A stretch of DNA of 64,000 nt from an uncultured Bacteroidota bacterium (GTDB taxonomy: Bacteria; Bacteroidota; Bacteroidia; Flavobacteriales; Flavobacteriaceae), in assembly GCA_902614065.1 (NCBI GenBank), contig CACMJT010000001.1, positions 156,501 through 220,500 of the forward strand, in the 5' to 3' direction. The notes below the pieces were generated by a model. The model was not told the DNA's origin. It ran no database searches and saw only the letters and a program-made list of their open reading frames with translations. Of this stretch, positions 1 to 64,000 are shown one piece after another. Position 1 is the stretch's first letter. Each line of letters opens with the position of its first letter. Position numbers and translations under genes: made by a program.

Positions 1-60
1 ATGAACAAAGAAGTTAAAGATCAGGATTTACCTGAAATAATTAAACAAGCACTAATATAG
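1..60 (+). CDS. 3' end of an upstream gene, possibly leuA (2-isopropylmalate synthase)
   Basis: An open frame runs from the window edge to a TAG at 58-60, three bases before leuC. The visible 19 residues include NKEVKDQDL. This resembles the 'KKEVxDxDL' stretch that follows the catalytic domain in LeuA-type 2-isopropylmalate synthases, and its place just before leuC fits. The ATG at position 1 is probably internal, so the gene is cut by the window edge. The identity is an inference from a very short piece. Confidence 0.4.
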   Translation: MNKEVKDQDLPEIIKQALI

Positions 61-63
61 ACT

Positions 64-1455
64 ATGTCTAAAACATTATTTGATAAAGTTTGGGATGCTC
101 ACGTCGTTAAAAGGATAAAGAATGGACCTGATGTTCTATTCATCGACAGGCACCTAGTTCATGAAGTTACAAGCCCTGTTGCATTTTTGGGATTACAAAA
201 TCGTAAACTTGATGTTTTATTTCCTGATAAAACTTTTGCAACAGCAGATCATAACACTCCAACAAAAAATCAAAATTTACCGATAAAGGATCCCCTATCA
301 GCAAAGCAATTACAAACTTTAAAATTAAACTCTAAAAAACATAAAATTCCTTTCTGGGGACTAGGGCATAAAAAAAATGGTATTGTTCATGTCATAGGGC
401 CAGAAAATGGAATAACATTACCGGGCGCCACCATTGTTTGTGGTGACTCACATACATCAACTCATGGTGCATTTGGAGCAATTGCATTTGGGATTGGAAC
501 GTCTGAGGTCGAAATGGTTTTGACAACTCAGTGTGTTTTACAACCAAAGCCAAAGAAAATGAGAATAATAATAAATGGGAAACTAAACAATTATGTCACG
601 CCAAAAGATGTAGCACTTTATATCATATCTAAAATTTCAACATCGGGAGCAACAGGTCATTTTGTTGAATATTCTGGTGATGTTTTCGAAGCAATGAGTA
701 TGGAAGGCAGAATGACAGTTTGTAACTTATCCATAGAAATGGGTGCTAGAGGTGGTATGATTGCTCCTGATAAAAAAACAATAAATTACATTAGAGACAG
801 AGAATTTACACCCAAGGGTGATGTGTTCTTAAAACTATTAAAATACTGGAATAGTCTCAAAACAGAAAAAGATGCCACTTTTGATAGGGAATATGTATTT
901 GAAGGGGATAAAATTGAACCAATGATAACTTATGGAACTAATCCAGGAATGGGTACTTCAATTAGCGATGGAATTCCACATTACAAAGACCTGAACGTAA
1001 ACAAAGAAACATTTTTAAAATCTTTAAATTACATGAACTATTCAGAGGGAGATGATTTAATTGGAAAGAAAATTGATTATGTTTTTTTGGGCAGTTGTAC
1101 AAACGGAAGAATTGAGGACTTTAGACAATTTGCCAACTTTGTAAAGGGGAAGAAAAAATGCCCAAGTGTGACTGCATGGCTAGTTCCTGGCTCTCACAAT
1201 GTACATAATGAAATTGTTAATGAAGGTATTTTTGACATACTAACCAATTCTGGTTTTGAAATTAGAGAACCTGGATGTTCAGCATGCCTTGCAATGAACG
1301 AAGATAAAATTCCAAGTGGAAAATATGTAGTTAGCACATCAAACAGGAATTTTGAGGGAAGACAAGGTCCAGGCGCAAGGACACTCCTAGCCAGCCCTAT
1401 TGTTGCAGCAGCTGCAGCAATCACTGGAAAAATTACTGACCCAAGAATATTTTAA
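64..1455 (+). CDS. leuC: 3-isopropylmalate dehydratase large subunit
   Basis: LeuC is the iron-sulfur subunit of isopropylmalate isomerase, which converts 2- to 3-isopropylmalate in leucine synthesis in the cytoplasm. At 463 residues it has the normal family length. The three [4Fe-4S] ligands are visible: Cys345 in FLGSCTNG, and Cys405 and Cys408 in [11 protein letters not shown]. The active-site stretch [20 protein letters not shown] is also present. The ATG at 64 lies three bases after the preceding stop. The gene ends directly against the leuD ATG with no spacer, so the two subunits are probably translated together. The call is secure by family motifs. Confidence 0.97.
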
Positions 1456-2052
1456 ATGAGTTACGATAAATTTATTGATTTGACTAGTACTGCAGTACCT
1501 TTACCAATTGAAAATGTTGATACTGACCAAATAATTCCTGCTAGATTTTTAAAAGCAACAGAAAGGGTAGGTTTTGGAGATAATTTGTTTAGAGATTGGA
1601 GATATGATGAAAATAACAACATTAAGGAAAGCTTTGTACTAAACAATAAATCCTATTCTGGAAAAATTTTAATTGCTGGTAAAAATTTTGGGTCAGGATC
1701 ATCACGTGAACATGCTGCATGGGCAATATATGATTATGGTTTTAGATGTGTTATTTCTAGTTTTTTTGCTGATATTTTTAGAAATAATTGTTTAAATGTT
1801 GGTGTTTTACCTGTTCAAATTAGTCCAATATTTCTAGAAAAAATATTTCAGGCTGTACATGAAAAACCTCAAACAAATATTAATGTTAATCTAAAAAAAC
1901 AAAAGGTATCAATTGTAGATATTGAACTTTCAGAAAATTTTGAAATTAATGAATACAAAAAAAATAATATGTTGAATGGATTCGATGATATAGATTATTT
2001 ATTAGAAATGAAGGACTCAATAATAGAATTTTCTAAAAATAGTCCAATATAA
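1456..2052 (+). CDS. leuD: 3-isopropylmalate dehydratase small subunit
   Basis: LeuD is the small, swivelling subunit that pairs with LeuC in isopropylmalate isomerase. Its length of 198 residues is typical. It begins with the family pattern PLPIENVDTDQIIPARFLK and carries the substrate-loop motif GSGSSREHAAWAI near residue 80. Translation starts at the base after the leuC stop, and two bases separate its own stop from the next gene, so it sits inside one transcription unit. No anomalies were seen. Confidence 0.97.
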   Translation: MSYDKFIDLTSTAVPLPIENVDTDQIIPARFLKATERVGFGDNLFRDWRYDENNNIKESFVLNNKSYSGKILIAGKNFGSGSSREHAAWAIYDYGFRCVISSFFADIFRNNCLNVGVLPVQISPIFLEKIFQAVHEKPQTNINVNLKKQKVSIVDIELSENFEINEYKKNNMLNGFDDIDYLLEMKDSIIEFSKNSPI

Positions 2053-2054
2053 AT

Positions 2055-3569
2055 ATGAAAGAAATTGAAGTAATGGATACAACCCTAAGGGATGGAGAAC
2101 AAACCTCGGGAATGTCATTTTCAGAAAGTGAAAAACTAACCATTACGAAACTTCTTTTAAAAGAATTAAATGTAGATCGAATTGAAGTTGCATCAGCCCG
2201 TGTTTCCGCAGGTGAATTTAATGCCGTAAAGTCCATTATTAAATGGGCAAATAATAATGATTTTATAAATAAAATTGAGGTTCTTTCGTTCATTGATAAA
2301 GGAGTTTCAATAGATTGGTTAAAAAAGTGTGGTGTAAAAGTTCAAAATATTCTAGCAAAGGGATCTTTTAACCACCTAAAGCATCAGTTAAGGAAAACAA
2401 AAGAAAATCATTTTGATGATGTACAAAAAATTATCGAACAAGGTGATAAAAATAATATCAGCTCAAATATTTATTTAGAGGATTGGAGTAACGGAATGAA
2501 AAATTCGATTGATTATGTTTTTGAATTTATCCAAATGCTAAGTAAGACTAGTGTTAGGAGAATTATGCTTCCTGATACTTTGGGTATTTTAAACCCTCAA
2601 ATGACATTTTCATACATTAATGATTTGTGTTCCGAGTTTCCTAACCTACATTTTGATTTTCATGGACACAATGATTATGACTTAAGCGTTGCTAATACAC
2701 TCGAGGCGATAAAGGCTGGCTGTAATGGAATTCATTCAACAATAAATGGTATGGGTGAGAGAGCTGGAAATACTCCATTAGCAAGTATTATTGCTGCCAA
2801 CAACGATTTTTTAAAATATTATAAAATAAATATTAATGAAAAGAATTTATATAATGTAAGTAAGTTGGTATCAACATTCAGTGGGTTTAGAATTCCTCCT
2901 AATAAACCAATTATTGGTGAAAATGTTTTTACTCAAACTGCCGGAATTCATGCTGACGGAGATACAAAAAACAATTTATATTACAACGAATTACTTCCAG
3001 AAAGATTTGGAAGGAAAAGAAAATATGCTTTGGGTAAAACATCTGGAAAAGCTAACATAAGGAAGAATATTGAGAATTTAGGATTGAACTTATCCGATGA
3101 TGAGATAAAGAAAGTTACCATTAGAGTAATTGAGCTTGGTGATAAAAAAGAAAAGGTATCAGCTGATGATTTACCATACATTATTTCAGATGTATTAAAG
3201 ACAGATCATCAAAAAAAGAAAATTACTATTAGATCTTATTACCTCAAACATAAAAAAAATAATAAACCGACTGCAAAGATAGAAGTCGATTTTCATGGAA
3301 CAATGTATAAAGAGAATGGTACAGGTGATGGTCAATTTGATGCATTTATGTCTGCGATTAAGACATTGTATAAAAAAATTGATTTAAAACTTCCATTATT
3401 AATTGATTACTCTGTTACAATACCCCCAGGAAGTAACTCAGATGCTTTGTGTGAAACCTTCATAACTTGGAAAAAATCAGACAATAAAGAGTTTATTACC
3501 AGAGGATTGGATTCTGACCAAACAGTATCTGCAATAAAAGCAACTGAAAAAATGTTAAATGTAATATAA
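2055..3569 (+). CDS. LeuA-like synthase (2-isopropylmalate or citramalate synthase type)
   Basis: A 504-residue member of the HMGL-like acyl-transferring family. The N-terminal TIM-barrel part has DTTLRDGEQTSG (residues 8-19), the metal-binding HGHNDYDL motif (His203, His205) and the GMGERAGNTPL loop. From about residue 365 to the end it carries the LeuA regulatory/dimer domain. It condenses acetyl-CoA with a 2-keto acid. Whether the substrate is 2-ketoisovalerate (LeuA) or pyruvate (CimA, citramalate) cannot be settled by eye. It lies between leuD and leuB, and its stop overlaps the leuB start by one base. If the gene cut at the window start is leuA, this operon holds two such enzymes. Confidence 0.88.
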   Translation: MKEIEVMDTTLRDGEQTSGMSFSESEKLTITKLLLKELNVDRIEVASARVSAGEFNAVKSIIKWANNNDFINKIEVLSFIDKGVSIDWLKKCGVKVQNILAKGSFNHLKHQLRKTKENHFDDVQKIIEQGDKNNISSNIYLEDWSNGMKNSIDYVFEFIQMLSKTSVRRIMLPDTLGILNPQMTFSYINDLCSEFPNLHFDFHGHNDYDLSVANTLEAIKAGCNGIHSTINGMGERAGNTPLASIIAANNDFLKYYKININEKNLYNVSKLVSTFSGFRIPPNKPIIGENVFTQTAGIHADGDTKNNLYYNELLPERFGRKRKYALGKTSGKANIRKNIENLGLNLSDDEIKKVTIRVIELGDKKEKVSADDLPYIISDVLKTDHQKKKITIRSYYLKHKKNNKPTAKIEVDFHGTMYKENGTGDGQFDAFMSAIKTLYKKIDLKLPLLIDYSVTIPPGSNSDALCETFITWKKSDNKEFITRGLDSDQTVSAIKATEKMLNVI

Positions 3570-4630
3570 TGAATTTAAAAATTACAAAATTATCAGGAGA
3601 TGGTATTGGACCAGAGGTCATCAATGAAGCAGTAAAGGTTTGTGACTCTATAGCCAAAAAATTTAATCATAATATTACTTGGGATGAAGGGATTGTGGGA
3701 GCTAATGCAATTGAAAAAGTTGGCAACCCCTATCCCGAAGAAACACATGATAAATGTTTAAATTCAGATGCTGTTTTATTTGGAGCAATTGGCGATCCAA
3801 AATTTGATAATGATCCCAGTCTCAAAATTAGACCCGAACAAGGACTTCTTTCAATGCGAAAGAAATTAGGTCTTTATGCTAACATCCGACCCACATTTAC
3901 TTTTGAAGAATTAATTGATAAGTCGCCACTAAAAAAAGAGTTGATTCAGGGAACCGATATTGTTTTTGTTAGGGAACTTACTAGTGGAATATATTTTGGA
4001 AAAAGAGGTAGATCAGATGACAAAAATTCCGCTTTCGATACATGTTATTACAGAAGAGATGAAATTAAAAGATTAGCAAAAATTGGCTTTAATCTTTCGA
4101 TGAAAAGAAAGAAGAAACTTTGCTGTGTTGATAAGGCAAATGTTTTGGAATCTTCAAGATTATGGAGGGAAACTATACAAGCAATGGAATTAAAATATCC
4201 TGATGTTGTAGTAAGTTACGAATTTGTTGATGCAGTTGCTATGAGGCTTATTCAGAATCCATCTACATACGATGTTCTAATAACAAGTAATCTATTTGGT
4301 GACATACTAACAGATGAAGCATCAGTGATTTCAGGCTCAATTGGATTAATGCCCTCTGCATCAATTGGTGACAAAACATCTGTGTTTGAGCCAATTCATG
4401 GCTCGTATCCGGAAGCTGCTGGCAAGAATATTGCAAATCCAATAGCAACAATTCTTTCCAGCTCAATGATGTTTAAGCAACTTGGTTTAAATAAGGAGTC
4501 AGAACTAATTGATTATGCTGTAAAAGAATCCATTAAAAAAGGACAATTAACAAGAGACTTATCCCCAAAAAACTTTGTATCTACGAGTGATTTAGGAGAC
4601 TGGATTGCAAACAAGATTTTAAATATTTAA
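3569..4630 (+). CDS. leuB: 3-isopropylmalate dehydrogenase
   Basis: LeuB oxidises and decarboxylates 3-isopropylmalate to 2-ketoisocaproate with NAD. The 353 residues include the start motif GDGIGPEV, the substrate-binding RELTSGIYFGKRG, the catalytic VDAVAMRL region, the metal/NAD motif SNLFGDILTDEA, and the cofactor-side FEPIHGSYPEAAGK. The ATG overlaps the last base of the preceding stop. The 3' end overlaps the converging rpsA gene by four bases, leaving no room for a terminator between them. Confidence 0.96.
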   Translation: MNLKITKLSGDGIGPEVINEAVKVCDSIAKKFNHNITWDEGIVGANAIEKVGNPYPEETHDKCLNSDAVLFGAIGDPKFDNDPSLKIRPEQGLLSMRKKLGLYANIRPTFTFEELIDKSPLKKELIQGTDIVFVRELTSGIYFGKRGRSDDKNSAFDTCYYRRDEIKRLAKIGFNLSMKRKKKLCCVDKANVLESSRLWRETIQAMELKYPDVVVSYEFVDAVAMRLIQNPSTYDVLITSNLFGDILTDEASVISGSIGLMPSASIGDKTSVFEPIHGSYPEAAGKNIANPIATILSSSMMFKQLGLNKESELIDYAVKESIKKGQLTRDLSPKNFVSTSDLGDWIANKILNI

Positions 4631-6624
4631 ATTTCGTCATCCATTTTCTTTTTCAAGTCTACCAAAACATCTAAATCACCTAACGTTGATTTATCTACCT
4701 TTTCCTTTTTGACCTTAATTATTTCTTTCCTCTTGCTATAGGTTGCTAGATGCGATACAACAATTCTCTTGTATTCACTGTTACATTCGATAACATTAAA
4801 GTTTACAACATCACCCTTTTTTAACATTGAACCGTCTTCCTTTACCATGTGTTTTTTTGGAACAAATGCTGAAAGATCTTTGGTCAAAATTATAGTTGCT
4901 CCTCGATCCGTTAAGGAATCAATTTTTAATTCATGATTAGTTTCAACAGCATATGTTTTTTCATATTCATCCCAAGGGTTTTTAGTTGTTTGCTTATGAC
5001 CTAAACTTAGCTTTCGTTCATCAACATCAAGCTCAAGCACAACAACCTCAATCTCATCTCCAATTTGGAAAAGTTCAGAGGGGTGTTTTACTTTTTTTGT
5101 CCAAGATAAATCAGAAATGTAAACTAAACCATCAATCCCCTCTTCAAGTTCTACAAAAACTCCAAAATTTGTGAAGTTTCTTATCTTACCTTTGTGTTTT
5201 GACTTGGTTGGGTATTTTTTAGTAATATCTGTCCAAGGATCTGATGTCAACTGTTTAATTCCTAATGACATTTTTCTCTCATCTCTATCGATTGATAGAA
5301 TTACAGCTTCTACCTCATCCCCAACATTAACAAAGTCTTGGGCTGATCTTAAATGTGTAGACCAAGACATTTCCGAAACATGAACTAAGCCCTCAACACC
5401 TTCAGCAATTTCTATGAATGCACCATAATCTGCTAAAACTGATACTTTACCTTTTACTTTATCTCCCTCGTTGAGCTTCGCATCAAGATTTTCCCATGGA
5501 TGATCAGTTAACTGTTTTACACCAAGTTGTATTCTAGATTTATCGTCATCAAAATCTAAGATCACAACATTTAACTTTTGATCTAACTCCAATATTTCTG
5601 TTGGATGATTAATTCTATTCCATGATAAGTCTGTAATATGAATTAACCCATCAACTCCACCAAGGTCAACAAAAACACCGTATGTTGTAATATTTTTTAC
5701 AACACCTTCAAGAACTTGACCCTTTTCGAGTTGAGAAATAATTTCTTTTTTCTGCTCTTCAATATCAGCTTCAATAAGTGCTTTGTGAGATACTACAACA
5801 TTCTTGAACTCGTGATTAATTTTAACAATTCTGAATTCCATGTTTTTGTTTAGATATTGATCATAATCACGAATTGGCTTAACATCAATTTGAGATCCAG
5901 GTAAAAACGCCTCCAATCCAAAAACATCAACAATCATCCCTCCTTTGGTTCTACATTTTACAAATCCAGTGACAACAGTTTCTTTGTCGTGAGCATCAAT
6001 TACTCTTTCCCAAGCCTTTATTGTTCTCGCCTTTCTGTGTGATAAAACAAGTTGACCAGTCTTGTCCTCTTGAATATCAACAATAACCTCCACTTTATCA
6101 CCTACTTTAAGACCGGGGTTATACCTGAATTCATTTAAAGAAATTACACCCTCCGATTTAGCATTAATATCAATTATTGCCTCACGTTCTGTAATGTTTA
6201 TGACAACACCTTGAATTACATTCTCATTATATGTGTCAACAAAATTCTCATCAATCAACTTCTCAAACTCTTTAATTTTGGTATCTTCAATTATCTCAGT
6301 ACCTTCTTCAAACTTTGACCAATCAAAGTCATCAGGCCCTTCGACTATTATTTTTTTTGATTTCTTTTCTGTAGACTTTCTCTTAGATTCTAATTTTTTT
6401 GGAGCTACAACTTTTTCAACAGCTGTGGTTTTCTTAGCAGCTGTCGTTTTCTTAGCAGCTGTCGTTTTCTTAGCAGCTGTCGTTTTCTTAGCAGCTGTCG
6501 TTTTCTTAGCAGCTGTCGTTTTCTTAGCAGCTGTGGTTTTCTTAGCAGCTGTCGTTTTCTTAGATGTTAATTTTTTTTTGGTTTCTGATGATTTAGAAGC
6601 ATCATCTTTTTTTGATGGACTCAT
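4627..6624 (-). CDS. rpsA: 30S ribosomal protein S1 with lysine-rich N-terminal repeat
   Basis: Ribosomal protein S1 binds mRNA on the 30S subunit. The 665-residue protein shows six S1 (OB-fold) domains at about residues 134-199, 215-285, 302-373, 388-458, 473-545 and 560-630. The third to fifth have the classic GVFVDLGGVDGLIH-type core. Ahead of them is an extension of about 130 residues, absent from E. coli S1. Its first 69 residues are basic and contain eight tandem hexapeptides (KKTTAA, the last KKTTAV). Such Lys/Ala repeats resemble histone H1-like tails and could bind nucleic acid; that role is inference. The start ATG at 6622-6624 is followed at once by this tail. The gene follows cmk on the same strand. 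Confidence 0.96.
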   Translation of the reverse strand: MSPSKKDDASKSSETKKKLTSKKTTAAKKTTAAKKTTAAKKTTAAKKTTAAKKTTAAKKTTAAKKTTAVEKVVAPKKLESKRKSTEKKSKKIIVEGPDDFDWSKFEEGTEIIEDTKIKEFEKLIDENFVDTYNENVIQGVVINITEREAIIDINAKSEGVISLNEFRYNPGLKVGDKVEVIVDIQEDKTGQLVLSHRKARTIKAWERVIDAHDKETVVTGFVKCRTKGGMIVDVFGLEAFLPGSQIDVKPIRDYDQYLNKNMEFRIVKINHEFKNVVVSHKALIEADIEEQKKEIISQLEKGQVLEGVVKNITTYGVFVDLGGVDGLIHITDLSWNRINHPTEILELDQKLNVVILDFDDDKSRIQLGVKQLTDHPWENLDAKLNEGDKVKGKVSVLADYGAFIEIAEGVEGLVHVSEMSWSTHLRSAQDFVNVGDEVEAVILSIDRDERKMSLGIKQLTSDPWTDITKKYPTKSKHKGKIRNFTNFGVFVELEEGIDGLVYISDLSWTKKVKHPSELFQIGDEIEVVVLELDVDERKLSLGHKQTTKNPWDEYEKTYAVETNHELKIDSLTDRGATIILTKDLSAFVPKKHMVKEDGSMLKKGDVVNFNVIECNSEYKRIVVSHLATYSKRKEIIKVKKEKVDKSTLGDLDVLVDLKKKMDDEI
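6418..6561 (-). repeat. Eight tandem 18-bp units inside rpsA
   Basis: Eight head-to-tail 18-base units encode KKTTAA (residues 22-69 of S1). On the coding strand most read AAGAAAACGACAGCTGCT. The second and eighth units have a synonymous ACG to ACC change, and the eighth ends in GTT, giving Val. The near identity at DNA level points to recent copy-number change by slippage or recombination, in multiples that keep the reading frame. Confidence 0.95.
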
Positions 6625-6762
6625 ATTTTATTATTGTATTCTACAATTTTGCAAACCAAGGGTAATTGTAGAAGAGGTTACTCTAATTAAAAACTTTTAA
6701 GTATTTGCTAAACCCCTTAAAAGGCAAGCGAATTTAACATCAATAATTATTTTTAACAAATG

Positions 6763-7455
6763 TTAGGGCATTTTTTTGTTTATGATACTTTTAGTGTATT
6801 CAAGCATTTGGTTTAAAACATCATCAATTGTTCTGTTTACATTATTAATTATAAGTGAATTTTTAGGAATAATTAAAGGTGATTTTTTTCTCGTTTTATC
6901 AATATTGTCTCTACTTAATAAATCATTCTCAACTTCTCTGATTGATAAATGCTTTTCCTTCTCTTTCAATTGATTATATCGTCTTTCAGATCTAGTTTTT
7001 ATTGATGCATCAATGTAAAACTTAACATCAGCATTAGGAAAGACAAATGAACCAATATCACGTCCATCCATTACAATTGATTTATTTTTAGAAATGTCTC
7101 TCTGAATCCTAAGAACAAACTCCCTGATTTCTTCATACTTTGCTACTTCACTCACATGTTTTGAAACCTTAGATCCTCTTATTTTATCTTCAACATCTTC
7201 GTTATTTACATACATTTTAAAAATTCCATCCCTATTTTCTTTTAATGATATATCTGAATTTGATAAACTATTAACTAATTTTTCAAGCAAAATTTTATTA
7301 TTTGATAAAAACTTATTTTCAAGAGCATATAGAGTAACAGCTCTGTAGATGGATCCTGAATCAATATGTGATATTAATAATTTTTTTGCCAATAGTTTAG
7401 CAAGCGTACTTTTTCCAGATGAAGAGGGACCGTCAATAGTAACTATATAATTCAA
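6763..7455 (-). CDS. cmk: Cytidylate kinase
   Basis: Cmk phosphorylates CMP and dCMP with ATP. The 230 residues begin with the P-loop TIDGPSSSGKSTLAKLLAK. The family motifs HIDSGSIYRAVTLY (substrate contact) and DGRDIGSFVFPNADVKFY are present, followed by the lid region with RSERRYNQL. The gene sits 13 bases after the lon stop and 138 bases before rpsA on the same strand. The cmk-rpsA neighbourhood is a widespread bacterial arrangement, so co-regulation is plausible. No irregularities were seen. Confidence 0.95.
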   Translation of the reverse strand: MNYIVTIDGPSSSGKSTLAKLLAKKLLISHIDSGSIYRAVTLYALENKFLSNNKILLEKLVNSLSNSDISLKENRDGIFKMYVNNEDVEDKIRGSKVSKHVSEVAKYEEIREFVLRIQRDISKNKSIVMDGRDIGSFVFPNADVKFYIDASIKTRSERRYNQLKEKEKHLSIREVENDLLSRDNIDKTRKKSPLIIPKNSLIINNVNRTIDDVLNQMLEYTKSIINKKMP

Positions 7456-7468
7456 TTTTTTAATTTAA

Positions 7469-9883
7469 TTATTTTTCAAGTGAAAAATTGATGACTTCAA
7501 TCATTTTTTCTACATATTTAAATCTCAAACCTTTAATGTATTTTTTTTCAATTTCTTCAACATTTTTTTTGTTTGACAATGGTAGAACAATGTCTTTGAT
7601 ATTGGCTCTTTTTGCTGCCAAAATCTTTTCTTTAATTCCACCCACTGGTAACACCTTTCCCCTCAGTGTAATCTCTCCACTCATTGCTAGTTTGGATTTA
7701 ACCTTCTTGTTTTTAACGAGGGATACTAATGAGCATAAGATAGTAACCCCTGCGCTAGGACCATCTTTTGGTGTCGCTCCTTCGGGGACATGAATATGAA
7801 AATTATTTTCCAAAAAAACTTGGTTCTCAATACCTAAAAACCTACTATTTGATTTTAAATATTCAAGAGATATTGTGGCAGATTCTTTCATGACTTTACC
7901 TAAATTACCAGTGACAGAAAGATTACCTTTTCCCTTGTACATAGTTGATTCTACAAAAAGAATTTCGCCCCCGAACTGAGTCCAGGCCAATCCATTAACA
8001 ACTCCTGTAATATCATTGTTTTCTGAAATTGTTTGATCTAATCCTATTCCAAGGATATTGTTTAGATCTGATATTTGAATCTTACTATTATAATCCTCAT
8101 TTTTTACTATTGATTTTGCAACCCATCTTGAAATCTTAGAGATTTTTTTCTCAAGTGATCTAACTCCAGATTCCTTAGTGTAGCTTTTAATAATAGCTTC
8201 TATTACTCTGTTATCTAATTCGAAGGTATCCATACCAAGCCCGTGATTAATTTTTTGTTTTTTTATTAAATATTTCTTGGCAATTTGAACTTTTTCCTCC
8301 AAACTATAACCAGAAATACTAATCAACTCCATCCTATCAAGTAGAGCAGGCTGTATATTATTAATATTATTTGCGGTTGCTATAAATAATATTTTGGATA
8401 AATCAAATCCCAATTCCAAAAAATTATCATGAAATGAGATATTTTGTTCAGGGTCCAGAACCTCAAGCATTGCGGATGATGGGTCTCCTTGACTACCAAC
8501 ACTTAATTTATCGATTTCGTCTAAAACAAAAACGGGATTTGAGGTTTTTACTTTTTTTAAATTCTGTATAATTCTTCCTGGCATTGCTCCAATATATGTC
8601 TTCCTGTGTCCCCTTATTTCGGATTCATCTCTAAGACCACCAAGAGATATTCTAATATACTCCCTCCCTAAAGCTTTGGCAATAGATTTACCCAGTGATG
8701 TTTTACCAACACCAGGGGGGCCATAAAAACATAAAATTGGTGCACTCAAGTCACCCTTTAATTTTAAAACAGCAATTTGCTCAATTATCCTTTCTTTTAC
8801 TTTTTTTAACCCAAAATGATCTTTATTTAGTATTCTCAATGCATTGTCAAGTTTGTAGTTGTCCCTGGAAAATTCATTCCATGGCAAATCAAGAAGAAGA
8901 TCAATGTAGTTTCTTTGAATTGAATACTCAGCCATTTGAGCGTTAATTCTTTGAAGCTTAACTAACTCTTTTTCAAAGTGATCTTTAATTTCAAAATTCC
9001 ATTTTTTAACACTTGCTTTTGACTTTATTTCTTCAATATCTTTCTGGTTTGATGAACTTCCTAGCTCTTCTTGAATGGTTTTGAGTTGTTGGTTTAGAAA
9101 ATATTCGCGTTGTTGCTGGTCAAGGTCGTTTCTAACTTTAGATTGTATATCGTTCTTGAGTGAGAGTTTCTGAAACTCAACATTCATATTCCTTAAACAC
9201 TCAATTGCTCGGTTTTGGTGATTATCAATTTGTAAAATTTTATATTTTTCAGAGACACTGATATTCATATTTGAAGAAACAAAGTTTACCAGAAATGAAT
9301 TACTTTGAATGTTTTTAATTGCGATTGAAGCCTCTGAGGGAATATTAGGGTTTTCATCAATTATTTTTAATGCTAAATCTTTAATTGAATCAATGGTTGC
9401 ATTGTATTTTTTATCGTTTTTTTGAGGTTTTATTTCATTTATTTCAATTATATCAGCTTTTAGAAAGGGTTTTTCAGAAATAATTTTTTTTATTTTAAAC
9501 CTCTTTTTTCCCTGTATGATAATTGTTAGATTACCATCGGGCATTTGTAAAACCCTTAAGATTTTGGCAACTGTTCCTATATTATTAATATCCTCAAGTT
9601 TGGGGTCTAAAACTTTATGATTAATTTGTGATACTACTCCAACTAACTTATCACCCTTGTTCGAAGCCTTTATCAACTTGACAGATTTATTTCTTGTAGC
9701 GGTAATTGGAATAACGACCCCAGGAAATAATACAGTGTTTTTGAGGGGGAGAATTGATAGAGATTTTGGTAATTTTTCTTTATTTATGGCTTCTTCATCA
9801 TCAGATGTCATCAGTGGGATCAAATCTGACTCATCATCAATTATTTTTCCAGAAAAAGAATTTAAATCGAATAAATTTTTCAT
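7469..9883 (-). CDS. lon: ATP-dependent protease Lon
   Basis: Lon is a cytoplasmic AAA+ serine protease for damaged and regulatory proteins. The 804 residues hold, in order, the N-terminal LON substrate domain (about 40-240), a coiled helical segment, the AAA+ module with Walker A GPPGVGKTS and Walker B FVLDEIDKL, and the protease domain. The catalytic Ser710 lies in KDGPSAGVTI, and the partner Lys, about 43 residues later, in GGIKEKILAAKRA. The acidic first 40 residues precede the LON domain, as is common in Bacteroidota. The gene precedes cmk by 13 bases and may be cotranscribed with it. Confidence 0.97.
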   Translation of the reverse strand: MKNLFDLNSFSGKIIDDESDLIPLMTSDDEEAINKEKLPKSLSILPLKNTVLFPGVVIPITATRNKSVKLIKASNKGDKLVGVVSQINHKVLDPKLEDINNIGTVAKILRVLQMPDGNLTIIIQGKKRFKIKKIISEKPFLKADIIEINEIKPQKNDKKYNATIDSIKDLALKIIDENPNIPSEASIAIKNIQSNSFLVNFVSSNMNISVSEKYKILQIDNHQNRAIECLRNMNVEFQKLSLKNDIQSKVRNDLDQQQREYFLNQQLKTIQEELGSSSNQKDIEEIKSKASVKKWNFEIKDHFEKELVKLQRINAQMAEYSIQRNYIDLLLDLPWNEFSRDNYKLDNALRILNKDHFGLKKVKERIIEQIAVLKLKGDLSAPILCFYGPPGVGKTSLGKSIAKALGREYIRISLGGLRDESEIRGHRKTYIGAMPGRIIQNLKKVKTSNPVFVLDEIDKLSVGSQGDPSSAMLEVLDPEQNISFHDNFLELGFDLSKILFIATANNINNIQPALLDRMELISISGYSLEEKVQIAKKYLIKKQKINHGLGMDTFELDNRVIEAIIKSYTKESGVRSLEKKISKISRWVAKSIVKNEDYNSKIQISDLNNILGIGLDQTISENNDITGVVNGLAWTQFGGEILFVESTMYKGKGNLSVTGNLGKVMKESATISLEYLKSNSRFLGIENQVFLENNFHIHVPEGATPKDGPSAGVTILCSLVSLVKNKKVKSKLAMSGEITLRGKVLPVGGIKEKILAAKRANIKDIVLPLSNKKNVEEIEKKYIKGLRFKYVEKMIEVINFSLEK

Positions 9884-9970
9884 TTTGATGACAAATTGTC
9901 TAACAGTTTAAAAATAGTTGTCCTTAAAGTGGAGTCAAGTTTCATGCCAGCGTAAAAATAATTGACAAGG

Positions 9971-11281
9971 TTACAGTTTTTTCATTTTTATGTCTTTTAA
10001 AAGGATTGCGCCAAAAATAAAAATGACAGCAAAAATAATTATGGAATTTCTCAAACTGCCAGTCAATTGATCAACAATTCCAGACATAAATGTTCCCAAT
10101 GAAATACTTATAATCATACACATCTGATAAAAACTAAAATATGAACATGTATTTTCAGTTGCTGGGATTAGTTTAGAATATGTAGACCTTGATAGTGCCT
10201 GTATTCCACCCATTACTAATCCAACAAGTGACGCAACAACATAGAATTCATAAGAATACTTGATAAAATATCCACCCACGCATAACATGAACCAAAAAAT
10301 ATTAAGATAAATTAAGGTTTGAATATTGCCAATTTTTTCTGATAGTCTTGCAGTCAGTATTGCTCCAAGTATAGCAATCAACTGTATAAGAAGCATGCTT
10401 ATTATTAATCCAATTTGCTTTTCGCCCTCTCTCCAAATGATTTCTTGCTCCCCAAAATAAGTTGCAATTAAAATGATTGTTTGTAAAGCGCAACTAAAAA
10501 CAAAAAAAGCAAGTAAAAACTTTTTAATTGATTCTTGTTTTTTTATCATTTTCCAGACATTATTCAGTTCATAAAATCCACCAAATAATATAGATTTTTT
10601 TAAAATATCTTTTCTGGGAAATTGAATTTCATTTTTTGGTAAATAGTGAAAAGTATATTGGCTAAAACCAGCCCACCATAAACCAACCATAACAAAAGAA
10701 ATTTTCATTGGCTCAATTGTATCCTCAAAACCGAATGTCGATGGAAATAGAACCATTAATAGGTTAATCAATAAAAGCAATACACTTCCTACATATCCAT
10801 AGGAGTAGCCTAAAGCACTAATTCTATCTTGTTGGTGAGGAAAAGCAATTTCTGGTAAGTATGAATTATAGAACACCAGGCTAGCCCAAAAACTAAATAA
10901 TGCAAAAAAATAGAAAAATAATCCTAAATATATATTTTCAATTGTAAAAAAATATAATCCAATACAACAAAAACTACCTAAATAACAAAAGAACTTTAAG
11001 AATGATACCTTATTTTTTTTGTAGTCTGCAATTCCAGAGAGTATAGGTATTAAAATTGCAAGACAAATGAAAACCAATGTAGTTGTGTGCTGAATCAATG
11101 CAGTATTTTTGTAATTAATTCCAAACACTTCAACATATTGATTATCCTCAAAAAGGCTTCCAAAGTATAATGGAAATATTGCTGTAGATATAACTAGTGC
11201 ATAGACTGAATTTGCCCAATCATAAAAAGCCCATGCTCTCAGCACTTTTTTATCACCTTTTTTATATTGAGTTTTTGGCAT
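9971..11281 (-). CDS. UMF1/Atg22-family MFS membrane transporter
   Basis: A 436-residue polytopic membrane protein with about 12 hydrophobic segments. The N-terminal RAWAFYDWANSVYALVI is the hallmark of the UMF1 (Atg22-like) branch of the major facilitator superfamily. The mid-protein segment GLVMGGIQALSRSTYSKLIP is another family signature. The substrate is unknown; yeast Atg22 exports amino acids from the vacuole, but that function should not be transferred to bacteria without evidence. It is divergent from msrB (48 bases between starts) and ends 87 bases before the lon start on the same strand. Confidence 0.88.
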   Translation of the reverse strand: MPKTQYKKGDKKVLRAWAFYDWANSVYALVISTAIFPLYFGSLFEDNQYVEVFGINYKNTALIQHTTTLVFICLAILIPILSGIADYKKNKVSFLKFFCYLGSFCCIGLYFFTIENIYLGLFFYFFALFSFWASLVFYNSYLPEIAFPHQQDRISALGYSYGYVGSVLLLLINLLMVLFPSTFGFEDTIEPMKISFVMVGLWWAGFSQYTFHYLPKNEIQFPRKDILKKSILFGGFYELNNVWKMIKKQESIKKFLLAFFVFSCALQTIILIATYFGEQEIIWREGEKQIGLIISMLLIQLIAILGAILTARLSEKIGNIQTLIYLNIFWFMLCVGGYFIKYSYEFYVVASLVGLVMGGIQALSRSTYSKLIPATENTCSYFSFYQMCMIISISLGTFMSGIVDQLTGSLRNSIIIFAVIFIFGAILLKDIKMKKL

Positions 11282-11309
11282 AGTTGCTGATTATGTTGAA
11301 AATATAAAT

Positions 11310-11317
11310 TATTTTTG
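11310..11317 (+). promoter_or_regulatory. Candidate promoter box for msrB
   Basis: TATTTTTG matches the Bacteroidota -7 consensus TAnnTTTG exactly. A TTG at 11284-11286 sits 23 bases upstream as a possible -33 element. Transcription would begin about nine bases before the msrB ATG at 11330. The match is by eye only. Confidence 0.5.
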
Positions 11318-11329
11318 AACAAACTTTAA

Positions 11330-11794
11330 ATGAAGTACATAAATTTTTTATTTCTATTCTTAATCTTTTTAATGTCTTGTAAATCTCAACAAAAAGAAAT
11401 GAAGTACGAGGTTATTAAAACTGACAATGAGTGGAGAGAACAACTTGATCAAATGTCATATCTAGTTCTAAGAAAAGCTTATACTGAAAGACCCTACACT
11501 GGAAAATATGATAATTTTTATGAGAAAGGGACATATCATTGTGCTGGTTGTGATGAACCACTCTACAGCTCGAGTAATAAGTATAACTCATTTTGTGGAT
11601 GGCCTAGCTTTGACAAGGAAATTAGTGATAAACTGGTTTACGATGTTGATTATAAATTAGGATATCCAAGAACAGAAATTAAATGTAAAAAATGCGGTGG
11701 TCATCTTGGTCATGTATTCAATGATGGTCCAAGAGAAACAACAGGAATAAGACATTGTGTCAACTCAGCTGCACTAGTTTTTAAAAAATCATGA
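11330..11794 (+). CDS. msrB: Peptide-methionine (R)-S-oxide reductase, lipoprotein form
   Basis: MsrB reduces methionine-R-sulfoxide in proteins. The 154-residue product starts with a lipoprotein signal ending in LMSC, with Cys17 as the lipidation site, so it acts outside the cytoplasmic membrane. The SelR domain has two zinc CxxC pairs (CAGC and CKKC) and the catalytic Cys143 in RHCVNSAA. FCGWPSFD and GHLGHVFNDGP are further family signatures. Its stop overlaps the start of a second msrB by four bases (ATGA). Together the two genes could cover periplasmic and cytoplasmic repair. Confidence 0.95.
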   Translation: MKYINFLFLFLIFLMSCKSQQKEMKYEVIKTDNEWREQLDQMSYLVLRKAYTERPYTGKYDNFYEKGTYHCAGCDEPLYSSSNKYNSFCGWPSFDKEISDKLVYDVDYKLGYPRTEIKCKKCGGHLGHVFNDGPRETTGIRHCVNSAALVFKKS

Positions 11795-12174
11795 AAGATA
11801 AAGACAACAATTATTGGAAAGCCAAATTAGATGACCAAAGCTATAAAGTCTTAAGAGAAGCAGCAACTGAAATTCCATTTTCTGGAAAATATAATTTACA
11901 TTTTAAAGATGGACATTATAGATGTAAAGGATGCGATATAGTTTTATTTGATAGTTGTTCAAAATTTGATAGTGGTTGTGGATGGCCAAGTTTTGACAGA
12001 GCTAAAAAAGGAAGTATTAAATATAAAGAGGATAGATCTTTAATGCGAATTCGCACAGAAATTTTGTGCTCAAATTGTGATGGTCATTTAGGTCATGTTT
12101 TTAACGATGGTCCAACTGAAACTGGCATGAGATACTGTGTTAATTCTGCAAGTATTAATTTTGAAAATAAATAA
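11791..12174 (+). CDS. msrB: Peptide-methionine (R)-S-oxide reductase, cytoplasmic form
   Basis: A second MsrB of 127 residues with no signal sequence, presumably cytoplasmic. It has both zinc CxxC pairs (CKGC and CSNC), the GCGWPSFD and GHLGHVFNDGPTETG signatures, and the catalytic Cys in RYCVNSAS. It begins within the stop codon of the lipoprotein-type msrB and ends one base before lpd. The two paralogues are clearly different in sequence, so this is not a fresh duplication. Confidence 0.95.
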   Translation: MKDKDNNYWKAKLDDQSYKVLREAATEIPFSGKYNLHFKDGHYRCKGCDIVLFDSCSKFDSGCGWPSFDRAKKGSIKYKEDRSLMRIRTEILCSNCDGHLGHVFNDGPTETGMRYCVNSASINFENK

Positions 12175-12175
12175 T

Positions 12176-13564
12176 ATGGAAAAGTATGATATTGTTATAA
12201 TAGGAAGTGGACCTGGTGGTTATGTAAGTGCTATCAGAGCCTCACAACTAGGTTTTAAAACTGCAATAGTTGAGAAGGAGAGTTTAGGTGGAATTTGCTT
12301 AAACTGGGGATGTATACCAACTAAAGCATTAATCAAGTCTGCCGAGGTTTTTGACTATTTGAATAATGTTGATGACTATGGAATTAGTATTGAAAGCTAC
12401 AATAAAAATTTTAACAAAATTATCAAAAGAAGTAGAGATGTTGCGTCAAAAATGAGCAAAGGAGTACACTTTCTAATGAAAAAAAATAAAATAAAAGTTT
12501 TTGAGGGATTTGGAAGGATCAAACATGATAAAACTGTAGAAATCGCCAATGATAAAGAATCATTTGAAATTTCTGCCAAAAATATAATTCTATCAACTGG
12601 TGCTAGATCTAGAGATATAGAGTCTTTGAAAAAGGATGGAAAAAAAATATTTGGTTACAGGGATGCAATGACACTTGAAGAACAGCCTAAAGAAATGGTT
12701 ATTGTTGGTTCTGGTGCTATTGGAATTGAATTTGCATATTTTTATAATGCTCTTGGAACAAATGTTACTGTTGTCGAATTTCAAAACGAAATAGCCCCAA
12801 ACGAAGATCATGATATTTCCAAAGAGTTAGAGAAAATTTTGAAGAAAAAAGGAATCAATATTTTGACTAATTCCAAGGTTGTATCTTCAAAAATAGTTGA
12901 CAATAAAGTAAAGGTAGATATTGAGGGTGATGATAAAAAATTTACAATTGATTGTGATGTGGTATTGAGTGCCGTTGGAATAAAATCAAACATCGAAAAT
13001 ATAGGATTGGAAGAATTGGGTGTAAAAATAGAATACGATAAAGTTATCGTGAATGAATACTATAAAACTAATGTCGATGGTATTTATGCAATTGGTGATA
13101 TAGTCTCTGGTCCTGCTTTAGCACATGTTGCATCTGCGGAAGGGATCACATGTGTAGAACATATAAAGGGTTTAAATCCATCACCAATTGACTACAACAA
13201 CATCCCTGGCTGCACTTACAGTAAGCCTGAGATAGCTTCTGTTGGATTAACTGAAAAAAAGGCTCAAGAAAAAGGTTATAAAGTAAAAGTAGGTAAGTTT
13301 CCTTTTTCCGCCTCAGGAAAAGCCCAAGCATCTGGACATACAGATGGGTTTGTAAAAGTAATTTTTGATTCCAAATATGGCGAATGGCTAGGATGCCACA
13401 TGATTGGAAGTAATGTCACTGAAATGATTTCGGAAGCTGTTGTTGGAAAAAAACTAGAAACTACAGGACATGAAATTTTAAAGTCTGTTCACCCTCATCC
13501 AACAATGAGCGAAGCAGTTATGGAAGCAGTCGCTGATGCCTATGATGAAGTTATTCACCTTTGA
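12176..13564 (+). CDS. lpd: Dihydrolipoyl dehydrogenase
   Basis: This is the E3 flavoprotein of 2-oxoacid dehydrogenase complexes, reoxidising dihydrolipoamide with NAD. The 462 residues show the FAD-binding IIGSGPGGYVSAIRA, the redox disulfide in GGICLNWGCIPTKAL, the NAD-binding VGSGAIGIEFAYFY, the second FAD contact in GIYAIGDIV, and the catalytic HPHPTMSE near the C-terminus. I start at the ATG at 12176 (MEKYDIVIIG). An in-frame extension from 12137 would overlap msrB and lies outside the conserved fold. The 3' end overlaps the converging aroQ by 14 bases. Confidence 0.95.
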   Translation: MEKYDIVIIGSGPGGYVSAIRASQLGFKTAIVEKESLGGICLNWGCIPTKALIKSAEVFDYLNNVDDYGISIESYNKNFNKIIKRSRDVASKMSKGVHFLMKKNKIKVFEGFGRIKHDKTVEIANDKESFEISAKNIILSTGARSRDIESLKKDGKKIFGYRDAMTLEEQPKEMVIVGSGAIGIEFAYFYNALGTNVTVVEFQNEIAPNEDHDISKELEKILKKKGINILTNSKVVSSKIVDNKVKVDIEGDDKKFTIDCDVVLSAVGIKSNIENIGLEELGVKIEYDKVIVNEYYKTNVDGIYAIGDIVSGPALAHVASAEGITCVEHIKGLNPSPIDYNNIPGCTYSKPEIASVGLTEKKAQEKGYKVKVGKFPFSASGKAQASGHTDGFVKVIFDSKYGEWLGCHMIGSNVTEMISEAVVGKKLETTGHEILKSVHPHPTMSEAVMEAVADAYDEVIHL

Positions 13565-13982
13565 TATTATTTAGAAAGCTAATAATAGCTAGTTCATAAC
13601 TAAGTAAACCAAAACCTTGTATAATTCCATTAACGTGTGGACTTATAAATGATTTATGTCTATAATCTTCCCTGGATTTTGTATTAGAGATGTGAACCTC
13701 AATAACGGACTTTTCAATTGCCCTGATCGCATCTGCAATTCCAACGGATGTATGAGTGTAAGCTGCTGCATTAAGAATAATTCCATCATATGAATACCCA
13801 ACTTCCTGGATCTTATCAATTATTTCTCCTTCAATATTTGACTGAAAATAGTCGATGGTTAATTGAGGATATTTGTTTAATAAATAATCTAAATAATCAT
13901 CAAAACTTAAAACGCCGTATATGCTTTTTTCCCTGCGTCCTATAAGGTTTAAGTTTGGACCGTTTATAATTTGTAACTTCAT
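13551..13982 (-). CDS. aroQ: 3-dehydroquinate dehydratase, type II
   Basis: AroQ carries out the third shikimate-pathway step, 3-dehydroquinate to 3-dehydroshikimate. The 143 residues match the small dodecameric type II enzyme. NGPNLNLIGRRE opens the protein, followed by the catalytic Tyr in SIYG. NAAAYTHTSVGI provides the active-site Asn and His, and EVHISN the substrate-binding segment. It is convergent with lpd (14-base overlap) and divergent from xerD, with only 33 bases between the starts. Confidence 0.96.
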   Translation of the reverse strand: MKLQIINGPNLNLIGRREKSIYGVLSFDDYLDYLLNKYPQLTIDYFQSNIEGEIIDKIQEVGYSYDGIILNAAAYTHTSVGIADAIRAIEKSVIEVHISNTKSREDYRHKSFISPHVNGIIQGFGLLSYELAIISFLNNIKGE

Positions 13983-14015
13983 TTTTTGAATTTATAAAAT
14001 TAAAAATTAAAAGAT

Positions 14016-14906
14016 TTGGATCTAACTACTTATTTTAAAGATTTTGAAAATTTTTTAAAATTGGAGAGAAATCTTTCTTTCAACACTATCAAAAGTTATA
14101 GGTCAGATTTAAAAAAGTTTGAATTTTATTTATCAAAAACAAGTGTCAAAAAATTAAGTTTTATAGGGCCTGAGATAGTCCGTGAATTTTTGTATGAGCA
14201 ATCGAAAAGAGTAAGTGTAAAAACTCAGGGAAGAATTATATCTACATTAAAAACTTTTTTCAATTTTTTAGTATTAGAAAAACTAATTAATGATAGTCCA
14301 ATTGAAAACATAGATTACCCAAAAGTTGATTCAAAAATTCCTTTAGTTCTTTCAACTGATGAAATAGATAAAATCATAAGTTGTGCTTTTTCAAAAAAAT
14401 TTGGATTAAGAAATCAGACAATAATTGAAATAATGTATAGTTGTGGTCTAAGAGTAAGTGAAGTAACTGAAATGAAAATATCGAACATATTTTTTGATGA
14501 ATCTTTAATTAAGATTTTGGGGAAAGGTAATAAGGAGAGATTTATTCCTCTAAGTAGGACTGCAAAAAAATTATTATATAATTATATCACATATAATAGA
14601 AAAAACTTTAGTCAAGATAAACAATCTATTGACATTGTTTTTTTGAACAACAGAGGAAAAAAATTAACCAGGGTAATGGTTTATAATATTATAAACGATG
14701 CTGCCTTGGAGGCGAAAATTAACAAAAAGATTAGTCCTCATACATTAAGGCACTCTTTCGCTACGCATCTAATCGAAAATGGTGCTTCTATTATAAGTAT
14801 TCAAAAAATGATGGGGCATGAAAATGTCGTTACAACCGAAAAATATTTACATGTGAATAAAAAACACCTTATTGAAACTATGATTAAGTTCCATCCAAGA
14901 AAATAA
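14016..14906 (+). CDS. xerD: Tyrosine recombinase XerD-like
   Basis: A 296-residue tyrosine recombinase of the XerC/XerD type, which resolves chromosome dimers at dif. The N-terminal SAM-like core-binding domain (about 1-90) is followed by the catalytic domain, with Arg in CGLRVSE, Lys in GKGNKERF, His and Arg in HTLRHSFATH, His in MGHEN and the nucleophile Tyr in TTEKYLHV. No upstream ATG fits, so the start is TTG at 14016. The normal length and housekeeping setting argue for the cellular Xer protein rather than an integrase. It ends one base before the converging response regulator. Confidence 0.9.
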   Translation: MDLTTYFKDFENFLKLERNLSFNTIKSYRSDLKKFEFYLSKTSVKKLSFIGPEIVREFLYEQSKRVSVKTQGRIISTLKTFFNFLVLEKLINDSPIENIDYPKVDSKIPLVLSTDEIDKIISCAFSKKFGLRNQTIIEIMYSCGLRVSEVTEMKISNIFFDESLIKILGKGNKERFIPLSRTAKKLLYNYITYNRKNFSQDKQSIDIVFLNNRGKKLTRVMVYNIINDAALEAKINKKISPHTLRHSFATHLIENGASIISIQKMMGHENVVTTEKYLHVNKKHLIETMIKFHPRK

Positions 14907-14907
14907 T

Positions 14908-15606
14908 TTAAAGTGTAAGTTTGAATCCTTTTCCATGAATATTATCTATCCTAATTGATGGATCCTTTGATAGGTATTTTCTAATCTTTGTAATATAAAC
15001 ATCCATTGATCTAGAAGTGAAATAATTATCATCTTTCCAAATCTTTATCAATGCTTCCTCTCTTTGGGTTAAATCATTCATATTTAGAAGAAGTAACTCT
15101 AATAAATCGGATTCTTTTGGCGATAAAGTAACAGGTTTCTCATTTTTAAAACTTAACTGCCTTAGTTTTGAATCAAAAATAAATTTTGAAAACTTATATT
15201 CAGATTTTTTATTTTTAGCAGACTTGTATCTAAAATCTCTTTTAAATAGTGATTTAATTTTTAGAAGAAGGATGTCAGAATCAAACGGTTTTATAATATA
15301 GTCATCTGCACCAATTTTAAATCCCTTTATTACGTCATCTTTTAATGATTTGGCGGTTAAAAAAATCATTGGAACAGAATAATTAATATTTCTAATTTCT
15401 TTTGCAAGTGTGAATCCATCTTTGAAAGGCATCATAACATCTAAAATACACATATCAAAACTTTGAGACTTAAACTTTTTTAATCCATCAACCCCATTTT
15501 TTGATAATGTAACATCGAAGGAATGTAGACGAAGAAAATCGGCTAATATTGATCCAAAATTCAGATCATCTTCGACAATTAATATTTTTTTACGACTAGT
15601 TGACAT
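14908..15606 (-). CDS. OmpR-family response regulator
   Basis: A 232-residue two-component DNA-binding regulator. The receiver domain (about 5-120) has the acidic pocket VEDD, the phospho-acceptor Asp in MCILDVMMPFKDG, and the conserved Lys in IKPFDSD. The C-terminal winged helix (about 135-230) has LSPKESDLLELLL and SMDVYITKIRKYL. It overlaps its cognate kinase by 11 bases. The pair is similar in arrangement to RprX/RprY of Bacteroides. The target genes cannot be read from the window. Confidence 0.92.
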   Translation of the reverse strand: MSTSRKKILIVEDDLNFGSILADFLRLHSFDVTLSKNGVDGLKKFKSQSFDMCILDVMMPFKDGFTLAKEIRNINYSVPMIFLTAKSLKDDVIKGFKIGADDYIIKPFDSDILLLKIKSLFKRDFRYKSAKNKKSEYKFSKFIFDSKLRQLSFKNEKPVTLSPKESDLLELLLLNMNDLTQREEALIKIWKDDNYFTSRSMDVYITKIRKYLSKDPSIRIDNIHGKGFKLTL

Positions 15607-17176
15607 CAGTAAAAGTTATTTTAAATGTAGAACCCCTTCCTTCTTGACTTTTAACAGAAATCATTCCACCATGCATGTCAATAATTTTCTTAACAAAAGC
15701 AAGACCTAGACCGTGGCCTTTTATATTATGAATGTTTCCACTACTTTCCCTGTAAAACTTTTCAAAAATTTTTGATTTAACTTTTTTATTCATTCCAATT
15801 CCATTGTCTTTGAAAAGTATAATTGTTTTTAATTTTTCATTTTTAACAATTATTTCGATGATTGGTTTTGATTTTGAGTATTTAAGTGAATTTTCAAGGA
15901 TATTAACAAAAACATTTACAATTTCTTCTTTCGCTAATAGCAACATGTTTTTTTTATTTTCAAATGTCTTTATAATTTTTGCATCTACACTTTTAGAAAG
16001 AAGGTCTACCCTGCTTACAGCCAAATCTACTAATTGATTTATATCAAGCATCTTTTTTTGAAGTTCTATTTTTTCTTTTTCCAGTTGAGAAATCATCAAA
16101 ACATTTTCTACCTGATTGTTCATTCTATTATTTTCGTCTTTAATGATGTTTAAATAACTAAATGACTTTTTATCAATTTTTCCAATCAACTTCTTTTTTA
16201 TTGCATCTATTGCTAGATTTATTGTAGCAATTGGTGTCTTAAATTCGTGAGTCATATTGTTAATAAAGTCCGATTTCATCTCCGAAATATTTTTTTGTTT
16301 TATTGAAATAATGATTGTCGAATAGAATGAAATAATTATAACTATAGTAAATACAATTAAAAGAACAATTAGAACAATAATATTAGTATTTAAAAGGTTA
16401 ATATCTTTTGGGAAACCAACAATTAATACATATTCTGACTCACCATTCTGATTTGTAAATAAAGGCACACTGTACTGTGATAGTTTTTCAAAATTTTCAA
16501 ATCTATTAGTACCCAACTTAGTTTCGATGTTGTTATTTAGAATTCTAAAATCATAGTCAGTAGGCAAACCCCTTTCCATAAACTCTTTTTGTAGAAGTAA
16601 CTCCAATTCAATATTTGAAACTCTTTTGGTTATTGGTTTTAAATTTGCAATATCTATAAATATCGACTTGTATTTTGCCTCATCCATCAGAGATATCTCT
16701 TCCATTTTTTGTAGCTTTTCCATTGAGGTCATATTGTTCATTTCTTTTTCAAATGCATCATCAAAAATTATTGTTGATTTTAAACTTGTATAATCTTTAA
16801 TTGAAATACTGTCTATTAATCTGGAATCAAATAAATTTGAATTAATATTGTAGTCCTCTTCTAAAATAGCAGAGTAGTACAAATAAATATTTTCATCATC
16901 AGTGTTCTTGTCAATGAGCTGAAAAACATCCACTAGTTGAGACTCAACTGGAGCACCAATACTATCTTTTAGTTTTTGATAAACTGAAAGATAGTCTCTC
17001 ATTTCCCTGTCTGATATTGCATTTGCTACCGTTACCAGCGCATTGTTGGTATTTTGAGAAAACTGTTTCTCATAAGTATCGATTGCATTTTTAATCCAAT
17101 ATCCTTGTAAAAGGATAATTCCAAGAAGGGATATTGAAATAAATACAATTAAAAGAACAATTCTATTTTTTTTCAC
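15596..17176 (-). CDS. Membrane sensor histidine kinase
   Basis: A 526-residue kinase for the adjacent OmpR-type regulator. There is a transmembrane helix at about 7-27, a long extracytoplasmic sensor region to about 260, a second helix to about 290, then HisKA with the phospho-acceptor His in MTHEFKTPIATI, and a HATPase domain with N-box NILENSLKYS and G-boxes DNGIGM and GHGLGLAFVKK. The sensor region shows no fold I recognise. It overlaps coaE by 14 bases and the regulator by 11, at the downstream end of a long minus-strand gene block. RprX-like is the nearest familiar type. Confidence 0.92.
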   Translation of the reverse strand: MKKNRIVLLIVFISISLLGIILLQGYWIKNAIDTYEKQFSQNTNNALVTVANAISDREMRDYLSVYQKLKDSIGAPVESQLVDVFQLIDKNTDDENIYLYYSAILEEDYNINSNLFDSRLIDSISIKDYTSLKSTIIFDDAFEKEMNNMTSMEKLQKMEEISLMDEAKYKSIFIDIANLKPITKRVSNIELELLLQKEFMERGLPTDYDFRILNNNIETKLGTNRFENFEKLSQYSVPLFTNQNGESEYVLIVGFPKDINLLNTNIIVLIVLLIVFTIVIIISFYSTIIISIKQKNISEMKSDFINNMTHEFKTPIATINLAIDAIKKKLIGKIDKKSFSYLNIIKDENNRMNNQVENVLMISQLEKEKIELQKKMLDINQLVDLAVSRVDLLSKSVDAKIIKTFENKKNMLLLAKEEIVNVFVNILENSLKYSKSKPIIEIIVKNEKLKTIILFKDNGIGMNKKVKSKIFEKFYRESSGNIHNIKGHGLGLAFVKKIIDMHGGMISVKSQEGRGSTFKITFTDVN

Positions 17177-17756
17177 TCAATGATTCAATTTTGGAAATTA
17201 AACTTAATATCTGAACTGAAGTTTCTGAAAAGTTGATGTTTTCAATAACAAAAGTTGCTAAACTTATTTTTTTTTTATCAGACCACTGAACATTCATGAT
17301 TTTTTTAATATCACTCCTATTTATATTATCTCTTTTAATAACTCTACTTATTCTTTGAGCTTTTGGGGAGATTAGAAGAATGTTATAATCTAAGATTTTA
17401 TGAAAATTACTTTCAAAAAGTATTGCCGATTCAACTAAAATTTTTGAATTTAAATTACTTTTCAAAACCTTTTCAAATTGGTGAAAAACCTTTGGATGAA
17501 CTAAACTATTTAAATAATTCAACTTGTCTTTATCACTATAAATAATTTCTGAAATATATTTTGAGTTTAAATTATCGCCGATGTATGAATTTGTTCCAAA
17601 AAAATTAATGATGGAGTTTTTAACAGAGTGATCATTTCTCATAATCGTTTTTGCAATTTCATCTGAATTAAAAATTTTAAAACCTTTTTCAGAAAAAATT
17701 TTAGATACCTTGGTTTTGCCTGAACCAATTCCGCCTGTTAATCCAATCTTTAACAT
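17163..17756 (-). CDS. coaE: Dephospho-CoA kinase
   Basis: CoaE performs the last step of coenzyme A synthesis, phosphorylating the ribose 3'-hydroxyl of dephospho-CoA. The 197 residues begin with the P-loop GLTGGIGSGKTKVSKIF. The family segments FNSDEIAK and LVHPKVFHQFE follow, and RVIKRDNINRSDI lies in the lid. It starts five bases after the fabI stop and overlaps the following kinase gene by 14 bases. coaBC lies four genes upstream in the same block, so two CoA steps share the transcription unit. Confidence 0.93.
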   Translation of the reverse strand: MLKIGLTGGIGSGKTKVSKIFSEKGFKIFNSDEIAKTIMRNDHSVKNSIINFFGTNSYIGDNLNSKYISEIIYSDKDKLNYLNSLVHPKVFHQFEKVLKSNLNSKILVESAILFESNFHKILDYNILLISPKAQRISRVIKRDNINRSDIKKIMNVQWSDKKKISLATFVIENINFSETSVQILSLISKIESLSEKK

Positions 17757-17761
17757 TAAGA

Positions 17762-18577
17762 TTACTTTTTTGTAATGGAATCGATAATTTCTTGACTTAC
17801 ACCCATATTACTAAAACCACCATCATGAAATAAATTTTGAAGTGTAACTTTTTTAGTAAGATCAGAAAAAAGAGAAACTGTATAATTGGCGCACTCAGCA
17901 GCAGTAGCATTTCCAAGCGGGGACATTTTTTCTGCATAATCAATAAAACCATCAAATCCTTTTACGCCCTTACCTGCAGTCGTAGGTGTTGGTGATTGGC
18001 TTATTGTATTCACCCTAACTTTTTTCTCTTTACCAAAAAAGTAACCAAAACTTCTAGCTACTGACTCCAAATATGCTTTATTATCTGCCATATCATTATA
18101 ATCAGGAAAAACTCTTTGTGCGGCCATGTATGACAATGCAACAATACTACCCCACTCGTTCATAGCATCCTTATTATAAAGGCATTGCATTAACCTATGA
18201 AAAGAGGCAGCAGAAATATTCCATCCTTTAGTCAACCAATCATGATTTAAATCCGTGTAATGTTTTCCCTTTCTAACATTTATTGACATCCCAATAGAAT
18301 GCAAAACAAAATCAATTTTACCATTAAAGTGTTTCATGGTCTCATCAATTAAATTATCTAGATCCGAGTTTGAGGTAGCGTCAGCAGGAACAATAATTGA
18401 ATTTGTTTTTTTTGCTAACAAATCAATTGAACCCATTCTTACTGCTACTGGAGCATTAGTAAGTACGAAGCTTCCCCCTTGTTCATGAACTTTCTCAGCT
18501 GTTTTCCATGCAATTGAGTTTTCATCAAGAGCTCCAAAAATAATCCCTTTTTTATTTTTTAATAATTCGTTTGGCAT
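17762..18577 (-). CDS. fabI: Enoyl-[acyl-carrier-protein] reductase (NADH), FabI type
   Basis: FabI completes each round of fatty-acid elongation by reducing enoyl-ACP. The fold is an atypical short-chain dehydrogenase. GIIFGALDENSIAWKTAEKV binds the cofactor, and the active-site Tyr-x6-Lys is seen in DYNDMADNKAYLE. SQSPTPTTAGKGVKGF is the substrate loop. I choose the ATG at 18577 (MPNELLKNKKG), giving 271 residues. An upstream in-frame ATG at 18613 would overlap recN and adds residues without family support. The gap from recN is then 19 bases. Confidence 0.94.
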   Translation of the reverse strand: MPNELLKNKKGIIFGALDENSIAWKTAEKVHEQGGSFVLTNAPVAVRMGSIDLLAKKTNSIIVPADATSNSDLDNLIDETMKHFNGKIDFVLHSIGMSINVRKGKHYTDLNHDWLTKGWNISAASFHRLMQCLYNKDAMNEWGSIVALSYMAAQRVFPDYNDMADNKAYLESVARSFGYFFGKEKKVRVNTISQSPTPTTAGKGVKGFDGFIDYAEKMSPLGNATAAECANYTVSLFSDLTKKVTLQNLFHDGGFSNMGVSQEIIDSITKK

Positions 18578-18596
18578 TTTTACTTTAAATATAAGA

Positions 18597-20246
18597 TTAT
18601 TTAAGCAACTCAATCGCTTGATCTAGGGCTGGGTTAGTAATATTGTCAGCTGAAATCATAGCTGCAATTTCTTCAATTCTTTCTTGGCGATTTAGTTTTC
18701 TAAGAATTGTTTTTGGTTTATTTGAGGACAAAATCTTGTAGACTTTGAAGTGATTGGAGGCTTTTGCAGCAACTTGAGCGAGGTGTGAAATTGCAATTAT
18801 TTGAGATTTACATCCTATCTTTTTCATTAAATCACCGATTACATTCGCAACTTTACCAGATGTTCCCGAATCAATCTCATCAAAAATTAATGTAGGTAAT
18901 CTCATTTTGTCAGAGAACAACACATTAATTGCTAATAAGATTCTAGACTTCTCTCCACCTGAAGCAATCTTAATTAATTTGTTGTAATTGTTTCCTTTGT
19001 CAGATGAGTATAAAATATTTAGATTATCCATCCCATATTTATTTAGTTGATCAGACTTCTCCAAATCAAATTTTATTCTAGATTCTTTCATGGAAAGATT
19101 ATTAAAAATTATTTGGAGTTCTTTTTGAAGGTCAACAACTCTTTGTTTTCTTTTAATAAAAATTTTTTCCGCTAAGATTTGACATTTATTTTCTAGTTCC
19201 TGAGTTTGATTTTTCAGAAATTGAACCTCATTTTCTAAATCTTTTGAATTTGAAAATTTAGACGATAAATTTTGTTTAACCTTAATTAAGTCAGTAGTAG
19301 TTTTTGCATTATGTTTTGAGAGTAAATCTCTTATTTTAAAAATTCTATTTTGTACATACTCAAATCTTCTAGGATCATAAATTAGATTTTCATACTTTTT
19401 GTTAATTGAAGCAACAATATCATCAAATTCGATTTTAATCTGATCATACCTGTTTTTCAAACCAATGAAGTCATTTGATGTGGATGATATTTTATTTATT
19501 GTTGATGAGAGATTATTCATTTGTGAAATTAAACTGTAATGCTCACCATAAATTATTTGCTGATATTCATTTAACTCATTTTTTAACTTGTCATAGTTTT
19601 TAAGATTCATAAATTCTTGCTCAAGGCCTTCCTCTTCATTGTTTTGTAAGTTAAGTTCATCTATTTCACTATATAAAAATTTATTATAATCTGCATTAGA
19701 TTTAATACTAGTAAGTTGATTATTTAGTTTTTCATAAGTTTTTTGTTTGGAGATATACTGATTGTAGGCAAATAAAAAGTTCTTACTCATTAAATTAATT
19801 TCCTCATCACTGTCAATCAGATTGTAGTAAAAACTCTTTTGATTTAGAACCAAATCTTGATTTTGAGATTGGATATTAATTAAATCCTGAGTAATATTTT
19901 TTAAAATTTCTAATTTAACAGGTGAGTCATTGATAAATGCTCTAGATTTTCCATTTGATAAAATTTCCCTTCTGAAAAAAGATTCATTTTCGAAATCAAG
20001 GTCAAAATTTAAAAAATTGTCTTTTAGTTTATCATCAATTATAAAAATTGCTTCTATGACACATTTTTTATTTCTGGGGCCAACAACTTTATGGTCTATC
20101 CTCGATCCCACTAATAAGTTTAATGCTCCTATAACAATTGACTTACCTGAACCAGTCTCACCAGTTATAATATTGAAGTTTCTTTCAAAGTTAACCTTTA
20201 TATCCTCAATTAATAAATAGTTTTTTATTTCAATAGTCTTTAACAA
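18597..20246 (-). CDS. recN: DNA repair protein RecN
   Basis: RecN is an SMC-like ATPase in recombinational repair of double-strand breaks. The 549 residues have Walker A in ITGETGSGKSIVIGAL near the N-terminus, a long coiled-coil middle (about 150-390), and the C-terminal ATPase half with the signature region IASGGEKSRILLAI, Walker B PTLIFDEIDSG and the switch AISHLAQVAAKA. The length is normal for Bacteroidota. Nine bases separate it from the DUF4835 gene upstream. Confidence 0.95.
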   Translation of the reverse strand: MLKTIEIKNYLLIEDIKVNFERNFNIITGETGSGKSIVIGALNLLVGSRIDHKVVGPRNKKCVIEAIFIIDDKLKDNFLNFDLDFENESFFRREILSNGKSRAFINDSPVKLEILKNITQDLINIQSQNQDLVLNQKSFYYNLIDSDEEINLMSKNFLFAYNQYISKQKTYEKLNNQLTSIKSNADYNKFLYSEIDELNLQNNEEEGLEQEFMNLKNYDKLKNELNEYQQIIYGEHYSLISQMNNLSSTINKISSTSNDFIGLKNRYDQIKIEFDDIVASINKKYENLIYDPRRFEYVQNRIFKIRDLLSKHNAKTTTDLIKVKQNLSSKFSNSKDLENEVQFLKNQTQELENKCQILAEKIFIKRKQRVVDLQKELQIIFNNLSMKESRIKFDLEKSDQLNKYGMDNLNILYSSDKGNNYNKLIKIASGGEKSRILLAINVLFSDKMRLPTLIFDEIDSGTSGKVANVIGDLMKKIGCKSQIIAISHLAQVAAKASNHFKVYKILSSNKPKTILRKLNRQERIEEIAAMISADNITNPALDQAIELLK

Positions 20247-20255
20247 TTTCTATAA

Positions 20256-21152
20256 TTATTTGATGCTACTCCACTTGTCAGAAAAAAAAGGCGCTATTCT
20301 ATTAAGGTTGTTTTTAAGATCTTTCAAATAGCTTTCGTTATTATTATTTTTATACAAACTTATAATTTCATCATTCTTTGACTGAAAAAACATTTGTTGC
20401 ATAATTGAGTTGGGTCTTAATCTATTTATCGAATTGAATTTTCCTATTGTCTCTGAAATCGTTTGCAAAGCGTCTTCTTTATCTTCAATCAATACATCTA
20501 GTCCCTTTCGGTGATAATCATAATATATTTCTTTTATGGTTGAGTAATTGGGTGAAACTAAATTTTCAACTAACCAATATTTATTGATTCTCCCATTGTT
20601 ATAATTTTGACTCCACATGTTAGACTGGGAATTACTGGATGCAAAATCAAGAATTTTCTTTGAGTTTAAAAAATTAGATTTACCAGAATTCAGAGCAAAA
20701 GTATCTTTGTCAAGTCCAATTATAAGATTTGCATAAAATTCAAGAATTGATGCCAAATCAGATTCAAATCGATTATCAGATCTCAAAATATATTGGTTTG
20801 ACTCATAATTGAAGCTAACCCCATTATCCTTAAAAAGAAAAATATTTGTATTATAATCAGTATTATAAACCGGCCTAAAGGATTTTACCTCGAAATTACA
20901 ATTGAAAAAACTATCAGAATAACTTAAAACAGTTATTATTAATGTACAATCAATTTTTTCAAAGTTTTTTAGAGATTGGTTGTCCCAATCATTTGTATTT
21001 AAAAAACTTTCAATATTTCTTTCAAGATTTATAAAAATTTCCTTTTCTGTTTGATTTATAAAATTACTATTGACAACAACTTCACAATTTAATTGCTGGC
21101 TAGATAATTTAAAAAAGAAAAGCAATAAGGAGCTATAAGTTGTAAATCTCAT
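20256..21152 (-). CDS. DUF4835 family secreted protein (PorD-like)
   Basis: A protein of about 298 residues with an N-terminal signal peptide (RFTTYSSLLLFFF, then a polar region starting SSQQLNCEVVVN). The motifs NDWDNQSLKNFEKIDC and the layout between coaBC and recN match the flavobacterial family DUF4835. Some databases link this family to type IX secretion under the name PorD; I cannot verify that here. I start at the internal ATG at 21152 because it opens the signal peptide; an ATG at 21176 would add eight residues. It overlaps coaBC by 20 bases. The function is not known from sequence. Confidence 0.8.
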   Translation of the reverse strand: MRFTTYSSLLLFFFKLSSQQLNCEVVVNSNFINQTEKEIFINLERNIESFLNTNDWDNQSLKNFEKIDCTLIITVLSYSDSFFNCNFEVKSFRPVYNTDYNTNIFLFKDNGVSFNYESNQYILRSDNRFESDLASILEFYANLIIGLDKDTFALNSGKSNFLNSKKILDFASSNSQSNMWSQNYNNGRINKYWLVENLVSPNYSTIKEIYYDYHRKGLDVLIEDKEDALQTISETIGKFNSINRLRPNSIMQQMFFQSKNDEIISLYKNNNNESYLKDLKNNLNRIAPFFSDKWSSIK

Positions 21153-22335
21153 GCAGAATATCCTTAGCGACCTCATTTTTGAATTTTAGTTTGAATTTTT
21201 TCGTTTTACTTTTGGTAATAAAATGAATCTTATTTTTATCAGAGTTAAAACATGTGTTTTCATCAGAAATTGAATTCAAAATTATTGCATCAAGCTGTTT
21301 TTTCTCAAGCTTATTCTTAGCATTTACAATCTCATTTTCAGTTTCTAATGCAAAACCTATTACCTTTTGATTAGGTTTTTTTAGTTTGCTTAACTCAGAT
21401 ATAATATCAATATTTTTAACCAATTCTAAGTTAAATGTTTTTTTTATATTCTTTTTAATTTTTGTTTTTGATATTTTTTTTGGTTTAAAGTCCGAAACTG
21501 CAGCTGCCATAATTAAATAATCTATTTTCTTTAATTCAGATAAACACTTTTCAAACATTTCATCCGCTGAAGTTACATTTACAACTTTTATACTATTATT
21601 TCTTAGATTGATTTGAGTTGGACCGGTGACCAAGACAACATTGGCCCCCAACGATGCTGCCTCTTTTGCAATCTCGTGTCCCATCTTTCCAGAGGAATGA
21701 TTACTAATAAATCTTACCGGGTCAATCATCTCATGGGTCGGTCCAGCAGTTACAAGTATATTTTTTTTGTTATATATTAGTTTTTCCGAGATATGATCAA
21801 CTAAAATATTGAAAATATTCTTGGGTTCTTCTAGTCTGCCCTCCCCATTCAAACCACTCGCCAAATAACCCTTTGCAGGTTTAATAAAAATATTTCCTCT
21901 TTCAACTAAGCTTTTGATATTTATTTTAGTTGATTCAGAATTATACATTTCAAGATCCATAGCAGGTGCAAAAAAAACATCACAAACTGTTGACATATAT
22001 GTAGCTACTAATAAATTATCAGCGTTACCTGTAACCAATTTTGATAATGTTGATGAAGTAATTGGTGCAATAATCATGTAGTCTGCCCACTCTGCAAGTT
22101 CCACATGATTTACCCACTCTACTTTATCATCGTCTTCAAAAAAATCAGTCAAAACTTTTTTTTCTGAAAGTGTTGAAAAAGTTAGTTGAGTAACAAAATT
22201 ATTTGCGCTATCAGAGAAAATAACTTGAACATCAGCTCCTTCCCTCTTAAGTAATCTTAAAAGAATAATTGATTTGTATGCAGCAATACTACCTGTTACC
22301 CCTAAAAGAATTTTTTTTCCTTCAAGGACAGACAT
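21133..22335 (-). CDS. coaBC: Phosphopantothenoylcysteine decarboxylase/synthetase
   Basis: This bifunctional CoA-pathway enzyme joins phosphopantothenate to cysteine (CoaB, C-terminal half) and decarboxylates the product (CoaC, N-terminal flavoprotein half). The 400 residues show the FMN-binding GVTGSIAAYKSIILLR, the PAMDLEMY segment where E. coli has PAMN, and the CoaB motif ITAGPTHEMIDPVRFISN followed by HSSGKMG. The loop that carries the redox Cys in E. coli (ACGD) reads ASGL here, which I believe is usual in Bacteroidota. It lies three bases after the omega gene. Confidence 0.95.
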   Translation of the reverse strand: MSVLEGKKILLGVTGSIAAYKSIILLRLLKREGADVQVIFSDSANNFVTQLTFSTLSEKKVLTDFFEDDDKVEWVNHVELAEWADYMIIAPITSSTLSKLVTGNADNLLVATYMSTVCDVFFAPAMDLEMYNSESTKINIKSLVERGNIFIKPAKGYLASGLNGEGRLEEPKNIFNILVDHISEKLIYNKKNILVTAGPTHEMIDPVRFISNHSSGKMGHEIAKEAASLGANVVLVTGPTQINLRNNSIKVVNVTSADEMFEKCLSELKKIDYLIMAAAVSDFKPKKISKTKIKKNIKKTFNLELVKNIDIISELSKLKKPNQKVIGFALETENEIVNAKNKLEKKQLDAIILNSISDENTCFNSDKNKIHFITKSKTKKFKLKFKNEVAKDILHEIYNL

Positions 22336-22338
22336 ATA

Positions 22339-22659
22339 TTAATTGTTTTCGGGTTTCCTATGATAGATTTTTTCGTTTAACCAATTATCAATTGCAATTG
22401 CGTGGGCTTTGGGAAGCTTTTCATAGAATTTCGATACTTCAATCTGTTCTTTATTTTCAAATATTTCTTCCAAACTTTCGCTGGGTGTAGCAAATTCCTC
22501 TAATTTACTTATCAGTTCTTTTTTTATATCCTCATTTATTTGAACTGTTCTTTTTGCAATTATTGATATTGCTTTATAAATGTTATCAGTCTTGTTTTCT
22601 ATATCCTCACGGTTATATGTAACTGTTGATGTGGGGGCTTTGATTTTTTTGAAATCCAT
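22339..22659 (-). CDS. DNA-directed RNA polymerase omega subunit, Rpb6 type
   Basis: A small protein of 106 residues, opening MDFKKIKAPTSTVTYNRED. In flavobacteria this Rpb6-like protein fills the role of the RNA polymerase omega subunit (RpoZ). The helical segment with NIYKAISIIAKRTVQIN is the conserved core. The ATG at 22659 is chosen; an in-frame ATG at 22692 would run into bamD. It sits seven bases after bamD and three before coaBC, the standard flavobacterial order, which supports the call more than the short sequence itself. Confidence 0.82.
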   Translation of the reverse strand: MDFKKIKAPTSTVTYNREDIENKTDNIYKAISIIAKRTVQINEDIKKELISKLEEFATPSESLEEIFENKEQIEVSKFYEKLPKAHAIAIDNWLNEKIYHRKPENN

Positions 22660-22666
22660 AAAACTT

Positions 22667-23470
22667 TTATTGATTGGGCGCAAATATAGCAATTTCTTTG
22701 TCTATGTCTGAAATCATTGATTCTGATTTATTTAAAAATTGAGTTTGTGGATATTCACTAATCAATTCCTCATAAACTTTTCTTGCTTCATTTAATCTTT
22801 CAAGTTTTTTAGAGGGAATACTATTAACAGCCAGTTTATATGAGGAGTCAAATAAATAAAAAAGAGCATCTTCTCTAAATGGTGTGCCTGGATAATCAAT
22901 GATAAAGCTATTAAGCACTGTTATAGCAGAAACATAGTCCCTAATAGTATTATATTGCTTGGCTATTTCAAATGATTTTTTTTCAAGTTTAACCCTAAGT
23001 TCTTGTACATGATCATTTGCAAGATTAAGATTTTCCGAATACGGGTAAAAATTTATAAAATTTTGCAACTTATCTATAGCTTCAACAGTAAGCTCTTGAT
23101 CCAAACTAAACTTGGGGGATTGTTTGTAAAAGCAAAATGCTTCTAGATATGCTGCTTCTTCTACTTTTTGACTTATTGGATAGGCCTTGACAAAACTTTC
23201 AAATTGATATGCGGCTAAAACATAATTTTTAATTTCTAACAATGATTTTGCGTAAAAAAATGTTATTCTTTCCGCTTGGGGTTTTCCTCTATATTTTGGT
23301 AAAATTTGTTCAAACAACCCGCTTGCCCTTCTGAATTCTCCATTTTGATAGTATTTCTCTGCCTTTTGGTATTTAATTTTAATGTCCTCACTCCTCAAGA
23401 GTTTTTGGTATTCATTGCAAGAAGACATTAATATTAAAATAAGAATAATATATATAGATCTATAAGTCAT
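22667..23470 (-). CDS. bamD: Outer membrane assembly lipoprotein BamD
   Basis: BamD is an essential lipoprotein of the BAM complex that inserts beta-barrels into the outer membrane. The 267-residue product has a signal peptide ending in LMSSC, with the Cys as lipid anchor, then TPR repeats: YQKAEKYYQNGEFRRASGLFEQ, an AAYQFESFVKAYP repeat, and later DYVSAITVLNSFIIDYPGT. EYQKLLRSED after the Cys is typical of Bacteroidota BamD. It overlaps dapA by 11 bases and leads into the omega gene. Confidence 0.93.
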   Translation of the reverse strand: MTYRSIYIILILILMSSCNEYQKLLRSEDIKIKYQKAEKYYQNGEFRRASGLFEQILPKYRGKPQAERITFFYAKSLLEIKNYVLAAYQFESFVKAYPISQKVEEAAYLEAFCFYKQSPKFSLDQELTVEAIDKLQNFINFYPYSENLNLANDHVQELRVKLEKKSFEIAKQYNTIRDYVSAITVLNSFIIDYPGTPFREDALFYLFDSSYKLAVNSIPSKKLERLNEARKVYEELISEYPQTQFLNKSESMISDIDKEIAIFAPNQ

Positions 23471-24419
23471 TAGCTGGATATTTTTTTAAAAATTTTAAAA
23501 TTTTATCTTTCAATTTATTTGAGATTCCGGTCAAAGGTAATCTAACTTTTTCTTTACACAAATTCAATTTGCTCAATGCAAATTTTATTCCACTCGGGTT
23601 CCCTTCATCAAAAATTAATTGGAAAAAGTTATTTAAGACAAATTCAGATGAATTTAGTTTTGTTTTTGAAATATTTTGTGGTTTTGATTTATCATTCTCG
23701 TACAATAATTGAATATACGTTGAATTCATGATGCTTGGATAAGCATTTGCAGCAACTGAAATAATACCATCAGCACCAGCTCTAACAGCATCAATCATTG
23801 TAAAATCATCCCCAGAAATTACCAAAAACTCATCATGAGTATTTTTTCTAAGATTAGCTATTCTATTGGTTATTCCTGAAGCTTCCTTAATTCCAATAAT
23901 TTTTTTTGAGTATGAACTTAATTTTATAATTGTATCGTCACTAATATCTGAAGATGTTCTGCCAGGGACATTATAAAGCAATATTGGTAATGGAGAAATA
24001 TCAACAGCGTTTTTAAAATGTTGGTAAATTCCCTCTTGTGATGGCTTATTATAGTATGGGCATACCGACATAATTGCCTCGAAACCTGTTGTATCAGTTT
24101 TGCTAATTAAGTCACAAAGTTCAGTAGTGTTGTTTGAACTTATTCCTAATATTAGCGGGAGCTTATTTTTCAGAGCAGTTACAAATCTTTGATTTACAAT
24201 AGCTTTTTCTTGAGGATTGAGTGTTGATGACTCTCCGGTAGTTCCCTGAACAACGACATAGGAAATACCTCCTAAAAAAAAATATTCACACAGCTTGTCA
24301 ATAGCATCTAAATCAATATTTCCATTGTGGTCGAAGGGAGTAACAGATGCCACCCCAACACCAGAAAATAAAGATTTGTTTTTTACATTTATAAGAGGAT
24401 TGATTTTATAATTTGACAT
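23460..24419 (-). CDS. dapA: 4-hydroxy-tetrahydrodipicolinate synthase
   Basis: DapA condenses pyruvate and aspartate semialdehyde, the first committed step to lysine and diaminopimelate. The TIM-barrel protein of 319 residues has VTPFDHNG near the start, QGTTGESSTL, the proton-relay Tyr in LLYNVPGRTSSD, and the Schiff-base Lys in IGIKEASG. The first 20 residues before GVGVASVTPF are slightly longer than usual, so the true start could be a little downstream. dapF lies elsewhere in the window, so two DAP-pathway genes are present. Confidence 0.95.
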   Translation of the reverse strand: MSNYKINPLINVKNKSLFSGVGVASVTPFDHNGNIDLDAIDKLCEYFFLGGISYVVVQGTTGESSTLNPQEKAIVNQRFVTALKNKLPLILGISSNNTTELCDLISKTDTTGFEAIMSVCPYYNKPSQEGIYQHFKNAVDISPLPILLYNVPGRTSSDISDDTIIKLSSYSKKIIGIKEASGITNRIANLRKNTHDEFLVISGDDFTMIDAVRAGADGIISVAANAYPSIMNSTYIQLLYENDKSKPQNISKTKLNSSEFVLNNFFQLIFDEGNPSGIKFALSKLNLCKEKVRLPLTGISNKLKDKILKFLKKYPANDL

Positions 24420-24435
24420 TTGATTTACATGTAAT

Positions 24436-24954
24436 TTAATTAAGAATTTTTAAATACTTAACCAGCTGGTTACTGAACTTTTCAAAATTATTGTAAATAT
24501 CTTTAAAAATAATGTCATTTAACTTTTGATTTGAATTATCAAAACCAACCCTAAATTTCGCATTGCTTTTTGCAGATATAAGAGATAGTATTTTATTACT
24601 ACCGAAATAATTGATAAGCAAATCATAATTGTATGAAATAAATTCATTTGCATCAGCTGAATTCATGTTTCCAAAAAAATTTATTGAATCATCAGAAACT
24701 CTCATTTTATAAAATGGATCATTAAAACTTGTTTTTGAATAACTAACTACTTTAATGTCTTTTTCTTTTAAACCAATATTTTCAGTTAAGCTTACAATAT
24801 CCAAATAATCAATATCAAGTTCGGAATCTATAATAAATCCAACTTTTCTAATTGGCTTTTTAAATTTTCGATTTTGATTCAAAAGGATGTTGAGTGAATT
24901 ATCAATTTTCTTTTGGAGGAACTTATCTTTGATTTTTAGAAATAACTTTTTCAA
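24436..24954 (-). CDS. DUF6913 family protein, function unknown
   Basis: A 172-residue cytoplasmic protein with no signal peptide. It has a basic N-terminus (KKLFLKIKDKFLQKK), a mixed alpha/beta body including VGFIIDSE and NYFGSNKILSLISAKSNA, and ends NQLVKYLKILN. The position between dapA and ligA and the general pattern match the flavobacterial family DUF6913. No catalytic motif is visible and I cannot assign a role. It lies three bases after ligA and 16 before dapA. Confidence 0.75.
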   Translation of the reverse strand: MKKLFLKIKDKFLQKKIDNSLNILLNQNRKFKKPIRKVGFIIDSELDIDYLDIVSLTENIGLKEKDIKVVSYSKTSFNDPFYKMRVSDDSINFFGNMNSADANEFISYNYDLLINYFGSNKILSLISAKSNAKFRVGFDNSNQKLNDIIFKDIYNNFEKFSNQLVKYLKILN

Positions 24955-24957
24955 CTA

Positions 24958-27780
<2,823 letters not shown>

Positions 27781-27784
<4 letters not shown>

Positions 27785-28263
27785 AGTTTTTTTAACATCC
27801 AAACAGGACATGATGTGTGTCCCGTATTACCTAAAGGCCGATCTATATAGCTAAAGTCATTTTTTTTATATAGATTTTGCGCATCTTTCATATTATGCAT
27901 AGTCTCTATATAACAAAATTCATATCCCGTTATTTTAGCAAATTTTATACATTTTTCAATTAATTTTTTTCCAATACCAAGATTTCTGATTTTTGGTTTA
28001 AAATACATTTTTTGTATTTCACAAATATTTTCATTTTCACCTTTTAATGCATTTACGCCAGCTCCTCCTAACACTTGATTTTCTACAATTACAACGAAAT
28101 AAATACTGCGTGGGTTTTGATATGATCCAAACATATCGTCTAATTCTGGATCAGCAAGTGCGGTACCGTTTTCAGGAACATCGAATTCTCTCATCACACT
28201 AATTAGTACGTCTTTAATTTTGAAATTATCATTCTCTTTAATCTTTCTAATTTCATATTTCAT
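27781..28263 (-). CDS. GNAT-family N-acetyltransferase
   Basis: A 160-residue acetyltransferase of the GNAT fold. The acetyl-CoA binding motif A is seen in MYFKPKIRNLGIGKKLIEKCIKFA (pattern R-N-x-G-I-G). A later ETMHNMKDAQNLYKKNDF fits motif B. The substrate is unknown and cannot be read from sequence. It is the first gene of the long minus-strand block and is divergent from ribD, with 44 bases between the starts, where both promoters must lie. Confidence 0.88.
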
Positions 28264-28307
28264 TTTCGTAAATTAGTGTGTTATAAATATAATGATTTCT
28301 AAAGCCT

Positions 28308-29273
28308 ATGAATGATGAAAAATTGATGAAAAGATGCATTGAAATTGGACAGTCAGTTCTTGGGCTGACTTATCCAAATCCTAATGTAGGATCATTACTT
28401 TTTTGTGATGGAAAAATTATCTCCGAGGGGTTTACAAGCAAAGCTGGTGGAAATCATTCAGAAATAAACACAATAATAAATGTTAAAGACAAATCTTTAT
28501 TTAACAAGTCAACACTTTTTGTTACGTTAGAGCCATGTTGTCATTATGGCAAAACACCACCATGTACAAACGAAATTGTTCGCAGAGGTATAAAAAATGT
28601 AGTAATTGGATGTGAAGATCCAAATCCAATTGTGAAATCCAATGGGATAAAATATCTTATGGAAAATGGGGTAAATGTAAGATTTGGCATTTTAGAAAAA
28701 GAATGTAAAGATTTACACAAAAGGTTATTTGTATACTTTGAAAAAAACAGACCCTACATCATACTAAAATGGGCTGAATCAATTGATGGCTACATAGCTC
28801 CCAAAAGTAAGAGGGATAAAAGACCCCATTGGATATCAAACGAATTATCACGTCAAATTTCTCACAAATGGAGAAGCCAAGAACATGCAATAATGATTGG
28901 TCACAACACTGTAAAACACGACACCCCTATTTTGAATTCAAGAAACTGGAACAACATAAATAATAGAAAATTTATAATTGGAAATGATCAAATTGGACTA
29001 AATGGATTTGAAGAAATCGAAACAAAAGGAAAAACATTAAAGGCACTTGATATCTGTCAATATTTACATCATAAAAAAATACAATCTGTCATTATTGAAG
29101 GAGGTAGATTCACGTTGAATAAATTTTTAGAGGAAGATGTTTGGGATGAAGTAAGGGTTTTTAAAGCGGATACAAAAATTGTTGATGGTATCCGCGCTCC
29201 GAAACTAAAATCAAAGTATTGTAAAAAAACTAAAGTTGGGGATGATACACTATACTTTTTTAAAAATTATTGA
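28308..29273 (+). CDS. ribD: Riboflavin biosynthesis protein RibD (deaminase/reductase)
   Basis: RibD deaminates and then reduces the pyrimidine intermediate of riboflavin synthesis. The 321 residues have an N-terminal cytidine-deaminase-like domain with TYPNPNVGSLL, zinc ligands in HSE (usually HAE) and LEPCCHYGKTPPC, and a C-terminal reductase domain (about 145-321) with KWAESIDGYIAP and VIIEGGRFTLNKFL. It is slightly shorter than common RibD proteins in the reductase part. The 3' end overlaps a converging thioesterase gene by 14 bases. Confidence 0.93.
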   Translation: MNDEKLMKRCIEIGQSVLGLTYPNPNVGSLLFCDGKIISEGFTSKAGGNHSEINTIINVKDKSLFNKSTLFVTLEPCCHYGKTPPCTNEIVRRGIKNVVIGCEDPNPIVKSNGIKYLMENGVNVRFGILEKECKDLHKRLFVYFEKNRPYIILKWAESIDGYIAPKSKRDKRPHWISNELSRQISHKWRSQEHAIMIGHNTVKHDTPILNSRNWNNINNRKFIIGNDQIGLNGFEEIETKGKTLKALDICQYLHHKKIQSVIIEGGRFTLNKFLEEDVWDEVRVFKADTKIVDGIRAPKLKSKYCKKTKVGDDTLYFFKNY

Positions 29274-29667
29274 TAGAATCAGCGATATCTTTTGGACATC
29301 TAATTGGTTTATTATTTATTTTATTAAAGAAGATTAATTTTGTGTATCCTTCATTAATTAGGATTTGATCTTTAAATATTTCGTATTGAAATTCAATTGA
29401 GTATGAGGGTGGGTTCAAAAGAGTTGTTTTTATTTTAAGTTTATCCTCAAAATATGCTGGTTTTCTAAATATAATTTTACTCTCTACAACGGGCAGAATT
29501 ATATTATTTTTTTCCATTTTAAAATATGAGAATCCAATTTTTTTAAGCCAATTCAATCTACCAACCTCATAATACTTTAAGTAGTTACTGTGATGTGAGT
29601 AAGACATTGCATCTGTCTCACAATACCTTACAATAATTGACGTAGAAAATGATATTTTTTTATGCAA
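29260..29667 (-). CDS. Acyl-CoA thioesterase, YbgC/4HBT type
   Basis: A 135-residue hot-dog-fold thioesterase. The segment VRYCETDAMSYSHHSNYLKYYEVGR contains the 4HBT active-site pattern, with the Asp of ETDAM and the following His-Asn region. Its length matches single-domain acyl-CoA thioesterases such as YbgC. The acyl substrate is unknown. It converges on ribD with a 14-base overlap, and its start faces dnaA across a 168-base gap. Confidence 0.87.
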   Translation of the reverse strand: MHKKISFSTSIIVRYCETDAMSYSHHSNYLKYYEVGRLNWLKKIGFSYFKMEKNNIILPVVESKIIFRKPAYFEDKLKIKTTLLNPPSYSIEFQYEIFKDQILINEGYTKLIFFNKINNKPIRCPKDIADSINNF

Positions 29668-29755
29668 ACCTCGAGGATTTAGTGTTAATTATAATATCGA
29701 AAAAAGATTTTTAAAATTCAATAGCAAAATGATTTTTTTTTAAAAAAAAAATGTA

Positions 29756-29763
29756 CATATTTG
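29756..29763 (+). promoter_or_regulatory. Weak candidate promoter box for dnaA
   Basis: CATATTTG is a 7/8 match to TAnnTTTG, 72 bases before the dnaA ATG. The gap 29668-29835 is otherwise extremely AT-rich, with an A/T run just upstream. I saw no cluster of DnaA boxes there, so I do not call an origin. Confidence 0.3.
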
Positions 29764-29835
29764 TTGACCTAAGAAGTTTTAAAATCATTCTCGGATTTTG
29801 AAATTTTTTTTTGAAAACAATAATAAATTTTTTAT

Positions 29836-31257
29836 ATGACCGCATTAACTGTATGGAATAATTGTCTCTCATTTGTTAAGGATAATATTCAATTACAGGC
29901 ATATAAAACATGGTTTGAGCCTATCATTCCAATAAAGTTACAAGACAATATTTTAAGCGTTCAGGTCCCAAGTAAATTCTTTTACGAATGGCTTGAAGAA
30001 CATTATGTCAAATTATTAAAGGTCGCCTTAAATAAAGAATTAGGAAAAGATGCAAAACTCGTTTACATCATAAGGATGGAAAACAGTTTTGGTAGCGATA
30101 CTAGTTTTACTGAGAAAATTCCAAGTGAGTACAAACCAAAAATTAAATCACAAGATTTAGATGGTACACCTAATTTCATGAAAGCAAACTTGACTAACCC
30201 CTTCATCATTCCTGGTATAAAAAATTTAAAAATTGATTCACAACTAAATCTTAATTATAATTTTGAGAGTTTTCTAGAAGGTGATTCTAACAGACTTGCA
30301 AGATCTGCTGGTTATGCAGTTTCAAAAAGACCTGGTGGTACTTCATTTAATCCTCTCCTTATTTTTGGAGGCGTGGGTCTGGGTAAAACCCACCTTGCAA
30401 ATGCAATAGGAATTAATGTTAAACAAGCATTCCCCGAAAAAACTGTTTTATACATTTCAGCAGAAAAGTTTACCCAGCAATATGTTGATTCAGTAAAGAA
30501 AAATAATAGAAATGATTTTATTCATTTTTATCAACTTATTGACGTATTAATTATTGACGACGTCCAATTCTTTTCTGGAAAGTCGGGAACTCAAGATGTT
30601 TTCTTTCACATATTCAATCATTTGCATCAAAATGGAAAACAAGTTGTGTTAACATCTGACAAAGCCCCAGTAGATATGCAAGAAATTGAACAAAGATTAT
30701 TATCAAGATTTAAATGGGGACTTTCAGCTGAACTACAAACGCCTGATTATGAAACAAGAATTTCGATTATTAAAAATAAACTTTCAAGGGATGGTGTTGA
30801 AATGGAAGATGATATTATTTTTTATGTTGCTAAACATATAAAAACCAATATTAGAGAATTAGAGGGTGCTATAATATCTCTCATGGCCCAATCATCATTT
30901 AACAAAAAACAAATCACATTGGATTTAGCTAAAGTTATAGTCGAAAAATTTGTAAAAAATACCAAAAAGGAAATATCTATCGATCAAATTCAAAAAGTTG
31001 TCTCTGATTATTTTCAAATGGATGTTTCAACTTTACAATCTAAAACAAGAAAAAGACACATTGTTCAAGCCAGACAATTAGCAATGTTTTTTTCAAAAAA
31101 GTTTACAAAAGCATCTCTAGCCAGCATTGGAACCAAAATTGGACACAGAGACCATGCAACAGTTCTTCATGCATGTAAAACAGTTGATAACTTAGCGTTT
31201 ACAGACAAGCAATTTAGAAAATACGTTGAAGACTTAGATAAAAAATTTACTGATTAA
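29836..31257 (+). CDS. dnaA: Chromosomal replication initiator DnaA
   Basis: DnaA opens the replication origin. The 473 residues show domain I (WNNCLSFVKDNIQLQAYKTW), a short variable linker, the AAA+ domain with Walker A GGVGLGKTHLANAIG and Walker B LIIDDVQFFSGK, and the C-terminal DNA-binding domain with the box-recognising IGHRDHATVLHACKTV. The length is normal for Bacteroidota. The gene is not next to dnaN here; its neighbours are a thioesterase and a lysozyme-like gene, and it overlaps the latter by 11 bases at the 3' end. Confidence 0.97.
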   Translation: MTALTVWNNCLSFVKDNIQLQAYKTWFEPIIPIKLQDNILSVQVPSKFFYEWLEEHYVKLLKVALNKELGKDAKLVYIIRMENSFGSDTSFTEKIPSEYKPKIKSQDLDGTPNFMKANLTNPFIIPGIKNLKIDSQLNLNYNFESFLEGDSNRLARSAGYAVSKRPGGTSFNPLLIFGGVGLGKTHLANAIGINVKQAFPEKTVLYISAEKFTQQYVDSVKKNNRNDFIHFYQLIDVLIIDDVQFFSGKSGTQDVFFHIFNHLHQNGKQVVLTSDKAPVDMQEIEQRLLSRFKWGLSAELQTPDYETRISIIKNKLSRDGVEMEDDIIFYVAKHIKTNIRELEGAIISLMAQSSFNKKQITLDLAKVIVEKFVKNTKKEISIDQIQKVVSDYFQMDVSTLQSKTRKRHIVQARQLAMFFSKKFTKASLASIGTKIGHRDHATVLHACKTVDNLAFTDKQFRKYVEDLDKKFTD

Positions 31258-31879
31258 TTTTTGGCCTTCTTTCCTGATTGATATCTCCTAAATTATAATT
31301 CTTAAAAATTCTAATGTAATCACTTATTGAGGTTCCATTTGCATCTTTTTTATTAAAATCTATCGATGCTTTATTTCTCAGAAATTTCTTGACATTTCCA
31401 GGACCAGATAAATGGGCAGCAGCTAAAATTCCTGACTCTGAAATGTATAGATCACCTAAAAAAATGTTCGAATACTTTTTTATTTCTCGTCTTAATATCC
31501 ATTTATTTCTTTTAACATTCATTAGGAAAACTTTTTCCTGAAGCTCAGGACTTTTAATAAAATTATTTAAATCGCTCACACCATATATTTTAAGGGTTCC
31601 TTTCCCAAACTGATATTTTCCTAAATAACCAAATCGATTAATTTTATTATAATCTGAGCCTGACTCAAAAAAACCTAAAAACTCCTTAAATCCGATGAAG
31701 TCCTTTTCTATGAATGGTACAGTATGAAGTTTAGCTATAAATTCAGGCTTTTCTTTGGCAGAGTATATGTAAGATGAGTCAATTGGAACGCTGGTGAAAA
31801 CAGTTGAGGAAAAAATCACCAACACATAAAAGAAAAAAGCCTTTATACTCTTTATGGTATTTATGTTAAAAAATTTCAT
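31247..31879 (-). CDS. Secreted lysozyme-like (transglycosylase-fold) protein
   Basis: A 210-residue protein with an N-terminal hydrophobic signal or anchor (about 10-30). The centre contains FKEFLGFFESGSDYNKINRFG and YLGKYQFGKGTL, a pattern of lysozyme-like transglycosylase domains with the likely catalytic Glu in FESGSDY. SGILAAAHLSGPGNVKKFL resembles the later part of that fold. It probably acts on peptidoglycan in the periplasm; the family fit is by pattern only. It converges with dnaA and lies upstream of nothing obvious, 68 bases after the mltG stop. Confidence 0.68.
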   Translation of the reverse strand: MKFFNINTIKSIKAFFFYVLVIFSSTVFTSVPIDSSYIYSAKEKPEFIAKLHTVPFIEKDFIGFKEFLGFFESGSDYNKINRFGYLGKYQFGKGTLKIYGVSDLNNFIKSPELQEKVFLMNVKRNKWILRREIKKYSNIFLGDLYISESGILAAAHLSGPGNVKKFLRNKASIDFNKKDANGTSISDYIRIFKNYNLGDINQERRPKINQ

Positions 31880-31947
31880 TTGTAAAAACTTACTTTTTAC
31901 AACGATGCAAACATAAGGTTTTTTTTAATTATCTGTAAATCAGCATT

Positions 31948-32982
31948 TTATCTTTTTATTCTGTTTTCTTTCAACCACTTTGTGTATTGTCTCTTCTTTC
32001 TATTATGTTCAACTAGAGTTCTTGAAAATAAATGATACCCAGGGTTTGAAACATCAGCAACAAAAAATATAAAGTTGTGAGAACTGGGATTTAGAACAGC
32101 CTCAATAGCAGAAAAATCTGGTGTTACTATTGGACCTGGCGGCAGGCCTTTATTTAGATATGTATTGTAAGCAGACTTTATCCTTAAATCTTTATACAAA
32201 ACTCTTCGAATTTTCTTATCAAACCCCTCTTTCCTTTTAATAACATATACTATGGTTGGATCTGCCTGCAATTTCATTCTCTTGCTTAGACGATTTAAAT
32301 AAACACCTGCGATTGTGGGTCTTTCGTCAACTTTTGGGGTTTCTTTTTGTACTATAGAAGCTAAAACTGAAACTTCCACAGGGTTTAGGCCAATTTTATT
32401 AGCTTTCTCAATCCTATTTTCATTCCAGAAATTATTAAACTCTCTTACCATTTTTTCTCTAAAATTATCTGCAGATGTATTCCAAAAAAATTCATAAGTG
32501 TTCGGTAAAAATAATGACAAAACCGACTCTTGAGATAAATTAAGACTTTTTAAGAAATTTTTATCAGTAAAGGATTCAATTAAACTCATACTATCTGCTT
32601 CTATTTTTTTTGAAATATAACCACTAAACTCTTGGATAGTTTGAATGTTGTTAAATGTTATATTTAATGGAATATTTTTAGATCTTAGCGAATTAATTAT
32701 GTTGTTGTTTCCATCACCTTTGTATATAATAAATCTCCCTGCTTTGATATTTTCAAGATATTTTTTTGTTTTTGCTGCTTTTATGAATGATTCAACATCA
32801 ATGATATAGCTTGAAATTGAACTAATCATCTCATCCTTACTAGATCCTGAATTGACGTAGATATAAACAAAATCTTCACTAAATGATGTGTTGGATTTAA
32901 AAAATACTTTATAGCCAAATGTTGCAATGAGAGCAATAATTAAAAATGATATTATTGTAAAAATTCTAAAAATTGTTTTCAT
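31948..32982 (-). CDS. mltG: Endolytic murein transglycosylase MltG
   Basis: MltG (YceG) is a membrane-anchored lytic transglycosylase that cuts nascent glycan strands. The 344 residues have one N-terminal transmembrane helix (about 8-28), a LysM-like middle, and the catalytic region VLASIVQKETPKVDERPTI with its Glu, followed by GVYLNRL and LQADPTIVYV. RSAYNTYLNKGLPPGPI-type sequence near the C-terminus is the family hallmark (here IKSAYNTYLNKGLPPGPI). It begins within the stop region of dapF (four-base overlap). Confidence 0.95.
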   Translation of the reverse strand: MKTIFRIFTIISFLIIALIATFGYKVFFKSNTSFSEDFVYIYVNSGSSKDEMISSISSYIIDVESFIKAAKTKKYLENIKAGRFIIYKGDGNNNIINSLRSKNIPLNITFNNIQTIQEFSGYISKKIEADSMSLIESFTDKNFLKSLNLSQESVLSLFLPNTYEFFWNTSADNFREKMVREFNNFWNENRIEKANKIGLNPVEVSVLASIVQKETPKVDERPTIAGVYLNRLSKRMKLQADPTIVYVIKRKEGFDKKIRRVLYKDLRIKSAYNTYLNKGLPPGPIVTPDFSAIEAVLNPSSHNFIFFVADVSNPGYHLFSRTLVEHNRKKRQYTKWLKENRIKR

Positions 32983-33755
32983 AAATTAAAATTACCGCTG
33001 TACACAAATTCAGCATTGCCAAAAAGGAAGATATCAAAAAATTTATTTTCATTAAAATTGAAAGTTACTGACAACTTTCCTCCCCTAGTTATTATATGAG
33101 TTATTGATTCTTCATGGTTATAATTTAATTTGGAACATAAAGCAATAGCTACTGCTCCAGTCCCACAAGATAATGTTTCAGCATTAACTCCTCGCTCATA
33201 AGTTCTTGCATGGTATGTGTTTTTATCTTTTTTTGAAACAAAATTTACGTTAACACCTCCATCAACTAACTTACTTTCTTGAGCACGCATAAATTCATCT
33301 TCAATATTCAATTTTTCTAAATTTTGATCAAATTTAATTAGATGAGGAGATCCTGTATCGATTAAAAAATCATCTCTAATTTTTTTAAAATTATCAACTT
33401 TGTTTATTGATATGGAAATTATATTTCCTTGAACATTGACAAAATGATAACCATCAAAAGCCTTAAACTTTGAAACTTTTTTTAATATTTTATTTTTCAA
33501 AACAAAGTGAGCTGCGCATCTTGCACCATTTCCGCAAAAAGAACCAATTTTTCCATCAGAATTATAATAGATCATTTCATAATCACAATGATCGTTTGAT
33601 TTTATAATTATAAATCCATCAGATCCAATTCCTGTATTTCTATCGCACAAACTTTTTATTTTTTCTTGGGTTATGCGATTGAAAGAATTGTTAATACCAT
33701 CAACGATTATAAAATCATTTCCGTTACCATGATATTTATCGAACGTTACTTTCAT
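32979..33755 (-). CDS. dapF: Diaminopimelate epimerase
   Basis: DapF interconverts LL- and meso-diaminopimelate for lysine and peptidoglycan. The 258 residues show the start motif KYHGNGNDFIIVDG, the first catalytic Cys in FCGNGARCAAHF, and the second in LSCGTGAVAIAL. Its stop overlaps the mltG start by four bases, so two cell-wall genes share a transcript. It is divergent from the htrA-type protease gene. Confidence 0.96.
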   Translation of the reverse strand: MKVTFDKYHGNGNDFIIVDGINNSFNRITQEKIKSLCDRNTGIGSDGFIIIKSNDHCDYEMIYYNSDGKIGSFCGNGARCAAHFVLKNKILKKVSKFKAFDGYHFVNVQGNIISISINKVDNFKKIRDDFLIDTGSPHLIKFDQNLEKLNIEDEFMRAQESKLVDGGVNVNFVSKKDKNTYHARTYERGVNAETLSCGTGAVAIALCSKLNYNHEESITHIITRGGKLSVTFNFNENKFFDIFLFGNAEFVYSGNFNL

Positions 33756-33825
33756 TTAACTAATTATAAAAATAGAGATAATGTTAAAAAGAAGTTAAAT
33801 GTTAAATTAAAAATTGTAAATAAAT

Positions 33826-33833
33826 TATTTTTG
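33826..33833 (+). promoter_or_regulatory. Candidate promoter box for the HtrA-type protease
   Basis: TATTTTTG is an exact TAnnTTTG match ending 13 bases before the ATG at 33847, so the leader would be only about ten bases. No clear -33 TTTG is seen at the usual distance. Confidence 0.45.
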
Positions 33834-33846
33834 AAAAAAAATAGTG

Positions 33847-35235
33847 ATGAAATTCTTAAAAATATTTTATTTAACTGCCTTTGTCGTAATGGTTACGCTA
33901 GGCGTAAATTTATTAATTAACGAAACCAAAGAGGAAAATCAAACATACGAGACTTTACGAACGATAAACACGTCGTCTGTTTCAAATGGAAATCAATTTC
34001 AAAATTTCAAAACATTTCAAAATCCTGATTTCACAATAGCTGCTGAAAAAACAATTAATTGTGTTGTACACGTAAAAAATACTGCAACAGCTAGAAGCTC
34101 CAATTCTATATGGGATCTTTTCTATGGAAATTCACAGCAAAAAAGAACCATTGGAACTGGCTCAGGTGTCATTGTATCTAGAGATGGTTTTATTATAACT
34201 AATTATCATGTTATTGACAATGCAAGTTCAATTGAAGTAACAACTAATGAGAATAAATCATATAGCGCTGAGTTAGTAGGTTATGATGAAAATAGTGATA
34301 TTGCAATATTGAAAGTCGATAGCAAGCGAAATTTTCCTTACATCATTTTTGCTGATTCAGATCAAACAAAAATAGGGGAATGGGTATTAGCTGTAGGAAA
34401 TCCATTTAACCTTACATCCACAGTTACAGCAGGAATTATTAGTGCCAAGTCTAGGGATCTAAGTGATTTTGATTCAAAAAATCAATCATTTATTCAAACA
34501 GATGCCGCAGTTAACAGCGGAAATAGTGGAGGTGCTTTGGTTAATATCAATGGAGATCTTATAGGTATTAATACTGCAATTCAAAGTAATAATGCTGGTT
34601 TTATTGGCTATTCATTTGCAGTACCAAGCAATATCGCAAGAAAAATTTATGAGGATATTCTGGAATTCGGAGATGTACAAAGAGGACTTTTGGGTGTAAC
34701 TGGTCAAAGTTTAAACTCAGAGAATGCAAAGGAACTGGGAATTAACAAAACCGAAGGGTTTTATGTAAATGAAACAGATCCAGAAATGGGCGCACATATT
34801 GCCGGAATGAGAAATGGAGATATCATATTACAAATTGATGATGTTCAAATAAATAAGTTTTCTGATTTATCGGGCTACTTAAATGCCAAAAGACCAGGGG
34901 ATAATTTAGAGGTCACCATTGATAGAAATGGTAAAAAAATAATTTTAGACGTATTACTTAAAGTAAGTACTTATGTGCAGTTTTATGGAATGCAACTTAA
35001 AAATTCAAATAAAGATGAATTGGAGAATCTTGATATTGAGAATGGCGTTACTGTGGTTGTAAACAGAAATTCAACTCTTTATAGAATGGGCGTAAGGTCT
35101 GGCTATATTTTAACAGAAATTAATGACAAAACTATTTCTTCAACAACTCAATTGAAATCATTTGAAAAAGAAAATATATATCAAATCTCATTCATTGATC
35201 TTGATGGAAATAAGGAGAGGTTGATTTTTGATTAA
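33847..35235 (+). CDS. htrA: Periplasmic serine protease, HtrA/Deg family
   Basis: A 462-residue DegP/DegQ-type quality-control protease. The N-terminus is a hydrophobic signal or anchor (FLKIFYLTAFVVMVTLGVNLL). The trypsin-like domain has His in NYHVID, Asp in SDIAILKV, and Ser in NSGNSGGALVN. Two PDZ domains follow (about 285-375 and 385-462). Just upstream of the ATG at 33847 is an in-frame GTG at 33844; I prefer the ATG. The gene leads into trmD, six bases on, in a plus-strand run. Confidence 0.94.
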   Translation: MKFLKIFYLTAFVVMVTLGVNLLINETKEENQTYETLRTINTSSVSNGNQFQNFKTFQNPDFTIAAEKTINCVVHVKNTATARSSNSIWDLFYGNSQQKRTIGTGSGVIVSRDGFIITNYHVIDNASSIEVTTNENKSYSAELVGYDENSDIAILKVDSKRNFPYIIFADSDQTKIGEWVLAVGNPFNLTSTVTAGIISAKSRDLSDFDSKNQSFIQTDAAVNSGNSGGALVNINGDLIGINTAIQSNNAGFIGYSFAVPSNIARKIYEDILEFGDVQRGLLGVTGQSLNSENAKELGINKTEGFYVNETDPEMGAHIAGMRNGDIILQIDDVQINKFSDLSGYLNAKRPGDNLEVTIDRNGKKIILDVLLKVSTYVQFYGMQLKNSNKDELENLDIENGVTVVVNRNSTLYRMGVRSGYILTEINDKTISSTTQLKSFEKENIYQISFIDLDGNKERLIFD

Positions 35236-35241
35236 CTCGAA

Positions 35242-35922
35242 ATGATTAGAATTGATATTTTAAGTGCAACACCAGAATTGTTAGAAAGTCCATTTTCTGG
35301 CTCAATATTACGAAGAGCAATTGAAAAAAATATTGTAGAGGTTTATTTTCACAATCTTAGAGATTATAGCACTGATAAACATAATAAAATTGATGATTAT
35401 CAGTTTGGTGGTGGTTCAGGAATGGTTTTAATGATAGAACCTATTGACAATTGTATTCAAGAATTAAAAAAATCCAATAATTATGATGAAGTTATATTGA
35501 TGACACCAGATGCTAAATTATTGGACCAAAAAATTTCAAATAAGCTTTCTACTTTAAAAAACATCATGATAATTTGTGGACATTACAAAGGAGTTGATCA
35601 AAGAGTTAGAGATAATTTAATAACAATGGAATTATCAATTGGTGATTATGTATTATCTGGCGGAGAATTACCAGCGGCTGTGTTGTGTGACTCAATAATA
35701 CGATTAATTCCAGGTGTGTTAAATAATGAAACCAGTGCGCTTACTGATTCATTTCAAGATAATCTACTTGCTCCACCTGTATATACAAGACCAGCAAATT
35801 ATAATAACATAAAGGTACCTGACTTGCTCTTGTCGGGTAATAAAAGTAAAATTGAAGACTGGAGAGAAAAAAAGTCAATTGAAAAAACAAAAAAGGTTAG
35901 ACCTGGATTGCTTAAAAAATAA
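35242..35922 (+). CDS. trmD: tRNA (guanine-N1)-methyltransferase
   Basis: TrmD methylates G37 next to the anticodon in a subset of tRNAs and prevents frameshifting. The 226 residues have the knot-fold motifs DYQFGGGSGMVLM, IICGHYKGVDQRV and IGDYVLSGGELPA. The C-terminal helices end with KTKKVRPGLLKK. It precedes rplS, the widespread trmD-rplS arrangement, but here a separate promoter-like box lies in the 93-base gap. Confidence 0.96.
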   Translation: MIRIDILSATPELLESPFSGSILRRAIEKNIVEVYFHNLRDYSTDKHNKIDDYQFGGGSGMVLMIEPIDNCIQELKKSNNYDEVILMTPDAKLLDQKISNKLSTLKNIMIICGHYKGVDQRVRDNLITMELSIGDYVLSGGELPAAVLCDSIIRLIPGVLNNETSALTDSFQDNLLAPPVYTRPANYNNIKVPDLLLSGNKSKIEDWREKKSIEKTKKVRPGLLKK

Positions 35923-35945
35923 TTTTATTTTTAATTCAAATTGTG

Positions 35946-35953
35946 TATGTTTG
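35946..35953 (+). promoter_or_regulatory. Candidate promoter box for rplS
   Basis: TATGTTTG is an exact TAnnTTTG match in the trmD-rplS gap. It would give a leader of nearly 60 bases (from about 35957 to 36015), long enough for translational control. No strong -33 TTTG was found upstream, only a T-rich stretch. Confidence 0.5.
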
Positions 35954-36015
35954 TGCCCCTAATTAACCTCTGGAACCGTTTTGAATGTTGATTAGATTAA
36001 TAAAAATCTTAAATT

Positions 36016-36366
36016 ATGGAATCTCTTATAAAATATGTTCAAGATGAATATATTGACCAAAAAAATTTTCCTGAGTTCAAAGCTGGAGATACAATAACTG
36101 TTTACTACGAAATTAAAGAGGGTGAAAAGTCCAGAACACAGTTTTTTAAAGGTGTTGTCATTCAAATTAAAGGAAAGGGCAAAACAAAGACCTTTACAAT
36201 TAGAAAAATGTCCGGTACCTTTGGGATTGAAAGAATATTCCCAATAAATCTTCCATCTATTAAAAAAATAGAAATTAATAAGAAAGGTAAAGTTAGAAGA
36301 TCTAGGATTTATTATTTCAAAAATCTTAGAGGTAAAAAAGCTAGGTTAAAAGAAGCCAAAACATAA
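36016..36366 (+). CDS. rplS: 50S ribosomal protein L19
   Basis: L19 is a small 50S protein at the subunit interface. The 116 residues contain FKAGDTITVYYEIKEGEKSR, FKGVVIQIKGKGKTKTFT and the highly conserved GIERIFPINLPSIKKIE, ending in the basic LRGKKARLKE. The length is typical. It follows trmD after 93 bases and is four bases ahead of icd. Confidence 0.96.
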   Translation: MESLIKYVQDEYIDQKNFPEFKAGDTITVYYEIKEGEKSRTQFFKGVVIQIKGKGKTKTFTIRKMSGTFGIERIFPINLPSIKKIEINKKGKVRRSRIYYFKNLRGKKARLKEAKT

Positions 36367-36370
36367 TTGA

Positions 36371-37597
36371 ATGAGTAAGATTAAAGTGAATAATCCAGTT
36401 GTTGAGCTTGACGGCGATGAAATGACTAGGGTTATCTGGGATTTTATCAAACAAAAACTTATTCTTCCCTATTTAGACTTAGAAATTAAATACTTTGACC
36501 TTGGTATTAAGAATAGAGATTTTACTGACGACCAAATTACCGTGGACGCAGCCGAAGCAATAAAAAAATATAATGTTGGTATTAAATGCGCTACAATCAC
36601 ACCTGATGAGCAGCGAGTCAAAGAGTACACACTAAAAAAAATGTGGAAATCACCCAACGGAACCATAAGAAATATAATAGGAGGTACTGTTTTTAGGGAA
36701 CCCATCATAATGAAAAACATACCTCGTTACGTCCAAGGATGGGTCAAACCAATCTGTATAGGAAGACATGCGTTTGGTGATCAATACCGTGCAACAGACT
36801 TTTTAACTCACGGAAAAGGAAAACTAACAATGACTTTTACACCCGAAAATGGAGATAAGCCTAAAAGTTGGGAAATATATAATTTCCAAGAAGACGGAAT
36901 TGCCATGGGTATGTATAATATAGAATCATCAATTTATGGCTTTGCCAGGTCCTGCATGAATAGGGCTGTTTCCAAGGGTTGGCCACTATACCTTTCCACA
37001 AAAAATACAATCTTAAAAGCATATGATGGCAGATTCAAAGATATATTTCATGAAGTATATGAAAATGAATTTAAAGATAAATTTAATGAAGTTGGTATAA
37101 CATATGAACATCGACTAATTGATGATATGGTTGCAGCAGCGATGAAATGGGAAGGTGGCTTTGTTTGGGCCTGTAAAAATTATGATGGTGATGTGCAATC
37201 TGATACAGTTGCACAAGGATTTGGGTCACTCGGCTTAATGACATCCACTCTTTTAACACCTGACGGTAAAACAATGGAGGCAGAAGCAGCTCATGGAACA
37301 GTAACCAGGCATTATCGACTACACCAAAAGGGAAAAGAGACATCTACCAATCCTATTGCATCTATATTTGCTTGGACCAGAGGTTTAATTCACAGAGCAG
37401 AGTTGGATAAAAATAATGAGCTTCTAATTTTCTGTAATCTGCTAGAAAAAGTTTGTATTGAAACTGTTGAATCTGGAAAAATGACAAAAGATCTTGCAAT
37501 TTTAATCCATAAGAGTAATTTGAAAAGACAACACTACCTTAATACGCAAGAATTCCTTGATGAAATAAAGTCAAGTCTAGACTCAAAGATGTCATAA
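36371..37597 (+). CDS. icd: NADP-dependent isocitrate dehydrogenase, eukaryotic-like type
   Basis: Isocitrate dehydrogenase converts isocitrate to 2-oxoglutarate in the TCA cycle. The 408 residues match the homodimeric, eukaryote-like subfamily rather than E. coli Icd. Visible markers are [17 protein letters not shown] at the start, [20 protein letters not shown] for substrate binding, [20 protein letters not shown], and the NADP region [20 protein letters not shown]. It is close behind rplS and two bases before the TonB receptor gene. Confidence 0.95.
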
Positions 37598-37599
37598 AG

Positions 37600-39957
37600 G
37601 TGAGGAGAATTATTTTTCTATTTCTTCTCCTGAATTTCAATTTTATTTATACTCAAAATTCATTCACAATAAGTGGATATGTTCAAGATAATAGCAATAA
37701 TGAGCTCATTATAGGTGCAAGTGTAATAGTTAAAGAATTACAAATTGGTACAGTAACTAATAATTATGGTTTTTTTTCATTGACTTTAGTCGAGGGAGAC
37801 TATGACTTAATTTTTCAAAGTCTTGGTTTTGAAGATCAATCATTGAATTTCAACCTTAATAGAAATATTTCAGTTAATATCTTTCTAAATGAGAATATTG
37901 AATCTCTTGATGAGGTTATTTTAAGTAAAAATATCGAGGATGTAGATGTAGAGCTACCACTTTTAAGTATGAATATTTTATCAGGAAAAACAATTAGACA
38001 AACCCCAGTAGTTTTTGGTGAATCTGATCTTTTAAAAACAATTCAACTTTTACCTGGTGTTTCAAGTGCTGGAGAGGGAGCATCTGGATTCAACGTTCGT
38101 GGCGGAGCGGCAGATCAAAATTTAATTTTGTTTGATGAGGCAATTATATACAATTCATCTCACCTGTTTGGATTATTTTCAGTATTTAATTCTGATGCAA
38201 TAAAAGAAGTTAAACTTTACAAGGGCGGTATCCCCTCATCATATGGTGGAAGAATATCATCTGTCTTAGATGTTTACCAAAAAGATGGGAATAACCAAAA
38301 ACTTCAAGCCAATGGTGGAATTGGCTCTATATCAAGCAGATTTTTGGTTGAGGGTCCAATTCAAAAAAACAAAAGTTCATTTCTACTTGCCTCAAGAGGT
38401 TCGTATGCACATTTATTTTTAAAGCTAACAGATATCGAAAATGTTGCATATTTCTATGATTTAAATACAAAATCAAATTTTGTTATTAATGATAAAAATA
38501 AAATTTTTGTCTCAGGATATTTTGGAAGGGATGTATTTAAATTACAAGACACATTCTCTAACACTTACGGGAATAGTACATTCAATTTTAGATGGAATCA
38601 TTTAATTAATGAGAAAACATTCAGCAATACATCAGTTATATACAGCAACTATTATTATGGATTAAAACTAGATTTTGGTGGTTTTGATTGGAATTCAAGT
38701 ATAAAAAACTTGAACCTTAAGTTTGATATCAAAAATTACTTTTCCAGTGAATTCCAATTTAATTATGGACTTAACATAATATATTTTGATTTTAATCCAG
38801 GTGAAATTAGTCCTCTTACACCAAACTCAGGAATTAATTATTCAAAATTGAATTCTAAGTACGCTGTAGAGAACTCTGCGTATTTTGATATTATTAATAA
38901 AATAAGTCCCAATCTTTCAGTTAGATATGGTCTTCGCTTCAATCAATTTTTGAGACTTAGACAACAAGGTTTGCAATCATATATAAATGATGATCCTTTG
39001 GATTTTGACGAGAATTTAAAAATATATAATCCAGCAAATCCATTGATTTATAGTTTTGACAACAATTCATCTGTTTTTAAAACCTTTAATAATGTAGAAC
39101 CAAGAATAAATATTTCATATTCATTCAAGGGCCAAAGTTTAAAGGCAAGTTATAATAGACTTAACCAATATTTGCATTTAATATCCAATACTAGTTCACC
39201 AACACCTCTTGATATATGGGTGCCGAGTGGACCATATTTGAAACCTCAAAAACTTGATCAATTTGCACTGGGTTTCTACAAAAATGCCAAAAGTCTCAGA
39301 TTTGAATCTGAGCTATTTTATAAAAAAATTAAAAATAAACTTGATTATGTTGACGGAGCTGATTTAGTTGGCAATGATAATATTGAAACTGTTGTTATTG
39401 CTGGTGATGCAAGAGCCTTCGGAATTGAATTTTTGTTAAAAAAAATTAGTGGAAGACATAAATATTGGATTGCTTATACCTTATCTAAGTCAGAACAAAA
39501 AACACCAGGAAGGAATAGTATTGAAACAGGGATTAATTTTTCAAAATGGTACAATACACCATATGATAAAACACATGATTTAAGCATAAATTCAGAGTAT
39601 AAGATAAATGATAAATTAAAGCTTGTAGGGAATTTTATTTACCAAACAGGTCAGCCAACAAATTATCCAAACTCTCAATACAATTACATGAATTTGAATA
39701 TACCGAACTTCGGAGAACGTAATTCATCCAGGCTTCCACATTATCACCGTCTTGATATCAATTTAACTTTAAAACCTAAGAAAAATAACAGAAAAATTGA
39801 AAGCACATGGGTCTTTGGTATTTATAATCTGTATAACAGAGATAATGCTAATTCAATTATTTTTAGAAGAAACAATGAAACGTTAAAAAATGAAGCGGTA
39901 CAGATCTCAATTTTTGGTATTGTTCCCTCAGTAACATATAATTTTAAATTTTTATGA
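37600..39957 (+). CDS. TonB-dependent receptor with carboxypeptidase-like N-domain
   Basis: An outer-membrane import receptor of 785 residues. After a signal peptide (FLFLLLNFNFIYTQ) comes a carboxypeptidase-regulatory-like domain (about 20-105; GYVQDNSNNELIIGASVIV), a plug (about 120-235; GFNVRGGAADQNLILFDEA) and a beta-barrel ending in Phe-Leu. The start is GTG at 37600, two bases after the icd stop. The substrate is unknown. It overlaps the DUF4249 lipoprotein gene by four bases, a pairing often seen in Bacteroidota, and murQ follows. Confidence 0.92.
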   Translation: MRRIIFLFLLLNFNFIYTQNSFTISGYVQDNSNNELIIGASVIVKELQIGTVTNNYGFFSLTLVEGDYDLIFQSLGFEDQSLNFNLNRNISVNIFLNENIESLDEVILSKNIEDVDVELPLLSMNILSGKTIRQTPVVFGESDLLKTIQLLPGVSSAGEGASGFNVRGGAADQNLILFDEAIIYNSSHLFGLFSVFNSDAIKEVKLYKGGIPSSYGGRISSVLDVYQKDGNNQKLQANGGIGSISSRFLVEGPIQKNKSSFLLASRGSYAHLFLKLTDIENVAYFYDLNTKSNFVINDKNKIFVSGYFGRDVFKLQDTFSNTYGNSTFNFRWNHLINEKTFSNTSVIYSNYYYGLKLDFGGFDWNSSIKNLNLKFDIKNYFSSEFQFNYGLNIIYFDFNPGEISPLTPNSGINYSKLNSKYAVENSAYFDIINKISPNLSVRYGLRFNQFLRLRQQGLQSYINDDPLDFDENLKIYNPANPLIYSFDNNSSVFKTFNNVEPRINISYSFKGQSLKASYNRLNQYLHLISNTSSPTPLDIWVPSGPYLKPQKLDQFALGFYKNAKSLRFESELFYKKIKNKLDYVDGADLVGNDNIETVVIAGDARAFGIEFLLKKISGRHKYWIAYTLSKSEQKTPGRNSIETGINFSKWYNTPYDKTHDLSINSEYKINDKLKLVGNFIYQTGQPTNYPNSQYNYMNLNIPNFGERNSSRLPHYHRLDINLTLKPKKNNRKIESTWVFGIYNLYNRDNANSIIFRRNNETLKNEAVQISIFGIVPSVTYNFKFL

Positions 39958-40769
39958 AAAAAATTAGTCTTATTATCTTTTTAATAATTTTAAATTTTGG
40001 CTGTGAAAAGGTAGTCGAAATAGACTTAGATTTTAATGAGAAAAGGTATGTTATTGATGCAAAAATTAATAAACATGTCAGCTCAGATAAAGCATTTTCT
40101 GAGGTTAGAATAAGCAAATCTAGACCATATTTTAGTGATATAATTGAATATGTTAATGATGCAAATGTTAAGATTGTTGAAAAAGAAACTGGTGTTGAAT
40201 ATTTATTAAATCACTTTGGCGAAGGTTTATATTCAATATATGATTTCAATATTGTTCCAGAGAGTGATTATGAGCTAGTGATAAATCATGGTGATAACCA
40301 ATTTACATCAGTTGAAAAGTTATCAAATTCAAGCTTAATTGACAATGTAATACAAGGAGAGAGAAATTCGTTAAGTGATGATATAGTTGAGATTGTAACA
40401 ACATTTACTGATAGACCAGAACTTGATAATTATTATTTATTTGAGTATGGTAAAAAGGGTAATCTTCAGCCTGCAAGAGACCTTTACATAAATGGCAACT
40501 CATTTACCTTTTCTTATTTTATGAATAAAGATGATATTCCCCAAAATAGAGAATTATTTGTTCGTATGGAGGGAATAGATTATGATTATTTCAAGTACAT
40601 GATTCAAATTGTCATTCAAACAAATACTCAAAATGGACCATTCTCAACCCCACCTGCACCAATTTTGGGAAATATTGTCAATATTAACAACAATGAGTCA
40701 ACAGTTTTTGGTTATTTCAAGGTTTGTGAATATGATGAATATGTTTTGAAAAACATTTTGATTGACTAA
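39954..40769 (+). CDS. DUF4249 lipoprotein
   Basis: A 271-residue lipoprotein with a signal peptide ending in LNFGC, Cys being the lipid anchor, followed by EKVVEIDLDFNEKRYVIDA, the usual opening of DUF4249 proteins. The body is beta-rich and ends with TVFGYFKVCEYDEY. DUF4249 proteins are commonly coded next to a TonB-dependent receptor and may act as its surface partner; that function is inferred. The ATG overlaps the receptor stop (ATGA). murQ starts nine bases downstream. Confidence 0.82.
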   Translation: MKKISLIIFLIILNFGCEKVVEIDLDFNEKRYVIDAKINKHVSSDKAFSEVRISKSRPYFSDIIEYVNDANVKIVEKETGVEYLLNHFGEGLYSIYDFNIVPESDYELVINHGDNQFTSVEKLSNSSLIDNVIQGERNSLSDDIVEIVTTFTDRPELDNYYLFEYGKKGNLQPARDLYINGNSFTFSYFMNKDDIPQNRELFVRMEGIDYDYFKYMIQIVIQTNTQNGPFSTPPAPILGNIVNINNNESTVFGYFKVCEYDEYVLKNILID

Positions 40770-40778
40770 TTTTAAACT

Positions 40779-41585
40779 ATGAGTCTTGAAAAAATCACAG
40801 AAAGTGATTCATACTATAATGATTTAGAATATAAATCAACAGAGGAAATAATTAAAATTATTAATGCTGAGGATAAAACAGTTGCTCACTCTGTAGAAAA
40901 AGTATTACCCAAAATTGAAATACTTATAAATGAAATATTAAAAAATTTAATTGATGGAGGAAGACTGTTTTACATTGGAGCTGGCACAAGTGGTCGATTA
41001 GGAATAGTCGATGCATCCGAATGTCCACCAACATTTGGAGTTGAAGAAAATTTAGTGATTGGGTTAATTGCAGGTGGAGATAAAGCAATTAGGAAGTCTA
41101 AAGAATTTGCAGAGGATAACTATGATTTAGGTTGGGAAGATCTAAAGAAATATGAAATAAATAATAAAGATTCTGTCATTGGTATTGCTGCATCTGGAAC
41201 TACACCTTACGTAGTTGGAGCAATAAAAAAATGCAGTGAACAAAATATTTTGACCGGTTGTATTACTTGTAATTCCAAAACACCTTTAGCTAAAAACACC
41301 AAATATCCGATTGAGGTCATTGTTGGTCCTGAAGTTATAACTGGAAGTACAAGAATGAAAGCTGGTACAGCTCAAAAGTTAGTTCTTAATATTATATCTA
41401 CCACCCTCATGATTAAAATGGGAAAAATAAAGGACAATAAGATGATAGATATGCAACTTTCAAATAATAAATTGATAAAAAGAGCAGAAAATATACTGAT
41501 TAAAGAATTAGAAATAAGTCATGAGCAAGCAAAAAAGCTACTTGACTCAACAAAAAGCGTTAGGAAGTCGCTTGAAAAAAAGTAA
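40779..41585 (+). CDS. murQ: N-acetylmuramic acid 6-phosphate etherase
   Basis: MurQ cleaves the lactyl ether of MurNAc-6-phosphate in cell-wall recycling. The 268 residues carry the SIS-domain motifs YIGAGTSGRLGIVDASECPPT and VIGIAASGTTPYVVGAIK, and the family signature GPEVITGSTRMKAGTAQK. The length is slightly below the roughly 300 residues of E. coli MurQ. It lies nine bases after the DUF4249 gene and two bases before the end of the converging secDF. Confidence 0.95.
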   Translation: MSLEKITESDSYYNDLEYKSTEEIIKIINAEDKTVAHSVEKVLPKIEILINEILKNLIDGGRLFYIGAGTSGRLGIVDASECPPTFGVEENLVIGLIAGGDKAIRKSKEFAEDNYDLGWEDLKKYEINNKDSVIGIAASGTTPYVVGAIKKCSEQNILTGCITCNSKTPLAKNTKYPIEVIVGPEVITGSTRMKAGTAQKLVLNIISTTLMIKMGKIKDNKMIDMQLSNNKLIKRAENILIKELEISHEQAKKLLDSTKSVRKSLEKK

Positions 41586-41587
41586 AT

Positions 41588-44539
41588 TTACCTTGATTTT
41601 TTTAGTGTATCAAACATAATTGGTGTTGCAACAAAGACAGAGGAGTAAGTTCCAATAATAACACCAATAATAAGAGCAAACATAAAGCCTCTAATTGACT
41701 CACCACCAAAAATAAAGATTGTTAGAAGAACAAGCAGAGTAGTAAATGATGTGTTCAATGTTCTACTTAGAGTACTATTCAAAGCTGTATTAACAACCCT
41801 AGTAATTTCCCAAGAAGTATTTATGTTTCTGTATTCCCTTATTCTGTCAAAAACAACAACAGTATCATTTAACGAATATCCAATGACGGTTAGGACTGCT
41901 GCAATAAATGCTTGATTTATTTCCATATTAAAAGGCATAATCTTATATGCCAGTGAAAATATTCCTAAAACAACCATTACATCATGAAAAACAGCAGAAA
42001 CGGCACCCAGTGAAAACTGCCAATTCTTAAATCTGATTAGTATGTAAAGAAAAACGAAAATTAAAGAACCAATAACAGCAATGAATGAATTCGTTTTAAT
42101 ATCATCAGCAATGGTTGGACCAACCTTGATAGATGACATAATGCCAACTGATTTATTTTCATCTCCGTTGACGAACGAATCGTAGTTTATGCTACTATCA
42201 ATTAAATAATTTAGGTCAGAATATAAAATGCCATTTATCTCATCATCGATACTAGAATCGTCTATGTCAACTTTGTAATTAGTAGTTATTTTTAATTGGT
42301 TATCAGCTCCAAATGTTTTTACTTCAGCATTGCCAAGTGATTCTGCAAGTTTTTGCTGGATCTCAAGTTGATTAACAGGATTTTCAAATCTGACAACGTA
42401 TGATCTTCCCCCAACAAAATCAACACCTTGATTCAAATTATTAATAAACAATGAGAAGATGGCTATGAATATGAATGAACCAGAAATAATATATGAAACA
42501 TTTCTTTTGCTCAGAAAAGATATGGACATATTTCTAAATAAATTTTTTGTTAAAGGCGTAGAAAATTCTAATTTTTTTCCAGATGAAATATACCACTCAA
42601 CAAGCATTCTAGTAATAAAAATCGCAGTAAATAATGAGGTTAATATACCAATCAACAATGTTGTAGCAAATCCTTTAATTGGTCCAGTACCAAAAATAAA
42701 AAGAACAAGAGCAGTAACTCCAGTAGTAGCATTTGCATCCAATATGGATGATAATGCATTACTGAATCCGTCAGCAATCGCTTGTTTTTGTCCCTTTTCT
42801 CTGTAAATCTCCTCTCGTACTCTTTCAAAAATTAGAACATTTGCATCAACAGACATACCAATTGTTAATACTATACCTGCTATTCCGGGTAGAGTAAGAA
42901 CGGCTCCAAGGCCAGATAATAGACCAAAGATGAGCAGTATATTCAGAGATAAAGCAACATCAGCATAAAGACCAGCTCTACCATAATAAAAGTACATCCA
43001 AATTAATACTAAAATAAGGGCAATTACAAAGGAGTATGTTCCTTTTGTAATGGATTCTTGACCAAGAGTTGGACCAATTACCTCTGATTGAATAATGTCT
43101 GCAGAAGCAGGTAATTTACCAGCTCTCAAGACATTGGCTAAGTCCAAAGCTTCGTCCAATGAGAAATTACCTGTTATTTCAGATCTTCCACCTGAGATGG
43201 CTCCACTAGTTACACCAGGTGCTGAATATACCATTTCGTCAAGAACAATTGCAATATTAGTCTCATTTGCGTAGGCTTGTCCTGTTAATTCTTCCCAAAC
43301 TCTGGCACCAGTACCATTCATTTGCATAACAACTGCAGGATTACCAAATTGATCGTAAGACTGTGATGCATCTACAACTACACTACCACTTAGAGGAGGA
43401 ACATCTCTTCTGTTTGACTTTAATACAAAAAGGTCAACTATATTTGACTCAGTATCAGGAAGACCCCACAAAAATTTAGTATATCGTTTACTAGGTGGTA
43501 GTAATTGTCGAACTCTTGGATTTGATAAATATTCATTTACAAGATCCTTGTCTTTTTGGTTAAACTGTGCTAGTACAGGTCCACCTTGAAAACCAGTTCC
43601 AATTATTAAATCAAGAAGTGGGTTTTTTTCTACATTGATAGAATCATTCACTTCAACATCAGCAAGTAAATCATCGATTTCTGACTTCTCATCCTCTTCA
43701 GTATTTACTTCTTCTTTATATATTTCTTTAAGAACCTGATTGGCTTCTGACAGGAATCTAAAATATTCTTGATTTTTTTCGGAGGTCCAAAATTCTAACT
43801 GCGCTGTACTTTGAAGCAATTTTTTTACCCTATCTATATCTTTAGCCCCGGGAAGTTCTACCAATATCCTTCCTGAATTACCAAGTCTTTGAATATTTGG
43901 ACTGCTTACACCAAATTGATCAATTCGTTTTCGCAAAACCTCAAAGGCAGAAATGATGGATTCATCAATTTTAGTTCTTAAAATAGGCTTAACATCACTG
44001 TTAGTCATCTGAAAATTAATATCATCACTCAGTGTTCTATTAGCAAATATGTCAGGTGAAGCTAAATTTTTATCAGGTGCAACAGTTTCAAATGCAATAA
44101 AAAACGACTCAATATAGTTATCACTGGAGCTTTTTTGAAGAATGTCTGCCTCGTTTAAAGCCCTATTAAAGTCAGGATCAGTTGTGTTTTCAGCCAAACC
44201 TTTTAGAATGTCCTTAACAGAAATTTGAAGAATAACATTGATTCCACCCTGAAGGTCTAAGCCTCTTTTCAACTCTTTAGATTTAAAGGAGGAATAGGTT
44301 GGTCTTAAAATTTTAGGTAAAAAAGTAAGCTGGTCAAGATTTGATATTGAGTCTAAATAAGATTTTTTTGAAACCTGTCTTTTTGTGACAAAATCATCTT
44401 GATCTTCATTAACCGCTAATTCTGAAAACAAATCAGCATCACTTTCAATTTTATTTGTAAAAAAAGTATTTGATAACTGAATTACACAAACAAAAGTGAA
44501 AAAAAAGGCAATGAATTTTACTAATCCGTTATTATGCAT
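41588..44539 (-). CDS. secDF: Protein translocase SecDF fusion
   Basis: A 983-residue fusion of SecD and SecF, the proton-driven accessory of the Sec translocon, as usual in Bacteroidota. One TM helix opens the protein, then the SecD motif LKRGLDLQGGINVILQ, a large periplasmic region that includes an acidic stretch at about 270-300, and five TM helices with GIVLTIGMSVDANVLIFERV. The SecF half starts at about 670 with NQGVDFVGGRSY and ends with VIGYSLNDTVVVFDRIRE and further helices. A good promoter box lies 20 bases upstream. Confidence 0.96.
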   Translation of the reverse strand: MHNNGLVKFIAFFFTFVCVIQLSNTFFTNKIESDADLFSELAVNEDQDDFVTKRQVSKKSYLDSISNLDQLTFLPKILRPTYSSFKSKELKRGLDLQGGINVILQISVKDILKGLAENTTDPDFNRALNEADILQKSSSDNYIESFFIAFETVAPDKNLASPDIFANRTLSDDINFQMTNSDVKPILRTKIDESIISAFEVLRKRIDQFGVSSPNIQRLGNSGRILVELPGAKDIDRVKKLLQSTAQLEFWTSEKNQEYFRFLSEANQVLKEIYKEEVNTEEDEKSEIDDLLADVEVNDSINVEKNPLLDLIIGTGFQGGPVLAQFNQKDKDLVNEYLSNPRVRQLLPPSKRYTKFLWGLPDTESNIVDLFVLKSNRRDVPPLSGSVVVDASQSYDQFGNPAVVMQMNGTGARVWEELTGQAYANETNIAIVLDEMVYSAPGVTSGAISGGRSEITGNFSLDEALDLANVLRAGKLPASADIIQSEVIGPTLGQESITKGTYSFVIALILVLIWMYFYYGRAGLYADVALSLNILLIFGLLSGLGAVLTLPGIAGIVLTIGMSVDANVLIFERVREEIYREKGQKQAIADGFSNALSSILDANATTGVTALVLFIFGTGPIKGFATTLLIGILTSLFTAIFITRMLVEWYISSGKKLEFSTPLTKNLFRNMSISFLSKRNVSYIISGSFIFIAIFSLFINNLNQGVDFVGGRSYVVRFENPVNQLEIQQKLAESLGNAEVKTFGADNQLKITTNYKVDIDDSSIDDEINGILYSDLNYLIDSSINYDSFVNGDENKSVGIMSSIKVGPTIADDIKTNSFIAVIGSLIFVFLYILIRFKNWQFSLGAVSAVFHDVMVVLGIFSLAYKIMPFNMEINQAFIAAVLTVIGYSLNDTVVVFDRIREYRNINTSWEITRVVNTALNSTLSRTLNTSFTTLLVLLTIFIFGGESIRGFMFALIIGVIIGTYSSVFVATPIMFDTLKKSR

Positions 44540-44559
44540 AATTTTTTAAATAGCGGGAG

Positions 44560-44567
44560 CAAATATA
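44560..44567 (-). promoter_or_regulatory. Promoter for secDF
   Basis: On the minus strand TATATTTG matches TAnnTTTG exactly, and TTTG (44588-44591 on the map) stands 20 bases upstream as the -33 element. Both boxes and the spacing agree with the Bacteroidota consensus. The leader would be about 17 bases. Confidence 0.7.
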
Positions 44568-44611
44568 TGATTTAGTAATTCAGAAAACAAAATTTGGTGT
44601 GTGATATATTT

Positions 44612-45544
44612 TTATAAGTTTTGTCCTAGGCTTTCGTTCATTTCTCTAACTGAATCAGCACTATTTTTAAATTTCAATTTTTCATCATCATTCAACTTTA
44701 AATCTAAAATTTCTTCAACGCCATTTTTACCAATAATACAAGGGACGCCGATACACAAGTCTGATTGCCCATATTCTCCATCTAAATAAACAGAACATGG
44801 TATAATCCTTTTTGAATCATTTAAAATCGATTCTACAAGGAAAGAAATAGCTGCTCCAGGTGCGTACCAAGCTGAAGTCCCTAAAAGTTTTGTAAGCGTT
44901 GCTCCACCCACCATAGTAGATGATACGACATCTTCAATCTCACCGCTTTTTAAAAAATTAGAAATAGGTAATCCGTTGTAACTCGCAAATCTACTTAGTG
45001 GGATCATTGTTTTGTCTCCATGACCTCCGATTACCATTCCGTGAATATCGTTTGCAGGTTTTTTTAAGGCTTTTGATATGTACGTTTTAAACCTAGAGCT
45101 ATCAAGTGCACCTCCCATTCCAATGATCCTTTTTTTATCTAAGCCACAAGTTTTAATTGTTAAATAAGTCATGGTATCCATTGGATTAGATACAACAACT
45201 ATAACTGGATTTTTTGAATATTCTAGAATACTTGATGTGACAGATTGAACTATTTTGGCATTAATGCCAATTAGTTCTGACCTGCTCATTCCTGGTTTTC
45301 TTGGCATTCCAGAGGTTATTACAACGACATCACTATCTTTTGTTTTTGAATAATCTCCCGTTGTTCCACTGACAATTGTATCAAATCCTCTAGTAGTTGA
45401 GGTTTGCATAATATCTAACGCCTTTCCCTCTGCATAACCATCTTTAATATCAAGTAAAACAACTTCATTACAAATCGATTTTGCAGCCATAACATCAGCA
45501 GCAGTTGCACCAACATTTCCAGCACCAATTACACTTACTCTCAT
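44612..45544 (-). CDS. mdh: Malate dehydrogenase (LDH-like type)
   Basis: Malate dehydrogenase interconverts malate and oxaloacetate with NAD in the TCA cycle. The 310 residues begin with the Rossmann motif VIGAGNVGATAADVMA. MPRKPGMSRSELIGINA includes substrate-binding arginines, and GGHGDKTMIPLSRFA has the catalytic His. The type is the LDH-like tetrameric enzyme. It starts three bases after gyrB and is likely cotranscribed with it; secDF has its own promoter downstream. Confidence 0.96.
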   Translation of the reverse strand: MRVSVIGAGNVGATAADVMAAKSICNEVVLLDIKDGYAEGKALDIMQTSTTRGFDTIVSGTTGDYSKTKDSDVVVITSGMPRKPGMSRSELIGINAKIVQSVTSSILEYSKNPVIVVVSNPMDTMTYLTIKTCGLDKKRIIGMGGALDSSRFKTYISKALKKPANDIHGMVIGGHGDKTMIPLSRFASYNGLPISNFLKSGEIEDVVSSTMVGGATLTKLLGTSAWYAPGAAISFLVESILNDSKRIIPCSVYLDGEYGQSDLCIGVPCIIGKNGVEEILDLKLNDDEKLKFKNSADSVREMNESLGQNL

Positions 45545-45547
45545 CTT

Positions 45548-47488
<1,941 letters not shown>

Positions 47489-47506
47489 TTAGGTTTGTTG
47501 TGCTCA

Positions 47507-47514
47507 CAAATATA
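47507..47514 (-). promoter_or_regulatory. Candidate promoter box for gyrB
   Basis: TATATTTG on the minus strand is an exact TAnnTTTG match about 25 bases before the gyrB ATG. No good TTTG was seen at the -33 distance. The rest of the 108-base gap to asnB holds nothing else recognisable. Confidence 0.5.
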
Positions 47515-47590
47515 CTCATTATAATGCTAAAAAACTTAACTCTAACAGGAAGGAAATAGTATAAGTTATTAACAAGAAATTGTTAATTTT

Positions 47591-49255
47591 TTAGTAAGAA
47601 TCCTTGTGAATATTTTGAACAGCACGTCCGGAGGGATCATTTAATTCTTGAAATGACTTATCCCACTTTAAAGCAACGGGACTACTACAAGCAACAGAGG
47701 GCACTGAAGGGACTGTTTGAGCTGCAGTTTTCGACGGAAAATGCTCCTCAAAAATTGATCTATAATAATATTCTTCTTTACTCATTGGAGTTTGAAAAGA
47801 AAACTTTTTGTTAGCGTTTTTAAAATCATTATCAGAAACCTCATTTTCTACCAATTCTTTTAAGCTGTCAATCCACGAATAACCTACACCGTCACTAAAT
47901 TGTTCTTTTTGTCTCCAAGCTACTTTTTTTGGTAAATAAGTCTCAAAAGCTTTCCTTAAAACCCATTTTTCCATCCTTTTTTCATTGATCATTTTATCAG
48001 CAGGATTAATATTCATTGCAACATCCATAAACTCTTTGTCTAAAAAAGGAACTCTTCCTTCAATACCCCAAGCTGCAAGCGATTTATTTGCCCTTAAACA
48101 ATCATACTGATAGAGTTTTTCAATTTTTCTGACAGTTTCATTATGAAATTCCTTTGAGTTAGGAGCTTTGTGGAAATATAAATAACCACCGAAAATTTCA
48201 TCAGCACCTTCACCAGATAAAACCATTTTTATTCCCATTGACTTTATAACTCGGGCCATCAAGTACATTGGTGTTGAAGCTCGAACAGTTGTTACATCAT
48301 AGGTCTCAATGTGGTAAATAACATCCCTCAAGGCATCTAGCCCTTCTTGAACCGTAAAATTAATTTCATGATGAATAGAGCCTATGTGCTTTGCCACAAT
48401 TTTAGCGGCTTTCAAGTCGGGTGAACCTTTTAACCCAACAGAAAATGAGTGTAATTGTGGATACCAAGCATCGTCTTTGTCATTGGATTCAATTCTCTTA
48501 GAAGAAAACTTTTTTGCAAGTGCTGAGGTGATTGATGAATCTAGTCCTCCAGAAAGTAATACACCATATGGAACATCACTCATTAGTTGTCTATGAACAG
48601 CATCCTCTAGTGATTTCTTTAAATCCTCAATCCTTGTTTCGTTGTTTTTAACTGAATCAAAATTCATCCAAGATTTATTGTACCATTTGACATAATTTTT
48701 ATCATCACTATGGTATATACATCCTGGTGGAAAAATTTCAATTTTCTGACATTTACCCTCAAGAGCTTTCAGCTCAGAAGAAACGTACATGGTATTATTT
48801 TTGTCCCATCCCACGTAGAGTGGAATGATACCAACATGATCTCTAGCAACCAAAAATTTGTTTTCAAATGAATCATAAAGAACAAAACCAAAAATTCCGT
48901 TCAGATCGTTCAAAAATTCTTTGCCTTTTAGATGGTAAAGAGCGATGATAATTTCACAATCCGAATCGGTCAAGAAATCATGATTTTTAGCGTATTTTTC
49001 TCTTAATTCTAAATGATTGTAAATCTCACCATTAGCAGCCAACACGTACCTTCCATCTTTACTGTAAAGGGGCTGTTTTCCAGACTTTGGGTCTACAATT
49101 GCTAGTCTTTCGTGGGCTAAAACAACATTTTCATCACTAAATATACCACTCCAATCAGGACCACGATGCCTTAATTTTTTAGACATTTCTAAAAGTTGAG
49201 GCCTTAAGATTTCAGGTTTTTCATTGATATGTAAAGCACATACAATCCCACACAT
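47591..49255 (-). CDS. asnB: Asparagine synthetase B (glutamine-hydrolysing)
   Basis: AsnB makes asparagine from aspartate with glutamine as nitrogen donor. The 554 residues start MCGIVC, with Cys2 as the glutaminase nucleophile after Met removal. The class-II glutaminase domain (1-200) includes RHRGPDWSG and ANGEIYNHLELR. The synthetase domain has the PP-loop LLSGGLDSSI and LSGEGADEIFGGY. The C-terminal FPSKTAAQTVPSVPSVACSS region is usual for the E. coli-like type. It is transcribed alone, divergent from ftsE. Confidence 0.96.
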   Translation of the reverse strand: MCGIVCALHINEKPEILRPQLLEMSKKLRHRGPDWSGIFSDENVVLAHERLAIVDPKSGKQPLYSKDGRYVLAANGEIYNHLELREKYAKNHDFLTDSDCEIIIALYHLKGKEFLNDLNGIFGFVLYDSFENKFLVARDHVGIIPLYVGWDKNNTMYVSSELKALEGKCQKIEIFPPGCIYHSDDKNYVKWYNKSWMNFDSVKNNETRIEDLKKSLEDAVHRQLMSDVPYGVLLSGGLDSSITSALAKKFSSKRIESNDKDDAWYPQLHSFSVGLKGSPDLKAAKIVAKHIGSIHHEINFTVQEGLDALRDVIYHIETYDVTTVRASTPMYLMARVIKSMGIKMVLSGEGADEIFGGYLYFHKAPNSKEFHNETVRKIEKLYQYDCLRANKSLAAWGIEGRVPFLDKEFMDVAMNINPADKMINEKRMEKWVLRKAFETYLPKKVAWRQKEQFSDGVGYSWIDSLKELVENEVSDNDFKNANKKFSFQTPMSKEEYYYRSIFEEHFPSKTAAQTVPSVPSVACSSPVALKWDKSFQELNDPSGRAVQNIHKDSY

Positions 49256-49361
49256 GTTAAATTTTTTGTCAAAGATGATTAATAAATTTGAATTAAATCA
49301 ATTAATTATGACTAATTAGTATTTTTGAAATGTTAATGATTTAATAAATTTACTGAGGATA
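49256..49361. promoter_or_regulatory. Divergent asnB/ftsE promoter region
   Basis: This 106-base gap separates two divergent starts. Toward ftsE there are two exact TAnnTTTG boxes, TAAATTTG at 49283-49290 and TATTTTTG at 49320-49327. Toward asnB, CATCTTTG (49270-49277, minus strand) matches 7 of 8, with a TTG 21 bases upstream. By eye only. Confidence 0.45.
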
Positions 49362-50048
49362 ATGAAAAAAAAGTTAGTTGTATTTGAAAATGCTTTTATT
49401 GAAATTAACGAAACTAAAACATTAGAAAATTTAAGTTTTGAAATCTTTGAAGATGATTTTGTTTACTTAATTGGAAAAACAGGAAGTGGTAAAAGTAGTA
49501 TATTAAGAACTATTTACTCTGACATAAAACTTAAAACCGGAAATTGTACAGTTCTAGATGATGATCTAGTTAAAATTCAAAGAAAAAAAATACCTCTTCT
49601 AAGAAGAAAAATTGGAATGATTTTTCAAGATTTCAAGCTGCTACCAGATCGATCGGTAGCAAAAAATTTGGAGTTCGTCTTAAGAGCAACTGACTGGAAC
49701 AAAAAAAAATTAATTGAAGACAGGGTCAATGAAGTATTGGATAAAGTGGGGATGAGAGAATGTTTAAATAGGATGCCATACCAACTGTCTGGGGGGGAAC
49801 AACAAAGAATAGCAATTGCAAGGGCATTACTGAACAAGCCTAAATTAATCTTAGCTGATGAGCCAACTGGAAATCTAGATCCACAAACAAGTACTGAAAT
49901 AATGAATTTATTAAATGATATTCACAAGCAAGGAAGTGCAATCTTTATGGCAACACATGATTATAATACAATCAATAAATACCCAAAACCAACACTAAGA
50001 ATTGAAAATAATAGATTATTTCAGCTCAAAAGCAAGTCCATTATTTAA
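49362..50048 (+). CDS. ftsE: FtsE-like cell-division ABC ATPase
   Basis: A 228-residue ABC ATPase with Walker A LIGKTGSGKSSILR, Q-loop IFQDFKLLPDRS, signature LSGGEQQRIAIARAL and Walker B LILADEPTGNLDP. The short length, LLPDRSVAKNLEFVL and ATHDYNTINKYPKPTLRI fit FtsE, which with FtsX controls peptidoglycan hydrolases at the septum. No ftsX is adjacent; in flavobacteria it often lies elsewhere. A LolD-type lipoprotein transporter ATPase is the main alternative. kdsA follows after 14 bases. Confidence 0.85.
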   Translation: MKKKLVVFENAFIEINETKTLENLSFEIFEDDFVYLIGKTGSGKSSILRTIYSDIKLKTGNCTVLDDDLVKIQRKKIPLLRRKIGMIFQDFKLLPDRSVAKNLEFVLRATDWNKKKLIEDRVNEVLDKVGMRECLNRMPYQLSGGEQQRIAIARALLNKPKLILADEPTGNLDPQTSTEIMNLLNDIHKQGSAIFMATHDYNTINKYPKPTLRIENNRLFQLKSKSII

Positions 50049-50062
50049 TTACATTTGCAAAA

Positions 50063-50863
50063 GTGATAACACTAAAAGAATTACTTCAAAAAGAAAGCCC
50101 ATTTTTGCTCATCGCTGGTCCATGTGCAATTGAAGGTGAAGAAATGGCATTTGTAATTGCTGAAAAATGTATTGAAATAGCAAAAAAACATAGTCTACAG
50201 TACGTTTTTAAGGGAAGTTTCAAAAAAGCAAATAGAAGTAAAATCGACAGTTTTACTGGTATTGGTGATTTAAAAGCTTTAAATATTCTTTCCAAAATCA
50301 GAAATGATTTAAAAATTCCAGTAACTACAGATGTTCACGAAGTTAGTGATATTGAAATGGTTAAAGAACATGTGGACATTATTCAAATTCCTGCTTTTTT
50401 GGCCAGACAAACTGACTTACTAGTTGCAGCGGCGAAAAGCGGTAAAATTGTAAACATTAAGAAAGGACAATTTATGGATTCAAAAAGCATGAGTTATGCT
50501 GTTGATAAAGTTTTAGAATCCGGAAATAATAATGTATTTATTACTGAAAGAGGCAGTATGTTCGGATATCAGGATTTAATAGTTGACTTTAGAAATATTC
50601 CCAAAATGAAAGTTTATGCTCCTGTTATTCTCGATGTTTCTCATTCTTTACAAAAACCAAATCAAGATTCTGGAGTTACAGGTGGACAACCTGAACTCAT
50701 TGAAACCATTGCAAAAGCGGGCATTGCAACTGGAGCTAATGGTATTTTCATTGAAACGCACTTTGATCCTAAATCAGCAAAAAGCGATGGAAAAAACATG
50801 CTACCAATTGAAGATCTGGATGAACTTATTTCCAAACTTGTACGAATAAAATCATCAATTTAA
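50063..50863 (+). CDS. kdsA: 3-deoxy-8-phosphooctulonate synthase
   Basis: KdsA makes KDO-8-phosphate from arabinose-5-phosphate and phosphoenolpyruvate for the lipopolysaccharide core, which implies a KDO-bearing outer membrane. The 266 residues show LIAGPCAIEGEEMA, FKGSFKKANRSK, TDVHEVSDIEMV, IQIPAFLARQTDLL and the C-terminal GANGIFIETHFDPKSAKSDG. The start is GTG at 50063, from which MITLKELLQKESPFLL reads as usual for the family. The tmRNA gene begins 45 bases downstream. Confidence 0.95.
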   Translation: MITLKELLQKESPFLLIAGPCAIEGEEMAFVIAEKCIEIAKKHSLQYVFKGSFKKANRSKIDSFTGIGDLKALNILSKIRNDLKIPVTTDVHEVSDIEMVKEHVDIIQIPAFLARQTDLLVAAAKSGKIVNIKKGQFMDSKSMSYAVDKVLESGNNNVFITERGSMFGYQDLIVDFRNIPKMKVYAPVILDVSHSLQKPNQDSGVTGGQPELIETIAKAGIATGANGIFIETHFDPKSAKSDGKNMLPIEDLDELISKLVRIKSSI

Positions 50864-50873
50864 TTAGTTTTTA

Positions 50874-50881
50874 TATTTTTG
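50874..50881 (+). promoter_or_regulatory. Candidate promoter box for ssrA
   Basis: TATTTTTG is an exact TAnnTTTG match between kdsA and the tmRNA gene, giving a precursor leader of about 24 bases to be removed by RNase P. A weaker box, CAATTTTG, lies at 50887-50894. Confidence 0.45.
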
Positions 50882-50908
50882 CTCTCCAATTTTGATCATT
50901 GAAATCAT

Positions 50909-51303
50909 GGGGCCGACTGGATTTGACAGCGATCTAGTAGTGTTAGTAAGCAAACCGAGCGATTAGTTATAGCTCGTTAATATCAACTAAAAACTTTAAA
51001 TGGCGAAAATAAATACGCTCTTGCTGCTTAATGACTGAATCATAGTAAGTCTAAGCCTAGTCCTGCAAGGCAGGAAAGCGAGATGTCTCTAAGTTGTTTT
51101 TGTTAGCAACAACTTTTAATGAGACACCATATTGTTAACATAGAATAATTATTGCTTCAATAATTATTTGAAACTTTAGAAGCTAAGTGGTGATTGTGTA
51201 GTTTTCAGCAAGATCATCATCGAAAATTAAATGGAAACTAAGTTTGTAGAAAGCTAATGTTTCAGTCGTTTGGACGAGGGTTCGAATCCCTCCGGCTCCA
51301 CCA
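50909..51303 (+). ncRNA. ssrA: Transfer-messenger RNA (tmRNA)
   Basis: tmRNA rescues stalled ribosomes and tags the broken protein for proteolysis. The 5' end GGGGCCGACTGGATTTGACA and the 3' end with GGTTCGAATCCCTCCGGC plus CCA form the tRNA-like acceptor: G50909-G50915 pair with C51293-C51299, with A51300 as discriminator. The T-arm lies just before it. The tag frame starts at GGC 51002-51004 and encodes GENKYALAA, followed by TAA TGA. The length of 395 bases is normal. CCA is encoded. The gene ends three bases before the stop of a truncated lipoprotein gene on the other strand. Confidence 0.97.
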
Positions 51304-51305
51304 TT

Positions 51306-51551
51306 TTAAGAAATATAAATTACAATTGGGTAATCTATAGATGCATCAATATTGTTTGGCGCTTCAATTATAACCTCCCTCGAAACCAACGCCCCGTCGA
51401 TAACCTGTTCAATAAAAAAACTTGTGTCTGACAAATTGAGTAAAGGAACTAGTTCATCATCTTGTTGATTTTGAGTTTGATCATAGGAGCTGCTTGAACA
51501 TGATAAACACACCCATAATAGAATTGTTGTTATAATTTTATTCAGATTCAT
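51306..51551 (-). pseudogene. Truncated N-terminal remnant of an esterase-type lipoprotein
   Basis: The frame encodes about 81 residues: a lipoprotein signal peptide (IITTILLWVCLSC), a polar spacer, and FIEQVIDGALVSREVII ... YPIVIYIS, then stop. The last 40 residues align with the start of the hydrolase at 53586-54425 (FIEQ, VII, NI, YPVV). The alignment breaks exactly where that protein's catalytic domain begins (FGLHGNGG). The break lies at the tmRNA 3' end. I read it as a gene cut by recombination at ssrA. I chose the ATG at 51551; one at 51578 is possible. It might still be expressed as a small lipoprotein. Confidence 0.75.
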
Positions 51552-51612
51552 TAAAAACATCGGTTGGTTAAATGGCAAATATTCTTAAATTTAAAATCTT
51601 AATTTTAAAAAT

Positions 51613-52299
51613 ATGAAAAAAATAATTTTACTTTTTACAATCTTTTTTTCGTCTTTTTCATTTTCACAATACTGTGCTTTTTTTGATTTTAAAACAGATG
51701 AGCCAGAAATGGTTGTTTCAGCGCTTAAAGGTATGATGGAAACTGAATGGGCAAAAAATATTAATGGAACAAAATCTTTGTTTGCTTATCAATTCAACGG
51801 AAATACAGAAGCAACGCACTCAGTCCAATTTTGCTTCCCTGACGAAGCTTCTTTTGCAAATTGGTCATTATCCTGGTTTGCATCACCGGTTGCTCAAGTT
51901 TTTGGCGAAAAACTTAATAAGTACATAACCCCCGTAAAGACCGCTTTGAATACGCCTGCTTGGTTTAAAAATGACTGGACACCTGACCAAGTATTCATGA
52001 TTTGGGAAATGGAAGTTTCAGACCCAGGAAAATATGTGAAAGAATTTGCTTCTTTTTCTCAAGAAATGGCTGTAACTCAGGGATATGAGGAAAACTCATA
52101 TGGTCTAGGATATCCAATTAGTGGAAAAAATGATAGTTTTTCTCATTTTGTATGGGTTGGTGCACCTGATTTAGAATCAGCATTAAAGAGAACAAAAGAT
52201 ATGTATAATAGCCCTGAATTTGCAGAGTACTCAAAAAAAGTCAGTGGCGTTAGAAAAGTTGTAAACTCTTATATGATGGTAAGGTTGGCTGACTTCTAA
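51613..52299 (+). CDS. Secreted protein with two related domains, function unknown
   Basis: A 228-residue protein with a signal peptide (KKIILLFTIFFSSFSFS, cut before QYCAFF). The mature part looks like two copies of a domain of about 100 residues. In the first, THSVQFCFPDEASFANW...SPVAQVFGEKLNKYI corresponds to FSHFVWVGAPDLESALK...SPEFAEYSKKVSGVR in the second. Alternating strands and helices suggest ferredoxin-like alpha/beta-barrel (ABM-like) domains; this is inference. It is the first full gene after ssrA and ends at a strong terminator. No function can be assigned. Confidence 0.78.
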   Translation: MKKIILLFTIFFSSFSFSQYCAFFDFKTDEPEMVVSALKGMMETEWAKNINGTKSLFAYQFNGNTEATHSVQFCFPDEASFANWSLSWFASPVAQVFGEKLNKYITPVKTALNTPAWFKNDWTPDQVFMIWEMEVSDPGKYVKEFASFSQEMAVTQGYEENSYGLGYPISGKNDSFSHFVWVGAPDLESALKRTKDMYNSPEFAEYSKKVSGVRKVVNSYMMVRLADF

Positions 52300-52318
52300 A
52301 CATTAATTTATCTAAATT

Positions 52319-52342
52319 AAAAAGCCCTTTTTAGGGCTTTTT
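52319..52342. terminator. Bidirectional intrinsic terminator
   Basis: A 10-bp stem, AAAAAGCCCT (52319-52328) with AGGGCTTTTT (52333-52342), encloses a TTTT loop and is flanked by A and T runs. It can end transcription from both converging genes; the minus-strand stop codon begins at the next base. Confidence 0.92.
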
Positions 52343-53578
52343 TTATTTCAATTTTAAAAATCCAAATTCACCATTATCAACTGCAATAATTGGTTTACCA
52401 TCTAAAGATAAATCGATATCCTCCCCTGCCCAATCCTCACTCTCTCTTCCATAAATTCCTTCCCATTCTATTGTGCCATTGGATGAAAACTTAATAGAAT
52501 AGACTTTCCATTGATCAGAAGATTCTGATGAATTATCACATGTTGCTGAATACTCATCATATTCGTCTCCAGTTCCTGCAATAATTATACAACCACCATC
52601 ATCAGTGGATGTAACACCCCAAACTTCATCATGTATGTAATTTTCATTAAAACCTCTCGGATTACCTCTTTTTGAATCCCATAACTTATTTCCATTAGAA
52701 TCAATTTTCATCGTATAAGTATCCCAGTTTGCAGTTTTTGATGTTGTATGACCACTCAGGAAGATTTCATTTTCATCATTTACATCCATGGCAAAGCAAT
52801 GATCAGATTCATTCCCGCCATAAACATTGGACCAAATTAATTCCCCTGATGGATTCATTTTAATTAAAGCATAATCTTCAGCGCCATCTGTAAGACCTGA
52901 AATGTAAATATCATTATTAATAGACTTAATTCTGTAAGCATGAGACATGTAACTTTTAATATCTATGTTTTTTATGATATTGCCCTTTAAGTCTAATATA
53001 TGTAAGCTTGATTCACCTTCTGAATAAAAGTTGTTGTATTTATCTTCAGAATTTGTGTAACCAACTGCAAAAATTTGATTACCGATCAATAATAATTGCT
53101 CAAATGCGTCACTTCCTCCATTTTCATAGGTTTTTGAGAATAAAATATCTCCACTTTCTTTTTTTACTTTAACTAAAAAACTATCATCATTGTTAACACC
53201 GCACAGTAAATATCCATCATCCAATTCAAGAATTGAATTTCCAAAATTGTGACCCGCATCAGTATATTCTTTTTTCCAAATTAATTGACCATTTTGATCG
53301 ACTTTAACAACAAATATTTTTGCATTATTAGGTAAAAAACCCGTTTCACCTATTTGAATATAGCCTCCATCATTAGTTGAAAGAATAAAATGTCCATGAG
53401 ATTCCTCACCACTGCCTCCATAAGATTGAAACCAATCAAGAGAAGGTTTGTTTGGATATTCAATTGTTTCACAACTGGAAATGATGTCAACATCTTTGGA
53501 GCATGACATCAAAATGATTGAAATCAAACATAATTTTAATTTAAATGTTATAATTTTAAAAATGTTTATGTTTTTCAT
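52343..53578 (-). CDS. Propeller-like repeat lipoprotein
   Basis: A lipoprotein of about 411 residues with signal peptide KLCLISIILMSC. The residues after the Cys (SKDVD) resemble the acidic surface-export signal of Bacteroidota lipoproteins. The body repeats a unit of the type 'DGGYI..G......VVKVD.NGQLIWKKEY' about six or seven times, with WKKEYTDAG, WSNVYGGNESDH, WDSKRGN and WEGIYGRES, as in beta-propeller proteins. No catalytic motif is seen. I start at ATG 53578; an in-frame ATG at 53740 would run through the opposite gene. Its start lies seven bases from that of the divergent esterase. Confidence 0.8.
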   Translation of the reverse strand: MKNINIFKIITFKLKLCLISIILMSCSKDVDIISSCETIEYPNKPSLDWFQSYGGSGEESHGHFILSTNDGGYIQIGETGFLPNNAKIFVVKVDQNGQLIWKKEYTDAGHNFGNSILELDDGYLLCGVNNDDSFLVKVKKESGDILFSKTYENGGSDAFEQLLLIGNQIFAVGYTNSEDKYNNFYSEGESSLHILDLKGNIIKNIDIKSYMSHAYRIKSINNDIYISGLTDGAEDYALIKMNPSGELIWSNVYGGNESDHCFAMDVNDENEIFLSGHTTSKTANWDTYTMKIDSNGNKLWDSKRGNPRGFNENYIHDEVWGVTSTDDGGCIIIAGTGDEYDEYSATCDNSSESSDQWKVYSIKFSSNGTIEWEGIYGRESEDWAGEDIDLSLDGKPIIAVDNGEFGFLKLK

Positions 53579-53585
53579 CAAATAC

Positions 53586-54425
53586 ATGTTAGTTATTTCA
53601 AAAATTATACTGTTATCATTACTTGTATCATGTGAAGATAACGATAATCGTAATGATTTTGACACCTCCACAGAGCTAAAAACAGAAACTATATTTATTG
53701 AACAAAACGTAAGTGGTGTTATAGAGCGAAGACCCGTCATTATTCAAACAGAGTCAAATATTAATTCAAGCAAATTGTACCCTGTCGTTTTTGGATTACA
53801 TGGTAATGGTGGAACAAATACAGGTTTTTTAAATAGACTGAAAAGGTTTACTGACGATGGAGAATTTGTTGGTATATATCCTCAAGGAATTCAAAAATCT
53901 TGGAATTTAGGGTCGGAAGCTTCGAGAGCTGATGATATCCAATTTATTAATTTAATCATTGAGGAATTAAAAAAATATCAAAATCTTAATATGAACAAGG
54001 TATATGTCATTGGAAATTCAAATGGCTCTGGAATGGCCAACAAGTTGGGTGTAGAAACAAATCATTTTAAAGCGATTGCACCCATTGTAAGTCAATTAAT
54101 GGAAAGTATGCCGTTAAAGTCAACAACTCAACCCCTATCAGTTTTCCAAGTCAATGGAGCTTTGGATCCAATAATCCCAATCAACGGAGGACCTGGACCA
54201 GGAACACATATTTTTTTAGATGCTCTGCAAAGTGCAAAATTGTGGGCAAATAAATTTAATTGTTTTGAACCTCAAATTAGAATGATTGGAGAAGACACTC
54301 TCTATGAATTTAAAAACTGTGATGATGGAAAAGAGATTAGGTATTTAAGGATTGAAAATGGGGAACACAATGTTTTAAATCCTTTTTTAATCAATGAGAT
54401 TTGGAACTTCTTTCAAAGATTTTAG
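53586..54425 (+). CDS. Alpha/beta-hydrolase esterase lipoprotein (PHB depolymerase/feruloyl esterase-like)
   Basis: A lipoprotein of about 279 residues with signal peptide VISKIILLSLLVSC followed by EDNDN. The hydrolase domain has the oxyanion HGNGG, the nucleophile Ser in GNSNGSG, the acid in NGALDPIIPINGG and His in NGEHNVL. This pattern fits the LpqC/PHB depolymerase group, which includes carbohydrate (CE1-like) feruloyl and acetyl esterases. With GH10 nearby, action on decorated xylan is plausible but inferred. I start at ATG 53586, which opens the signal peptide. A truncated relative lies against ssrA. The next gene begins two bases after the stop. Confidence 0.82.
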   Translation: MLVISKIILLSLLVSCEDNDNRNDFDTSTELKTETIFIEQNVSGVIERRPVIIQTESNINSSKLYPVVFGLHGNGGTNTGFLNRLKRFTDDGEFVGIYPQGIQKSWNLGSEASRADDIQFINLIIEELKKYQNLNMNKVYVIGNSNGSGMANKLGVETNHFKAIAPIVSQLMESMPLKSTTQPLSVFQVNGALDPIIPINGGPGPGTHIFLDALQSAKLWANKFNCFEPQIRMIGEDTLYEFKNCDDGKEIRYLRIENGEHNVLNPFLINEIWNFFQRF

Positions 54426-54427
54426 CT

Positions 54428-55267
54428 ATGAAACATCACATCAAGAATTTATCAAATATTGTAATTGTTTTTTTATTATGCATGGGTTTAGGATTTGCTA
54501 CTCAAAATAAAATTGTAATTAACGGTATCATTTTGGTTTTTATTATCCACTGGGCATTGTACATTCCTGCAAATATTTTTAAAACCGAAAAATTTTATGA
54601 TCTAACAGGTAGTCTAGCTTACATTTCTGTGATTTCTTACATACTTTACTCAAAAACACAAAGCTTTGGGTCAGGAATAGGAGAAATTGTTATTTCCTTA
54701 GCAATAATAATATGGTCTGGTAGATTAGGTACATTTTTATTTTTAAGAATAAAAAAAGACGGTGAGGACAAAAGATTTAGAGAGTATAAAAAGTCATGGT
54801 CAAAATTTTTGGTTGCATGGACAACATCAGGAATGTGGGTAACAATATGCTCAGCATGTGCAATGACAGCTGTCGCATCGGAAAATATTATTGAGCTAAA
54901 TACCGCTTTTTTTACGGGTCTTGTTCTATTTATAATTGGATTTTCCATAGAGATTATAGCAGATTATCAAAAAACGAAATTTAGATCAATCAGTGAAAAT
55001 AAGAATAAATTCATAACGTCAGGCTTGTGGTCAAAATCAAGGCATCCAAACTATTTAGGTGAAATTATTCTTTGGTTAGGTATTTCTGTAATGTCATTTT
55101 CAAATCTAGAGGGATTACAATACATGACTCTGATATCACCAATTTTTACCTATTGGTTAATTGTTTATATAAGTGGGGTGAGTATGTTGGAGAAAAGTGG
55201 TCAAGAAAAATGGGGGCATTTAAAAGAATATCAGGATTACATTAAAAAAACTCCAAAATTATTTTAA
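54428..55267 (+). CDS. DUF1295 membrane protein (steroid 5-alpha-reductase-like)
   Basis: A 279-residue membrane protein with about seven hydrophobic helices. RLGTFLFLRIKKDGEDKRFREYKK in the middle and WSKSRHPNYLGEIILWLGI near the C-terminus are the DUF1295 signatures. These mark the isoprenylcysteine-methyltransferase/steroid reductase superfamily and the NADPH-binding end of the fold. The substrate is unknown. The ATG at 54428 is preferred because the upstream in-frame ATG at 54401 lies inside the esterase gene. The 3' end overlaps the converging GH10 gene by nine bases. Confidence 0.87.
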   Translation: MKHHIKNLSNIVIVFLLCMGLGFATQNKIVINGIILVFIIHWALYIPANIFKTEKFYDLTGSLAYISVISYILYSKTQSFGSGIGEIVISLAIIIWSGRLGTFLFLRIKKDGEDKRFREYKKSWSKFLVAWTTSGMWVTICSACAMTAVASENIIELNTAFFTGLVLFIIGFSIEIIADYQKTKFRSISENKNKFITSGLWSKSRHPNYLGEIILWLGISVMSFSNLEGLQYMTLISPIFTYWLIVYISGVSMLEKSGQEKWGHLKEYQDYIKKTPKLF

Positions 55268-56611
55268 AACCAAATCAATTGGCCCATCTGTTTCTTTGTC
55301 AACAGAGAAACTGAATTTATAGATTTTTTTATCTACTAGCATTTCGCCCTCATAATCTCCATAGAATCCCCTAAATTCAAAAGAATCGCTAATGTTTATT
55401 TTTTCACTTATTTCAGTTGTCCAAGTTTCTTTTATTAACTTTTTCAAAGTCAAAAATGATTTTTTTGGAGATAAGTCTTTGTAAAGCAATCCCCCGGCAT
55501 GTCCTCTCCATGCATTTTTATCAGTTAGGTTCCAAAAAGTAATAGAACTAACACTCGGATGACTGAAAACAAGTGTGTAAAAGTCTTTTAAATAAGATGC
55601 TTGAAAATCTTCATATTCAGGAAGGCTTGGTAAGTCCATTTCTTTCCCATTTCGTAGTGATTCATCTCTCTTAGCTAAAAACTCTTGGTGATCTTTCCAA
55701 TTATTAAATCTTTTCGAACTTGTCACAGTGATTTCTGTAAACTGAATGTTTTTTCCCAAAACTGCATAATCCTCAATCTGATCCCAAACTTGACTTTCAG
55801 TCATGACATTATCATTCGACTGCATATGAGCTTGCATGCCAATTGAACTGAAATTTAAATTTTTCTGTACGTAATATTCATTTATTTTAAAATATTCGGG
55901 GTCCTTTGCGTGGTAGTGATTATTTGAATAATTCTTATCTGGATTAACGCTGTTAACAAACTGATAGATTTCTACCATTGCTGGATATATTCCACCTTTG
56001 TAATTGATCCAATCTTGAATAGCACTGTATGGAATGTGAGGTTTAAATGGTCCAACTGGTTCATTGTATACGTCCCAGTCATTAATTTCCGGATAAGTTT
56101 CAATTAATCTCCTCATGTGTGTTTTCATAGCGACCTCAAGCTCATCCAAATCTTTAGAATATCTTACCCAATCAGGCATACCCTCATGCCACATCAATGG
56201 ATGACCTTTTAGTCGAACATTATTTTTTATTGACCATTTAATAATATCATCATAATATTTATCAATCTGTTTTCTACTACTTCTTTCGTCTGTAAGTCCC
56301 CAATACATGCCGACAGTTGCATAATTAAAAGCCTCTTTAAATCTTTCAAGATATAAATCAAACATATTTCCTCTCATCTTCCTCAACTGAGTAAAGCCAA
56401 CTCCAAATTTAAAGTCATGATTAATTAATTTAATTTTTAATTTTCCGTTCTTTTTTTTGATGTCAGTTGGGAAATTAAAGTTTAAAATCGTGTTGGTTTT
56501 TCTGTATTTTTCAATTCTCTCATCAGCCCCTTCTAATTTCCATGGCTCATGAAAACTTGGATCTTGAGCAAAAATTAATAGAGGGAATATTATATAGAAT
56601 AAATATTTCAT
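55259..56611 (-). CDS. Glycoside hydrolase family 10 enzyme (xylanase-like)
   Basis: A secreted enzyme of 450 residues (signal FYIIFPLLIFA, cut before QDPSF). The GH10 barrel features are visible: KGHPLMWHEGMPDW (137-148), acid/base Glu184 in WDVYNEPVGPF, GMQAHM (258-263), nucleophile Glu293 in FTEITVT, and FWNLTDKNAWRGHAGGLL. The usual Asp/Asn two residues after the nucleophile is Thr, and WHSQ reads WHEG, so this is a divergent member. A small beta-rich C-terminal piece follows (about 400-450). It starts one base after the sulfatase stop, indicating cotranscription. Endo-beta-1,4-xylanase is the likeliest activity. Confidence 0.88.
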   Translation of the reverse strand: MKYLFYIIFPLLIFAQDPSFHEPWKLEGADERIEKYRKTNTILNFNFPTDIKKKNGKLKIKLINHDFKFGVGFTQLRKMRGNMFDLYLERFKEAFNYATVGMYWGLTDERSSRKQIDKYYDDIIKWSIKNNVRLKGHPLMWHEGMPDWVRYSKDLDELEVAMKTHMRRLIETYPEINDWDVYNEPVGPFKPHIPYSAIQDWINYKGGIYPAMVEIYQFVNSVNPDKNYSNNHYHAKDPEYFKINEYYVQKNLNFSSIGMQAHMQSNDNVMTESQVWDQIEDYAVLGKNIQFTEITVTSSKRFNNWKDHQEFLAKRDESLRNGKEMDLPSLPEYEDFQASYLKDFYTLVFSHPSVSSITFWNLTDKNAWRGHAGGLLYKDLSPKKSFLTLKKLIKETWTTEISEKINISDSFEFRGFYGDYEGEMLVDKKIYKFSFSVDKETDGPIDLVLK

Positions 56612-56612
56612 T

Positions 56613-58010
56613 TTAATAATGGGTTTTTATGTAATCGGAGTCTTTTATTTTACCAATTAAATTTTTTTGAACATTCATCCACTTCGAAGGTTCATCAAGT
56701 GGATGTTGAGTAGGCTTTATGAGAGGAATATTTCCTAATGATACAATATCATTTTGAGAGACCATCCACTCATCGAGACTTTTACTCAATTCACTAATAA
56801 TATGTTTTGAGCCAGGTTTTTTTGAAATATTATTTTTCTCAAAAGGATCTAATTCTAAATCATACAACTCCACGTAAGGAACATTTGGCATTTTTTGGGC
56901 TCCAATTTCAATGAATTTGTTTAATACTCTTCCTTTGTTTAAGTTTTCTTTATAAACTTCGATAGAATTGAAATTTTTAATCATTTTGTGCTTTCCATTA
57001 CTAATCATCCTAGAGGGAAAAATAAATCCATTTCTAACGTTTTGTCTTGTAGAAACACCATAAACAAAATCATTCACTTTTTTGTCATTTCCAATTAATA
57101 GATCACTAAAACTTTTTCCGTCAAACTCATTCAGATCACCTCCAGCAATATCTACAATTGTTGGTAATATATCAACCATGGCTAGTAGTCTATTTGACTC
57201 AATATTTTTTTTAATTTTTCCTGGCCATCTAACTATAACAGGAATTTTAAGTCCTTTTTGATAAAGTGTAAACTTTCCTGAAATTCCATGATCTGAAGCA
57301 TAAATAAACATGGTATTGTTTTTTAAATCATTACGATCAATCATACTTAGGATTTCCCCTAGCTGAATATCATCATATTTTATGTTTTGATAGTACCCAG
57401 GTTTTTCTGGTGTTGCTCTATTGTTATAGGGATGGATTTTAATATCATCTAATGTATAATCAGTTTCATTAGGATATGGTCCGTGAGGAAAATCACTTGC
57501 TAGAACAAGACAAAATGGTTTTTCCGCATTTTTTAAATAGCTATCGATTGATTCAAGATCTAACTGCTTATTTTGCTTGTTTTGAATGTAATAGTCCCAG
57601 GCAAATGTGTTGTAGGGCCCAACGTGACTTTTTCCAGCTAAAACAACTTCATAACCTATCGCAGATAAATGTTGAACAATTGTTTTTGTATCTTTTTTTA
57701 CATGGGTATGGTTTGTATAGCTACCATTTTTGAGGGGATACAAACCTGTATACAATTGCGATCTGCTTGGTGTGCAGATTGCAGAGGCAGTATGGAAATT
57801 TGTAAACCTTATTCCTTCAGATGCCAATTTATTGACGTTGGCTGATTGGACATTTTCATTACCAAAAATATTGTAATCTAAAAAATCTTGGTCATCTGAA
57901 AGGTAAATGATAAAATTTGGACGTTCTGAGGATGGTTCATTACCAGTTTTAGCGCTAAAAAAAGCTATGATATTTAGACAAATTAAATAAAGTAAAATTT
58001 TTATCGACAT
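56613..58010 (-). CDS. Sulfatase, S1 family
   Basis: A 465-residue secreted sulfatase (signal ILLYLICLNIIAFFSA). Metal-binding Asp39-Asp40 lie in YLSDDQDF. Cys79 in CTPSRSQLYTG is the residue converted to formylglycine, followed by GKSHVG and the second metal site ASDHG in YASDHGISGKF. The C-terminal region contains VELYDLELDPFEKNN. It removes sulfate esters, probably from a polysaccharide, outside the cytoplasm. The maturation enzyme is not in the window. The GH10 gene follows after one base, so the pair probably acts on the same sulfated glycan. Confidence 0.93.
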   Translation of the reverse strand: MSIKILLYLICLNIIAFFSAKTGNEPSSERPNFIIYLSDDQDFLDYNIFGNENVQSANVNKLASEGIRFTNFHTASAICTPSRSQLYTGLYPLKNGSYTNHTHVKKDTKTIVQHLSAIGYEVVLAGKSHVGPYNTFAWDYYIQNKQNKQLDLESIDSYLKNAEKPFCLVLASDFPHGPYPNETDYTLDDIKIHPYNNRATPEKPGYYQNIKYDDIQLGEILSMIDRNDLKNNTMFIYASDHGISGKFTLYQKGLKIPVIVRWPGKIKKNIESNRLLAMVDILPTIVDIAGGDLNEFDGKSFSDLLIGNDKKVNDFVYGVSTRQNVRNGFIFPSRMISNGKHKMIKNFNSIEVYKENLNKGRVLNKFIEIGAQKMPNVPYVELYDLELDPFEKNNISKKPGSKHIISELSKSLDEWMVSQNDIVSLGNIPLIKPTQHPLDEPSKWMNVQKNLIGKIKDSDYIKTHY

Positions 58011-58052
58011 TGAACTTAAAATTACATTGTTTTCTAAAGAACTTTCAAACTT

Positions 58053-58505
58053 TTATAAATTATTTAAAAACTTTTCTGTTAACAATTTTGAATCTAACTC
58101 ATAGTCCAAATTAAATTTGAATTTTTTATTAGGAAAATTAATCTTGACAAAACCATCGAAATTCAAATCAAATTGACTCATATATATCATTGATAAACTG
58201 AGTGCATCAGTGTTAATTTTAATCAAACAATTTATTTTTGTGAAATTGTTCTTCTTTAGACTAATTTTATCTAAATTTTCAAATTCACCAAAAAATTTTG
58301 CATTAAAATAAATTTTAGAATAAACCTGACTTGCCCTTAAATTTTTATTGTTGGGATTGTATAAATTTAGCTCTGATTTTAAAATTATTTGATTATCCTC
58401 AATTCCCATGAATTGTACATCAGATATTTCCTTAACCTCGATTTGTTTTATTGAGGTTCCACAACTCATTAAAAAAAGAAAAATTAAGAATAGTATATTT
58501 TTCAT
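58053..58505 (-). CDS. LEA type 2-like lipoprotein
   Basis: A 150-residue lipoprotein with signal LFLIFLFLMSC and Cys15 as anchor. The body has one beta-sandwich-like domain with the pattern SDVQFMGIEDNQIILKSELNLYNPNNKNLRA, which resembles LEA-2/WHy domains. These are often found in small bacterial lipoproteins of unknown role. It lies 42 bases ahead of the sulfatase on the same strand, so a link to that pair is possible but not shown. It is divergent from the M48 protease. Confidence 0.7.
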   Translation of the reverse strand: MKNILFLIFLFLMSCGTSIKQIEVKEISDVQFMGIEDNQIILKSELNLYNPNNKNLRASQVYSKIYFNAKFFGEFENLDKISLKKNNFTKINCLIKINTDALSLSMIYMSQFDLNFDGFVKINFPNKKFKFNLDYELDSKLLTEKFLNNL

Positions 58506-58564
58506 AACTCTTTTAATACCAATTAGAAAATTAAATATTTCTCAATTATAATTAAATTTACATT

Positions 58565-59797
58565 ATGTCTGAATACCTAATTTACATTTTTATTTTTTTT
58601 ATACTATTTGGTTTTATTTTTTCAAGTATTCTCGAATATGTAAATTCAAAAAATTGGAAAGATTCCGTTCCTGACTCATTAAAAGATTTTTATAAAGAAA
58701 GTGATTACAAAAAAGCCAAGAGTTATAAACTTGACAGGGACAGAGTTTCTTTAATTTCATCCCTAATTTCAACCACACTAACAATTATTTTTATTTTTTC
58801 TGGAGTTTATGGAAAGGTAAGCGATTACTCACTTTATTATTTTGACAATCCATTTCTCCAATCAGCTGGTTTTTTTCTTTTTTTCTTTTTGATAAGTACA
58901 ATCATTGGTCTTCCAATCAGTTATTACTCAATTTTTATCATTGAGGAAAAGTATGGTTTCAACAAATCTACATTGTCGACCTTTATAAAAGATAAGATAA
59001 AGGGCTTAATAATTTCTCTATTAATTGGTGGTTTTATTCTTTATATAAGTATACAACTGTACAATTTTTTTGAGGCTAATTTTTGGTTATGGCTCTGGGT
59101 ATTTTTGTCAGCTATTATCATTTTTACAAATATGTTCTACACGACCCTAATTGTCCCAATTTTTAACAAATTAAGTCCACTTGAGGAAGGGTCTTTGAAA
59201 AACAAAATAGAGAAATATTCGAAAGAAATTGGATATTCTCTTGATAAAATATTTGTAATCGATGGCTCAAAAAGATCCTCAAAAGCAAATGCATTTTTTT
59301 CTGGCTTAGGCCCAAAGAAAACAATAGCACTTTTCGACACACTGATTGATAAACACGAAGAAGATGAGCTTGTTGCAGTTCTTGCACACGAAGTAGGTCA
59401 CTACAAAAAAAATCATATAAAACAAGGATTGCTTTTGTCCATTTCACAGGTTGGAATAATTTGTTACATACTTCAATTATGCCTAAATGAACCAAACTTA
59501 TCACTTGCACTTGGTGGTCTTGAAAGTTCGTTTCATTTAAGTCTCATTGCTTTCAGTTTTTTATTTAGTCCATTAAGCATAATTATTGGAATTGGAATGA
59601 ATATTTTTAGTAGAAAAAATGAGTATGAAGCTGACAAATATGCAAAGGAAACTTATAATGGTGAAAGTTTAAAAAATGCTTTGAAAAAACTTTCATCTGA
59701 CTCATTAACAAACTTATACCCACACCCACTTTACGTATTTGTTCATTACTCTCATCCACCACTACTTAAAAGATTGGAGGCTCTGGACAGAAAATAG
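58565..59797 (+). CDS. M48 family membrane metalloprotease (Ste24-like)
   Basis: A 410-residue integral membrane protease. Several N-terminal helices (LIYIFIFFILFGFIFSS and others) precede the zinc motif His275-Glu276-x-x-His279 in LAHEVGHYKKNH. The third ligand Glu is in KNEYEADKYA. The layout and the closing SHPPLLKRLEAL match Ste24/CAAX-protease-like M48A enzymes, which act in membrane protein quality control. It is monocistronic by position, between an opposite lipoprotein gene and a regulator gene. Confidence 0.93.
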   Translation: MSEYLIYIFIFFILFGFIFSSILEYVNSKNWKDSVPDSLKDFYKESDYKKAKSYKLDRDRVSLISSLISTTLTIIFIFSGVYGKVSDYSLYYFDNPFLQSAGFFLFFFLISTIIGLPISYYSIFIIEEKYGFNKSTLSTFIKDKIKGLIISLLIGGFILYISIQLYNFFEANFWLWLWVFLSAIIIFTNMFYTTLIVPIFNKLSPLEEGSLKNKIEKYSKEIGYSLDKIFVIDGSKRSSKANAFFSGLGPKKTIALFDTLIDKHEEDELVAVLAHEVGHYKKNHIKQGLLLSISQVGIICYILQLCLNEPNLSLALGGLESSFHLSLIAFSFLFSPLSIIIGIGMNIFSRKNEYEADKYAKETYNGESLKNALKKLSSDSLTNLYPHPLYVFVHYSHPPLLKRLEALDRK

Positions 59798-59823
59798 CAA
59801 AAGAGGCACACTATTTGATTTTA

Positions 59824-59872
59824 TTAGCATACTTTAGCATACTCAATAAATTAGTTATTCATACTCAATAAA
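59824..59872 (+). repeat. Direct repeats upstream of the AraC-type gene
   Basis: TTAGCATACT occurs twice in tandem (59824-59833 and 59834-59843). CATACTCAATAAA occurs twice (59838-59850 and 59860-59872) with a 22-base period, about two helical turns. The last copy ends five bases before the regulator's start. AraC proteins bind direct repeats, so this may be an autoregulatory operator; that is inference. Confidence 0.75.
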
Positions 59873-59876
59873 AGAA

Positions 59877-60752
59877 TTGAAAAATATCAAAATAAGTTCC
59901 GAAAACAAACTGGTAATAGATACTGATCTAATCTATTACAATTTCCATAATTTGGATAAAATCAAACAAAAGGTTTTTTATGAAACTGAAAACAATTACA
60001 TACAATTTCACTTTTGTATTGGTGGACATGTAAGTTTTCAATACAATAATGGGGCATATAGTTTTTCTGTAGGAAAAGGCAATTCAATTTTACTCTATAA
60101 CCCAATAATGAATCTTCCAGTAAATGCAATTCTAGATGTTAATACCAAATTGGTAAGTGTTTTAGTTAAAATTGAAAAACTTCATGGGTTATTTTCAGAG
60201 GATGCCGAAACTATACCATTTTTAAGTGATGAGCACATAAACAAGAAATATTACAAAGAGAATTCATTAAGCCCTAAAATAACTGCGATACTTACACAAA
60301 TGATGACTGAGAATATCAGTAAAAATGTAAGAAAACTTTATCACAAAGGAAAAATTTTTGAGTTACTCAGCTTGTATTTTAATATTTCAAAAGAAATGGA
60401 CATAGATCAATGTCCGTTTTTAGCGGATGATAAAAATGTAAAAAAAATCAAGCAAGCTAAAGAAATCATAATTTTAAAAATGGCTGAGCCACCCACACTA
60501 AAAGAATTAGCAAAAGAGGTTGATATTTCTTTGAAAAATCTTAAGGAGGGATTTAAACAGGTTTATGGAAATACAGTATTTGGATTTTTATTTGAACATA
60601 AAATGAATGTTGCTTCAAACATGCTATCTTCAAAAAACTACAATGTAAATGAAGTTGCACTTCACCTGGGTTACAGCACAGCCAGCCACTTCATAAATGC
60701 ATTCAAAAAGAAATTCGGTACAACACCAAAAAAATATTTAAACTCCAATTAA
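59877..60752 (+). CDS. AraC-family transcriptional regulator
   Basis: A 291-residue regulator. The N-terminal part (about 1-160) has QFHFCIGGHVSFQYNNGAYSF and KGNSILLYNP, a cupin-like sensing domain similar to PchR-type regulators. The C-terminal AraC DNA-binding domain (about 195-291) contains two helix-turn-helix units: PTLKELAKEVDISLKNLKEGF and NVNEVALHLGYSTASHFINAF, ending KKKFGTTPKKYL. The start appears to be TTG at 59877, giving KNIKISSENKLVID; no ATG fits nearby. Its ligand and targets are unknown. Direct repeats lie just upstream. Confidence 0.88.
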   Translation: MKNIKISSENKLVIDTDLIYYNFHNLDKIKQKVFYETENNYIQFHFCIGGHVSFQYNNGAYSFSVGKGNSILLYNPIMNLPVNAILDVNTKLVSVLVKIEKLHGLFSEDAETIPFLSDEHINKKYYKENSLSPKITAILTQMMTENISKNVRKLYHKGKIFELLSLYFNISKEMDIDQCPFLADDKNVKKIKQAKEIIILKMAEPPTLKELAKEVDISLKNLKEGFKQVYGNTVFGFLFEHKMNVASNMLSSKNYNVNEVALHLGYSTASHFINAFKKKFGTTPKKYLNSN

Positions 60753-60759
60753 TTTTTCA

Positions 60760-61617
60760 ATGAAAAATAAGTTATTAGGAATTTTTCAAATCATAGTAAC
60801 TGTATTTTTTATATACTATACCCTGAGCAAAATCGGTTTAAATAAAATTCTTGAAGTGATTAAAAGTGCTGATTTATTATTTATTCTATTTGCATCTTTC
60901 GTCTATTTTTTATCACAAATAATTTCATCAGAAAGATTATGGTTCATTTTGAAAGAAAATAATCTCATCATTTCTTCAAAGGAAAACATCAAACTATATA
61001 TGGTTGGAATATTTTATAATTTTTTTATACCAGGTGGTGTTGGTGGTGATGCTTACAAGGGAGTATTAATGAATAAAAAATTTCAATGGAGTTTAAAAAA
61101 GATCTACAAACTATTAATCTTAGATAGATTGATAGGTTTTGGTGTTATTTTATGTTTAATTATAGTTTTTAGTGGTTTTATTTTGGATCTTGAATTTATA
61201 TCAGAATTCAATTTTGTTTTAGCTCCTCTATATGCTTTATTATTTTTTGTTGGCAGGGTTTTAGTACAAAAAATTTTTAATAATGAAATCGTTTATACAA
61301 AAGCTTTTTTTATTTCACACATCATACAAATCCTTCAGTTTGGATCAATTATTTTGATATTATTTTCTCTTGGTATTACAAATAATTACTTTACTTTTTT
61401 ATACATATTCTTAATTTCATCTGTATTATCAATTTTCTCTTTTGGTGGAATTGGAATTAGAGAATATGTGTTTTTCACACTTGCCTCAAACACGGCCGTT
61501 GGTCCAGATATTGCTACAAGTGTTGGATTAATTTTTACATTTTCAGCACTTATATCCTCAATACCTGGACTATATTTTTTGATAAAAATAAAAAGTAAAA
61601 AAAAACTCAGCACTTAG
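60760..61617 (+). CDS. Flippase-like membrane protein (lysylphosphatidylglycerol synthase TM family)
   Basis: A 285-residue polytopic membrane protein with about seven or eight helices. IYNFFIPGGVGGDAYKG-like sequence (here FYNFFIPGGVGGDAYKG) and SVLSIFSFGGIGIREYVFF are hallmarks of the UPF0104 / LPG-synthase transmembrane family, without the C-terminal aminoacyl-transferase part of MprF. Proposed roles are lipid flipping; the substrate is unknown. It follows the AraC gene by seven bases and is probably cotranscribed. Its TAG stop (61615-61617) sits in the loop of the terminator hairpin. Confidence 0.84.
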   Translation: MKNKLLGIFQIIVTVFFIYYTLSKIGLNKILEVIKSADLLFILFASFVYFLSQIISSERLWFILKENNLIISSKENIKLYMVGIFYNFFIPGGVGGDAYKGVLMNKKFQWSLKKIYKLLILDRLIGFGVILCLIIVFSGFILDLEFISEFNFVLAPLYALLFFVGRVLVQKIFNNEIVYTKAFFISHIIQILQFGSIILILFSLGITNNYFTFLYIFLISSVLSIFSFGGIGIREYVFFTLASNTAVGPDIATSVGLIFTFSALISSIPGLYFLIKIKSKKKLST

Positions 61618-61628
61618 GCTGAGTTTTT
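61601..61628. terminator. Bidirectional intrinsic terminator overlapping a stop codon
   Basis: An 11-bp stem, AAAAACTCAGC (61601-61611) with GCTGAGTTTTT (61618-61628), has a six-base loop that contains the TAG stop of the flippase-like gene. A-rich and T-rich arms allow use from both strands, serving also the converging gene that ends at 61644. Confidence 0.93.
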
Positions 61629-61643
61629 AGTAAGAATAATTTT

Positions 61644-62792
61644 CTATTGTTGTGGAATTCCAGTTCCATCAGCCGTTGGTGCCCAATTAGTATGAATTGA
61701 TTTCCAACCATCACCAGTTCTCAACCAAACTGATGAAGCACGAGTGTTATAATCGACAGTTTCACCAGTAGCTTTAAAAGAGTAAGACCCATCCGCATAG
61801 AATGTTAGGAAAGCCATTCTCATGTTTGGAGAAAAATGTACATCAATATCCCTAAGATCAAAACTATTCCAATCAATTAATGCTTCTTGGTTTAGATTCT
61901 CTAATGTGTAGTTGTAAAAATTTCCCAAGTTAGAATCTCCTGCGACCATTGGAAGGTCATTAGATACATATTTCTTGTACTCTTCTTCATTCTTCTCAAG
62001 AATTGCATTTTGCAAATTAACTTGTGCTTGCTTGAGGTAATTTTCAACGTTTTCCTGATTCAATTTCAAATAATAAGTAACTGCATTTTCCCAATACTGG
62101 GAACCAACCCACGAATAATCGTGAGCCTTTAATTGTGAGTTCAGTGCTGTCTCATAATCTCCATTTTCGGCAGCTATTTCTGCTTTACTGTCTAAAATAT
62201 TCGGGCCGTCATGTAATGCCAAACTTTTATCAATCATTTCATAAGCCATATTCAGGTCAGATTCACCACCATAATTTCCCCTCGCATACTGATATGCCAT
62301 CATATTGTAAGAGCCTGAAGCCAATTTAGGGAACATCTCCGCAAACTTTTTGTTATCCTCAAAGCTAGAACCATCTCTTGAAAGCCAATTCAGTAAAGGG
62401 CTATTTGGATTTGATTTAAGACCATCTGCAAGAGATTTTTGATATGTTTCTGAATCTGAACTTAGTGTTGCTTTTAACATTGAAAACCACACTTTTTCAA
62501 CATTTCCTAGCTTAGATTTATCAATAGCTGAAAGTTTTGCTTCTCTGGAACCCCAATCTGCATTAGGGGAAGTTGCACCAGCCTTTACAAGATGAGCACA
62601 TTGACAATCATCATCAATTAACAGAGCGGCATTGGCCATTGCATAAGCCATTGTATATTCAATATTAGATAAGTGATCAATTGCTTTGTTAACAATTTTT
62701 GATGCTTTTTTATTACAAGAATCATCAATCCATTGTTGACCATTGAGATTGATTATCATCATGCAAAAAATTATAGTAATTATATTTTTCAT
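61644..62792 (-). CDS. Secreted TPR protein with C-terminal NTF2-like region
   Basis: A 382-residue secreted protein (signal IITIIFCMMIINLNG, cut before QQWIDD). The main part is helical with TPR-like repeats (KIVNKAIDHLSNIEYTMAYAMANAAL; AEIAAENGDYETALNSQLKA). The C-terminal stretch of about 60 residues, MRMAFLTFYADGSYSF to WLRTGDGWKSIHTNWAP, resembles the last strands of SnoaL/NTF2-like domains. Several cysteines lie near the N-terminus (CNKK, CQC). No function is assigned. It follows the carbohydrate esterase gene by 74 bases on the same strand. Confidence 0.75.
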   Translation of the reverse strand: MKNIITIIFCMMIINLNGQQWIDDSCNKKASKIVNKAIDHLSNIEYTMAYAMANAALLIDDDCQCAHLVKAGATSPNADWGSREAKLSAIDKSKLGNVEKVWFSMLKATLSSDSETYQKSLADGLKSNPNSPLLNWLSRDGSSFEDNKKFAEMFPKLASGSYNMMAYQYARGNYGGESDLNMAYEMIDKSLALHDGPNILDSKAEIAAENGDYETALNSQLKAHDYSWVGSQYWENAVTYYLKLNQENVENYLKQAQVNLQNAILEKNEEEYKKYVSNDLPMVAGDSNLGNFYNYTLENLNQEALIDWNSFDLRDIDVHFSPNMRMAFLTFYADGSYSFKATGETVDYNTRASSVWLRTGDGWKSIHTNWAPTADGTGIPQQ

Positions 62793-62866
62793 AGATTAAA
62801 ATTTAAGTTTAAGAATTTACGAATAAATCTTCAACTGAAGATGAATTAATTGAGATGAGTATTATT

Positions 62867-64000
62867 TTAGTTGTCAGTTCTGAATGATGATGCAGGCAAA
62901 CCCTGAATATTATAAAGCATACCTTCAATATAATTAGTCCAACCATATCTAATATATTTTGGTTCATTTACCTTTTCACTCATTAGTACTAAAGTGCTAC
63001 GTTTCCAGCCAGCTCCCCAATGAGGATCTATATCGGCTTGAGCTTTATAAAATATTTTATCTTCACCAGCTATCTCAAATCCAGACAGTTTTTTTCCATA
63101 ACTTGTGACTCCCCTTTCAGCATAATCAAAATCTACATATGCTTTGTTTCCTTCAATTTTAAGTGATTTAAATACAGGTCCTGAGTGTGGCAAACCATCA
63201 AACCCATAATCTTTAGCCAAAGCCCAATAAGCTAACCTCTTTCCAATCAATATTTTTTCCGGTGGGTGAATTGTTAATGTACTTCCAATATCAAGAGTAA
63301 CGACCATACCGGTATTCTTCATTGTTTGCATAGTTTTTAGTTGAGCTTCTCTTAAAAATGCTTGTTGTGATTTACCAATATTACCACAACAACCATTTGG
63401 GGCTATTTGAACAAAATAAAATGGGAAATCACCAATATTCCATTCATCTCTCCATGATTGTATCATGCTGTTCATCAGCATTGTATAATTATGTGCTCTA
63501 CCTACATTACCCTCTCCCTGATACCAAATTGCACCACGAATATTGAAAGGAATTAGAGGGTTAATCATTGCATTAAAAAGGACAGATGGTTCATCATCGG
63601 ATTGTTTTCGATTATAACTTAACTCCTCTTTTGTGAGTATTTTTGAAAGAGTTTCAGATGGAGTCCATGCTTCAGCAGGCGTACCTCCCCATGACGTAAG
63701 AATTATACCAATTGGGATATCCAAAACCTCATTTAAGTAATTGGCAAAAGAATAAGCAACTGCACTAAATCCAGAAGCTGTTTTGTGATTTGATTCAACC
63801 CAATTGCCTTCAAAACTATTGAGTCTCACATTACTAAATGTCTTCTTTACCGTTAACAAGCGAATTTCAGGGTTATTGGCCTTTGCAATCATATCCAAGG
63901 ATCTTAAAACTGGTTCTCTATTAAAACCTGATAGAGTCATTTCCATATTAGATTGTCCAGATGCAACCCAAACCTCACCTATCATGACATTTTTAATTTT
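62867..64000 (-). CDS. Sialate O-acetylesterase-type carbohydrate esterase, 5' part missing
   Basis: The frame is open to the window edge, so the N-terminal part lies outside. About 377 residues are visible. GEVWVASGQSNMEM has the nucleophile Ser, GTPAEAWTPSE and RGAIWYQGEGNVGRA are oxyanion-region blocks, and DIGSTLTIHPPEKILIGKRLA holds the likely catalytic His. This is the SGNH-type SASA family, which in polysaccharide loci often removes acetyl groups from xylan or other glycans as well as sialic acid. Its proximity to GH10 and the sulfatase makes xylan deacetylation plausible. The ATG at 63985 is internal, not the start. Confidence 0.9.
   Translation of the reverse strand, partial: KIKNVMIGEVWVASGQSNMEMTLSGFNREPVLRSLDMIAKANNPEIRLLTVKKTFSNVRLNSFEGNWVESNHKTASGFSAVAYSFANYLNEVLDIPIGIILTSWGGTPAEAWTPSETLSKILTKEELSYNRKQSDDEPSVLFNAMINPLIPFNIRGAIWYQGEGNVGRAHNYTMLMNSMIQSWRDEWNIGDFPFYFVQIAPNGCCGNIGKSQQAFLREAQLKTMQTMKNTGMVVTLDIGSTLTIHPPEKILIGKRLAYWALAKDYGFDGLPHSGPVFKSLKIEGNKAYVDFDYAERGVTSYGKKLSGFEIAGEDKIFYKAQADIDPHWGAGWKRSTLVLMSEKVNEPKYIRYGWTNYIEGMLYNIQGLPASSFRTDN

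What the first reader, a model, noticed from the sequence alone, without database searches (positions are those of the whole stretch)
50909..51551. Lipoprotein gene cut off exactly at the tmRNA 3' end
The frame on the minus strand ends three bases from the encoded CCA of ssrA. Its last 40 residues match the start of a full-length hydrolase 2 kb away, but the catalytic domain is gone. tmRNA 3' ends are classic attachment sites for integrases, so this looks like the scar of an integration or deletion event.
Basis: partly seen in the sequence, partly recalled or inferred. Interest (0 to 1): 0.7.

Follow-up and report, generated by a model that had tools for sequence, protein, structure and literature searches.

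The report
Deletion-truncated esterase gene beside tmRNA
A marine flavobacterium has lost most of an esterase gene, and the genes on both sides of it, through what look like three small deletions next to its tmRNA gene; this is a well-documented but ordinary relic, in a spot where its relatives carry very different genes.

Summary
The 81-codon minus-strand frame (51306-51551) is the first ~78 codons of a 292-aa esterase-like lipoprotein that is intact in the same interval in three close relatives (97% nucleotide identity to the nearest); the catalytic part is gone. The deletion reading is right; the attachment-site reading is not supported. Aligned with relatives, the 309 bases between ssrA and the next gene hold three deletion junctions, each with 5-7 shared bases: ssrA flank to the last 22 bases of a lost cargo gene (DUF1287); that remnant to codon ~78 of the esterase; and esterase start to the upstream tail of a lost sulfatase-like gene. 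No second copy of the ssrA 3' end was found, and the only tyrosine recombinase found on the ssrA contig is a Xer-like gene 36 kb away, at the same distance in relatives. The interval is 309, 1420, 2314, 6610 and 7932 bases long in five species, and is the only kilobase-scale difference in the 42-63 kb compared. So: a pseudogene relic in an apparently integrase-free variable spot beside ssrA, most likely shaped by exchange between flanks and short-homology deletions.

The parts
50909..51303 (+). ssrA (tmRNA), complete, CCA encoded
   Evidence: ARAGORN and Rfam RF00023, 156.7 bits
51304..51308 (.). junction 1: TTTTA, shared by the ssrA flank as in G009 and the end of the lost cargo gene
51304..51325 (+). 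remnant of 22 bases, identical to the last codons of the DUF1287 cargo gene of G013 (G013 oriented 4699-4720)
   Evidence: chance control
51319..51325 (.). junction 2: ATTACAA, shared by the cargo end and the inside of the esterase gene in G013 (about 653 bp lost relative to G013)
51306..51551 (-). truncated esterase-like lipoprotein gene, 81 codons: start and first ~78 codons of a 292-aa gene; last codons and stop come from the cargo remnant
51550..51554 (.). junction 3: ATTAA, shared by the esterase start (G013) and the upstream tail of the sulfatase-like gene (G010); about 1345 bp lost relative to G013
51550..51612 (.). tail that lies between the sulfatase-like gene and the next gene in G009, G010 and G013; G008 has a different, shorter join here
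51613..52299 (+). conserved right-hand flank gene (228 aa, no Pfam family)
   Evidence: 97-98% identical in G009, G010, G013
53586..54425 (+). full-length paralogue (279 aa hydrolase)
   Evidence: 48% identical to G013's full-length version of the truncated gene

Best explanation
The frame is a decayed remnant of an esterase-like lipoprotein gene. In an ancestor the interval between ssrA and the conserved 228-aa gene held, in order, a cargo block ending in a DUF1287 gene, the full esterase gene on the minus strand and a sulfatase-like gene, as G013 still does. Three deletions between direct repeats of 5-7 bases removed the cargo except 22 bases, the last ~214 codons of the esterase, and the sulfatase-like gene (the junctions are shown by alignment; the ancestor and the number of events are inferred from relatives). 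The interval is a spot where species of this clade gain, swap and lose accessory genes without a recognisable integrase; exchange by homologous recombination in the flanking genes, with slippage-type deletion, is the likely mechanism (inferred). The stub is most likely not functional (inferred).
For: Full-length versions in the same interval in G013, G009 and G008. Right after ssrA, an exact 22-base match to the end of the cargo gene in G013 and of at least 18 bases in G008; of 127,920 start positions on both strands of the window only this one reaches 22 bases in the G013 cargo. Junctions share 5, 7 and 5 bases; random endpoint pairs in the same interval share 5 or more in 1.2% of cases. No other intact copy of this esterase found in the own genome. 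Interval lengths 309/1420/2314/6610/7932, while elsewhere in the 42-63 kb compared single gaps are at most 54 bases and clustered gaps add up to about 80. The stub is 97.0% identical to G013 at DNA level against 82.0% for the 51 kb upstream and 87.2% and 90.6% for adjoining stretches, which suggests recent exchange.
Against: The direct ancestor is not seen; repeats are read from relatives that are 82-90% identical overall. With the ssrA flank of G013 or G008 in place of G009's, junction 1 has a shorter repeat; with G008's cargo end, junction 2 has about 5 rather than 7 shared bases. For the G008 cargo, one other window position also reaches the 17-base match tested there. High identity to G013 is not special to the stub: 17 of 3114 sliding windows reach it, and of the 12 listed 11 lie at 54-58 kb. 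The junction is known from one genome only, and its reads were not available.
Confidence: 0.87

Rival explanations
1. One event rather than three: a replication template switch with several jumps, or one incoming DNA fragment joined by homology at one end and illegitimately at the other, made the junctions together and left islets of 22 and about 236 bases in the original order.
For: All three junctions lie within 251 bases and share 5-7 bases; no other kilobase-scale change in the compared stretch; the stub looks recently exchanged. Homology-assisted illegitimate recombination is described in PMC2884548 (section 14 read).
Against: Other species changed the same interval on their own: G010 lacks the esterase, G008 the sulfatase-like gene, so repeated separate deletions here are expected.
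Confidence: 0.25
2. Scar of an integrative element that used the tmRNA 3' end as attachment site, now lost together with its integrase.
For: The variable part starts 0-30 bases after ssrA in relatives; ssrA is a known target (PMC3146451 and PMC11915505, passages). In one genome of the order, G040, a tyrosine recombinase lies about 4 kb from ssrA, though on its 5' side.
Against: No convincing duplicate of the ssrA end, no tyrosine recombinase near ssrA in the genus, no recombinase family among the cargo proteins scanned, junctions explained by short repeats. Serine recombinases were not searched genome-wide.
Confidence: 0.04
3. Chimera of single-cell amplification or of assembly.
For: Short-homology joins are typical of amplification chimeras (recalled); the junction is in one genome only; whether this genome is a single-cell assembly is not known.
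Against: Three joins in the right order and strand within 251 bases would all have to be artefacts; overlaps of 5-7 bases are too short for an assembler to join without reads across them (inference); the contig is 305 kb and the window is otherwise collinear with relatives.
Confidence: 0.07
4. The 81-aa frame is a working short lipoprotein.
For: Start, signal-like N-terminus and frame are intact; 7 base changes against G013 leave 2 residue changes.
Against: Lacks the catalytic part; its last residues come from unrelated DNA; the short form is not in relatives. The truncation may be too recent to show decay.
Confidence: 0.04

Closest known systems
Short-homology (slippage-type) deletions and small variable segments, Touzain et al. 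2010 (PMC2884548; outline and section 14 read)
   Same: Loss of segments between direct repeats of 5 bases or more, with no mobile element
   Different: Three such junctions within 251 bases, beside ssrA, in a small-genome marine flavobacterium
Integrase-free horizontal-transfer hotspots, Oliveira et al. 2017 (PMC5635113; abstract and passages seen)
   Same: High gene turnover between conserved flanks; many hotspots lack mobile elements and show recombination in flanking core genes
   Different: Here the flank is ssrA, usually cited as an integrase target; the evidence is five species, not a population
ssrA genomic islands of Dehalococcoides (PMC3146451; passages seen)
   Same: Variable genes downstream of ssrA
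   Different: Those have 20-bp repeats of the ssrA 3' end and many carry a recombinase module; neither was found here

Membership tests
Deletion-truncated pseudogene | intact version at the same place in relatives | tested here: met
   G013, G009 and G008; absent from G010's interval
Deletion-truncated pseudogene | catalytic part missing | tested here: met
   match ends at codon 78-79 of 292; position of the catalytic motifs recalled for the family
Deletion-truncated pseudogene | no function left | not testable with these tools
   needs expression data
Short-homology deletion | short direct repeats at the breakpoints, no inserted DNA | tested here: met
   5, 7 and 5 bases, read from relatives
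Site-specific integration at ssrA | second copy of the ssrA 3' end bounding the element | tested here: not met
   19 of 20 searches no better than shuffled queries, one better by one mismatch
Site-specific integration at ssrA | integrase or other recombinase gene in the element | tested here: not met
   tyrosine type. Seven G008 cargo proteins and the 1032-aa protein of G013 have no recombinase family in Pfam; the other two G013 cargo proteins are relatives of two of the G008 ones. Serine type not searched genome-wide
Site-specific integration at ssrA | boundary in or at the tRNA-like 3' part of ssrA | tested here: inconclusive
   variable part starts 0-30 bases after ssrA
Integrase-free recombination hotspot | raised recombination in flanking genes | tested here: inconclusive
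   identity to G013 or G010 rises in the stub and at 54-58 kb; no population data

The most novel reading that the evidence does not exclude
The tmRNA gene marks an integrase-free exchange spot for accessory, in one case defence-type, cargo in a small-genome marine flavobacterial genus, and the window shows its emptying by a single multi-jump template switch that left ordered islets of each lost gene.
Probability: 0.2. Interest if true: 0.45.

Novelty: new member of a known kind. Interest (0 to 1): 0.27.

Why it matters
Truncated genes beside a tRNA or tmRNA gene are often read as attachment-site scars. Here base-level comparison shows variability at ssrA with no integrase footprint found, explained by exchange between flanks and short-repeat deletion, and shows how a 22-base remnant can reveal a lost cargo gene.

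Tried and rejected
Attachment-site scar: tested by searching for a second ssrA end and for integrases; rejected. A C-terminal piece (residues 81-292) in G007 as the missing half: rejected, it is 51% identical and its contig ends there. Weak matches of the region elsewhere in the genome: not followed. Viral-contig relatives of the esterase and of the G008 reverse transcriptase: none confirmed. The 319-aa G008 cargo protein: no match in 395 genomes of the order (the answer itself warns that no positive control was in that set) and none in plasmids. G020's DUF1287 locus was only compared with the cargo proteins. Promoter and terminator scan: no terminator-like site right after ssrA in the window, and promoter-like sites no more than in shuffles. 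Of six paper searches, searches gave listings that I did not use.

Full report
What is there. The window is part of a draft genome of 1.36 Mb in 24 contigs, 87% complete. ssrA lies at 50909-51303. The frame 51306-51551 on the minus strand encodes 81 aa with a lipoprotein-type start (signal type judged by eye). It has no Pfam family of its own.

Its origin. Residues 1-78 match a 292-aa protein encoded between ssrA and the conserved 228-aa gene in G013 (97%), G009 (88%) and G008 (77%); that protein is missing from the interval of G010. In G009 it lies right next to ssrA; in G013 and G008 cargo genes lie between. The G008 version has similarity below the cut-off to short-chain PHA depolymerases and matches a solved feruloyl esterase by sequence (4e-14). 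The hydrolase 2 kb away in the window is a paralogue, 48% identical to G013's protein; the own genome gave three matches in all, this paralogue, the stub and one 26% relative.

The junctions. Counting from the ssrA start, window 396-417 is identical to G013 4699-4720, the last codons of a DUF1287 gene that ends against the esterase stop. Window 411-646 then matches G013 5367-5602, inside the esterase, and from 644 on the match resumes at G013 6945. The bases right of the esterase start are the tail that follows the sulfatase-like gene in G009, G010 and G013; G008 has a different, shorter join there. So the window's ancestor most likely had the cargo, the whole esterase and the sulfatase-like gene, and deletions removed them. 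Shared bases at the joins are TTTTA, ATTACAA and ATTAA. Random endpoint pairs in G013's interval share 5 or more bases in 1.2% of cases; the repeats are read from relatives and depend on which one is used, so the figure is a guide. 'Sulfatase-like' rests on 24-26% identity to the window's own sulfatase-like gene; that gene was itself named by eye.

Control for chance. Of 127,920 start positions on both strands of the window, one has a match of 22 bases or more to the G013 cargo: this one. For the G008 cargo the match within the slice tested is 17 bases, and one other position reaches that. The window is collinear with four relatives over 42-63 kb, with breaks only between ssrA and the 228-aa gene in 4 of 4 comparisons. 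Other gaps of 15 bases or more number 9, each at most 54 bases; one (16 bases, G008) is in the same interval, and clusters at 6.4-6.6 kb (G013) and 62.8 kb (G009, G010) add up to 76-80 bases.

A variable spot. The interval from ssrA to the 228-aa gene is 309 bases in the window, 1420 in G010, 2314 in G009, 6610 in G013 and 7932 in G008. In the genus, 17 of 23 genomes gave a full ssrA; the first gene after it falls, by my reading of the frames, into about ten kinds among these 17. G008's cargo is a WYL-type regulator, a retron-type reverse transcriptase, a 319-aa protein, a RecD-like helicase, a 179-aa protein, a 177-aa protein and a DUF1287 protein; the last two have relatives in G013. DUF1287 relatives occur in 5 of 37 genomes searched.

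Not an attachment site, as far as tested. The last 26 bases of ssrA occur once in the genome with up to 3 mismatches. Of 20 searches (five intervals, four lengths), 19 matched the ssrA end no better than the best of 20 shuffled queries; the exception, 30 bases in G010, has 13 mismatches against 14. The own genome has two tyrosine recombinases; the one in the window, 14016-14906, scores best to XerD, somewhat under that model's cut-off (302.8 against 329.6 bits), and passes a general Xer-type subfamily model. A recombinase lies 36-37 kb to the 5' side of ssrA in 11 of 17 genomes of the genus, own included; in the other 6 the ssrA contig is too short to tell. In the order, G040 has a tyrosine recombinase about 4 kb from ssrA on the 5' side, not followed up. 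Serine recombinases were not searched genome-wide.

Recent exchange. The stub differs from G013 at 7 of 236 bases, while adjoining stretches are 87.2% (3.3 kb upstream) and 90.6% (5.6 kb downstream) identical and the 51 kb upstream 82.0%. Seven or fewer differences have a binomial probability of 1e-4 at 9.4% divergence and less at higher values. But 17 of 3114 sliding windows reach the same identity; of the 12 listed, 11 lie at 54-58 kb and one overlaps the stub. So this is regional exchange and not special to the stub.

Prior work. Islands at ssrA with end repeats are known (PMC3146451, PMC11915505; passages). Integrase-free hotspots with recombination in flanking genes are known (PMC5635113; abstract and passages), and so are short-repeat deletions (PMC2884548; outline and section 14). 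The finding is a clean example of these and not a new kind.

Noticed in passing
L116:2427-7749 (genome G008): Cargo after ssrA: WYL-type regulator, retron-type reverse transcriptase of 481 aa (best models RT-Protease_XI and RT-TIR_XII, matched over the RT part), a 319-aa unknown and a RecD-like helicase. L170/L177 (another family) has a similar order: WYL, RT at 52% identity, a 263-aa protein, a helicase piece. Possibly an RT defence operon not yet described; one paper search listing only.
   Followed up: partly
L117, L126, L127, L128, L129, L130 (ssrA 3' ends): In 6 of 17 ssrA genes of this genus the CCA end is not encoded (CTA, CAA or CTT instead), while the window encodes CCA.
   Followed up: no
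window 54000-58500: Identity to G013 is 90-97% in 500-base bins against 82% over the 51 kb upstream, with G009 at 77-91%: looks like a recombined tract.
   Followed up: partly
L037:7314-10412 (genome G013): A 1032-aa cargo protein after ssrA with no family beyond a weak beta-propeller match far below its cut-off.
   Followed up: no
L118, right after ssrA (genome G010): About 28 bases between ssrA and the sulfatase-like gene are outside the alignable part of G009 and G013; possibly the end of another lost cargo.
   Followed up: no
G040:C3:182340-187381: In this genome of the same order a tyrosine recombinase (303 aa, 130 bits) lies about 4 kb from ssrA, on its 5' side.
   Followed up: no
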